Source: Tomocerus qinae (lineage: Eukaryota > Arthropoda > Collembola > Entomobryomorpha > Tomoceridae). Taken from it: a stretch of 64,000 bases of DNA. Location: positions 14,818,001 through 14,882,000 of the forward strand of contig CM034548.1 of the NCBI GenBank assembly GCA_020055645.1. Reading direction: 5' to 3'. Position 1 is the stretch's first letter; each line of letters starts with the position of its first letter. Positions 1 to 64,000 of this stretch are shown here, one piece after another. A program made the position numbers and the translations under genes. The notes beneath the pieces are model-generated. The model saw nothing but the letters and a program-made list of their open reading frames with translations, was not told the DNA's origin and ran no database searches.

Positions 1-2546
1 GCCAGGTCTTCTCATTTTGTGGATTCGATTGGTTAGAAGGAAGGGAAGCACAGACTTGGGAAGAATAACCTCAATGTTCTTTATTTCATTCCATTCTCCT
101 TGGGCAGTAGGAGAAAGCACTACTGAACTGACGGAGGTAGATTTTAGGATGTGAAACTTGGGAGATTCTGTTCGGAGAAGTAGAAGGAAGGAAGCTTAGC
201 TCAGCTCATGTTAAAGCTCATGTTGAATTGGATGGAACCAAACTCAGGGAAACCAATTCTTAGGAACTGACTCAACTCGACTTAAGCTACGAAAACTAAG
301 GGAAGGAGAACACAAGTAAATTCTTTTCGGTCGCCCATTATAAGGATGCCTTGCCTTCCCAAAGTTACAGAGAGAGAGAGTCAGTGAAAGCGAAATGTAG
401 GAACAAGGAAGGCAAGAAAGGAAAGTCAAGAAACCTCACGGGAAAGAAACTTTCTATAATAGAAATGAGTCGAGTGTAACGTAACGTACGTAAACTTAAC
501 AGAGGAGACTTTCACTACTTTCTCCTCAGCTCGCTCTATCTCCTTACTTACATATCTCTCCAACGCCAACCTCGCTACCTTTGTCACGGCATTCCTCAAG
601 ATATGCATACCAACTTTTTTCTTAACCTTTAAATGCCTTTAGCATAACTCGCCAGTCTTCCGGGCTCAAGTTGATGGTCGCGACATGCTACGTGACGTGT
701 CGTCCGACTCCTATCACTGTCCTTTCACCCAATTCTCTCCTTTTCAACTCCATTTACAAAACCATGTCGGCAAACTTATATCCACTCCATCCACCCAATC
801 ATTTTTAAATACCATTCATCAAAACAGATTATTGCTAGAAATAAATTTATTTCCTATCAGGTTTTCATAAACTATATTGGTAAATAAATTGGAACAACCT
901 TATGGTCACATAGATTAATCACTATGAAGAATAAATATGTTTTTACAATTATCTTCATTCCTTCTTAATTACTTTTTTAAATATTCATGCCAGATTTTAA
1001 TTTTAATAGTCCTACGACTGTCGTCTTTCTTATATTCAAAAACCAATCTAAATTAAAGAGCTTCTTATTCTTATCTACTTATATCTAAGTTGGACACCCT
1101 AGAGGTTTTTAATTTTCTGACAAAGCTATCAGATCCACACGATGTTGACAACACAAAGTGATGATAAACAATCGTGACGTCATTGCTTTAAAGTTTAAGT
1201 TGACTGAATGTACCAGAGAATAACTTCTTAATTTGATTCCGACCGAAATCCATACGCTCAGTAACAAGCCCACAAGTGCTCTTCTAAGCAATTTCAGATT
1301 GTATTTACTATCAACGATACTTATACCATAGGACTGGGTAACAAGTTTTCCAAGGAAGGTCTAGACTGTCTAACAATGATAAAAACAATTTTTGAAACCC
1401 AAATGAAAACGATCCATTGTTATTTAACAGCTAATAATAATAATTTGATTCTAGAAATTTGAGAACGAATAGTAAAAAATTTTTATTTTAAGTATTTTTA
1501 ATGAATGAATTGGGTATAAATTGGCTGTACAATAATTGCTACATGCACAGTGAAAAATAAAAAGATATTTTAATTTTATTAACAATGACTTTATTATCAC
1601 TCCAGACAAAATTACGAGTAAAATATATAATTATTATTACAGAAAGGTTTATTTCAATCATTAGGTAGTAAGCAAACCCAAACCAACCAATCATGATGAT
1701 CATGAGTCACAATAAGGTTTATTATCAGGCTCTTCCTCCTCATACACATAATTTCTTGGCCATTTTTGTTTTGGTTATAATTAATGTTTTCAATAATGTA
1801 CCCCAACGCATACCTCAATGTATTAAATTTAGCACATGAAAGTATGCGTTGGGGTACATTATCGAAAACATTAATTGACAGGACATTAAAAATAAAGAGG
1901 ACACAAACATAATAATAATAAAAGAGAAACTTTAAGACATGAAAATTAACAGCCAAAGCAAAAACCGTCGTCGTCGCAAGCAAACATTACATTCGACTTC
2001 AACTCAACTCAACATCAACAGACACGCACACATTCACTCACACAGACACACACTACTATACTCATACTGTAATACACAATAAAGCAACATGGCATAAGAC
2101 AAATTATAGGTAAATGAGTTGTTGGTACAAGAGGTGAAAATTGGATGAATGCGCCCTCTCTTGTTCAGTCGGGGAAACTCGTAGAAGGGAATGTGCGTAA
2201 ATTTGAATTACTGCAGTCAGCAGTAAGCAAACACAGCAAAGCAGAATAGGAAGAGATTCTGCAGTAATCGGCAATTTCGAATTTTGGGAATAGGTGAAAA
2301 TAATCATTAATTTACCAATGCAAACTATCAAGGAGAATTAAGGTACGTTCCGATTATATGGTTTCATGTAAATAGTATACAATTGTTATTCAAAGAGCAT
2401 AAAGATCAACAGGAAAACAGACGTGGCAATAGAAAGTGGTGTAGTTAGCCAATTGATCTTGATACTACGTAGCCCATATGGTGTGAATCTGATTGTAATT
2501 TTTGGAATGTTTTAGTTTCTAGATTGTTTGTTCACTCTCTGGGTCA
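1..2546. other. Upstream DNA without a supported gene
   Basis: I see no supported coding exon here. The first 600 bases are rich in polypurine words such as GGAAGGAAG and hold a short (AG)6 run at 369-380. One exon-like frame on the minus strand (608 to 552) is described under findings. Between 1.6 and 2.0 kb lies a strong inverted repeat, listed separately. The last 200 bases should contain the SRP72 promoter. Short open frames on both strands show no recognisable motif. Confidence 0.5.
1779..1876. repeat. Near-perfect hairpin, 35-bp arms (miRNA-like or miniature element)
   Basis: Bases 1779-1813 are the reverse complement of 1842-1876 with one mismatch (A1792 against C1863). On the minus strand that position becomes a G-U wobble, so a minus-strand transcript would pair throughout. 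The 28-base spacer extends the stem: TCAATGT (1815-1821) pairs with ACATGA (1834-1839) with one bulged A, leaving a loop of about 12 nt. The total stem of about 41 bp and small loop fit a pri-miRNA or endogenous hairpin siRNA precursor. A very short MITE is the alternative. I do not recognise either arm as a known miRNA. Confidence 0.6.
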
Positions 2547-2551
2547 TCAGT
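2547..2551 (+). promoter_or_regulatory. Possible initiator (TCAGT) of SRP72
   Basis: TCAGT matches the arthropod initiator consensus and lies 28-30 bases before the SRP72 start codon, which would give a very short 5' leader. No TATA box is visible about 30 bases upstream. The assignment is by motif only. Confidence 0.3.
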
Positions 2552-2576
2552 AGTTTTTGTCAAATAAAGGGCAACT

Positions 2577-5500
2577 ATGGAAGATGCCCAAAAACAGTCA
2601 AAAGTGTCTTCGGGTTATAGCGAGTTGGCAAAACTCTGCAAAACCTCGGAGTATGCTGGTGCCATCAAAGCATGCAATCGAAGTAAGTTTATTTATGTAA
2701 AATAAATTAGACCTTGTTAATTATGAATACAAATGAATGGTTTTATTGATTCTCTCAATTTATTGTAACTAATGTTGAATGTACTGATAAATATTATTTT
2801 AGTTCTACACATGGACCCAAATGACGCTTTTGCATTTGGCGTAAAAATAACCTGTCATATCCATCTGGGTAATTTTGGTGAAGCCTTGGAATTTATGTCT
2901 AAGAATCCAAAATTTGATGCGCCGTGAGTTATTTCAAGTTTTATGTAGTCAATGGAATGATGGTTTACCCTATTTTAATTTAAAATAATGTTTGATTCTA
3001 CTATTTTATTTTAGTGAATTGATGTACCAGAAAGCATATTGTCTTTACCGTACAAACCAATTAAAAGCAGCTGAAGAAGCTTTGAGTAAAGTAAAAAAGT
3101 CGTCTCACAACAGAGAAACTTTATTGGCCCAAATCTATTATCGTATGGACAGATTTATGGAAGCTTATACCGCTTACAAAGATGTATATGCCAACTTTGA
3201 CGATGAAGATAAAGTTGAAAGTGATTGTAATATGATGGCCATATTGGCCTGTCTTAGAAGCAACAACTTGGTAAATGAATATTGTAAGAGTTGATACATG
3301 CTCAAAAAGACGTTTTACCAACAGAAATTATTTTACAGTTCTCGCAAGGATTAGCAAATGTCGACCTTGAGTACACTTATGAATTAAAATACAATAAGGC
3401 ATGTACACTGATTGCGCTCGGAAAATACGCAGAAGCACTGGGATATCTTGAATCCTCTGAGGAACAAGCTGTTGAAACTTTGGAAGAAGAAGGTTACTCT
3501 GTAGAGGAAATTAATAACGAAAAAGGGATTATTGTGTAAGTGATACTGTATTAAACTTTGATCCATTTTCAATTTTCTTTGTAATTGTAATATTTGATAT
3601 CATTTTGAAAGAATGGCGGTAAAACTAATTTTATGGTTTAAGTATTTCTTCCGATCCCCTAACATTTAAAAAGTAGGGAGGTTTGATGACAATAACGGTA
3701 AATATTTTTTCAACTAATGGGGCAATTGCTGATTTCTGTCTTTTCAGTCACCGGAAAAATTATATGTTTGCATTTCAACAATTAATCGTAAACACAAATA
3801 TCAAATGAGTTAAATTTTAATATGATACCTTTATGACATATTGCAGCGCACAGAGAGGATTTGTTTATCAAAAGTTGGGCAGAGAAAGTGATGCAATAAA
3901 AGTCTACAACCAAATCTTGAGTGAGAAACCAACTGATGAAACTCTTATCGCTGTAGTCTCCAACAACCTTCTCTGTATAACTAAGGATAAAAATGTTTTC
4001 CTGGGCAAGAAGAGAATTAAGGCAATGACTTTAGACACAGTCGATTGCAAACTAAATGACTCCCAGAGAGCCCGATTTGCCTTAAATCAGTGTTTATTCT
4101 TCTATCATACACAACAGGTAATAATATATTTGATAATAAATATTGAAATAATTATATGAGCAAATGTGTTGTATAATTTCAAACATATTTGTTTATGGTG
4201 CTTTAGACTGCTCGATGTAAGGAAACATGTGTAAGTCTTGTTGATCAATTTGCCAAATTGAAAATGGAAGCCACTAAAATAAAGTCTGGACTTGCTCTTA
4301 AAGCCGAAGGATTCGAAGCCGCCAAAAAGGTTATCGACGGATTTGTTGAGCAGGAACCAAGCACTAAAACGAAAATGTATTTAGGTTTAATACAACAACT
4401 GTTGAGAGAGGTAAGTATTGTTACTGATCCAAAATAGTATACTAAGCATATTAATAAATTGAATTTCGTAAGCGAATGACTTAATAAACATCTATTTTTA
4501 TTTTAGAATAACAGAAAGGATGCTATTGTGATGCTGAAAAGCTTAGGAAATGATTCTTTCAGTCTTGGGGTGGTTAGTGCTTTAGTTACATTGTATCAGA
4601 GTGCTGGAAAAACGAAAGAAGCCTGTGAGGTGCTGACCAAGGCTATAGAACACTACAAGAAGAAAGGGGTAGGTAGTTATTGAGTTAAAAATGGTTTTAA
4701 TAGTTCGTAATTGAAATTACCGACGAAAAATTAATAGAAACTCAGAATAAAAACCAACATTTTTTCCTATGTAGATAAAGTTGTCATAAAATTTAAAACC
4801 AAATAAGTGACAAAAAAGGAAAAAAATTGATAAAAACAAAAAATGTTATTCTGCTACAATTTCTTTATCGTATATTGTTCAATTAGAATGCTGAACGGAC
4901 TATTACTCTTCTATGGCGACAATCAGTGCAGTTAATGATGTCTGACGGAAATCACGAGGCTGCTGTAAATAGTTTGGAAAAACTTCGTCAATCTTCTCCA
5001 AACGACCCTTCCACTCTGGCTCAGCTGATTATTGCTTATTCCAAAGTAATTACGCTTCGGACATTGCATTTTCTTTAATTAAAAATATTATTCTCTTCGC
5101 ATCTTCTGTTTTCATCAATTTAAAAATTACAGTAAGTGTGCTAATCAGAAACAAAGTTTTGATGCATACTATTTCGTATTGTTTTTTCAATTCAGTACGA
5201 TGTTGAAAAGGCCCAAAAGTTAAGCCGACTGTTGCCACCTCTTAAGAAGCCGTCCGACTTAGATATTGAAGCATTAGAATCGCCGAACTGGCTTACTAGT
5301 ATGAAATTGCTTAAGAAAACTACAAAGGATTCCGCTCCTCCAACTCCTTTAGAAGTCTCAAAATCTCTCCCTGCATCTCCTGAAAAGAAGAAACGCAAGC
5401 GGAAGAAGAAGAGTAAACTTCCAGCAAATTATGACGCTGCAAAAAATCCAGATCCCGAACGCTGGCTTCCCCGTTACGAAAGATCCGGTTTTAAACCGAA

Positions 5501-5765
5501 AAAAGTCAGGAAAGGAAAAGTGGATGTGGGGAAGGGGACTCAAGGAGCATCAACTGAAGCCTCGGCCATTTAGTAAATCAAAAGATATTATTTATACTAT
5601 TTTATATTAGATATTGGATTATAAATGTAATAATTATTTTTGAATGTTAATAGTGACATGTCAGCAAAAGTTGGTGCAAAGACAACAGCAACTCCAGATG
5701 AGAGTCCTGGTCCATCTACAGCTTCTTGGAAAAAGGATGGAAAGAAGAAGCGCAAGAAGAGGTGA
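2577..5765 (+). CDS. SRP72: Signal recognition particle subunit SRP72
   Basis: Subunit of the signal recognition particle. It binds 7S RNA together with SRP68 and helps target ribosomes making secretory proteins to the ER. Ten exons join in frame: 2577-2682, 2803-2923, 3015-3270, 3339-3535, 3847-4117, 4207-4410, 4507-4668, 4887-5045, 5196-5572 and 5654-5765. The 654-aa product is close to the human length of about 671. The first roughly 490 residues are TPR-like helical repeats, including YCLYRTNQLKAAEEAL and NPDDPST-like turns. Residues about 556-565 are a lysine/arginine run, and PDPERWLP at 577-584 is the hallmark of the SRP72 RNA-binding domain, followed by the conserved GKGTQGA. A basic KKDGKKKRKKR tail ends the protein. 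All introns are GT-AG. The final 81-bp intron begins inside an apparent TAG codon, so the tail is missed if exon 9 is read through. Identification is by remembered family motifs. Confidence 0.95.
5573..5653 (+). other. Last intron of SRP72 (81 bp)
   Basis: Exon 9 ends GCCATTTA and the intron begins GTAAATC. Unspliced RNA therefore reads ATT-TAG as isoleucine-stop. The intron ends TTAATAG before TGACATGTC. Splicing makes codon TAT and adds 37 residues (618-654) ending in a lysine/arginine cluster, as in the basic C-termini of other SRP72 proteins. Retaining the intron would give a 617-aa form that still has the RNA-binding motif. Confidence 0.8.
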
Positions 5766-5843
5766 TCTGTTCATATGGAGAAACTTGATGTTCTTACATG
5801 ATTTTTGTTACTGTAACTGGTGTCAATGATGTATATGAGAGTA

Positions 5844-5849
5844 AATAAA
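5844..5849 (+). terminator. Poly(A) signal AATAAA of SRP72
   Basis: AATAAA lies about 80 bases after the SRP72 stop codon TGA (5763-5765) and is the first canonical hexamer downstream. It implies a short 3' UTR of roughly 100 bases. A minus-strand AATAAA (TTTATT on the plus strand, 5871-5876) sits 22 bases further on and could serve the convergent gene. Confidence 0.6.
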
Positions 5850-8800
5850 TGAATTAGTAAGACATTAACTTTTATTTTTGTAATTTGTATTTTTATTATT
5901 GTTTAAAGTAGCTACTCTTCAGCTATGTATTGTAACATCCGATTATTATATCGCATCGTATTCGTACTTACATCTTGTTCCATTACGGTATTAATTACTA
6001 ACAATAAGTAGGTAGTATAGTTAGGTACAGTCACCGTACACCTTCGAACTTCGAAGAACGTACACAGGAACACGAAAAAGAAAACGCCCTTTCGTACAAT
6101 TGTAACTTTTGTAAGTTCTTTCCAAAAGATTCACGCTCACAATAAATACATGCATGCAATTCTTTCACTCGGTTGCATTATATTGTCTACTGTCGATAGC
6201 ACACTATTTTTTTACAGAAAATGTACACTTATGATATGTACACAAAGACTAATTATTATGAATTAGTATTTAGCGGAAAGAATGCAAACAATTTGAGCTA
6301 CATTGACAGTCATACACACAACACAGGAGACCTTAGCTTTAATATAGCACACAGTTACTGTCGTGAATCCGACACTACAATTTCTACCGTTGTAGGCAGC
6401 TAATAAATTACTTTGTTTCTTGACATACTACCTATAAGGCAACTAATCGTATGTACATGTTATTCATATATATTATCTTGTCTTGTTTAAAACCACGTTG
6501 TAATGTATTACATAACAGTGTTGATATAATTTTAAGATATTTATATAATATGTACTAGTATAGTCAAGAATTAATACTTTAGTTAGATTACAATTGCAGC
6601 TATTTTCTTACATGTTGTCACATTTAATAGAAAACATGCGTTGTTACGTTACAGAATCTCACTTAGCCCTCACCGTGATATTAATTTGTATCTTAACATA
6701 ATAATAATAAGTAGCTACAGCTATATGTACTATATAACTTTTGCTAGTATTGAACACGGTGATATGACATTCTACTATAAATGCCTTTTTAAAATCGAAA
6801 AAAATGAAGAAAAGTATTCTAACTTACATTCGTATAATGATTAAAAGAAAAAGTCCTCGTTTGGATTCCGTAAAGCTTTGTCTTGGCTCTTTTGTACAAC
6901 GGTAACAGTTAAACGCATATAAGAAACCCACATCGCCCACATGTGTGTGTACTTGCAATTCCCCAAATTGATAGCTAACAACATGATCTTACATGATAAC
7001 AAATATATATGTACTATATATGTATAATATGTGTCTATATATCACAGTCAAAAAATAAATAATTAAAAAATACTCTACCTAGGTACACATAATAACCTCA
7101 AAGCCTGAGAAAGAATTTTGTAGTCTACTACATTTCATCAGACGTAAAAGCTGCTAACTCCCAATTACTCATCTACAAAGGATTGTCTCCTTGACTCAAA
7201 ATAATACATCATAGTAGTGGAGTAATACAGATACTAGTACTAATAATAATACAGCAATAATAATAAATACTAATAAATAAATAACAAATAAGTAACTAAA
7301 ATATAAATAGGTAGGTATTTACTACTTTGGATATACATTGCATTCGCATAATCACGATTGCAATACAAAGATAGTCATTGTCCATAGTGGATGGATGGAA
7401 CAAGTACACATACAGATACTTTCATGGTTTGGTACACATATAATATAAAACTCAAATGTTATCATTATCTAAGTAGTTAGTTAGCTGAATGAGTCAGTAA
7501 ACAAGTTGTGCATTTGGTAATCATAATAAATGATTTGTCTAGCAAGACAGAGACATAGTCCAAGTTCAAACAATCGATAGGATCAACAAATACAGCTACA
7601 AGAGCTCCATGGAGTTAGTAAATTACCGGCACGGCACGTAGCTCTTTAAGTGGTATCATCTTATCACACCGTATATTAAACTTAACATTATGTAGCTAAT
7701 CGTAGCATGGATTTCCTCCATCTCTGTCGGCAGTATAGTATTAGTACTTAAGAAATTCGTCAGCTAGCATCATTTCACCGTTAGCTAATTTAGGGGGTTG
7801 ACTCGTATGTTTTAAGTACCAACTTAATAATTATTTACTTAATTATTAGAAACAAAGAGAGTGAGACTGCAATTCTATTAACTACTATATCAATCCCCTT
7901 CGACTCTCATAATTATAACGCAACTTGTATAGTTCCTCAGCTCGTCCTGTCACGCTATCGTCATTTTCTCTATTGCAGTTTGCAGTTCACAGATCAGAAT
8001 TGCAGAAATCATCTTCACACACTTATTGTTAGTCAGTCCGGTTTCTCAAGTTGGAAAAAAGTTTTTTTTAGATATAAAAGGACAGACATGTACAGAAAAT
8101 GGCTCGTCTGGACTTAGACCACGGATAGAACTTTCTGCACGCTCCTGTGATTTTGTTTTCAAATTTCATGTCCCTGCCTACTAATCTACCTACTTAAATG
8201 CAGCTAGAATCGGTTTACTCATAGAACATCTAATTATGAGTGTAAGTAAGTATATTCTTTTGTAAGAATACTAAGACACGATCAAATCCGTGATTTGGTT
8301 TTTATATGCACAGAATACATAAATTATAGTCTCGATAACTCGGACGAAACGTTTAATACTGAAAGAAACAATCCATAGACACTAAAAAAAATTGGCGACA
8401 TAGTCGTCGTCAATTCTATCTGGAAAACTCAATTGTTCTAAAAATAAATAATTGGAAGAAGAGAGGAAGAGATGAGATTAATAGAGTCTCATCTCTGCCA
8501 TACTATCATTGGGGTTCCACATTACTTAGGTACAAGCATCTGGGAATCCCTAAATGCTAATTTAATGACATTGAGTATGTGTAGCTTCCTATTGTACAGA
8601 TATTCACAATACGCCAGAACAATTTAGAACTTATCACAACTAATAAACAATGATAAGTGGACAGAGACTACGTACTACGTAGGTAGTTTTTCTCAAAGTC
8701 CTTAAGCTACAACATCCTTCCTGTCTTAAATTCGTCATAGGAATCATTATTTATAAATAGACGATGAAATGAATCATCACGTTAAGGATTAATAAATAGA

Positions 8801-9356
8801 GAGGGTTAAAACTATCTGTATCTTTTTATAGGGAGTTACGCATTTAGCTTTCTAACAACTTGGTTCTCATGGTCTTTTTTCGTCTTGACGAATGAAAAGA
8901 GTGAGAGTAATAATATTACATAATAATAATAATACTAAAACGTAGTAAATAAGTAGTATGTTGTTGTAGTAAGTAGTTTACAGATAGGGGCTACATGAGG
9001 ATGCCCAAGTATCTACCCAAATCGTAAGTAGTAAGTACAGTGGGCAACGCTACAACTTAGAACAACATAATATCCCGACCAACAGAACTACTAAAACAAT
9101 CGTTTATATTGAAACTAGCAATAAATTACATATAGAGATTCTCAGGCTTAAAGGAAAATATCGGGTTTTATGGATACGTACAACAACGGGTAAAATGCAG
9201 ACTTCTGGGGTCAGGCTTGACGGTTCTGATGATCATTTCATTGTAGTCGGTAGGTTAATAGGTAATCCGTAAACAACTCCTCCCTCAGATTTCGTCATAT
9301 CTGAATTGGTGACAACAATGATTTTCTCGTTGACATGAAAGCTATAGTGAATCCTG
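5850..9356. other. Convergent intergenic region or 3' UTR of the minus-strand gene
   Basis: About 3.5 kb between the stop codons of two convergent genes, with no supported coding exon. It is AT-rich with short AAT/AATA runs (about 7240-7290 and 8920-8940). Minus-strand poly(A) candidates are ATTAAA at 8561-8566 (read in reverse) and AATAAA at 5871-5876 (read in reverse). The minus gene's 3' UTR could therefore be about 0.8 kb or reach nearly the end of SRP72. Confidence 0.45.
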
Positions 9357-9575
9357 TCATGTGCTGTCCCGTCCGCCGCTCATTTTGAGAAAGTGTGAGA
9401 ACGTCTGTCGCAGATACTCCAATGTGTTAACGTAGTCTCTGAAGATCAACCAATCTCTCAAGTTCCTAGTCGTTTTCTCATCCAAATCCCTGTATGTCTC
9501 CTTCATTATTTCTCGGGTTACGTCTTCATGTTGGATATTCTTTTCAAGCATGGCTATTTGTAATTCGCAGAGCAC
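9357..9575 (-). CDS. Terminal exon 6 of the helical-protein gene
   Basis: The acceptor is TTAAATTTTACAG before GTGCTCTGC. This 219-base exon encodes residues 225-296 and ends in a stop. It contains the second cysteine after the hydrophobic segment (C227) and two strongly charged helices, one around RDWLIFRDYVNTLEYLRQTF. The C-terminus MSGGRDST is short and polar with no retention signal or second membrane segment. Confidence 0.88.
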   Translation of the reverse strand: MLCELQIAMLEKNIQHEDVTREIMKETYRDLDEKTTRNLRDWLIFRDYVNTLEYLRQTFSHFLKMSGGRDST

Positions 9576-12500
9576 CTGTAAAATTTAAATATGCATTGCA
9601 TGAATTAAACGAGTCAATTAATTAGCACTAATTACTGTAATTACTAATCATACATAATTCAATATGGAAACGTAAGTACATAAGTAATAAAAGCATCTCT
9701 CACAGCTTGTAATTGTTCCCTGCCATCTCTCTAGTACTACTCTTCAAATTATACTATCTCCCTGTCTATAATATAAGCTACTGAAATATGAAATCAAGAG
9801 CAAACTGGTTTTTTCTCATAAGTTTCTTCCTATTCGGTTGTTAACCTGTCTACATTTAATGGACACCTGAATCTTCTACTTTGTACAACTATATACCCTT
9901 CTAAGTGAAATGGGGAATTTTATCATCTCCATCTGGTTACAATCTGCACTTCTCACCCTTCATTGAATAGTAGTCATCCTTTTTATGCAACAGACCAAAC
10001 ATTTGTATACTAATTGTTATATGACAACTTATACTATTTTATCCTTGCAAATACATCTTATGTCTACACCAAATAATAATAACTAGTATATATTATGTGC
10101 ACACATAAACGTCAACATAACTGTCGATACCTAATCATCCGTATGATCTATGTATGAACAAAGTGCTAAAAAAGATAAAAAATGTAAAAATAGATCAAGT
10201 GTACTATGCATGTGAGGACAAACTGTATAATAGAGAGTTCTTCCTAAAATAAACCAACCAACGCAGAATAGTAATTGTAGTACTATTGCCCGATTGCACG
10301 CCACACGGCAAATGGGACTTTAATTCTTTCATTGCCCCGTATTCACGCGACAAATAAATGCATTTTTATACATATAGCAAGTTGAGCTATAAAAAGGCAA
10401 GTGGTTGGTGGTTGTTAATAGCGTCAATATTATTATTAGCCTAATAGTACCTGATCAACGTAATGCATGGATCACTTCACGTCACTTGTGTAACACATCT
10501 CATTTAATGTACGCAAATGCAAAAACTGACTAGTGCACAAGTTAATAATGAGGAATTAACATAATAGTAAAGTGAGCAGAGTTATTGTTGTGGATTTACG
10601 CAAGTTGTGCATTGACTTTTTTGGTTCCGTGATAGAAAAGTTTACTAAAAAATGATCGTGGAAAGATTTGGTCGTTTTGTTGGCTTGGGCTACTACAACA
10701 AGAACAGTTGATGTTACACGAAGCATCATACACACATACACGAGATGCGTAATTTTACAGCTCCTATGCAATGGACAATTGCCAGGATGGAGTAACCGCT
10801 GTACCAACCTAAGTATATTATGTACATAATGGGCCACGTAAAATGCAAATTTCTGTTTTAATTATACGTGACCATTGCCTGTTCACAAATCGAAGATCTA
10901 GTAACACTAACACCTGATCCGCAAGTGTTAAAAAACCAGATGCAATTGTACGACTGCCATACAAAATGATAAACTCAGTACAAGATCAGTTTCCCAAGTT
11001 ACCTACATAAATTAATTATAAATGTATTCTGTGCTGTAAATCTTAGGAAATTATTTCCTGTAGTGCCTACATCCATTAGTACATCATAATATTATGGAGT
11101 ACATGACAGTTGGACGGCTCAACGCTAAACTAGTCGACTAACTCAAACGGTCAGCAACAAGATGCAAAAACGAAACGAATACAAGTTCAAGTTCAGAAAA
11201 CTAAACGTGATAATCAAAACAATGCTAAATTGCTCCTCCAAACAGATCCCTACTCCAACTACTCATTATACAGAATAGTTTTATTAACCGAATAACCTTA
11301 TGGCACTTTCTAAACATTATGCATTTATATGCACTATGCAATTACATCCCTCAATTAACTCTATTATTACACATAAACCACATTTCTAAATTTAAACATC
11401 GCTCAATAGTCATGCAAAAGGATAAAGCTATTTTTACCATGTATTTACCTACACGTACCTACCTCTTATACTCCTCCACAATTATTATTTATGCACTACA
11501 TTCACTGACTAATATTGTATGAAATTCCGGCTCTGTCGTACCTACACACTAATTCACGTTTTCCTCAACTCCATATAAATACCTTAATAGTGTCCTTTCA
11601 TGTCTTTCTCAAACTAACTAAATTATATACTATTTTAATATCCTATGACCACTTGCTGCTACTGCGTCAAATTGACCAACTGTTAAATATATTCCAAAAA
11701 ATGCTATTTGACTACCGTAAGACTACGTATGTTTATAATCCATTGAGAACGGGAAATGTGTACCTAATTAATCGAATTTCCCTTTCCTATAAATGAGCTA
11801 TAACCTAGAGGAAATGATGAAGTCACATAAAAACAACTCTTCTCTGCCCTACATAACGATGACATTGGTTTGTAAACGATAATGTTTAGCACCTCAGGAT
11901 ATTTTTGGTTAGCATTTGCTTATTGATTTATAGAATGAACATCGATGACGTATACTGAGACAATACTCATTCATAAGGAATTTGGAACCGCAATCGTACG
12001 GTTGAGCTGATTGCTACAAGTGTAAGTGTGACATTGTGGGTTTGTCACCCGTTTGCCGGTGAGAGTGAATCACTATTTTTTGCTCAGCTAATTTATATTC
12101 TATTGTGTGGTGTAGTGTAATATTATGCATATGAGACATAGAGAGGGAAGTCCGCAGTGTCTAAATCTCAGATTGGTCTACATTCTTTAAACCTCAGACG
12201 ATAACACATTCCTAGTAAGGAAATACCTTCCTATCTGTCTACAGTGAGAGAGTGCATAGGTATTTGCTATGTGTATTTACTTCTATATAAGGATATTTTA
12301 TTATTAGACTTACATATTTTAACTGGAACTCAGCTTCATTAAAATTCTGATGAAAATTTCCCCCATAGACGGCTTGATCCAAAACGATTTGCTCTATAAA
12401 GTCCAGAAAAAATGACAATTAGATTGCTGCAATAGTAATTGACATTAGAGAATGATTCATCTGCAACGGCGAAGTCAGTGTCGCGGAAGATAATCAAAAT

Positions 12501-15500
12501 GTGTTTAGCTTACCTAACCCGACTGCAAATCTCTGAAGACCTTCATACATGGATCGAAGAGTTTCTTCCACCTGATAATCAAAAAAAAAGAAAACATTGT
12601 TGCATTAAGAAATATCATTGCAACAGATAATGAGTGAAAACAAATGGGGAATATGTTGTTGACTAAATATAGACTAAAAAGTAAAATGTCACCGGTAAAA
12701 GAGAATAAAACAAGGTTGATCATTAGGAAATCCTACGCTCAAATTGACGGAAATCCACTTGAGGAGATTTGGGAATTTATTAATTGAGAAGGAAAGGATA
12801 GGGAAACAGTGAGGACGTGATATTTCTGCCCGTATTGGTAATAATGTAGCGATTCGTGTAGAATAACTGGGATGGGAATAGACTTTGCTGTAGGTAAACA
12901 GTCCCAGTGTCGGTCAACTCACTTCTGGAGTGCTTTACTAACTTACTCTATTATTCCATTAAATTTTATGTGTCTTGTTATTTACTTTAAGTGTGACTTA
13001 CTTGTAGTTCGGAGAGCTTGGACGCATCTATTTCCTCTCCTAGGTATTTGCCAACTTTTTCTGAGACGCTAGTGAGCCAGTCGTAATGAAGATCCTTGTA
13101 TTTGTCGTGTTCTAACTTCGAGCCAAACGATTCTTCAAACTGCATAAAAAAATAAAGCATTGTCTATAAATGGCCTTTGACACAAAGAAAGAACCCTCAT
13201 CAACTATCTCTCTTTCAAGAGTAGCTACCTGCCTGGCTATAAGTCTCTACCCCAAATGGGCCCTTTCTTGGGACCTTAGAAGAGAGATGCAATAATACCC
13301 TCATCTAAATGTCTCTTATGACGTTTAGTTAGTACTACTGGTAAATAAGTATCTCCAATATCTTTCTTTTCTTCCTTAACAACTTAAGTCCAATAAACAT
13401 AAGTCTGTTCAATCCGTTTTAGACTCTCTCTCTATGTGCTTGAATTTGCTGTAGAATTCGAATTATTCAAACCAGCATGTGTTAAGAAATTGTTGATCTT
13501 AAAGCTCCCAGAATGAAAATTCTTGGTAATTATCAGAAAGTACAGTTGAGGTTGAAACCCCTTCTTGATATCAGCGATTCTTTTCACCAACCACAGAGCA
13601 CATGTCCCAAATTTAAGCTGCTTAAAAAACTCGACCACCCTTCCTTGTCAAAGTCGTAGTTAAATTCAATAAGTATGCAGCTACTCCACTCCAGAGTCAA
13701 TAAAGCATATAATCCTCAAGAAATATCTAAAAAGTACAACGATGACACGGCTCTCTGCACATGCTGAAACAAACAATTTGTATCCCACCCCCAACTGCTT
13801 CAGTACCAGTTCACGAAAGCTAATTCTCGATTTCCGACCAGAAATCTGGATAACAAAAGGTTTCAAGCTTGGACAAGTCGAAACTTGTAAACAATGTCCA
13901 TATATTAACTACTCGTAATTATTGAGCTATCGAAAGCTATATTATTTACTTATGTTTCCTCACCATTACATTCTTTACATAAAAATACAGAAACATTTAT
14001 GCCGACCTTTAGAAACGATAAGTAAGTAGATATACACGTAAAGCTCTAACAATATATAACTTTGATTACAATTATATACATAGTAGTACTTGTGTTAATA
14101 CTATAAGTATAAGTACTTAGTTATAAGCATAATATCTTTTTTTCTGTATTTTGTGGAAAATGAGATGTACTGGTGAGGATGAAGAAAAATGTGGAGTGAA
14201 TTGTACGTCCGGAAAGGTAGGCTGACAATGAGGGACAATACTGATGAGGTGTAGTAGTAGTAATGTATTTACTGTAGGGACTTTTGTTCACAAAGACAGA
14301 AGCCAAGTTGGAATATTGGATAAATGTATTTTGAATTGGGTTTGTATTAGGTAAGTACTAGAAAAGATGAAAATGTGGTGCGTTTAGAAGTAGAGGGTTG
14401 AACCTAGGCCGACTGACACGGAAAATGAGTGAGTGTGCAGTTAGCGAGTCAAAGGCAAAGTCAACGAGGATAACCAGATGAAGAAAATTGGTGGAGGAGG
14501 TGTGTGTGGAGCCTCATCTGATTATTTTCTCTATTACCCATTTACTATATGCATACTTTAAGTTCACTGGCAATTTTACTAGACCTATGTCCCTCTGCTA
14601 CTACTGCTAAGTAAGTATGTCGGAAGAGTCAGAAAATCTACAGAAAACCTAACATCCCATACTCTACCTACCTATAGGGACTAACTACAACTCGGGCATA
14701 GGTTTCTGCATGTATGGACCCATATACTAGATATAGGGGTAAGAGAAAAAAGATAATTTGAGAAGAAGAAGGAAAAGAGGATTGAAATAGTTAAATGATA
14801 TTTATGGAAAGATTGATAGATGTTAATTGGGAAAAGAGTAAATAGATTTTTGAGGACAAAGCGAAGAGGTTTGTAGCACAATGTGGTAAGGAAAACTGAC
14901 AGCAAACACAGCGGCTCTTGATACCAAATTACAGATAGAAAGCTGAAAAGATTTCTTTGGTGGGTATTCTCTCTGTAATCAGTGTCGGGTTTGACCAAAA
15001 TATTTCATGCTTCCCGAGGTGGCAATAGCAAAGGGCTTTCGGCACGCAGTACCGCTCAGGTACTTTTCCTTAGGTCACTGCAAGAGACCTCACACTCACT
15101 CTGGATAACAGTTCCCATAGAATACCACGACACAAGATTCTGTTATCCGTGGTCGTCTCCCCCATCTCATCTAGTATGAAAGTGTCTATTAGTCATCCGC
15201 CAATTGCATTCTTTCGAACACTAATTTCTTTCCTCCAATCATTTCCCTCTACTTCCGGTCACTCTGTACTGGATCCGACCAACCAGCCATAGCCAACAGA
15301 TCGAGCGAGCCGCCGTTCAGCCAACCAGACCAAAAGAGCAAGACAGCCGCCTGTCTTGTCTACCACTTTGCCAAATATTCTTTACTATATAATATGCAAC
15401 TTGATAAGTACTCATTATGTTTCCAATTCCCCTCAATCAATTTACCTGCAGCCCTTGATTGCGAAAAATCGCAAGGAAACCTCCTTTAGCTCAACACACA

Positions 15501-18500
15501 TATCATTATGCCTCTAGAGTAGTCTCTAGTGAATCACCAAGAATTTGGTCTGGGTTCTTGGGCTATCCTTGCCCTTTGTTGTTGCCATGCACAGGAGAGT
15601 CCCAGACCAATCCAGAGCAATTGTTTTATAATATTATAGAGAATAGTTGGCTACAGCATCTCCACATAATAATATCAGTGCACTAGATACGAGTTAATAA
15701 AACCCTTGCTCGCTGCATTTATTTCTTACTCTCATAACGCTATGTAATATAATGACCAACTTAACTCTTCTCTCACGAATTCAAATCTTTTCTGCAAAAT
15801 ATTATTACTCTTGGTATAATATTTACTTGTATTGTATGCACATAATATGCATTATTTATTTACCACCTGTAATATTGTGCCCCGAACTACATACCTACAT
15901 GCATTACCATTATCTATCTCACCTGCACTAATGTCTACTTATAAGTACAAACATTAATATCTACATATACATATTATTATATACCTAATTAATAGCTTTA
16001 CCTCCATCCACGCTCAATCATTAAACTGCTGGACATTGTATTCCATGTTTACGTCGGTGGTGGGACTGTCTATTACAGCCTCATTATGCAGACTATATGG
16101 TAAACCAACTGCTGATAACGCTCTGGACTTGTACTCCATAATCATCACAATAATATTGGGATATCTCGATACTCACTATATCTAGTCCAGCAGTGATACA
16201 AACCGCAGCTAAACAGAAATAAATATTGCACAGAAAATTGAATAGCCACAGATTTAGGTATTAGAGACATTGCGTGTCAATACTACCTTACTTACATAAC
16301 CTTCCCATTTCATCTGTTCACCCCAATAGAATAAAGTCTGTCTCGATTATAGCAGCTAACGTCATTGCACTACTATCAAAAATAACTTGTCTCCTCTCTA
16401 AATTAAACCATAGCTTTGCATTGTCCTCACTGATATTTATGGTATGCATATCTATGAATTCCACGGAATGACGTCTTATACGATGGCAGTCATAAACGTT
16501 TGCGGATGTTTGATTATTCTCATTAGATGATGAGATTTTGCTCCGACACGCTTCTTTCTACCTGTACAAAGAGTCACTACTATACTGGCTACTGCGGACG
16601 ATTACGAGCTACACACTATCGCCACACATGCATACCCAAATGCACAAAAAATCTATAAATAAATACTTCAAATACGTACATAATGTACGTTGTGCGGAAT
16701 GACTGAGTGAGTATTGACAGAACGGTTTGATAGTGTCTTTTGTCTTGTTAATTTGTACTCTTTACTGATGTAATAATATACCATACTCACTCACCTGGTT
16801 AGGTCTACATATCAACTGACCGTGGTATCATAATGCTATTTAAATGTCTAATGCAAGCTTCTACGAAACTGACGTTTGTAAAGTGAAAGTAAACAAACAT
16901 TTAGGCATCCTTGCATAGCTCTACTACTAGGTACAGAACCTCCGTCTGTACTGCGAAATACTTATGCATACCTATTAACACAAACAACTAACTACCTAGC
17001 TAACATAACTATCTATGCCTGTTATAAGATAAAGTCAGAAAAGGTACAGCGCACACAGGTGTCAATAGTCAAAGACGATTGTCTTTCATGTGCCTTCCAT
17101 ACAGAGAACTATGCTTGCCAATTTGTAATGGAGTGATTAGTAAGATAGAGAGCTTATTGTCAGCAAAGGTACCTCAGCCACTCTGCCTTGTCATACTCAT
17201 ACACAGCAGATTGAATAGAAAATAATTTGCGAGAGGAACTGAGTTGGACGATAGTGAATGAGTCAAAATGTGTCCTTTGAAAAATCCCAAGTGATGAAAG
17301 CATTTTAAAGATTACAAAGTAAGCGTGTAAGTAAGCAGAAACAAACTGTATTGTCCTAAAAATGATTGATCCATTGGAGAGTCACTACTTTATATTATGT
17401 TGTAGATAAATTAGTAGTATTATCATAATTCAGCTTTTGAAGGTGTACAGTACCCAAAGTAGTAAATACTACTACTAAAGGTATGCATGTATAGTTATCT
17501 TAGTACATTGAGTAAAGTACCCACAAGGCAAATGCTATGGCATCTCTACCTTTCTGTCCCGTCTAATCGAATCTAGCAAGGAAAGGACAGGAGCACTCTG
17601 TGTGAAGTAGAATGGTGTAGGTAGATTTGATTTTGTTATGCAGGTGTTTTGTGCACTAATGGAGCACCTACCAGCATAAAACAAACGACTTGGTAAAAAA
17701 GATATGTGATTAGCAACTAAAAGAACACAAAAGTGAGTGTCTGCTTTATAGTCTTGATTTTATGATGAGGGAGAGACGGGAAAAGAGACCATCAAGTAAG
17801 AATGTAGTGAGATGCCATAGGACAGACAACTGTATGTACATATTATTCGGATTGCATTACATACATCACAACGTTGTTGGACTGCAAACAACAGTGAGTG
17901 CCTGAAGTAAAAACAACTACCTGTTGATTTCTTTAGCCTTTGTAGAATCTTTTGTGTGGAGAGAGAATGAATGGCCTGTCTTGTGTGACTATAGACTCGA
18001 ATGCAATCTAAAAATGTGAAATGTGTATACATAGTCTCAAACTTTGAAAAGTCAGGAGTGGACTGGGAGCAAGTCGTAGCATTCGAGAGTGGACTCAAAA
18101 TATAATACGACTATTGAGCATCGCTGTTAACGACTGCATGGGAGCAATCCACTCCAATCCTATATTAATGGCCTTTGGTGTAATGTAGTACAAACTACTA
18201 TATAGTAGTAGTTAATAGTTAGTTCTACCTACAAAATCGCGTTTTATTATGCACACTCCATCATCAGATTCTAGTCGTTGAGACTTACAAGGAGGAGGCT
18301 CTTTTCTTTGGGGAGAGAGAGCACATACATACTTTACATGACTATAGACACATGTGTGAGTATGTGAGATGTTCTCAACACAAGTACTATCTCCTTCCCT
18401 ATTATTTGGCGAAGAAAAGAGTACTATCTCAACTACTACTATACGTAATGCAAACTTTTAGCCTTTTAAAGGTTACAGACAACATGAAAGATAACTTACA

Positions 18501-21500
18501 AAGTCTTCCATAAAGTCACGGGATTGGCGCTCAGCCTTTCGGACTTGTGTGACAATATTTCCGAAAATTTCAGCATCAGATTGAGCTTGAATTTCGTAGT
18601 TTGAAACAGTAGGGACAGTCGAGGGTATCCGACAAGGATTAATCCATTTCGAGGGACGACTAGCGGATCCTTCTTCGCGATAAGGAGAATGTCTTCGATG
18701 ACCACTTGAACCTGAACTAGCTCCGGAGTCACGGGATCGGAGAGGATTAGACATTGCTGTAGGTAGAGTGAGTATAATCGCCACCGAGACTAGGAGTAAG
18801 GTTCTCCGCCCTGAAAATCAAACAATTTTTAATTCTTTCCAGACAAATCTTTAATGGACGGCTGGCAATCTGTAAATGTATAAAAAGCAAGAAGGAATTT
18901 CGAAAGCAAGCAGAAATAAGTAATTAGCAGTAGAAACGAGGTAACCAGGAATGTACTACTATCGGAAATATGTATAGGAATGACAACGTTTACATTCCTC
19001 ATTTATTATTCAATAGCATGAGTTAACCTTAATTACATGCATTCGTAAATATAGATATGGACAAACGATATCACGGGCTTTGCTGTTGTTGCCATTTTTA
19101 TCTCAACGTTTGTGGAGTACGCGAGTCAAGTCAATAGATATTAAAGCTATTACAACAAATATCTGTTTGTGACTTATCTTCTGAGGAATGACGAGTATTT
19201 TTACAGTAATGCCATCATCAGAATGCAATGCTTTTTTCGTGATATCAGACAAAGTGAGACTACTGTCTGCTGCTGAATGATCATGAGTTCATATGTAAAT
19301 AAATTATATACCTATATATAAGTATGTTCGTATAAGGTTTTTGTTTTTTTAAAAAGTCTCATAAACTACCTAATCCTAAATGTAGGTCTCAGCAAGTGAT
19401 TATGTTTGTAATTTTTAGGGTAGGCAGGAACTAGTTGTTTTAGGTTCAGTCAAACTATAGTATCAAGTTAACCGCAACTATGTAATGCATAAGTACATGA
19501 AGTAAGCAGCGCACGGGTGAGTATTAGTGCTGAGAAGAGTGTGACTCATTTCTATTACTCCACTATTGATACTATTATGACAGCAGATACCTAAGTATAG
19601 GTAGGAAGGTACGTAAGCTCACTATTGTTATACTAATCTTTTTCTTGAAGAATTATGTATTTAACGTTATGCTTTCAAAATTGTTAAATCCTCAAAGTTC
19701 TGTCAATATAAACTTGCTACAATTGCATTTCTCATAACATAAGTAAACGAAAAAAAACATTAATTTAGAGTCGAATGAAGTGCATAGTATCTATTAGTGG
19801 AAGGACAAACGAAACCACAACGAAAAGTTAAGGATTAGCTAAAATAGATTCAGGTAAAACGAACAGGTTTAAAACATGTTATCGTTGGAAGGACGGTAAC
19901 GTACGTACGTGTGTCCAAGCACATACATACGAGTGTAAGTCAAAGAAAAGGGTTAATTATAGAAACAGAAGTGGGAGCAAGAGAGAAACAAATAAACGTA
20001 TAAACGTCAGCTAGTAGAGCCGAAACTAAAGTGGACGGGGGTAAATTGAGAATTAAAAATGTAACCGACAAAGTCAATTGACAGTATTTTAGAAAACCAT
20101 AAGATGAGATTACATTGTATGTAGATTTGCATAAGATTTAGTTTGTGCTTAGCAGAGTTGAAGTAGGTAGAGATGAGAATAGATGATTGAGACAAGTAGA
20201 TATAAAGCAAATTGAGATTGTCACACTTAAGGACTGATACTAACCAGAGTCGTGGACAGAATATGATTTATGAGATGTGAAGGGTGTTGAAGAATTAAAT
20301 TGACTGCTGGATTCACACCGGCATTTATCGTAGTCTTGTGATTGCACAGAGTGCGAACACATTTTGGGGGATATTGAGCGACAGCACGGACAAACATGAG
20401 AAGACATGGTGTGTACACTTTGGTCACTTGCAGGTGACTCTTGTGATGATCTCACAGAAGTGACAAGGGACAAATTGGATTTACGGGAGGAAACGGTTTT
20501 CTCAGATTGGTAACACATGGAATGATTCGGTGGGGGGAATTGGAAGATAATGAAAATCACAAATGGGGAGAAATCACAAAATGAGAGCACAGAGCTCGAA
20601 TGAGACAACTTGCTTCTTTTTTCTACTAAATCTCGTATGTACGTTGTTGAACTTGAAAATTGCAAGTGTGGTTTTAAGACGGACTAAGAAAATTGCGGAA
20701 TGATCCGGTGAGAAGACACTTTGAGTAACAACGGTGTATGAACTATGAATGAGGGATTTGTGTGTGCTACAAGTGCTATTGTAGTTTCCGTAGTTGTAGG
20801 AGTATGTGAACGTGACTTCATGTAATGAATGACTAATATCACCAAAGCATTGCACTGCTCGACTTCTAGAAGTAAACTAATCATGAGGCCGGTCGACAGA
20901 TTGCTTATATTTGTAAATGGACCCCAATTTAAATTAAGTTAGTGAATAGCTGTGGCCTATTGACACCTGGAAGATAAGGTACGCGCTCTGTGTTGTGAGA
21001 TATACTAGGGACTACTCTAGAACTACAGCGAGTACCTTTCTACTCTTCTACTGCGTCAATGCTTTCCCAATCTCAGTCAGTCAAAGCAAACTAAGTACGT
21101 TCAGACTGGCCACATCCTTCTACATAGGAAATAGTGGCTGCCCCGTTCAACAACGTTTGTTTGTATCGTCTTGTCCAATATGCAGTATAGGTAGCCAGAT
21201 AGCCACACAACATAGTCCCTCGTCTTCCACTACTATGCCATCCACACTATATCTTTTATCTACCGTATACATAAAGCAGATGTACACACAGATACATTGT
21301 AATAAATACGATACACACATTATTACACACTAAATATGTACCACACTTGCTTATTGTTAGTATTTGCCACTTCACTAGAACACCCAACTACTTCATCATC
21401 ATCATACCTAGTACTACTACTATTACTACTACTACTATGTGCATATAAGAGACCTGTGTAAATATATATATACTACTCACTCACTCACTCATACTCACTC

Positions 21501-22932
21501 ACTCAATCATCACGACTCTTAACTTCACTTGAATACACTTGCCTAACTTTTGCGTCTGCCGGACTAACGTCCACAACCCTTGTATATAGTGTACTATGTG
21601 TCATGTAACTCATTCTATTGTGTGTGTACATGCTCACGATTCGCGATATTAGACCTATAGCGAATTTTCAGTACAAGGAATCAAGGAATCGCCAATACAC
21701 ATCATAGCGAATTATTAGTATATTTCGTCTACTAGTACTAGTTTTACTACAAAGCTATGGATGATGATGCTTGGTTTGGTGCAACCCCATGTTACCATCA
21801 AATTCTTACTATAATGACATCACTCTTTGTGATTACTCTGACTTCATACTTCCATTCATTCATACTATTTCTCCGTAACTCATAAACCAATTGAACAGGT
21901 CATCTGTTACGTACACCCAAGGTATTTAATTCATCTAAGCCACCGAAATCCTCTACCTTGTCCATCAAATCTTGTACATTGAGATCATCTCATTTATTTG
22001 TCTCATTCACACTCCACAAACAAACACAACCACTTACTTACTACTTACTCAACAATCTCATCTACACTCGCTAATACACATGTTCACACTCTACGTCTAT
22101 TTGTTTTATCTCATCATCATCCTACATATCTAATCAGCCTCACCATCATTACATATGCTTTACGCGTTAGCACTCGATTAAGACTTCATTATACCACTCG
22201 ACCGTTTAACCATTAAGCATCATCTTCCTTCCTGTCTCAACCTAACCGATTTGTCAAGTGGGATGCCAGGGGAAATTGGACTTTGTTGCCTACGCACATT
22301 TTTCGCAATACATCCAAGATGAATGAATGACGCAACGACATGAGGAACTTCCAATTCTGTCACCCTAAGAGTATCCATACAGATCCTCAAATAATGTCCC
22401 ACTGCAAATTTTTCGTTGGAATTTACTATTTTGTCAACGATGACAAATAGAATCATATCCAGGCCAAAGAATTATTTATCTTATTGCGGTTAAGTGAGGT
22501 TAACCAGAGGATTTCCCCTCGGCAGTATAGTGTAGACAGTTAAAGCAGGAGAACGTGCAACCTGTGGCGGTTAAAAGAGGATCTGTATGTACGAGGCCCT
22601 TGTCTTAAGTTTCCCATGCACATAAACATAGCCTGAGTGGGGTTAGATGGTTTCTGTAAGCTACTAAATGCCGCTGGGATTACCAAGTTGAGCAAATCAA
22701 CAAAGATTCAGTTCCTTTCATATAATATTGACTTTATCAACTCGTTATCGTGATCTATCGTGTGGGTGAGTTGTATATCTACTTATGATGGACTGAGCTA
22801 TAGCCCTAGCCATCCTTCCGCACATCCTTCATCAGAAGCTCGCTCACCTGGCCCACGCCATTCCGTTTCCGCTAAAAGATTTCGTCCAGCAGCACGGAAT
22901 TCAGCTTCTTGGAACTGAGTGCCTCTGTTCAT
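9357..22932 (-). CDS. Unrecognised secreted or type II membrane helical protein, 296 aa, six exons
   Basis: Minus-strand exons are 22932-22848, 18810-18500, 13139-13002, 12571-12514, 12393-12314 and 9575-9357. Every junction is GT-AG, and the phases (1, 0, 0, 1, 0) fit, giving 891 bases. The ATG at 22932 is preceded nine bases upstream by an in-frame TAA, which fixes the start. Residues 30-31 are RR and 32-47 are a hydrophobic run (TLLLVSVAIILTLPTA), either a signal peptide with a long n-region or a type II anchor. Residues 49-83 are a Ser/Gly/Arg-rich linker with basic pairs (GHRRHS), then SKWINPC (82-88). From about 100 to 290 the chain is predicted by eye to be nearly all helix, including YEGLQRFAVGLEQIVLDQ near 187-204. 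After the hydrophobic run only C88 and C227 remain, so one disulfide is possible. There is no enzyme motif. The layout suggests a helical extracellular ligand (cytokine- or hormone-like), but that is inference from shape. The gene structure is much better supported than the role. Confidence 0.82.
9576..12313 (-). other. Intron 5 of the helical-protein gene
   Basis: A 2.7-kb AT-rich intron. Short open frames inside on both strands have no recognisable motif and no exon-like borders that fit the gene. I see nothing else specific. Confidence 0.7.
12314..12393 (-). CDS. Exon 5 of the helical-protein gene
   Basis: This 80-base exon completes codon GAG and encodes EQIVLDQAVYGGNFHQNFNE and on to QLKY. 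The acceptor is GGACTTTATAG and the donor is TAT|GTAAGT. Only 120 bases separate it from exon 4. Confidence 0.82.
12514..12571 (-). CDS. Exon 4 of the helical-protein gene
   Basis: This 58-base exon encodes VEETLRSMYEGLQRFAVGL and one base of the next codon. The acceptor is TTGATTATCAG and the donor is TTAG|GTAAGC. It is too short to stand out as an open frame. Support comes from phase continuity with exons 3 and 5 and the amphipathic helix it encodes. Confidence 0.82.
13002..13139 (-). CDS. Exon 3 of the helical-protein gene
   Basis: This 46-codon exon in phase 0 encodes FEESFGSKLEHDKYKDLHYD and on to KLSELQ. The acceptor is TTTTTATGCAG and the donor is CAA|GTAAGT. The peptide is charged, amphipathic and helix-like, matching its neighbours in style. 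Confidence 0.85.
13140..18499 (-). other. Intron 2 of the helical-protein gene
   Basis: A 5.4-kb intron, mostly AT-rich. A GC-richer part at about 15000-15620 contains a small hairpin (CAAGACAG 15339-15346 with CTGTCTTG 15351-15358) and a ten-base inverted repeat (TTGGTCTGGG with CCCAGACCAA, about 15548-15614). No supported exon is present. An enhancer, an alternative promoter or an intronic RNA are all possible. Confidence 0.6.
18500..18810 (-). CDS. Exon 2 of the helical-protein gene (hydrophobic segment and linker)
   Basis: The acceptor is TGATTTTCAG before GGCGGAGAACC, and the donor is GACTTT|GTAAGT. It encodes the hydrophobic segment, the Ser/Arg-rich linker, the KWINPC motif and the first long helix (about residues 99-132). 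It has no ATG before the hydrophobic segment, so an upstream coding exon is required. Confidence 0.85.
18811..22847 (-). other. Intron 1 of the helical-protein gene
   Basis: A 4-kb intron holding an alternative exon-like frame ending near 20247, described under findings. TACT/ACTC microsatellite-like stretches occur at about 21411-21436 and 21476-21504. Nothing else is supported. Confidence 0.55.
21411..21504. repeat. TAC/TCAC simple-repeat tract
   Basis: An imperfect TACTAC run at 21411-21436 is followed, after an AT-rich spacer, by repeated ACTC/TCAC units at 21476-21504. This is ordinary low-complexity sequence. Confidence 0.7.
22848..22932 (-). CDS. Exon 1 of the helical-protein gene (start codon)
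   Basis: It encodes MNRGTQFQEAEFRAAGRN and ends WRGP plus one base before the strong donor CCAG|GTGAGC. The phase-1 end joins the GG that opens exon 2 to make glycine 29. An upstream in-frame TAA nine bases before ATG and the good donor favour this over the rival exon near 20240. The exon is relatively GC-rich compared with its surroundings. Confidence 0.65.
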
Positions 22933-23352
22933 TTCTGCTTATGATCGGTTGCACTAATAGTGTTTTGAACACACATATCCATATACATATTCTACATACA
23001 TGCATGTTGTATACTACTTGATGGGTTGTTTGTTCTCATGCCACCGCTGCAGTATTACTATGTTTGCCTATACAAAGATCATGCTGTATTTGTTATCTCT
23101 ATCTGTTGTCCATCTTCATCCATTGCACATAATAGTTATATAGTAGTACGGTGAAGAGAAACAAAATGTTTACATTACCCCTCCTCAAAGTGTCTGTCTA
23201 CTTGATCCCTAGTATCATCGAATGTATTGTCTATTAGTATTCAAATGTGCGTACCTATGTGCAGGGAATAATATTATCTAAATAGGCATGATGTTATCTG
23301 AAGATACATTATCCTGTGAAGGAGAGACGACTGCTTTACTGGACCCATCTGA

Positions 23353-23865
23353 TTGCCTGGGGCTAATTGTCTCGCAGATGAAGATGAAATCCAGGCCGCA
23401 AAAATCTTTGAGGGTATACTTATCCACAGAGTTTGCCAATCATTCATTGGTGATCTGAGAGTAGAACTACCTAAGTATGCAATGCAAATACGGGAATTCT
23501 GTTTAAAACTGTTGCGGCCTGCCGTCGTCTGCTCTTTTATTCACATCCACCTACTATCCCATATTCACGACCTGACGCCAGGCCAATCTATCCTTAGACT
23601 TCTATATCCTCTTCTATGTCGGCACACAATACAATTTTTGCTGGCTTTTGAACGATTCCTCGAGGACTCGCTTACGGGAAAAAGATATGATTCATTTACG
23701 TGGAATGATGCAACTTATTTCTTTGACACCCATCTTCATCTAATAAATCCACCTTTGCATTGCTTCCTTTCATCTAAATACCGACTAGAGATTATGCGAA
23801 ATGCAATGCGGCAATCTACCTGTCGCCGTCCCCTTGCTTCCCTCTCTCTCCAAATATTATTATGA
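23353..23865 (+). other. Longest uninterrupted open frame, 170 codons, of unknown status
   Basis: The frame is open from the codon after a TGA at 23350-23352 to a TGA at 23863-23865. It opens on TTG, and the first in-frame ATG is at 23482, so as an intact single-exon gene it would encode only about 127 aa. An acceptor-like TCTCGCAG at 23370-23377 would let it be an internal or terminal exon. The predicted protein is rich in Leu, His and Phe with no motif I recognise. It lies 420 bases head-to-head from exon 1 of the helical-protein gene. A chance frame or an old transposon fragment are real alternatives. Confidence 0.25.
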
Positions 23866-25498
23866 GTCTATGTATATGTACCTTGCAGTAGGATCCTTTC
23901 TAGTACTAGGATGATGTATGACTGCACAACTCAAGGGATTTTCAATGCCAAATTCAGTACCACACACAGTGAATTGTACAATACTCTATCCAACATACAT
24001 ACATTTGCTAGGTACCCATGACCTCCAAGCTGGAAAAAGTTTCGACAATCATCATTCATATTATTATCCTCATTGACATATTAGAGTTAATAGAAGCGCG
24101 ACTTTTACGTCAAAGTATCATGAATGAGGGAATTTCATTGCGATGGGCAATGCCTTGCTTTTGTTATACCAACTACAATAATACCGGACACTAAACAGTT
24201 GGCAAATAATAGGTAGGTACGTAATTTGTAGTAGTATTCGCGTAGGTAGATGCAATTAATGAGCATCTAAGAGGATTTACAAATTGGATAGGTACCCCTC
24301 CATTATTATGTTGATTACGTACTTCTGACGGATTCAAATTTTACCAATATGATATATAACATCTTCGGACACGATCATCGTCACTGCCACACCAGAATGC
24401 GTTTCAAATCTTTTGATCTTCATGTCTACAATAATGCACCTTCCCAATTACACACCTACACACAGATGCATACAACAAAGTAGAGATTCCTAATTATATC
24501 AAGTATAGGGGAAATGTACCTACACTCACTTGGACAGGTAAAGAAATCTCGCTACATTATTACGTTATGGCCCAATTACCTACTTCCACTGCAACCCACC
24601 GTTGTTGAATTAGACATCAGCAAAAATACAGCATGCAATTCCCTACTAAGTTACCAAACTATACATATTATGGCATTGCATATACGACGAACATTCACTC
24701 AAAGTCAACATTACGGCGTAGACAACGAATGACAAAGTTCTCGCTAAAAACTTAAACTCCAATCAAGAGTCAACAATATCCTTCATTCATGTAAAAGCAT
24801 AAAACATATGAAAATAATAACATACACATAGGGAACAACCTGTGTCGATGCATGCACAATACCAGGTATACATTTATAAATAAATCTCAATGAGTGAGTA
24901 GTCTGCTATTAGTATTATTGCTTATCCTGATAACTTACCTTGCGCTTGGTTCTCTTTAATAGTCTGATTTAACGTGAGGGACATAGCATAGCAGTGCTAA
25001 CTACCTACCTACCTGCTATATTCTACGTGAGCAGACATAATAATATGTATGCATGAATGTTTCTTAGTGCGTTAAGCGTTGTTAGTTAGTAGTTAGTTGG
25101 GGAGAGAGGCAGTTTATACTACATGCACATGCAAATAATTGCTTTACAGCTGTACGTATTAAATATATAGACAAAGCCGGAGCTGCACTAACTGCACTAT
25201 AACATTATGCTTAAATAGCTTACTCATACAATCTACCAAATAATACAAAGGACAAAGTAGGCACGTAATAACACCGTATAGAACCAAGTAGCACATCTAC
25301 AGAGAACATAAAGCTCGGCGCTACAAAGAGGTTCTTTCGTCTGTAGTTACGTTTTTTCACTTGAAGAGAATCAGCACAAATCTATGAATCATACAGATCT
25401 CTGTGTAGTCCGCTCTACCTTTTACGCAAATGCAACGTCCAATGTCACCATCACTTCAGGCATATTAACTATATAATTCATCCGTGGAATTTGAATCA

Positions 25499-25997
25499 TG
25501 AATGAATGAATGAAAGGGAAACACGATAAGCGTATGAGCACGAATGCTATAAGCTATTGCCAACAACCGTCGTCGTCGTCGTCGCCGGCAGTCTCAATCC
25601 CCAACAGTCACTCAATATATGTGAGTATACCAGAGTTAAGCCAATCTGATACAATGGATTGAACTGCATGGCACCCACACTTAACTTCTTAGGTATTTAT
25701 TAGGCAGCTAGCGAGAACGGCGAGATTGCTAATTCCATTATTAGAGGATCCAAACATTTATAGCTCCATGACACGGAAAGGCGTAGTACAAGAATATTCT
25801 CTCTCACACATACGTACGTCTTCCGACCCGAAAGTGTCAAATTATATGCAAACATGTGCTAACTCGCTAACGGTGAGGTGAGACAGTCTCATCCTGACGT
25901 TCTTACGTTCATTCATTAATAAAATACGTAATAACAGCTGATAAATACTGGAAATCCCTCGTTTAGGGTTTTCACCAACTCCTCTCTCTCTCTCTCT
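25499..25997. repeat. Cluster of microsatellites (TGAA, CGT, CT)
   Basis: Three simple repeats lie within 500 bases: (TGAA)4 at 25499-25514, (CGT)5 at about 25568-25584 and (CT)8 at 25982-25997. The CGT run is unusual in this AT-rich setting. No coding frame is implied. Confidence 0.7.
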
Positions 25998-28900
25998 ACT
26001 GTGTCAATATGACAAGGTACGTGTCACATTTCCCTTGTTATGTTTTTTGCTAGTTAACTTGTGAATTATGGTCAATGTGCGCTGTGATATTTCCATAAAG
26101 GCCCACACACACCCATAATAAAGGTAACAGCAAGATTAACTGGAAATCTGGCTGGATGACTGATCTTCAGAGAGCCATTATGTAACTAAGTGTATATACT
26201 TATACTTACATAATGCTACTATACCTTATAGTACTTGCTAACAATGAATTGAATCCATGACCTTTCTTATTCTTTACTATTTTTATATGATCATAAGCTG
26301 TTACTGCATACACGTAATTCAATGCTTTACAAAACGGCCCCCACATACTCCTTATTATAATATATACCTACTTACATACTTTTTCGCGAGTGCACTAATG
26401 CAGGTACTACTATATGCTTACTTATATAAAATATTAGCATGAATATAACTCCTACTAACATTCTCAATAATCTAATTCATCTCTACATCAATGGCAGGGG
26501 GTCTTTTTGTGTTTCTTTGTCGTCATTCGCATTTACATGTCATTGTGTATTATTAATCCACTATTCGGTGTTTATTGAGCATTGTGATGGCATAATAAGA
26601 GAACATAACCTATAGTAAGTGTGATCTGGGTAAACCCTGAATGAAAGATACTGCGTTGTTGTGTCGTTTGATTGTTAAGATATACAACATTTAAATATTG
26701 TAAATAAACGTAGACGTAGATATGTTCTTAGTATCCAAGTCATCCATTGACGGCTAAATGATGCAAAAACGCTTGCAATTTGCAAACACAACGTTTCCTA
26801 GGTTAGTATACTCTGAATGTACATGATGGTGTGACACATAGAACATCCCAATCCAGCCACCCAAGCACTAACTATCTACCTGTCCATGTGTGACTTGTAA
26901 GTGAGTTGCTATATACAAGTCGACACATTGTATAAGCAGTTAGCAAGGCTTGTTAAGTTTTAGGTACTACTGCAGCTGCTCTGCGCACTTTCATTCATCA
27001 AATCTTTGCAATTAGATGATAAGGAGTTAACCACCTATCTAAAACGCTTATTGTTGTAGTAGCAGGTATAATCATAATTTGTTTTTCCCAACCACACACC
27101 ACCTTAGATTTGCGTCACCATAACATGACATTCCACGAAATATATCAGCATCAATATAAAAATAGTATACTCCATCATTTAACATGAATTCAAGGATTCA
27201 GTTGAAATTAGTTTCTTTTGGAATTCAAAACGCAATTAATAGCGATAAGAAATATTGAAAAATGGTGATAAAAAGATCTGGCGTAGTATTTCTATATAGT
27301 TTATTCCATATAGCAATAGCATCGGATATTTATATTCCAACTATCTTTTGATTGAGAAAATGAGTAAATTATACAAGTTACATAGCCACAATGGTATGTA
27401 CAGAGTATGGTGTTTATGTTTATACACAAACGTTATATTTTGAAAAGTGATCTACATACTTCACAATTTATATGATGGCATATAGGAATGACTGTATCCT
27501 GCAGATAGGAGATGGTGCGATGTAATGTGATGAAGTGTTATCCTGCCCTGCCTTCATGTACTCATACCTTCATTGCCTCTGTCAATCAAATCCAGTAGCA
27601 GAAGAGTGTGGAAAACAAGTTCTGCTCTCTAATGCATTGTAAGCACCGAAAGATTAGGTCAGTGAGCTACAGATGCGACGACATCGTAATCAAATAATCG
27701 ATCTTGATAATGAACTCACGTCAGCAACTCATGTATCCAAGCAGTGCAGGTTGATTGCTGTCATAACCTTTGCAAATACTATCTGTACGTATAAGCAGCA
27801 GACAATAGACAAACAAACACCTCTAAGCTGTAGCCCTCACATTTTAGTTCATGTAGGTAATCACAATAAATGTACCTGATACTTAAGGTTGTTGGACAGT
27901 ATTAGTAAAGCCGGATTACTCATGAGAGACACAGACACCTGCCAGTCATAGTCACCCAAAAAAATCATGCAAAAAATGACACTAGTGGAAAAAAACATGG
28001 GAACTTGCAGAAACCAGACCTAGGCATGTATTTATAAGCAGAGCGAAAAAAACCCCATAATGGGCAATTTATATGACAGTCGATATACATGATAACGTAA
28101 TAAGCATGTCTATAATATTGCTACTTAGGTAGATAATAATGTTAACATCTTCACTACAACAATTTACGTATGTAGCTACTACATGGAAAGTTTATGGGTG
28201 AATATGAGGTATGTATATTTACTATAAATAATTATGTGCAATGCAATAAATACCTTTCGTCGATTTACAACTTTGTATTTTACGCTATCCATAGTTCATC
28301 ATTCATAAAACAAACGTTCTCAAGTTGCTAAGAATGTACACACCTACTTAGTTACTCAGGCGTGTATTTCATTATCATATTCTACCTGCCGATCAAATCG
28401 TTGGAATATTTGTCTGCTTAGTAATACATACCTACACATCAATTTAGAGTCCTGTCCCTTTTCATTAATTTCCTGTCTGCCTGGTCTATATGGGAAGGCA
28501 ACCAGTTCATAACTTCCCACACATGTACGAACATATAGGTAATACATAGGAGATGACACATAACTTCTGTCTTCCAATTCAAATTGCTCGACAGACACAG
28601 ACTCGTGGCACCGACACCACATGACAGACCATCACCTTCTATTTCTTAAATTCTCCTTTTATGGTCATAATAATTACAAGATCAACCCCATTCTTGACTA
28701 TTCACATGTATTATGTCTGTGCTGATGAGTCCTTTCAGAGTACACTTTCAAAGGCACAAGCCCATTTTTTAGGGAAAACGTCATATCGGAGGGTTTTCTC
28801 GAAAATGTCTGAGAAATTGTCTTTGTGCCGCTATTCTTTTTGGCATGGAACGTATGGGTCGGGAGTTATGCATGGAATTCGGAAGTTTCATATAAATATA

Positions 28901-31900
28901 ACTCTAGCTACGTGCCATCATAAGTATAACTCATGGCAGAAGATCCTTCTGAATTCCTACCATGAAATTACCCTAATAACTATATAGAGTAAGTTGTACT
29001 TCCATTTTCAAACCATTACCATGTATATAGTATTATCTGTATTTTTGAATGAATAAGACTAAATAATTGAAAAGTAAACGAAACTAGAATCCTCCTCCAT
29101 TCCATTTTTTATAATAAGTACCTGGTTCGTTGGTAAGTTTGTAATAAATAAGCCTGAAATGTATAGTGTTAATAGTATATAGAACATTTAAATGCATGTA
29201 CCCATATTATACCCTACTTGAGGCTATGCATATAAAAGCATTCTGTAGTATCTTATATACATGAATAAACACACACGTTGGTAGGAGAAAAGTGGAGAGA
29301 AGTGTCGCTTTTTATTGAAATTCTCACATTCTTCTCCAGGCCGACAGCCTCCCCGGTGTGATGACGGTGGCCCTTTCAGTAAAGCAATAAGAAAAGAAAA
29401 CCTCGGACTACCTGCTCAAAAACGTAGACTTTCGACTCGTAAGAAACATAACTACGTGCAAAGGGCAACCGTTGAAATGGTTTACCCGTCCATCCTTTCA
29501 TATCTGTACAATCTCATATTCATCAGATGATAGTTACTAATAGTAATTTGTTGGTACAGCACAAGTACAAATAAGTAGTACATGTGGTGATGTCTTCACT
29601 ATTGTTAGTCCTATTCAAATGCCAAATACATGTTCGGGCTTGAAAATACGTGAGAACGATCAAATATTTCCTTTTATGGCCACATTTTCTTGGATTACCT
29701 ACGTATTTTGGGAATTTTTCTACTGAATTTGGTTCTCTATAATAAGTACACCAGTGATTCTTTCGTTTTCCTATTTTTAGGGACATGTACGCTCGTCACC
29801 GACTAAATAAAATGCATTTTAATGGAATTGTAAATAGTCAGTTAAAACTAGATCATTCTCTCAGGTACAAAACAATGCACTAAATATAAAACCATAAAGA
29901 AACAAAAGTCAGCCTAATATGCATACCTACCTATGCTTGCCTGAATATTTACTTCCCACGGTAATTCACTGACGTTTGTTCACGTAAAAATACTAATCCA
30001 TGATTTACAACTCTTTCCTACCTATACATGCATTTTACATTTTCTTCCTCCATTCACCTAATTCTCTACTAAGAAGGAACAAAAACCAATGGGTATTATG
30101 AAAAGTAATAATCATCATCAAAAAATTCAGCAGTCCTAATCTACTTATATATCTCGCTGTGAGGATTCTGAGGATTGGTTTTTCCAACAAGCATAGCATA
30201 TTATTTTCATGCAGTTTTCACCATTCAAGCTCCAGGGAAAGCTTGTTTCGTGGTTACTCAAATCATTTTTAGATAAACCGTTCCTTATACCTAATCAATC
30301 CTATATCCTTAGCCCCTTTCATAATCTACAAGTTGGTTAAAAAGAAACTTTCATATATAGCTCTTTCGTTTACAAGTCTTGACTAATGCTAAAATCTGAG
30401 AAACGAAATCAAAAACATAAGAGAAAAGCATTATATTAGTAAGACAGAAAAGAAAGTGCAAATTTCATGCAATAAGCAACAATTTGAAGTTTTTGACTAT
30501 TCCCTCTGGAGACATAACTCGAGTATCTATCAGTTTCCAATTAGAACGGCTTTGTGATTGAAATTGAAAAAAATGCACTAAACGTTTAAACGAGTTATCG
30601 TAGCCCTTGAAATGACATAAAGGCACATAATATTCCAAAATAAAAGTAAACAATTGACATGCAAATATCGTAATATCGCAAATGCCTGGATCGCTTTCGA
30701 GTTCTGACTATCCTTCTAAGTCTCAATTACAGTTGTGAATATTTGGGACATTTTCCTGTTTTTTATATGAAGAGTTCGAAATCAGAATCATTAATGACAA
30801 CGATTAAAGTTTAGACACTAAAGGACCAAAATAGGCATCAAAAATAAAATACAGCACTAAAACTTAAGAAAAAACGTCAGATCATGAGGCATGTATTTTG
30901 AGGATGTATAAAACTTTTAGGCTTTGATCTTATTGCGTACAGTAGAGAGTCGATTAACAAAAAATGGGTATAACTATCAACTATATAAAACGATAATTCA
31001 TACTCCCTGGCTTGACACATTTTTAGTTTAGGTATCCAATTTTTTAAAAAGGACATTAAAAAACTACTATAACACAAACCAAAAAGGTAAAAGGCAGTTT
31101 TATCCATGCACTAAAAACCGTCGAAGCATTAGATAAGCATCAAAAACCTAAAATAGCTATGCTAAAAAAATTCATAAGCATTAAGACGGCAAAATTAACC
31201 GTTACTAATTAGGCACTATGAAACTGGAAATTTACGCTTGTAACGATGTAAAACGTCTAGATCTAAATTATTTTTTGTCATCTAGTATATTATGAAATAT
31301 GAATAACAGAACGAAAATTCCTATTTTATAACAATTAAAATTTCATTTGAAGATTACTGCCACACTTCTTACATGGCTAGTTGGCTACATGTAATATACT
31401 AGTGAATTTAAGCAATTTTAAATTATGTATTATGTAGATGTAGTAATGTATAATTCCCTGATCTTCTGCTCTACCCATTTAGAAGTTTTTTTTACTATTA
31501 ATTATTACTGTTATCATAAAAATAGTTTTACTGATTATGCTGTCCGAGATGTACGAGAAATGTCATTTTGGATATTATAATTCGCCTTATAAGGATAAAG
31601 AACAAGTAGAAACCGAGCAGCAGTGGAAGCGGCAGATTGAGTGGATTGCCGGCTGTTGTTAACACGTGGTTCGCCCTGAAAATTTGCGCCTTACGCATTT
31701 ATTGTCCGGTACTTGTTGAAGTAAAGTAAACAGTTGAGTCGGCGTCGGCATGGTCGTAATTTTATAGTTCAACTGTAAAATTAGCCGATTATATTTTTCA
31801 TTTTGTATATTGTAGGTTTTCAACCTGAAAGATTATTTCAGTCAGAGATCTACACACCATTTGTCAAATAATAAGCATCGAGATTATTTTGTTTGTTATT

Positions 31901-32092
31901 GCAATTCTTGGTGAACCATCGTTCGTTGGAGTTTTCTGAGATTTGAATTTTAAACCAATACCTATTAATTGTTTTAGCAATACTGAATACACGGTCCAAT
32001 ATAGAACAGACTGTATTGATAATTCCCGGAGCACAGAAAGTTAACCGAGCTAGCATCAATAATCAATCAGTGTTACTTTCTATACTTGCAAC

Positions 32093-32100
32093 TATAAAAG
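32093..32100 (+). promoter_or_regulatory. TATA box of FUOM
   Basis: TATAAAAG lies 74 bases before the FUOM start codon. A TCAGTT initiator-like word follows at 32130-32135, about 39 bases from the first T of the box. That is slightly longer than the usual spacing of 30-31, so the exact start site is uncertain. Confidence 0.55.
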
Positions 32101-32173
32101 GAACGATCAGCTGTCAACTCCTTCCTGATTCAGTTTTTTAATAAAAGATTAGTAAGACTCACAACAGCCAACA

Positions 32174-32255
32174 ATGCCCCTCAAAGGAATCCCGACCATC
32201 ATCTCGCCAGATTTACTGAAGGCTTTGGCCATGGTTGGCCACGGTGACGACATAG
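32174..32255 (+). CDS. FUOM: FUOM exon 1
   Basis: It encodes residues 1-27 and one base of codon 28. The start context is ACAACAATG. The donor is ATAG|GTAACA. It carries the catalytic GHGD. Confidence 0.9.
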
Positions 32256-35200
32256 GTAACAATTATTTTCTATTTTTTACTGTTGCATAATATCCTACAT
32301 TTTCATTACCGATTTTTTGGCACCAAAGTTCGATTAAATTGTAATAAGATTGTCAACCGCTGACTGTTTTAGAATATTTTATTTGTCTTCAACATTAAAG
32401 CTTTAAGTTAGAATAATATTCATTCAATTTTCAATACACCAGTTTTTTATGTGGTACAATGGAAAAACACCCGAAGGCAGTCAGCAGTACTGTAGACTGT
32501 GCTCCGAGTTGAACTTAAGGGGAAATAAGATGTGATAATTAGTAGAAATACAACCTGAGTACATCTTTAAATGTGACACTTGACACTGCTGTGACACGGC
32601 TGTTGGGTACTTTTCAATGGTACCACTTAAGAGATTAGTACAATTAACAGATTTTGCCCACCGGTTTTTTGGAGGCGTTAGGTGTATATAAGCATAAGTA
32701 CCTAATTTCATTCCATATTATCCATATTATGTTAATTATTATGGTTTGATACAAAATAATGATTACGCTCTTGTTGACATACACGCACCTTAAAACACCA
32801 TCTACTTCCCATGGTAAACAGCTGTATTTTACAAGAAAATAGAATATTTTATTTTATTTCAATATTGAATGTAATAGCAAAAAGGCTGTATTTTATCAAA
32901 AGAAAGCTTTAATCTTTGTATTTTATCTTTTATCTAAAAAGCTTTCAATGCTGCATGACTTGGAAAGCAGTTCTATTTTAGCCAAAAATTTATGTAAATA
33001 CGTCAATGGTGTTGAGTTAATAGTTGCCTACATTATGTTAGAGTCGTTTTATTTAGTCTTCTTAACCATTCTACCCTAAATGTTGGTTAGGTCTAGTCTG
33101 GTGTATTCAATGCATCAAAATCATGTCGGATGTACTTGTGAGAGTCTTTCGGGTGCGGCGTGGTTTAAAATATCTGCGGGACTCAAACGCTTGTCCTTTT
33201 TTGGTTGCACCAATTTTGCAAGGTATTATGAGTAGGCACTTATGTTTTTGTAATTGAGCTTCATGAAACTTGTAAGCAGTAATCTATTGTCGTCAATCAC
33301 AAGTAAATGCATTGACGTATTTCAGTTCGTAGCAACATCCGGCTGCTTGTTAGTGCTAAATAGTAAAACAAACCTCTTATCCCAAACTATTTAATCTTTG
33401 TTTACACATTAGCCTATGTAATGCTAGCTTTGTTTGTTTACATTTTACATTGAGAAAGTACTGAATACTTTTGCAAATAGCGATTACAAGGAATTAATAC
33501 AAAAAAATCTGTTGATCAAATAAACCTTATTAGGAAATCGCGTATGTTTTGTTTATTTGCTCAAATACTATATATTGCTATTGGCCATTATGCTTGATGC
33601 ACTAATCTATCATTTATAGGTGTAAGTGCAAGATAAGACTTAAAGATTAATCTATGCTACGTAAACGTGTTTCTGTATACCTAGTATTTACGCCGTATTA
33701 GACTCGTGTTGGACACTCGGAGATGATTTGAATGTGATTTGCATTATAATTTTAAATTTGAATCACCGTCCATACTGCGGACATAAATTATAATTGTATT
33801 TGAACGGGTAGTGTTGCATCTTAAATGTAGTTCAAATTAAAATTGTTATTTCTTTTACATGTCAACTAAGTCCTATTGTCAGAATAGGAAATTAGCAAAC
33901 AACGTCAGCAATTCCAACAATATTTCCTACAACACTTAAAGACAGGATAATCTTAAATATTGCCCAATATTACGTCAATAACTATTTCCAGTCTAACAAC
34001 AGTTAATTTTGCATCAGTTGATCAGTATTACGATAAAGACTACAGTAAATATGTATTTGCTATGTCAGTGCAGATTACCAATGTTTTCTCTGTATTATCA
34101 TCGTGATGGATTCATTCACGAGTTCTGATCTGACTGTTCAAGCGTCATTATAATATCAAGGTATTCTTTGTACATGGAATCATCGGAAAGAGTTAACACA
34201 GGGCGGTAAAGCCCCGCGTTAAAAAGCCTACCAAATCTTCACCACCAAATACTGGTATTTACTGCTTCATCACAGCAATAGCTACCGGCTTTCCTGCTTA
34301 CCAGGTATTATGATGTACGTTTCACGTTTCCATAGTAGAATGCTAATCTACTACAGGAGTACTGGAAGTAATAATGATGTAGCTACCTATATATAAATTT
34401 ATGCCTCAGGCAATCAATAAATCTTCGCACAATTTCCTGTTTTAATGCTAATGCTAATACATGACTAATTATCGACAAAGGGAAATACGAGAAGAGTTCA
34501 TAGGTACGTGTATTATATCTTCTCGCTAAACTAGTACCGATTGCAATAATACTTAAGTAGACATGCAATGTTCCCACTTATCAATGATTCTTGCAATTAA
34601 TACTCTGACTTCACTCCTAAATAGAGATTAGGTGTCTCTGTGCAGTCATATTTAACTGGTACACAAAACCGTCATAACTGAATTTCCTCTAAATTCTTTT
34701 TTTAATGAAATAACTAGGAAATCAATTATGGTCTCAATTGAGCAAGGTGCTAAAAATTCAAAAGCAATAATTGTCTTTTGCGATTTTATGAGCAGAAGTG
34801 CAATTTCAAGTTCATTCATACTCTAATTCATTGCGTACTTTCATATGCTCTTGTGCGATCTTTAATTACCAGCAGCCAGCTGGTCATTTAATACTGAATT
34901 TTCCAGAACCTAATAATGGTGTCGATGTCCTCATCATTTCGTAGCTGCTTTATTGCTAGGTTGTTGAAATGGCATACTATGTTCTTTATATCCCACATTT
35001 ATCGATTTAGTTCCTCTTAAGAAAACATTTGCTTTTAGGCTGATTTTGCTTTTTAATTAATGATTAATGAAATCTAAAACTTTCTTAAAGAAGTCAGCTA
35101 AATTTTAGTGTGGTGAGGGTGACAAGGTCTACTGATTTAAAAAAGAATTAGTTCTCGAAAAAGGCTGAGCTGTTAACCATTATTATTTTTAGTTTATTTT

Positions 35201-38200
35201 CTATACAGTAGATCAAGATAAAACCAGAATAGATGATAGAAAATTAGAATATATGCCTCAAGTCAGCTTTTAACTATCTGAGAACATTAATGCAAGTAAA
35301 CTTTTATATCGAAAAAACTTAAAACCCTCAAGTTTTGCTCAATTTACATTTACTAAAATAAAGCCATTAATTCCAACTTTATTATTGTTGTTTGGTTAAC
35401 TGAGAAATTGTGTTTAAGAAATTATTACTACAGAATAAATGAAAAATTGCAATTATAGTTTCTCTGTCGGGAAAAGTTCTTCAATAGAATTGATTCTGTA
35501 GGTTTTACAATTCAAAAGCACCTGGAGTTTCTTGGAGAAAATAAATAGGTAAAGACTGTGATGTGGGACAATTAATTTTAGTTTGTGGTTATAATTTTCA
35601 ACAACTATGTATGGCAGACAGAACTAGGGCAATGGAGTTCCAGTTTTATGTCATGTCTCCATTGAATTCCAAATAGTTTACAAACTGTAATCTGTTGTTG
35701 AACGCTTAGTGAATTAATAAAAAGAAGGACGAATGACTAATTGGTAATTTGACATTTTCAGCATATTCTCAATCGTAGCTAAAGACTTTTTTGTTGTACG
35801 CCGTACCGTAATTGTACGCATATAAAGCTATCAGGAGGACAAAGATACTGATATGTAATAACGTATGACAACATGATAATTCCTTTTCATTGATTCAATA
35901 GAGTGTAAATACTGCAGCAGTTTTTATGCTCGTTTTCTACATTCTACAATACCTGCAGGTCTTTTGATGCATAACCAACAAATAGTCTGACTGAATTCCT
36001 AGTTTTAATCTCACTTTCTACGAATTTAATATAATTCAATGTAATTGATTCTCAATCATTCGACATTTTTATACATTGGAGGTTAGGGTTAGTTACTACA
36101 GATGCAATTGTAGCTACACGGGACACAGGCTACATACACGGAATAATGACTAATAACCTACACTACCTGATTTCCCTCGGCATTTTTATCAACGTGTATA
36201 CACGGAGCAATAAAATTATTCATGTGTACACACATAATACCAGTTATGTCATCCTTATTTGCGTATCTATATCAATCTGGACCAGACTGAAATGTGATTA
36301 ACTAATTCTGCTGCAATAAATATTTGTTTATAGGAAGATATAGTCGTATTTATAATTGTGGAATTGCCAGTATAGAGAAAGAGAACGGTGGCAGACTTCT
36401 AAATTAGACCACGAACAGAATCTCATGTCAGGTAGAAAGGCATGCTGAAGTTGGCTGGAGGACGAATCCAATGGAATGCAAATATGCATTATAATGTAAG
36501 CTATGTATCTTACGTCGTTACGTCTACTATTTCATCGATATCCCTTTTGGCATTCAATACTTACCACCCTGGGAACTAATCCAACATTTCGATACACAAC
36601 CCAAAAAATTTACCACTCATTTCTTCTACCACCCGTCTCCGACTCACCATTGTGTGATTCGGAGCGGGAATAGTACATTGCAATATATCGTACATGTATT
36701 AATTTTTGACATTCGAATTACAAATATTTATTAGTAAAACTACAATAGGAAAAAAAATTATTCGTAATGAGTCATTACGAATAATAGTCATTACTAATGA
36801 CTAATTTCATATTTTTTTTATTTTCTTACATTATTTTAAAATTTACAAAAACCATGTACAAATGTTCGAGTGCTAGAAAGACTGGGTGGTTCTCGAAGAT
36901 GGGTGGTAAAATGTTCAAGTATTGAGTTATTCTAAGGGCAGTATAATGTTCGAGTGGTGTAAAGGCGGAATATCATCGATGTATGTACATTAAGTATAAT
37001 GTGAGTACTGTCGACAGCTACATGATTTAGTTCAAGACAGTCTGTCAACATTAGAATTCATCTTTCATTCATTGCATCAGTTTTACCTTTTATATCCGTA
37101 CAAAGACAGAGTCTCATCTCATCCTCTAATCCCATCAAATTTAATGAATGAATAAAGGATTGATATACAATAAGTATTGTGTTCATGTGTTTTCGCCTTC
37201 TTTTCGTTTCTTGGAACTGAATATTGTTGCCAAATTGTTCCATTGAATATCAATGTATAATGGGTAGTAATTTGTATGGAAATCTTATGGTCGCATGCCT
37301 TAATTATCTGATTACATAAAGGGTTACTATATTTAAAGTTATTCTCTCATAAAAACTTGTCCGATCGTTATCATATTCACTGCGCTATATCCACTGCTAC
37401 TTGACTGCAATCTGAAATGGTATGCAGAACTCAGACCATTCTTCTTTTGCTTTTCTAGCAGATTTGAGATTCTCTCACCTATACTTAATATTCCAAGCCA
37501 AAGCAGTTTTATTTATTTGTACATCTTCCTTATATTAATTTTTGTCCTCACAGGGGTGGACTATAAAACAGGAAGGTTTAGTAGTTATTAATTTAAAGTA
37601 TGTGATAAGGTTTAGAATTCCTTTTTTAAAATTACGGTACAATGTATTTGACACTTTGGTTCATCAACATAGATTATTCTGTATTAATATGTCACTATTT
37701 ATTTATGTGATAATATCCCTTATTGTGTTAAAAGAAGCAAGTCTATCATACTAATGTGCAAAATGTGTTCATACTTTTTTATTTGCTTTTTCAAAACTAC
37801 AAGTTTTAACAATGGCGTTGTTCAATAGTTACAAATAATACTAAAGTATAATTTAAAGTCACAAAGGTAATATTTAAAATATCACTTAGAAATATTTTGT
37901 AATAAAATTGGAAACTTTAGCTTCAAAATTAATATCCGGTGAAAATTACAGTCTTCACTTGCACGCACAATGTATTTATAGAGGCTAGGACTAAAATACA
38001 CACACATGAGGTTGACTGAAGGCATTTACGTGCATACCTACTACAAAAGTATCACTGCCTATACCTTTAGAAGTCACAATGCAGATATATTCCTTATACT
38101 AAGATAGGATTGAAAATAATTGAAAGGATATTATACACAGGTCTACAGTCTTTAAATTTTAATCCCAAATTGTTAGTTTTTCAATATCGCACGAAAATAG

Positions 38201-41200
38201 TATTGTAGTTACTTACCTAATCATATAGCACAAACTTAACACTTCAGGAGCCAACAAAAAATTTAGAACTGCAGTGCGGTTATTCAGTAAGGATAGATTT
38301 ATCCCGGGCATTTAAACGGTTTTGGTTTATGAATAATAAACGTACAACTCGATTTGTAAATGTTTTATTGAAATATAGGGATTAAAAAAATTTTTTTTTG
38401 CTAAAATCATCTATTTATGATGACTATCCGATCATCGTTTAAGTAGCTGGCTACTTCATATACAAGTCCTTTAATTTGCTAAATAGATAGTTTATGGCAT
38501 ATAATATATTATAATGGTTAGACATGTGGAGTGGAATAGTATTCTACTGCAGCAGAAAGTACCGGTCTATAATTTTCTATCTGTTCTATCCTACCCGAGG
38601 TATAACTCTTTTATGTACGAACATCAACTACCATAACCATTACTATTGTAAGTGTATTCTATGATATAGACTACACACATTTATATAATGATATTATTAG
38701 CTAGTTTTAAATGTTTAATATCAGTTTAATCTGCATGAAACGAATAATTCCATATTCTAGCGCAAGACAAACAAAATTGTAGACGTAAAATTATAATGTA
38801 TGGTCTTAGGTTTGGATTGTACTTATTATATTAGTACAATGTTAAATAGTGATATTATTGCAGAGCCGTTTAAAGCGTTTAGGTAAGGCTACGGAAGGGA
38901 AAGCAAAATAGTTGTGATAGCCGCAAAATGTATTTGTAAATAAAATTTTTAAAAAAGTTGTAATAATAATTAAAATTTGAACTTACAAGTTCAGAGGAAT
39001 TGAGTAGGGATATTGAATAATGTTGATGGTCCTCCTGTGTAGTCCTGTGCTAAGAGTTGTTGAGAAGGATACTCGCGTGTATTGAAAATTAACGGAGTAG
39101 AAGGTATTGAATTTCTATAAGAGAAAGATATAGTTGAAGTATCGGTTCTCGGGAAAGAAATCGTTGAAATGAGGTTGACTGCAGGTATTTATATTGAGAC
39201 ACTTCATTCAACATTTATGAGTTTTGGGTTGGAAATGAAGACTGTATAGGAATGGGAAAGAGGGCTCAAAATGACTATTTGCACGGTATGTTCTGTGTTT
39301 GGCATAATTCCAGAAAGTGGGTAAAAGTGGCCCGGGTCTCATGAAAGCTGGAGGAAGTTGTAGCAAATTTATATACTGGGTTATGTATATTTTGTATTTT
39401 GACTGACTTACCGTGCCTTACAACGCGTACGAAGGATTCAGCGAAACGTTACCGTGACTGTCCGTGTCGTCTTGTCTAGTCATTCAAGAGTGTAACTTGA
39501 CTTGACTGGAATAGCATGAATTAAGACTGAGAACTGCCCACTCACATTCCACTATCAGGATTCCTACTGCATTTACTTTGTTAATTTTCTTGTTATTCCA
39601 ATTTTCACTTTTCGATATTTATTTATTGAATTTCTTTATTTTGTTGGTATTGTTTGCAATGGGAATGGTAACACACACTTTTAACCTCCTGTTCCACGTA
39701 AAGAAATGGAATGAGAAGGAACTCGAGTGGACGGTCAAGTTAATATCTTTTTAGCGCAATACTAAACACTATAACCTTAATGGCTCAAATGACCTTTTGC
39801 ATTCACTATATTTGGCATAACATTCTTTATCTGAAAGTTGCTTGCAGTTCTCCTGGCGAAGAATTGTTATTTTCAATTGTCGTGCTCAAAGTGCAACTTT
39901 TGATGTTTTATTTTCTATTACTTAAGTGTCTATTGGCATGCACAGGACGCACGGTGGATATTGTTTCACAGTTTCTCATATTATTCTCGATTTGCATAGA
40001 ATAACCCAAAGATTGTAATCATTGAGAATTACAAGGCTCTACAGAATGGATACACATTAGGTATAGTAATCTAAGCTTTCTACACTACAATATTGCCTTA
40101 TTAGTTCCCGTAGTAATAATAAGTAGGAACCTAACGCCCAAATGTGTGAGTGTATATTAAATACTAATTCCTTTTGTAAAAGGACTAAAATATAACCTTA
40201 GTTGTATAGGAATGGAACAAGAACGTTAATGTTACTCAACAGAAAAAAACACCAAATACAAATACTCCTCGATTTAATGCCAATCTACCAATGCCAATCT
40301 GAAAAAATCGTGTAACTTCTGTGAACAGACTACTCTACTAGATCCCAGACACACTTGGTTAGTTAATATGGTGCTATGTTGTTTCATGATATCATGATTC
40401 ATGGAGAAGACCAAACAACTTTTCTCTATATGCTAGTATGTGCTAAATATTATTGGTATAATGTGTAGCATTAGAGTGTTCTCAGAGCCACAATTATTTC
40501 GACAAAACGAATGCCTTTAGACACAGACTTCAATCCTTCATATCCACTAATCATCCCCGCCGATATTCCATATTTATAATCTTTTCAACCAACCCATCTC
40601 TTCCTAAACATGAAAAAAGCGTAAAGTCCAAATAGCACTATTAGGGATTTCCTTAGCATACAATACAATCAAGTTTTTTTCGATTTGCTTAAACTTCCAT
40701 TGCAGTCTCGAAGTAATAATCATCAGAGCTTCCTCATAAAATGCATTGCTATCGACATTTACTTGAATTTTTGAAGACTTCGCAGTGCATGCAAGCCCAG
40801 ACCAGTCTCTATTTAATGACAGCACTAAATGTGCATTCCACAACGATTTACTCTGGGATGATGTACCACACAATACAATAGCTATTTATTGGCGTTTTTA
40901 GCAACTCTCAATTCAAAGCATTAATTTTGATTAAAAAAACAATTTTTTAAACAGTCGAAGATGAGCTAGAGTGATAAATCACTCCATATTGTTACATGCG
41001 ACCTGTAACATAGACATAGTGCATAGGTAATGCTAAATACTTGATATTAGATAATAGAGATATTATAAAATATGACTGCACTTTCGGTGCTTTGACTCTT
41101 TATCTGTTGTTTTTAATTGGATGAAGTATGTAACTTGTTTAACTTATTGGGAGGGCTTAACTTCACCCTGCTTAAAAATGATATCTACTCAAACACTGCT

Positions 41201-44200
41201 CTTACTATTTTTAAATCTCTTAATATTACTGTTAAGAGTGTTTAGGGTCAATTGAAACCGCTGTGCAGCGACATAAGACAATCGGTATGTGACGTGAGGA
41301 CTTTTTATCCACATAGTGCAGTAGTGAAAAATATATTGACTAGATTAACAATTGACCGCAGATAATAATTATATTTGTTAATATGCCCTTTGTTCAAAAA
41401 AAACAATTAAAAATTTACTCCTACTTACAGGGAGCTTTGAGCTCACAAAATCCAATAAAAGCAAGAAAAAGAATAAGGCTGGTGATAGGTCATGTTAGAT
41501 TAAAAAACGAGTGTTAATCTTTAAGCTAGTAATTGACGGGTCCCAGAAACTAATGACCTAAAGTATCTCAGGTGTATACGACCATGGTACTAAAAATGTA
41601 TAGTACAAGGGAGAAGATAGTCAAAACAGGCAATAAACGTCATATCATAATTACACGGCCGCTTTAGTGGCTTTACTAATACAAATACATAATGATTTTG
41701 TTATCGATAAAGATACAGATAGCACTGTCCGTTTATTGACAAACAGTTGAATGGACACTATTGAAGAAATCATAACATTATTGTATTCACGGCGTGGGTT
41801 GATGTGTGTAAGTGTAAATAGAAGTTCATTGCTATACAATGCTAGAGTAGTAAATAAATAAATAATGCAAAAGGTGTGGGTGTGTATGTATGTGTCGGTA
41901 CTGCTGTTTACGTAGTTCAAGTAGCTACATTTACTCATCAGTCATCATCTATTAGTACTTGTCTGTCATATTAGTTATGTTATAACTGTTAACAAGTTAA
42001 CAAATGCAGAATAGCAACTTTACACACGTGTGTACATAAAAGTTGCATCAAATTAACGTAATTATAAGTGATATCTACAAACAGATTACTAACTCGAGCA
42101 TAATCTAATTGGAGAGCTAAAGGGCAAGTGCAAATTGATAGTCAATCTTCCAAGAAAATGTTTCCTAATAAAGTATTTAGCATGATTGAACTTCAACTTC
42201 TTTGCAAAATTATATCATCGCCCCAACCAACCGTAGGTGAAGGATGAGTTAATAATCCAAAAATAAATTATCAACCCGTTTAGGCGAAGATACATGTTCA
42301 GCAGTCTGTGAACTTACCACGCAAAGCTGAATGCACACACATGTGCAGATTTCATTATTTACAGAGTGATGAGCTCTTTCTGTCTCAAGCTTCAGCTAAT
42401 GCATGTTAAGATGGTTAGACAAAAATGCATATACGTTTTATTTTTAGCTGCTGCTCATAGAAAGAACCAAGCGTATTTAACGTCGCGTGCATCAATTAGG
42501 TTTTCTGTTGTGTTCCTTATTCATATCATAATTACAACAATAAAAACCTGAATTGAACAATTCCTTTGCTTAGCATGACAATTGGACAGTTTTGGAATGT
42601 TGATAATGTCACATTAAATTTCATTGTCTTGGCATTGGAAACTTAAATTGGTATAGCAGGAGAACTCTTTGTTGCTCTATATGTTTGTATTATTTCACAA
42701 TTCCATTTTTCGGTCTTGGTCTCATGTTTTGGGAATCGTAGTACTGCTTTCGTGTCGTACCTACTGATTTTACAGTAGGCTATAGTTCATTATCAATTGG
42801 TTAATTATTTGTAGCTACAATATATAACATACTACATATAAGGTAGTCGTTCAAGTTATATCTGTACTTTCCAATTCATAGATAATGAATTCACAGTCAG
42901 ACAATGTGACAAATATATTTCATGATATTAGACCAAGACGGGTATTAACCTGGCGCCAGAAATGTTTTAGTTAACCTGATATTTATTTATTTAAGACTGA
43001 GAAAATGCAAACAAGGATAAAGAGAGCTCAGTATAAAATCTTCAGTAGGATTCCTGTAAAATTGTAGTTTTTTGCAAGATTGAGGAAGAAGGTAGGTTTA
43101 TCCAGGAAAAAGATCTGATGGAATGCTTAGGATAGAATGTGTTTGTAATAATTGCGTAGTTTGTATATTATGTTTTCATTCTTAAAGAGTGGGGTATGAC
43201 TAGTTAATTGTGGTGGAAGAGACAAAGTTGTTAGAGTGCTGAGTAGTACAACTATATGGTAGGTAAGGTAGCAAAACAGTTAGTTGGGGTGCTTGTATGT
43301 ATGTGTACAGCTGGTTGAGACTTGAAAGCAAATGTTGAAATGGTCTGAAAAGAGAAAGGAAGGGTTTAGACGAGGAGAACCGCCTTGTCCCTTGACAAAT
43401 AGGACCAATAGTTAAAACGGAGTTGCACTCTGTTAGTGTTTGTAGGATTTCGAACTCAGCTGAGGTGTGTGATGTAATTAATTATCTATTAGCCAGAGGC
43501 TATAATCAAACCTTTACATGGTATCAGGGAGATGCACGTTTTTGTCTCGTAGCTCTATCGTTAGAAATACAACACGAGGTGTGAGGTTGTTGATTGTCCA
43601 TGCCATTTTCAGTTGCGTTTCACAGAATTTCACTATTGTTACCTCAGAATAGCGAGTCATCTCTGATTGTGAACATAAAAAAGTTCAATTCATACAGACT
43701 GTCCATCTTCAGAATCTATCGGGACAAAATTACAGGATTAAAACTCACATATGCACATTATGCTGGTATCTACATGCCTCATCATCATATTAATGTAGAG
43801 TACATAAGCGTGTATAGCTGTATTTGTATTCCGCCTGCCTGGTGTAGCCAGTAGCCAACAACACTTTGCTAAGTAGTGGTACTTTTACATACTACAACTA
43901 GTTATTCTGTACATCACACACTTTCAACCGGTTGACCGTACCCGTATCATCTACATAAAAAGTTGTTGATTTTCTGTGTTAATCCACTACGAGTGATATA
44001 CTTAGCTCAGTGGGCGAATGAATATGCTATTCTCCAACTCGCTCGCTAGTCGTATATTTCTCTAACGGTGTTATATCGGTAGGATTTTCAGCGTAGCTCA
44101 AAAAATGTCAACTATAGTAAACCACGATTATATCTTGAGTTATAATAATATAGACATATACCTATAAATGTATCTACATTATAGACAAAAATGTTAAAGT

Positions 44201-47200
44201 ACCTATTGCAAAAGAAAATTTAATATTTTTAATGGTATTTAGGTAGCGGGTAACTTAGCAGCAAAAGGATGATAAGCTTAAGTATACCATGAAAGTTAAA
44301 TCATCATTAATATGGGCAGTTTTATATAAAATATCTCAATATATTGTGGGAAATAGATTTGTATAAAAATGTGGAGAATGTGTGTAATAATGATGCTTGT
44401 TGCCCATGCATTCGAATTCCTTTAGATAGATTTTAAGGTTGGGTTTAAGAAGGTAACTTTTGGCAACTAGTCCAGGTAGTAATAATAATAATTAATCTTG
44501 TTTGATCAAGACTGTATTAGTTTCTACCTGCCTTCATGCCTGGAGTAACAATAAACTAGTGCAAACATGTTCTCATATTTCTGAAATGTAATTGGGCATT
44601 GCATAGTTTTGAAATGTTCACACCTTCTCAAGTGAAAAAATGTTAATGCAATATGTAACCCTAGTTAGTGCAGGTTGATTTGTAGTAGGAAAGTCAGGCA
44701 AGAAAGACTGCATAAAATTATATCCACAACCTTTCTGCCCAACTTCTTTTCAACAGTTGACCATTCTTCAGAAAAATAGCATGAGTTTGCTTTATTTTGT
44801 TGGGATTAGTTAAGACCTACAACTATTGTAGTCATTCAAAGTATTTTCTACCGGTTTGTTTTTGCTGCGTTATTTTAGTTTCGCATCGCACAAAAGCGCT
44901 GTTTACCCATTAAAAAAACAATGTGGACATTACACACGAAAGGAGTAAGACGCAGTAGGGTTGTTTTATGGAATTGCGTTTTTCTGCACTAATTGTACTG
45001 TTCCCTATATAATTGAGTGTATGGTCAATTAATGGATTAAATACGGGGATATAGGGCAGTTTTAACTGCTGGAAATAGAACATCACATTGTAACTGATAA
45101 GATGAGGAATAGGTGGGTACTTAAAAGAACGTAAAAGGGCGCGGACGAGGCCGCCCGCTTGATTACACTTATTGATAATAGTATGAGAATTACACTTTAA
45201 TAAGGCAACATGGAGACGGTCCCTAACTGCTTTTCTCAGAATTTCGTCTGAGAATCCATTCATCTAATTTGTTTCATCTTTGATTGAATATTCAAGCTAT
45301 TACAGAACCCGTGTGTGTATCATTTTGTTCTGTGAGGATTTGTGTAGATACAAAATACTTCCTTTATAGAATTGTTTTTCCTGTGCAGAACAAACATGTC
45401 CTCCTAATGCTACTACCAAAATCTCCTCATGGGACATCGTATCATTTCAGTCTCACAGTAGCGCTCTACTTACTCTTAATAGTACAACACTCTGATACTC
45501 CTTGATGATCATCTATACTGGATATCTATAACAATAATACTGATGTAGTACCTACTGCATGCACATTCTCCTCTATGTGTACTTAATGTACTTGATGTTT
45601 AATGCATAAGATCATTTTCAGTGTATGTTTAGGTATCTTCTTAACTTGGGTGGTATATACATAGTATGGACGCTCTATTACGCACTTTCTTCTCTTTGTT
45701 GAAATATTTATCAATTTCGACCTCGTTCTAGACTCTAGATAGACTGTTCCTTATTGTCGTATATTCGCGTTTTAAGGTAAACCTATTTTTACATAGGTGA
45801 GTATAGGGCGGTATATATTATCCTTGTCTATACTAGCCTCGTTATTATAGGCTTGCCCTCTGCAAATCTTTAAATACCAATATTAGTTAAATGTATAACA
45901 TGCCAATGGCCAGGGATTCCTGTTCCTTCAACCTGTCTGTTCCCATCCATAACAAATGCCAAAATCCCCCAACAGTTTGCATGCAGTTTGGGTAGCTTTT
46001 CACATTTTCTTCAGTAGTGATATCAATTATATTACGACTATGATTGACAGCTTCGGTTGCTGTATCCATATTATTGGCGTGCAAATGACGTGATATTCAC
46101 TATTCATCAACGAACCTCTCAAATTATTTATTATCACATGTACAGATGACCATGGCTCTGGAGCGTGGGGGAATATTCTCTACTCGTCTGTAGCCACTAA
46201 ATCATTTGCCATAATTACTAGATTGTAATTATACACAATCTTAAGTACTTCTAATTTCCACTTAAATTTAGAGTAAAACTCATTATTCTGGAGAACATTG
46301 AGCACATGAATAATAACAAGTCATGACTTATTAGATGAATGCATACACAATTCATTCTTCTACTAATCTAACTAGTTTTTATATTCTTTTATATTGTCTT
46401 TTGAAAACAGTTTTGAAAGAATTAAGTCATGATACAAAATTAACTAAATAGTGGTTCAATTATCCTGGAGCCTGTTTTGAATTGTCAATATTTCATAATA
46501 TGTTTAGGAAAGATTATTTTACGCTTAAGTGGTATTGATAAAATTGAAGTTGAATTGAGCGATATTTGTAGTATTGATCAACTGTCCGGTATACATTGTG
46601 ACATTTTGTAGATTTGCATGCAATTCTCACGATAGCCTGAACTTGGCTTTTCTTATCCATGGCAAGAGTTAAGGTTGACTTACTTTATTTTTAATTCTAC
46701 CCTGACCTTTGTCTTTAATACGTTAATATTAAATAGATCAGTGCATTTTGTAAGAGGCAAACAATGCAGTGTAAATATAAACGTGTGTTTGATTATCAGC
46801 TCTTATTGACCGTCCTTTCTTGTATCGGCTTTTATCTATAGTGAGTTGTTGAAGTTTTTACGCCCAAGGTTTCTTTATGCTACGCACTCCAGACTCCAGA
46901 CCATTTCAACAAAGCATGATTAATATTCTTTTTCATGGCACTTGATTGCACGCTATCCGTCACAAGCCATTTTAGTAGCGTCGTCCTTACATAATAACTA
47001 GTACGGTACTGCAATTCTGCGATACCTTTATGCCTTCTTATCAGATTTTGAATCTTATTGTACTATACTGATGGCTACTTTGTGCTGTTACTATTCTTCT
47101 ATGCAATACTTTCTCGAGAAATCAACTTAGGTAGACCTTTTGCTTACACAACTAAAATTAAGTCTTATCGCTTACATTGAATGCATTAGTGTTTCTTACA

Positions 47201-50200
47201 CGACTGTTAACTAACCTCCTCATTTAGTCAAATCATTTTAAGACTAAAAAACATTGATGTAGACTCGTGTTTGCACTTACTTCCGATTCTACTACATGCA
47301 AATTGTCAATAATTTTAACTGCGTTGCGTACAAGGTACAAAATAGCTAACATGAGTGCCAACAAACAGTGGCTCGTGGTTATTGCATCCGTTCTGCCAAA
47401 GTTTTCTTGTACACATAGCATTTCTACCCATGAGGCAAGAGAGAAAGGATTTGCCGTTTCAACACTGCACTTTCTTTGCACAAATGTCTTGCTATTGGTG
47501 CACACTGCACTCGTATCATTTGTAGTTGCATATATTCCTATGATATCTGAGGAGACTAGTTCAGTGATGAGAGTATACCATGATTTATGTACCTACTTGC
47601 CATACATTTATGAAGTGTTGAATGTAATGTAAAGGTCAATATATACATGTTTCGCCAAGTTAAACCAAAAGATAGCTCTTATTTAGACCTAACGATAGAT
47701 GTATATAATAATATTGTCCCTATTATATTTAATTGTGCTTTAAATAGTTATCCAGTGTAGAAATAGATTTGAAGTTGCAATCAACTTAACCTTGTTAGCA
47801 ATGATTATAAAAAAACAGATCCGGCTCATCTTCCGCTCATGTTGTTCCGTATTCTGAAGCAGATAAACATGGCCCGCTTGAAATGACAGGTGAATGAAAA
47901 TAGCTAGCAAGTACTTAGGTATTCACTTCAACGAATCATATTATCAGTGTTGAAAGAAATCATTTGGCTGACTTGACTTGTTAATAATTTGTTGGGGAGA
48001 TTATTACAACTGCATAATCATATCCTTTTACTCGTTCACACTTTTCCTTAGGGACTGTGCATCTCATTGTCGAGTCATTAAATTAACTTCATTTATCTCT
48101 ATCTGCATCACATCACGATGCAGTATTTACAGATTTTTTTGCTACAGTTGCATGTTATCCACCACTATGTAAATTGTATTACAAGTCATATGCATTTTTT
48201 CTGCATTTTATTGACAGAACCCGGATCCGATAATCCATTCTTTCCGTTCATTATTCTAGTTAGTGCTGGTCCATATAAAATTCCCAATGACCAAGCGACA
48301 TTGATGCTTCTGACAGTTAGTTGTGCATCGTACTATATAGAAGCAACTTTATTTGGTTCGTGCAAAGAGCTGCATTTTTACAATTCATAAGAAGTATTTT
48401 GATTGGATTTGGTGAAGTCAACAGTAATCAATGTCTAACAGAAGTAATAAAAATTTAGCGTTCCGCAGGATTTTAATGGCTTTCTTCCAATATACTATAC
48501 ATTATAGTTAATATCGTGCATTTGTGCGTTATGTATGTACACTAACAAAGAAATATTTAAGTTATTTTGGTAGAAATTAATTAGTATGTATGGTATGTAC
48601 ATATGGTAATTACACTAAGTAGTGGATGCCGAGGTTACTTGAAGTTGTTTGTTAACAAATCAGGTGCGTGATACTGTCAGCTATCAAATTCAAATGACCA
48701 ATATAATTTTTTATTAGACGCTAATACTATGTGACTACTTTTAGATATTACAATAGGGAGACACTGTTATTTTATGGTATTAAGTAATAGAGCACCCACA
48801 AGGGATGTGCATAATATAAAAGTAATAGTAACGCATGAAAATAAGATGGGTTGGATATAGAATGTAAATAAGTGCATCACTCTGTGTAATACCTACATAA
48901 ATAGAGAGTTGAATAAGTGAGTAAATACGACAAAGTATAGTAATAATAGTGTAGTTTGGCAGATAAGACAAAGTAGAGAGAGAGGCAGATGGGAAGAGGG
49001 AGAAACAGAAACCATGAGGTTTGTATTACATTCAACAAGATGCTTCATCACTATTCCTGGAAAACAAACTTTGTATGGTTAGTCTCCTGTATGCATATCA
49101 GAGAAACAAAGAACGTCTTTTTTGTGGTTCATCTTACTGCCTTCTTCTGCTAATTAATTTATGCGATAAGGGGTTATTTGGGTTTATGTTATCGTCCTTA
49201 TCAACGACTACCGTAGAACCATCAGCACAGCATAATGTATGGACTGGTCGGCGGACTGGACACAGTTGTTCGGTTGGTTGTTATCTTTTCCGTATATGTA
49301 AATGCAAGCATAATATAAAAGCATACATAGGAAAATAACTGTGTGTCCACTTATTTGGTTCAGTTTGTGCTGATGCACTTAGTATCTACCTGTCTGAAGG
49401 AAATTATTCTTGCAGTTGCAATTATTATGGTCTGAGTTGCATTTAAATGCGAGTATAAGTTTTTGAATGGGTATCGGGAGTCTCTGGATAGTACTACGTT
49501 TATTTTTATTTTCATGATGGATTTTACTTTTTACTACACTCATGCAAATTGGCTTCCATCGAATAATATTACGAGTGGGTTTGATTTGCCCCTATAACTT
49601 AACTTGCCAACCACTATCTTTGAAATAAGACATTTCAACTCTAATGGTAAGGGTAGGCCCAAATGCATCTATAATCTGTAAACATTTTCTGCAAAAGCTG
49701 TCAGTCAACTCGTGTACCGTAAACTTACTGATTGTGAATTACCTTCCATTAGTAATTATAGTTTACTATTCTACATTAGCCTGTTTTTAATGCAATCGTT
49801 ATTCATTCCCATTAGGAGGGTGTTTGCCTCCACTTATATATTTATCTATGTTCTTCTTTCATCTGGGTCGAAATATCTCTGCCATATTCACTTAGTTTAT
49901 TCCCATTTACAAATCTACACTCTTTTTTGAGAAAAGGTTCCAACCACCAAAGTCTTTAGTAATTTTTATCGCAGTATGTACGAAAGTGTATTGTCCTTAA
50001 TAGGTTAACCACCTATAGGTATGTGTACCTCTGTGTGATATGAATAATTACATAAACAAATGCTTTCAAGTGGTCAGACCCTCGAGATTTTATGGCAGAT
50101 TGTACATCATTTCCTATAATTGTTTAATAATACAGACAATCTATACATTCCTTCTTCAACTTATCACACTATGTTCAATTATCTTGTATACCTTCTGTCT

Positions 50201-53200
50201 CAGACCATTATTTTAACAATTTTAAGTTGGTACCTGTGTTATCGGGAGCCAAATGATAATTACAAACAAATACTCGTACAAATTATCATTAAATTAAATA
50301 CACCTAGAAACTATATCATAAAATATCTAATAATTAAACTATACGTTGACTATTATATAGTAGAATTTTGTACTATACATAAATCTCATAGTTTTGTTTT
50401 GATTGTAGAAAACAGTTTTTTCTACTTTTTATTATATGTAGATAGGTATTTGTACTCTTGCTCTTGGTAGTGATATTATTATAGTAAAGAGGTAAGCCTC
50501 ATTTTGGTAGGTCCGGTACCAACGGGTGGGTTGTCGTCATTATTTTGAATCTACTAAATGTCATTGTAAAACGAAGGTGAGCAGTAATAAATATTTGAGA
50601 TGTTATTTAAGATGACAATTGAACGAGCAATAAAGAAGAAATGGAGAAGGATTGAATTTTTTTAATCGTAAGGTCAAATAAGTTCATTGAATAGTGATTC
50701 TGGGTTCTACTTGACCTGAATTACTCAAAAAATTGGAGTGAAATGGTAACTATAGGTATTTGACTGTAATCAATTCAAGAATTGGTTCCATTAATGCATT
50801 TTTTACCTTTTATGGGCATAATATTTTAGCAGCGGAGCTGAGCGGCAGGTTTTTTGCAGTGTACCCTTTGAATAGGGAGTACGCCAAGGGTAGGTTGAGA
50901 GATTGTCCCTTAAACGGGCACAAAAAGTGTCTCATAGGAGGGCCGCGAGGAGAATTGGGCAATTCTCTCACAGGAAGCATATTCCTGGTGTTTGCACGTG
51001 TTTGATGTCGCTTCCTTTTGAGACAGAATACTTACTGATTCGTCTTTCCTCGGATTAATCGTATCATCCTGTGGACTCATTAGGTTTACACGGTTAGGAG
51101 ATAGAGATAGCGGCTGCTGTGTCATTTCGATACGTGTAACATTTTAGATACAATCAAATTAACTATCGATAGGAAGTACCTGGGTATCTGTTTACTTTAC
51201 GTAATTTGTGCTGGAGGGCAGGTAGTCAGTAGCTTAGGGACACTCTAGGAAAGATGTAATTTGTATAGCTATCACATTTGTAAGGAGGGCTGTAAAGTTA
51301 CATAAGCTTCTGTCGTGGACCATTATCAATGCTTTGAGGGTTATGAGATACTCATCTGTAGACACGTGTCAAAAGGGGTCATCCTAAATATGACAAAAAA
51401 TGCTTCATCAACTCTTGTGAGACATTTTAACTTTGTATAAACGGAAAATTGGTCGACCTTCATCTTTTTCAATGTGTGCTCGAATGAAACTGACTGAACC
51501 AAACACGGTGAGAAAAACCAACGGGTTTTCTGGGTTGACTTTTTATGGGGCAAAAACACAATCATCAATTACTCACTTTCTAAGTTATCTGTTCAAAATC
51601 CTGTCAAAGATCTGCCTGCTTGCTACATTGCTATACTAATAAATGTTAAGAAGGTACCTCCGCCTTTATATTCTTACTGACTACCTACCTATGTACTTTT
51701 ATAGTTAGTATTTAGGTATTGAAAAGGATACAACGGAAAGATTTTTAATTGTGTAGTTAGCCTCTACACAAACAAAGTTCTAGATCCTGTCTAAATGAAT
51801 ACAATATTGTACATACCTAACTAACCGTTTGTTTTCATAACGTCTTCACATTGTTATGTTGTATCGTCATATTTTTGTATGAAAGATTTTATAAAAATAC
51901 CTTCAAGTTTATTGCCCATGAATGCCTAACCTGCCAATTCCTTATAATTATTTGATCTGTCTGTCAAAGTAATAGTGAAATTGTAATTGTAAGGTCTTCA
52001 AGGTGCAAACATAAATAGTTGAATACTCTAGGTACTTAATGTTGTTCAATTGAAACCCCGTCCGTATAATTATTTATCAATAAAGTGAAAATATACACCA
52101 TAATTCTAAATTAGTAGATTTATTGATTTTTTGTAAATAACTCCAAAAGGTAACTGTCAGTGAATGCATTGTACCGTATTAACATAAGTATGTACAGACC
52201 TTATCTTAGGTATGATAATTATACGCTGCATGGTACTAAATGAGATTATAGGTTTTCACTTCAAAAATAATACGGAACTGAAGTTGTAAGATATTCAAAC
52301 AACTATTAACAGTACTAATACCAAAAAATTATGCTCCCTGCTGGGATTTAGAAACTTGAAACTTTTTACAATGTAAATATAATTATCTTGCTATTCTTGA
52401 CTATGTAATTTGGTGTCTGAAAAATAGGAAATAGTTCCATATTCTGATTTTATTAGCAATGCATGTGTATGAGAGTTCGTAATGAGATTTTTGTGTACGA
52501 GTATTGTTAAGCTGGATGTACGTATTTGTGTGTGTACACCCATAGTAGATGTAAGAGTGACAAGATGATGGCAGTGAGTGTGACGAATAAAGTTGGAAAT
52601 GTTGAAGAAAAGGAGGAAAAGATGAGTGGTTGAGCAAAGGTGGGTTTATGAATTGTCCATGCATTGAGAAACGATATTTGTCCAAGGTAGAGCCGGATGA
52701 TTTAAGGCTCCACTTGACCCCTTGCTGTGTTTTGAACAAAGCCATTGAAAGTCAAACCTCTTTAATTTTCTCTCGAACCGGCTAAAATCTTTTTCTCAAA
52801 AACGTCTCTTTCGCAGCGGCATGAAGCTGTCTCTTTCTGTTATATCCACAGAGAGCTATCCCGCCTTTGGGCTCATCGGGAACCGGGACCCCTCGTACAA
52901 TTTGACAGTTTTAATGAGCTCTTTAGTCAACATTCTTAGTTAATTTTTGCGGAAAAGACTAAAGAATTTCATCCTTTCCCTTATTGTTGTCTTTGAATTG
53001 CTAATTTTGAAATGTGGGTTAGTCTGACTTTCTGTAGATATATTTTTATAAAGTTTGAGTGACACTTGACAAGGTGTTTACATGTTGGTTATTTTTTTCC
53101 TAATTTAATAATACATATAGCACAGGTGGAATAAGGATAAAAGATGTAGGGTTACTTACAACCGTCACGCTACATTACTTAGTCTATGAACTGCAAACAT

Positions 53201-54662
53201 TATATTGCTAGTTAATATATAAATATTATAGGTACTACATAAAACATGATTTTTTTGGATTGCAGACGACCCCGATTTATAAACCGGGAAACCTAACACA
53301 ATGGGTTTCTATTAAACGTTGGGTCTTCCGCTCCCTACTTGAACAACAACTTTTGTTGCGTTGCGACAGTCCTGATGTTCAGGCAACATGACATTCATCA
53401 TTGCCCACACCTTCTGCGATTCTTTTGACATCTCTTATTCCGTTCTATTAGGTACTTCATAGGTCCCATTCAGTCCTTATTGTATCGCATATAATGTTTA
53501 CTCTAAACATAAATGCTACACACTACGACTACACACAGACCGCTGACTGATTATTGAATGAATATAGTTCAACTCACGGTCCTACCTTTTGTGTATATGT
53601 ATAGCTTTGTAAATTACAGAGAATGAGTATTTACCGTGCCACTTATACATTTTCTTCTATTATGTTGACTTGTCCATTAAAATGCTCCAAAACATTGATT
53701 TGGTGCTTTTAAGGTTCTTATGGGGAATTCATACCACCTAAGTAAACCGTTTTATACGTAACATTGTACAGAAGGTACCTAACCACTGTATAAGTAATTA
53801 AGGTACGAATCGTGACTTCTTATGTACGTTGTATTTATGCCTACCTTTGCAATTATTTTTGCCGATTCGCTTCGAAAATATTAAATAAATAGTAAAAATC
53901 ATAGTTATTAGCTATTATGTATCAATTATATTCTAAAACATAATTGTTACGTGCTTAGACTGACAGTTGCTAAACCATAATATATGTTTTTTCTTGTTTG
54001 CAGTTCTCGCCGATGCTTATTTTCCGTCTCACAGCATAGCGAAGGCGAATGGTGCGACTTACGTTCGTGCTGACGGTCATTCCATTGCGGCTTTACTTGA
54101 CGCTATTCTTCAGCTCATCGAATTGGACACTTATGTCTATTCCCCTGTAAGTTAATTATTTCATTTGAGTAATACCACACATCCTCAATGTGATACATTT
54201 TCAAATATTTCAAGAGAAACATGTGTTGGCTAATGTTCTTGCTCTTATTCCAACCTCACCTCTGATTTCTTTTTATTTATTCTATAGGTGACTTTAATGG
54301 ACGTCGAAGATGTTGATCGATCTAAGGGAGTGAAAACACCTTTGCCGTTGTGGAACGATTATGAAAAGATTTTAACTAAACGTTCTAACCGTAGTGTCCC
54401 AATGTCATACTTGAAGCGCCAAGCTTTTTACGACAGAGCTTCTAAGGCAGCTCTTGTGATTGCTACCAGGTACCAATTTCAGAAAAACTCCTTACTACCT
54501 ATCTAAGCAATAATTGTAATTTAAAAATGATCCTACTATGCCACAACTTGATTTTAATAAAATATATTATTTTTCAATAGTGAAACTGGGAAGTACGGCA
54601 ACATCATGCTGACTACTGGATTAGTTGTTCCACCGGATAGTGACAACAATACTCCAGAATGA
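32174..54662 (+). CDS. FUOM: Fucose mutarotase (RbsD/FucU family)
   Basis: Interconverts the alpha and beta anomers of L-fucose, helping free fucose re-enter the salvage route to GDP-fucose in the cytosol. Exons are 32174-32255, 54004-54146, 54288-54469 and 54581-54662. They join in phases 1, 0 and 2 to a 162-aa protein, close to the roughly 150-aa family length. Diagnostic features are LKGIPTIISPDLLKALAMVG at the N-terminus, GHGDDIVLAD (22-31) with the family's catalytic His (H23) and nearby Asp (D31), YVRADG and LDTYVYSP in the middle, and ETGKYGN (137-143), which matches the conserved sugar-binding Tyr-Gly-Asn loop. There is no signal peptide. Intron 1 is about 21.7 kb while introns 2 and 3 are 141 and 111 bp. 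Enzyme identity rests on recalled family motifs. Confidence 0.94.
36609..36910. mobile_element. Imperfect foldback or MITE-like element
   Basis: TTTACCACTCAT...ACCACCC (36609-36634) is matched in inverted orientation by GGGTGG...ATGGGTGGTAAA (36884-36910). Inner pairs such as TACATG (36691-36696) with CATGTA (36853-36858) keep roughly the same centre. At the centre sit two perfect palindromes: 14-bp arms at 36757-36785 and 8-bp arms at 36786-36802. The motif ATGTTCGAGTG recurs in the right half (about 36861, 36912, 36948). A non-autonomous foldback transposon is the simplest reading. I found no target-site duplication by eye and no coding capacity. Confidence 0.4.
36757..36802. repeat. Two adjacent perfect palindromes
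   Basis: ATTATTCGTAATGA, one G, then its exact complement (36757-36785) is followed directly by AGTCATTA-C-TAATGACT (36786-36802). Both are seen directly. They could extrude as cruciforms, or form a paired binding site, within the foldback element. Confidence 0.75.
54004..54146 (+). CDS. FUOM: FUOM exon 2
   Basis: It encodes residues 28-75, beginning VLADAYFPSHSIAKANGA, with the conserved YVRADG and ending LDTYVYSP. The acceptor is TTGTTTGCAG and the donor is CCCCT|GTAAGT. Confidence 0.93.
54288..54469 (+). CDS. FUOM: FUOM exon 3
   Basis: It encodes residues 76-135 and two bases of codon 136. It begins VTLMDVEDVDRSKGVKTPLP and contains the FYDRASKAALVIAT helix typical of the family. The acceptor is TTATTCTATAG and the donor is ACCAG|GTACCA. 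Confidence 0.93.
54581..54662 (+). CDS. FUOM: FUOM exon 4
   Basis: It encodes the ETGKYGN sugar-binding loop and a short polar tail ending DNNTPE, then TGA. The acceptor is TTTTTCAATAG. Confidence 0.93.
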
Positions 54663-54887
54663 GATTTGCAAAGCCAAAAATAGAATTTTCGGATCAAATT
54701 GGAGCTACTTTTTATCATGGTACTCAAAAATGGGTATTGGTGTAAATGGTTTCGATTTGATTACGAATGTGAATGTGGTAGTAAAAACTAGTTACTAATG
54801 ATTTATGGTAGCTTAATTTCCTGCAAAATATTTTTGCACTTTTCAAATTCCCTGTCAATGTGTTCTCTTCTTTACAAACTCTGTGCC

Positions 54888-54893
54888 AATAAA
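54888..54893 (+). terminator. Poly(A) signal AATAAA of FUOM
   Basis: First canonical hexamer after the FUOM stop, about 225 bases downstream. It is followed by a T-rich stretch. Confidence 0.65.
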
Positions 54894-57800
54894 TATTCCA
54901 CTTTTAGTTCAACGTGTCAACTGATACGATATAAATACAAACTATAGCGATTGCATCTACCTGGAAATGACCTAATTAAACTATATTTATAAAAATTAAG
55001 TATAGGAATCAAATAATACAGGAACTTGAGATTGAATAAATCTATATAAAATGTATACACTTATCCAAGAATTCTTGCACTTATTTGATTACGCATTAAC
55101 AGTAGTAACTAAGAGTGTGATTAATGTAATCGTTACTATTAAAGGAAATAATAAAGAAAGACTCAGAAAGAAAGTGTAAATGATTAAAAATGATTAAGTA
55201 CTTACATTAAGGTTTTCCGTGAAAATTAGTGGTCAGATACCTTGACTCTCCGTTCATTTAGTCACCGTTTGCATGTGCGATTTTTATCTGTGGGGCATAA
55301 GATTCCTTGAATTTCGTCTGCTTCCCATTTAATCGAAGTCATAGGCGAGATGAGGATTGAGCCATGTGGAGCCAAATATATGACTCAATGGATATCATGT
55401 AATTATTCGCAGTTTGATCGACTGTGTCTAGTTTTAGGAAGAAAATCTTGCGAATTTGCATGAACAACGCAGAGAGCATGTTGTTAATAATACATTTCAA
55501 GTCACATTTCAAGTCATGATTCCTATTTGGTGTTGTCGTAGAGTTCATTCATGCCTTTGTTAGGCTCCGTTTTGTACTCATGTCACAAAGGAGGTGTTAT
55601 GAATTGTACTTTTATGCTCCCCTCATGCAGCGTGTTTGTTTCAGTTTCATATACTTACCTATTATAGATGTTGTTTCTCAGACTATGCCTCCCTATGCTC
55701 TCCTTCCATTCTATCGCTACATACACAGTAGTAAATAACTCGTTACGACTTCAGTTTGCTATTTTTTACTCCCAGAATACTGACACTTCTACTAGTTACT
55801 GCTGATCATAGTGCGATACTACCAACTGGATTAAACTAATAAACATTTAAATTAAACATTCCCTACTAGTAGATATTCCCTATATCTAATATACCAACTT
55901 TAGTATAGTCCAAGTGTTGGGTACGAGTGGGAGTTTGCTTTATTTTCCAATGCAATGCTAAGTCAAGTGTTTAGACATCAAAGTATTCTTATAGCATTGT
56001 TTCTAGTAGCAATATCCAACTGCCATGTATGAAAAATAGTCTGGTGAGACAGATCTACTAACTGCCAGAACTATAAACAAAATCCATGAAGATATTTCCT
56101 CAGTATGCAAGGTAAAAGGATAAAAGTAAATCCATAAAAAAATCTTTGCAATTTTAAATTTGACTTTTGAGATCCAGAAAGGCTTCTGTACTAATCGTGA
56201 GTAGATTTGTAATATTATGGATAAGTTTTCATGCTCTCTCTCATATAACATTCGATGTAGAGGTTTGCTGAGAATTACTTAGGCTCCTCCGCTTGTTTAG
56301 TTGTCTGGCGACGTTGGTTTGCACTGTAGTTGATTCTTGAAATACAAGCATCGTTTGCTGCTAATCTATTGACTTGACTCGAGTTAAGTTCGGCTCTAGA
56401 AACAGTTCTTGCCATCTAGTCGAATGTCTAGACTAGTCAGGAGCCAGAATAAAATCCAAGGAAAATGAGTCGTTTGCTTTGCACATCATCTCATCGTAAC
56501 AATACTCATCTTTATATTTCGCATGAAAATCATATCATAGACGTAATGCAACTTGGAGTAGTAACGGTGAGCTCAAAGTTTGTGCGGTCAATCTAACTCA
56601 GCTTTTCTACTCACCTGTGTAGAGTAGACGATGAATTATAGTAAGTTGAAGTCAAGTTTCTCACGTCGACTGACCGACACTGACAACCTGGTTTTAATTA
56701 TAGAGAATGCTCAATCTCCTCGGCTACGTCTCAACCTCAACAGAACACAAACTACCTCGCCCGACCTACTGCGAACTCTCCTGCTAAGTTACTAAATCAG
56801 ACCCCGGTCGTTTGCTTAATTAGTCGTCGGAGGTCGACATACACTTCTCCCAATTTCCAGTGCTTCCTTTACTCCTATAATCCACTAACGTTTTTTCCCT
56901 GATGCGTTGGTTAAAGTTGAAATTGGAATCTCATGTTCTCCAACTCCAACTCTAGCTCTACCGATTTTTATGCACTTCCTGGCAATGGCAACTCCTGAGG
57001 GAGGACGGAATTCCGCATGCACAAAATAAATAATTAATTATGTAGCAAATAAAATAGTTTTTGAAGGATAGCAATATTTATAATTGGAGATTTAACTTTA
57101 TTATTTGTAGCTTTGCCAATCTCACTAAAAATATGCTTCCCCATATGCAAGCAAATAATGCATTTTACATAGAATTATTTTTAACTAATTTGTCAACTGG
57201 CCCTCAATAATATTTTTGCCAATTTTGGCCCACATCTGACACTAGTATGTAGTACGTTCGAAATTATCCATGGAAAAGGACGCAAAAACTGTGAGTATGG
57301 GAAACCATATTCCTATTATCATCTGTTGCCTCCAAACTTAATAAAATATCCTAAAATCCGTTGCCTTCCGTCAATATTTTTGACTATTTTCTGACCTAAC
57401 TTATTAAAAAATAAACATGTTAGCTCTGTTTATTTTTTATTAAGCTAGGTCAGGAAAGAGACAAAAATAGTGAGGCAATATGTTAGTTAGGATAATATGT
57501 TATGTGGCATCTTGGAGGAAAAGAAGTAGGATAAACGGAGGAAACGAGATCCCTCTGCCTAAATTCAGCCGTGAAAATGATCATTCATAAACTATTGTCA
57601 CAAGTTAAGTTAAAGCAACTAGGTCCGAGTCCGACCCATCTTGAGAATTCGCCAACCCTGTTTCAAGCTGTGGAGTTAGATTCTAGATGTGCCTGTTATT
57701 ATTATTCACCCATGTGGTTACAAATACGTCTACTCTATTCGTCTATTCTACAATAGAATTTAGGGCAGGCGTATTAACTAGGCATGAAAATTAGCTGTGT

Positions 57801-57989
57801 ACATGATCGAATTGAACAGTTACGCATTCCATTGTAACATTGTAAGGTAAGTGCGAAAAGTGAATCCGGTCTCGTGTCCCATTATTGCCTAACACCACCG
57901 CCACAGCAAAATTCGATTTTTGTTAACACGCGTTACAGTAACACTTCTTATCATTTTTGATCTTGTCTGTTTATTGGATCGTCGTCACA
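54894..57989. other. Intergenic DNA between FUOM and the 160-aa gene
   Basis: About 3 kb without a supported exon. The last kilobase is less AT-rich in places and should hold the promoter of the gene at 57990. I see no clear TATA box there. A long imperfect hairpin is listed separately. Confidence 0.5.
57346..57495. repeat. Imperfect hairpin, roughly 70-nt arms and 11-nt loop
   Basis: TGACCTAACTTATTAAAAAATAAAC (ending 57416) pairs with GTTTATTTTTTATTAAGCTAGGTCA (from 57428) with two mismatches. Pairing continues outward less perfectly through TTTTTGACTATTTTC with its partner, TTGCC with GGCAA, and ATATCCTAA with TTAGGATAA. The loop is only about 11 bases. A MITE insertion or an RNA hairpin precursor would both look like this. 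Confidence 0.5.
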
Positions 57990-59353
57990 ATGGCTGGTAA
58001 AGGAGGATCCGGAAATAAGTATCAATGGGTTGAAAAGCAAATAGATAGAAATTTGAAGGAAGTTTCTAAGACAGAAAACATTTCTAATAAGGATATGAAC
58101 ATCATGGAACTGTGGAATAAGACAGTACTAGAACTAAAGCAGGAAAAGTTGACGTAAGTACTGAATGTAATTCGGGTACAATGAGCTGATATTATTCTCG
58201 AATAATCAGCCAATTCAATTTACTTTTTGAGTTTAAACATTTAATAGTCCGTAACCTCTAATATTCCAAATCATTAAAACTTTATCCGCCATGCTGGATG
58301 ACTTTTGTTGATACTAAATACTAATACAAGTAAATTATGAAAAAAGTAAGCGTAGCTAACTTGCAACAATTGCCACAGATGACAGAAATGATTTAATCAC
58401 GGATGAAGTTATCATATATTTCAACTTCAACCACCTTGTTGTTGGGTGTCATTGATATTCAAGTCATAGCTTTTTGTTTTTATAAGTTTTTTTGAAATTG
58501 AGTGGTTTTTTCTGCTGTCCGTGAAATTCATTAATGATTGAACAGACATGAACCCACCTGATTAATTCCAATAATTTTTATTGTGTCATAGTAGTCATAT
58601 TATACCGAAATTTCTTCTTCCTAGCTGAATATAATTTTTTTTTCAATAATTTCTTAATTAATATAAAGCAATTTTTATATTGCTATTATTCCATTTAGTT
58701 GTTAGTTGATAAGAACAGAAATTATTATGAATGACTATTCTTTTCATTGCAGTGAGTATTGTATATGTAGTTGCATTTTATTTTAAACATAAACAATAAA
58801 CATTAATAGTAATTACAAAGTTTACTACGAGACATTTAGACATAGTATACCCAATTCCAATCTACTTTGTCTCACTTTGACATTTATTAAGCAGTTAGTG
58901 TTAGGTTAATACATTATTAAATAAGTTTCAATAATATCTCCATTCAAGTCATTCAATTATATATTGTGAAGGGATTCTATTTAGCTCTAGCATTAGTGTG
59001 ATTATAGTATTAATCCAAAATTTCTTTTTCATAGAGATGCCTCTGTCCGCTTGGATTGTGTATCTATTTGTTCCACCTTTTTGGATCGTTACACTTCTTT
59101 GATTTTGAAGAAAGAGTTAGAAGCCGAATTGCTTCTGCATTTGAAAATGCTTTTAAACACGAACTGCCTTTCTCCAAAAGATTATACATATATGGTGACG
59201 TCGTTTAAAGATGGATTACGATTCCATCAAACGCCAGAGCTGTCTCATCATTCGCCGAAGTCAGAGCCATCGCCAATTAACAATTCTCAAAAATTGTTAC
59301 CTGGAGAGTCATCTCCAGCGTTAGCGCAAGGGGTTGACGAAGAATCTTCATGA
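57990..59353 (+). CDS. Unrecognised 160-aa helical protein, two exons
   Basis: Exons 57990-58153 and 59035-59353 join in phase 2 (donor TTGAC|GTAAGT, acceptor TTTTTCATAG) to 160 codons plus stop. The start context TCACAATGG is good. Residues 9-30 are charged (KYQWVEKQIDRNLKEV), and 33-118 look like several amphipathic helices (MELWNKTVLELKQEKL, FLDRYTSLILKKELEAELLL, LSPKDYTYMVTSFKDGLRF). Residues 120-160 form a Ser/Pro/Glu-rich, probably disordered tail with SP pairs. There is no signal peptide, membrane segment, zinc site or enzyme motif. It reads like a small cytosolic or nuclear subunit of a complex, but I cannot name the family. Confidence 0.88.
58154..59034 (+). other. Intron of the 160-aa protein gene
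   Basis: An 881-base AT-rich intron with standard GT-AG ends. I see nothing in it. Confidence 0.85.
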
Positions 59354-59970
59354 ATGGCAAACCAAGATGAATGTTAGATATGAATTAAGATAACCATTAA
59401 GCTGTTTAAAACATTTGAACTATAATTATTACGATCTAAATTTTTTACGAGGCAAATAATTACTTTTCGAGAGCCACCAGTCTGCACAGTCACTTTCTTT
59501 TGTCATAATACGTTCCATTGTTTATTTTGATGCTAAATTCACTTATGGCCTAACTGCCAAATACTTTGTACTAACTTTCAAAAATGCTTTTGTTTTACAC
59601 CCATTTGCTATTTAAGTCAACAATTTGAAATCGTTTTTGGTATGATGCTGTAGTATAAATGTTATGTTAATGTAACAATTAGAGATTTTCCTAGAAGTCT
59701 AAAATGTTTTATATGAGTAAGAAATGACGTTATGAATGCACGTTTTAAATTGGGTACCCATACAGATATACTATCTGTAAATAGGATTCAGTTACGTATT
59801 TAAAATTGTACAAAGAATTTTTGTTATTATTGTATATATAATTACAATATCATTATAGTTAGATTTTATACAATTGGAGTATTACAAGAAAGTGGATAGC
59901 ATAGCATAAGGACTGTTGTCAGTCTCAATTATTTAAGAGTGCTTAATAATTCGAAATTTTTTTGTGATGC

Positions 59971-60066
59971 AATAAATGTATTTTTGAGGACCACTAATAT
60001 ACATATCTACATAAAATTATCTGTTTTGTGAAGGTTGAGACTTAAAGACTGTAACTAATAAATAAA
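59971..60066 (+). terminator. Candidate poly(A) signals of the 160-aa protein gene
   Basis: AATAAA occurs at 59971-59976, 60057-60062 and 60061-60066. That implies a 3' UTR of about 620-710 bases. The overlapping pair at 60057-60066 and the single copy cannot be ranked without transcript data. Confidence 0.45.
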
Positions 60067-60099
60067 ATGTTTTAAACAAATACCATATTTATTACTCGA

Positions 60100-63000
60100 A
60101 TTAATTCATAGTACTATCAGAAATCTTTAATATTGTTGCTATCACAATTGAGTTAAGGCCTAATTATAACCAGATTGTTTTGGTCTGGTATCTATTTAGT
60201 CTGCAGGGGTCGCATGTCGCATTTGCATCAAATAGATCACTTTTCATAATATAAAATCGGATTTACTTGGATAAGATATCAGAAATCCGGAAATTATCTT
60301 GCACGTTTTCATATTTCTTCCCAGCAGCGACAACTACAAAGATAGGTGGACATTAGAGATATGATTTTGTTGACAAGTGTAAAATGAGAGCATACGGTGC
60401 GGCGGTGATACTTACAAGACATATATAAGATAAAGAAGGATGATAATAGGAATGTGACCAACAAACAGCACTCAGTAATTCTGCTGATACAACGAACTTT
60501 GTGGTCTGCAAAGTGCATGAATCTGTGATCTGGGATGGAAGGCACGGAAGATTGATTTTATTATTAGAGATACGCTGTGATTGACTCAAGAGTTTCCTCC
60601 TCGCACCAATTGCCCTGGGCTCGTTGAAGAGACAAGTAGCTAAAGACTCTTGTTGAACCATTCATACATCCGTACGATATACCAGGAACTAAACTATAAT
60701 AAATGCCTCAATACACTTCTACTTTCCAAAGCATATCCATATGCATATAATGTTGACACATTTCAGTTCTCCAGAAGTTGGTCTACTTTCCGTTGATGAA
60801 GTTGAAATCTCTGCAGTTAGTGGCTGTTGAAGGCTCTTTTTTGGAATTTTCGACAGTACTTTTCCTTTTTTTCCAAATGAACCCTCTCAATTTATTGAAA
60901 TAAAAACTTTCAAAATTAATAGTAATTATATGGTTTATAATTACGAACTTTACAAATTTCTGTTGGTAAACATGAGTGTTAGTTCAATATACATTACTTT
61001 AGCTTTTAGCAAGTGTAGGGCAAAATTGTTACTCAGTTGGTAGGCATATTAGTTGAAAGGCGGAATTAAAAATGGGCATTATGGGTAACTAGAAATAAAC
61101 CCGTCCTACGGACGGGAAATTACCAACACTGCCCACTCATAATAGCACCAAATCCAACCATTTTTACCAAAAAGGGAAATTTTTTCTAAAGTTGTTGTTT
61201 AAAGTCCTTTTATCACCCGCACAGCATTTAGTTTAATTTCGAAATATTGTAAATATTCTTGCGCCTGCATAGTTCCACGAAGTTCATCTTTTACATTTAT
61301 ACATTATCACAGAAATTTTTCATTGCGCAACTTCACTTAACGATTATATTATGGGTATGATAATTGTTATATTTTTCTCTCCATTTCCTTTTAAATATTT
61401 GAAATATTTTTAATCAGATATATATATTTACATAGTATTTAATACAATGATGCGGTATTATTTGTATAAAGGTAATTAAAAATAAAATACCATGCCTGTT
61501 ACCCAGGCTTAATGATTTATTTGTGGATGCAAATTTAAGAAAGACGGTAGAGCTTAAGCATTGTTGTAGTAGTAATGGAGTCGTGAAAGTAGGTACCCAT
61601 GCTTAAAAAGGCTTACGCAGCAGCTTTGTCTTCGCAGCTCAATTCTCTGTTCATTCTAATCTAATCGTGATACAGGAGCACTCATCTTTTCCAGGTTATC
61701 AATCTGGTGGTGGCAGTTAGCACACCGAAATATAAAAATGCTAGAAGTGGCTAGGTAGCTCCAGCGTTTTGTAAAGCGATCTAAATATAGAAATTGTTTG
61801 CATTAGTTGTGTAGAAGTACACAAAGGGTCAATCAGCTTATCTCTAACTAAGTTGGCTGGTTGGTTTTGGTTGTCAAAAACATCCATAGGAATAGTTAGG
61901 TTTAGTGCGATGTAGTAATTGTAGAAAGCAGGGAAAGTCTGTCGTACTTGGAGCATAATAATAGTGACACTGTGCGCAGTGAATCGTTCGTTTACACAGT
62001 GAGAGAGAGAGACGATATCGTATGACAGGGACAGGGTGACCAACTGTCTCTATAGTGCCTGCTTATCTGAAAAAGACTTTCTTCAGCGTAAAAACAGAGT
62101 GACTGAGATTGGACGAGATAAAGTTGGGGCGAGTGACTCGTAAGTCGTGGGATAACTCTCAAGTAGCTTTAATGTCGAGATTCGTCGCATTGCCATATTA
62201 TCCTTGTAACTTACAACCATACATATTATATAGGTCCCTTTCTACTACTAGGGAAGCATACTAAAAGTACATTTGTGTCTCCGGGTCAGTTGTTTGTGTT
62301 GTATCTATTTTTCTTTAAAAGGTTACTTAGGTGCTTACACAATATAATATGCTTTGGCTATAGAGAAAGCCAATTTCATATAATTGGTGCATAAAACCCC
62401 ACAAAACAATTTAAGATGTGCCAAGTAACGATAAAGTAAGGCTGAACACAAGTATTTAGTGTGCAGCTGAATGTCCTGAATGTATTTAAAAGGAGCATGT
62501 AAAGATAAAGATATCTACACTAGTAGTAAAAGTAGTACACTCAACTAATATGCACTATACACGATAGTCAGATGTTTAAATTGGCAGAGCAGTTACCTAA
62601 GGTATATTATTATGTGTGTGTGGACTGTACAATATGTACTTATTAGTGATATATAGTAAGCAGACTGTGATTAGCCGGGGCAGGGAGACCAAATATACAT
62701 AAACACAAAGGCCACCTTCACTCCAGTTGGTTTTGCTTCGGTTAATTGAGTTTTAGCAGACCATTGTGTTGGCCACTGAATGAAGCAGGGACCATGGACT
62801 TGCTCAGCCATTGATTATAAATTCGATAAAGCCAAGCTTTCTTTACGAAAGCTGCAGAAGAAACAACAAAATCCAACTAAGCAGTTATTAGACTTGTTGT
62901 TTGATGTGATTGTCGTGTTCCAAATGTAAGTGTAAGCTATCGGACTCGGACGTCCCTCACACTACACTGACCAAGATCCAACAGCGTCGAGATAGACTTT

Positions 63001-64000
63001 TCAGTCAGTTGACATCAGGAAACAACTTCTTTTATAAACTCCGAGAAAAGAGTCGCTAAGTTTACGAGGGAGTAATCTGAAGCGAGATAAAGAGAAATAT
63101 AATGTACGAAAGAGACAGTTCACTCACATCAAAACTCTCCTCTCTCGACTGCTCTCTACTAAAATAATGGTACAGTCTGTGTAACAACGAAGGTCACAAT
63201 ATTCTCTACAAATAAAAAAGCCCTACACTTGACTACATTGTTCCGTGACTACTGCCCATTGCCGACAACGACCAGTAGTGACGACGTTTTATTCCAAACT
63301 CTAAACCAAGGCAGTCGAGTCTCAATTCAATACCAACAAAGAATAGCCCAACCAAACACGCTTATAATACAATCCCCTAAAACATATACGCCACACTCAA
63401 AGTGTACATAGAAGACGGCAATCTCTTTGCCTTTCGACTTCACTCCAATTTATTACATACATAGGTATACTCTTCTACCAACAACTAATTTCACAGCATT
63501 CGTTAGACTCATGTTTCAACCCATTTAGCTTCAGTTTTCACAACCATTTGCAAAAGTCTGAAAACAATTTTCTCCTCTTTCAATTCCAAAATTGGAGAAT
63601 ATTTCTTCCATTAAAAGAAATTACTCAGCAATATTTTGTGACTGAGATAATTGAAGGCCTGACGCGATAGAATTTCTCCTATGGCAAAATTTCTCTTGAT
63701 CATTTCTTTCTCTTGTTCTTTTTCCTGCTACATTATATCTATTTATCCATTGCTGCTATACTGTAGCTATAACATAATAAGTAGTATGGTGATGCATATA
63801 ACAATACAGATTTTGAAGATACTATTCAATCACAGTTAGTTGTCCAGTTTAAATACTGACTGTAGATGCTAAAGCATAGATGTAGAGTTAAGATTAGCTA
63901 ATGATATTCATAAGCATTTTTTAAAATAAATGTCAATAATTAAATAGATAGATATTTAGACACTGAAGATAGAAATCACAGAAAATACTGTTGAAGAAAT
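60100..64000. other. Right-end region without a supported gene
   Basis: Several short open frames occur on both strands, but none has recognisable motifs or splice-compatible neighbours. The stretch at 61.6-63.4 kb is less AT-rich and might belong to the promoter or 5' exon of a gene beyond the window. A short GC-rich hairpin at 61100-61116 is listed separately. Confidence 0.45.
61100..61116. repeat. Short GC-rich hairpin
   Basis: CCCGTCC and GGACGGG flank TAC in otherwise AT-rich sequence. The seven G-C-rich pairs stand out locally. A remnant of a transposon terminus, for example a Helitron-type 3' hairpin, is possible, but no CTRR end or matching 5' end is seen. Confidence 0.45.

Follow-up and report, generated by a model that had tools for sequence, protein, structure and literature searches.

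A six-exon gene of Tomocerus qinae encoding a likely secreted, predicted helical protein that might be a cytokine-type ligand

Introduction

One of the closest described systems is that of the Unpaired (Upd) proteins of the Drosophila JAK/STAT pathway, which are described in an excerpt of the literature as being without sequence similarity to cytokines and as predicted to be highly helical (PMC5645147). Excerpts of further reports state that Varroa and other mites possess the parts of the JAK/STAT pathway although no Upd was identified in them, the honey bee and Coccidae being named as well (PMC12027997), that no Upd was found in the honey bee (PMC6115922), and that neither Upd nor Dome was found in the small brown planthopper (PMC10069781). 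The lack of Upd need not be explained by a helical ligand still to be found, since in shrimp a C-type lectin was reported, again in an excerpt, as an activator of Domeless (PMC5645147). A second receptor to be considered is the class I receptor CRLF3. According to excerpts, it is an orphan whose ligand is unknown and was inferred by the authors to be present in locust haemolymph (PMC8063046), and it is rare among insects, occurring in the transcriptomes of 5 of 128 species, and absent from Drosophila (PMC6797617). Because of this rarity and absence, a Domeless-type receptor is a broader candidate than CRLF3.

IL-6 genes have a phase 1 first intron followed by phase 0 introns. In interferon-lambda genes, the first coding exon is described as short and as stopping one base into a codon, the introns after it being of phase 0 (PMC2654155). 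The same source states that helical cytokine families share 5-15% identity, which is below BLAST detection, and therefore the silence of sequence searches is no argument against a helical cytokine (PMC2654155). Here, we describe a gene of Tomocerus qinae for a probably secreted, predicted alpha-helical protein, which we tentatively read as a cytokine-type extracellular ligand.

Results

Gene model and exon structure

All coordinates refer to the window, i.e. the whole stretch of DNA analyzed, which has a length of 64 kb. The model rebuilt on the minus strand comprises six exons with 891 nt including the stop codon and encodes a product of 296 aa (Table 1). The original prediction of six minus-strand exons with matching GT-AG borders and phases was reproduced exactly: all five introns are of the GT-AG type, with phases 1, 0, 0, 1, and 0 at codons 28, 132, 178, 197, and 224, respectively. 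The start ATG is located at position 22932 of the minus strand, and the in-frame stop that had been noted nine bases before it was confirmed as a TAA at positions -9 to -7. Exon 2 contains 103 full codons and zero stops, and the 72 codons of exon 6 are likewise open. No second copy of the gene was present within the 64-kb window, where the next-best tblastn match had an E-value of 3.0, and exon 6 together with 125 further bases gave a single match at the DNA level in the assembly of 334 Mb and 115 contigs.

Table 1. Positions of the six exons and of neighbouring features in the window.
Feature	Position	Strand	Description
Exon 1	22848..22932	-	85 nt; start codon, residues 1-28 and the first base of the next codon; followed by a phase 1 intron, donor CAG|GTGAGC
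Exon 2	18500..18810	-	311 nt; RR and hydrophobic segment, Ser/Gly/Arg linker, KWINPC, putative helix A
Exon 3	13002..13139	-	138 nt; residues 133-178, AB-loop-like region; phase 0 on both sides
Exon 4	12514..12571	-	58 nt; residues 179-197 plus one base, helix-B-like; donor TAG|GTAAGC; preceding intron phase 0, following intron phase 1
Exon 5	12314..12393	-	80 nt; putative end of helix B, BC loop, start of helix C
Exon 6	9357..9575	-	219 nt; residues 225-296, second Cys (C227), putative helices C and D, stop codon
SRP72 (signal recognition particle subunit), several exons	2989-5600	+	PF08492, E 9.7e-18; one exon with matches to six SRP72 sequences of the PDB
Fucose mutarotase-like (RbsD/FucU), two exons	53964-54503	+	PF05025, E 1e-06 and 4.1e-06
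Two coding-like ORFs	57942-58154 and 58997-59350	+	no Pfam family over cutoff

Coding signal of the spliced sequence

Splice sites were scored with textbook matrices, and donors were ranked among the 3827 GT sites of the minus strand. The donors of introns 1-5 lie at quantiles 0.999 (0.9992 for exon 1), 0.896, 0.992, 0.995, and 0.959, the corresponding acceptors at 0.940, 0.976, 0.947, 0.884, and 0.906, that of exon 5 being the weakest (0.884). With 12.5 bits, the exon 1 donor stands far above the next one (7.8 bits) among the listed phase-1 ATG exons with a donor of >4 bits between positions 18830 and 24500. An alternative first exon at 20243-20683 on the minus strand, whose phase fits, was rejected, as its donor (CTG|GTTAGT) reached 6.7 vs. 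12.5 bits and its codon score of -0.315 per codon equals the background mean. With its phase-compatible donor and no coding signal, this open frame of 147 codons could easily mislead a gene predictor.

The training set of the codon model consisted of 487 SRP72 codons, i.e. of a single hydrophilic protein, and for this reason the model disfavours the hydrophobic segment of the product. As background served 153 ORFs of at least 60 aa, ORFs touching four listed intervals being left out. The spliced sequence scored +0.005 bits per codon compared to a background mean of -0.31 (sd 0.13), 2 of the 153 ORFs scoring higher than the spliced sequence, and its reading frame totalled +1.4 bits vs. -41 and -55 bits in the two other frames. 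When the exons were scored singly, the frame of the model was preferred in exons 1 (+7.0, 28 codons), 3 (+6.2), and 4 (+5.5) and barely in exon 5, whereas it scored -6.4 in exon 2 vs. -5.0 for another open frame and -9.6 in exon 6 vs. +2.1 for a frame containing stops. The spliced frame carries a coding signal, its 3-base periodicity being matched or exceeded by 16 of 4000 noncoding splices with the same piece lengths. For the single exons 1-6, the periodicity was reached by 807, 51, 12, 663, 45, and 197 of 2000 controls, respectively, and is thus not informative for exons 1 and 4 taken singly. The GC content was above that of both flanks in five of the six exons, the exception being exon 5.

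A crude gene-chain search was run with intron penalties of 16 and 20 and with 300 first-order Markov resamples as null. The best chain at the locus scored 60.2 vs. a resample maximum of 22.3 (penalty 16) and 37.1 vs. 14.9 (penalty 20), and the best chains of the other five region-strands ranged from 7.0 to 15.6 and from 3.0 to 11.6, respectively. Since the chain score exceeds those of all 300 resamples and of the five other region-strands, the locus contains a gene. The six-exon chain of the model itself scored 29.5 at penalty 16, above 300 of 300 resamples, and 9.5 at penalty 20, which is under the maximum of 14.9. Compared with this model, the best chain retained exons 1, 3, 4, and most of exon 2, trimmed the hydrophobic start of the latter, contained one or two extra exons, and replaced exons 5-6 by a different 3' end. 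Exons 1, 3, and 4 are thus best backed by the chain search; less certain are exons 5-6 and, in exon 2, the hydrophobic start. A run with a low intron penalty (105.9 compared to a mean of 55.0 and a maximum of 86.0 for 60 resamples) was dropped, as it chained 16 mini-exons.

Properties of the product

The product had been claimed to consist of a hydrophobic N-terminal segment, a Ser/Gly/Arg linker with dibasic sites, and a mostly helical domain, with only two Cys after the hydrophobic segment. The first and the last of these features were borne out. There is a single strong hydrophobic segment at about residues 32-50, with a 19-residue mean hydropathy of 1.74 from residue 32, and the highest 19-residue value beyond residue 50 is 0.73. 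The segment is preceded by 29-31 residues and ends in a candidate A-M-S|N cleavage site. The product contains exactly two Cys, C88 and C227. Residues 49-296 have a mass of 28.9 kDa and are acidic (pI about 5.4).

The linker comprises 34 Ser/Gly/Arg-rich residues and is followed by KWINPC and then by the helical domain. It was modelled with low confidence, in keeping with a linker, but the plural in "dibasic sites" does not hold for it, as only one pair, R67-R68, is located there; the further pairs, R30-R31 and R119-K120, lie elsewhere. An RX[KR]R furin motif and an N-glycosylation sequon are absent from the 296-aa product. Dibasic processing is weakly supported: in a peptide hormone precursor, short peptides would be bounded by dibasic or furin sites, and of these the linker has the one RR.

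The AlphaFold2 folds cover exons 2 and 6, each taken alone. For exon 2, a helix was predicted at protein residues 107-130 with a pLDDT of about 96, the linker having values of about 50-60 and the whole fold a mean pLDDT of 64.8 and a pTM of 0.29. Exon 6 was predicted as one helix at residues 226-290 (mean pLDDT 92.6, pTM 0.55). These two helices agree with the claimed helical domain, the remaining part of which is an extrapolation. To fit into a bundle, the predicted helix of 65 residues would need a break. A Chou-Fasman calculation on residues 85-296 yielded 50% helix and 25% strand; it was given no weight, strand being called inside the confident exon 6 helix of AlphaFold2.

Searches for families and homologs

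None of 24736 Pfam and 18950 NCBIfam models matched the product above its cutoff, and among 177635 PDB sequences the best match was a phosphatase with an E-value of 0.12, no cytokine being found at E up to 10. The assignment to an unrecognised family therefore stood. The top Pfam model was IL11, with an E-value of 0.043 for the whole protein and of 0.011 for the domain; the match covers residues 170-241 and scored 15.8 bits vs. a cutoff of 25.8. When the domain was reversed as a control, IL11 was absent and HAT1_C alone appeared (E 0.21). As an unrelated Pfam family matched one of the SRP72 exons at an E-value of 0.0082, the IL11 score does not rise above noise and serves as a hint only.

Relatives of exon 6 were sought by pattern, which returned four stretches in viral contigs and 31 in contigs of prokaryotic genomes, none of them confirmed. 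In open-licence literature, the peptide words of the product had no occurrence, and no description of it was found in the titles and abstract openings. Some insect proteins that lack annotation may likewise have W-x-N-P-C at their start and a C-terminal helix of this kind; this resemblance was given no weight.

Comparison with known ligand families

Helicity and a likely signal are common to the product and Upd. The Pfam model of Upd, PF15972 (273 positions), was silent for the product at E up to 10, where the HMMER filters drop weak matches. It also had 0 matches at E up to 10 across the T. qinae genome, with a control that was uninformative, as 0 of 14 control genomes were matched.

The class I long-chain cytokines of the IL-6/IL-11 kind resemble the product in domain length, in several stretches prone to form helices, with a long crossover from A to B, and in having the signal, a putative one in the product, and helix A within one exon, and IL11 was the top sub-threshold Pfam model. 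On the other hand, the 15.8 bits of this model lie at noise level below the gathering cutoff of 25.8, which many true cytokines would fail too, the product has a phase 1 intron inside the domain, and its bundle is a putative one.

Class II helical cytokines of the interferon-lambda/IL-10 kind share with the product a phase 1 intron directly after the first coding exon and mostly phase 0 introns thereafter, so that four of the five introns fit. They differ from it by the phase 1 intron of the product at codon 197, by the lack of a sequence match, and by the product having only two Cys, a contrast based on the Cys patterns of class II cytokines.

Discussion

Proposed role of the product and alternatives

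The likeliest single reading of this gene, itself somewhat short of an even chance, is that of a cytokine-type ligand. The N-terminal hydrophobic segment would direct the protein into the secretory pathway and might be cut off near S49/N50. The flexible Ser/Gly/Arg-rich linker would then be followed by a domain of ~210 residues, which may pack as a long-chain four-helix bundle with helix A at about 107-137, helix B at about 178-206, helix C at about 217-240, and helix D at about 258-290. Helicity was computed on single exons for residues 107-130 and 226-290; the other helices and the packing we infer. As the product has only two Cys, a single disulphide, C88-C227, may tie the domain. The ligand would bind to a Domeless-type class I cytokine receptor and thereby switch on JAK/STAT. 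The STAT endpoint of this route exists, because STAT_bind matches pass the cutoff in the T. qinae genome.

Taken as a whole, the coding signal, the hydrophobic segment, the two Cys, the helices, the intron phases, and the STAT in the genome point, tentatively, to a ligand. Against it speak the lack of a family above cutoff, with IL11 at noise level, the one phase 1 intron where the pattern expects phase 0, and the codon model, by which exons 2 and 6 score better in another frame. Furthermore, exon 6 alone is predicted as one helix of 65 residues, a length that a compact bundle could accommodate only if the helix breaks, and the long region ahead of the hydrophobic segment could point to a membrane anchor.

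Among the alternatives, a secreted helical protein without signal function, i.e. a secretory product with a carrier, binding or structural role, survives best and is in our view unlikely. It would be helical and acidic with few Cys and a linker, and none of these traits is specific for ligands; however, no Pfam family of this sort matched the product, and its helix layout and intron phases appear to be closer to those of cytokines. Less probable still is a type II membrane protein, whose N-terminus with R30-R31 would form a signal anchor and whose helical domain would remain either at the cell surface or within the lumen of the Golgi. The N-terminus is indeed long and charged, with the RR immediately before the hydrophobic segment, but the core of the latter, LLLVSVAIILTL, is short with its roughly 12 residues, and the P-T-A-M-S at its end would, judging from the sequence, fit a signal peptidase site. 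Least probable of the three is an intracellular protein resulting from a partly wrong model, with an internal ATG start (M48) or different first or last exons, for which the trimmed exon 2 start, the different end favoured over exons 5-6, and the better score of other frames in exons 2 and 6 could be taken, but no other first exon comes near the donor of exon 1, whose codons are also coding-like, the competing ORF is at background, the 487 hydrophilic-protein codons bias the codon model against a hydrophobic segment, and exon 6 is confidently helical in AlphaFold2.

JAK/STAT context

An intron-rich gene with a likely secreted helical product outside Pfam in a STAT-bearing genome is a concrete candidate for a ligand that can be tested in cells. 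If true, the ligand reading bears on two gaps, the JAK/STAT pathway of animals without Upd and the orphan receptor CRLF3. That the gene represents an unnamed family of invertebrate helical cytokines, which provides the missing ligand of Domeless-type receptors in Upd-less animals or of CRLF3, is a long shot.

In the T. qinae genome, eight STAT_bind matches passed the cutoff; they are spread over about seven places, all on contig C1, and one of them contained an internal stop. This count on one contig exceeds that of Drosophila, which has a single STAT.

Neighbouring features in the window

Besides the gene described here, the window harbours the SRP72 gene used for training of the codon model and a fucose mutarotase-like gene (Table 1). 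Rfam matches and tRNAs, the latter searched for using ARAGORN with the bacterial code, were not found in the 64 kb. At the start of contig C3 of the assembly, TTAGG-type telomere runs of at least 15 bases were absent, and no conclusion is drawn from this. The two coding-like ORFs near the end of the table could be exons belonging to a single unnamed gene, and the first of them, at 57942-58154, had the top codon score among the 153 background ORFs.
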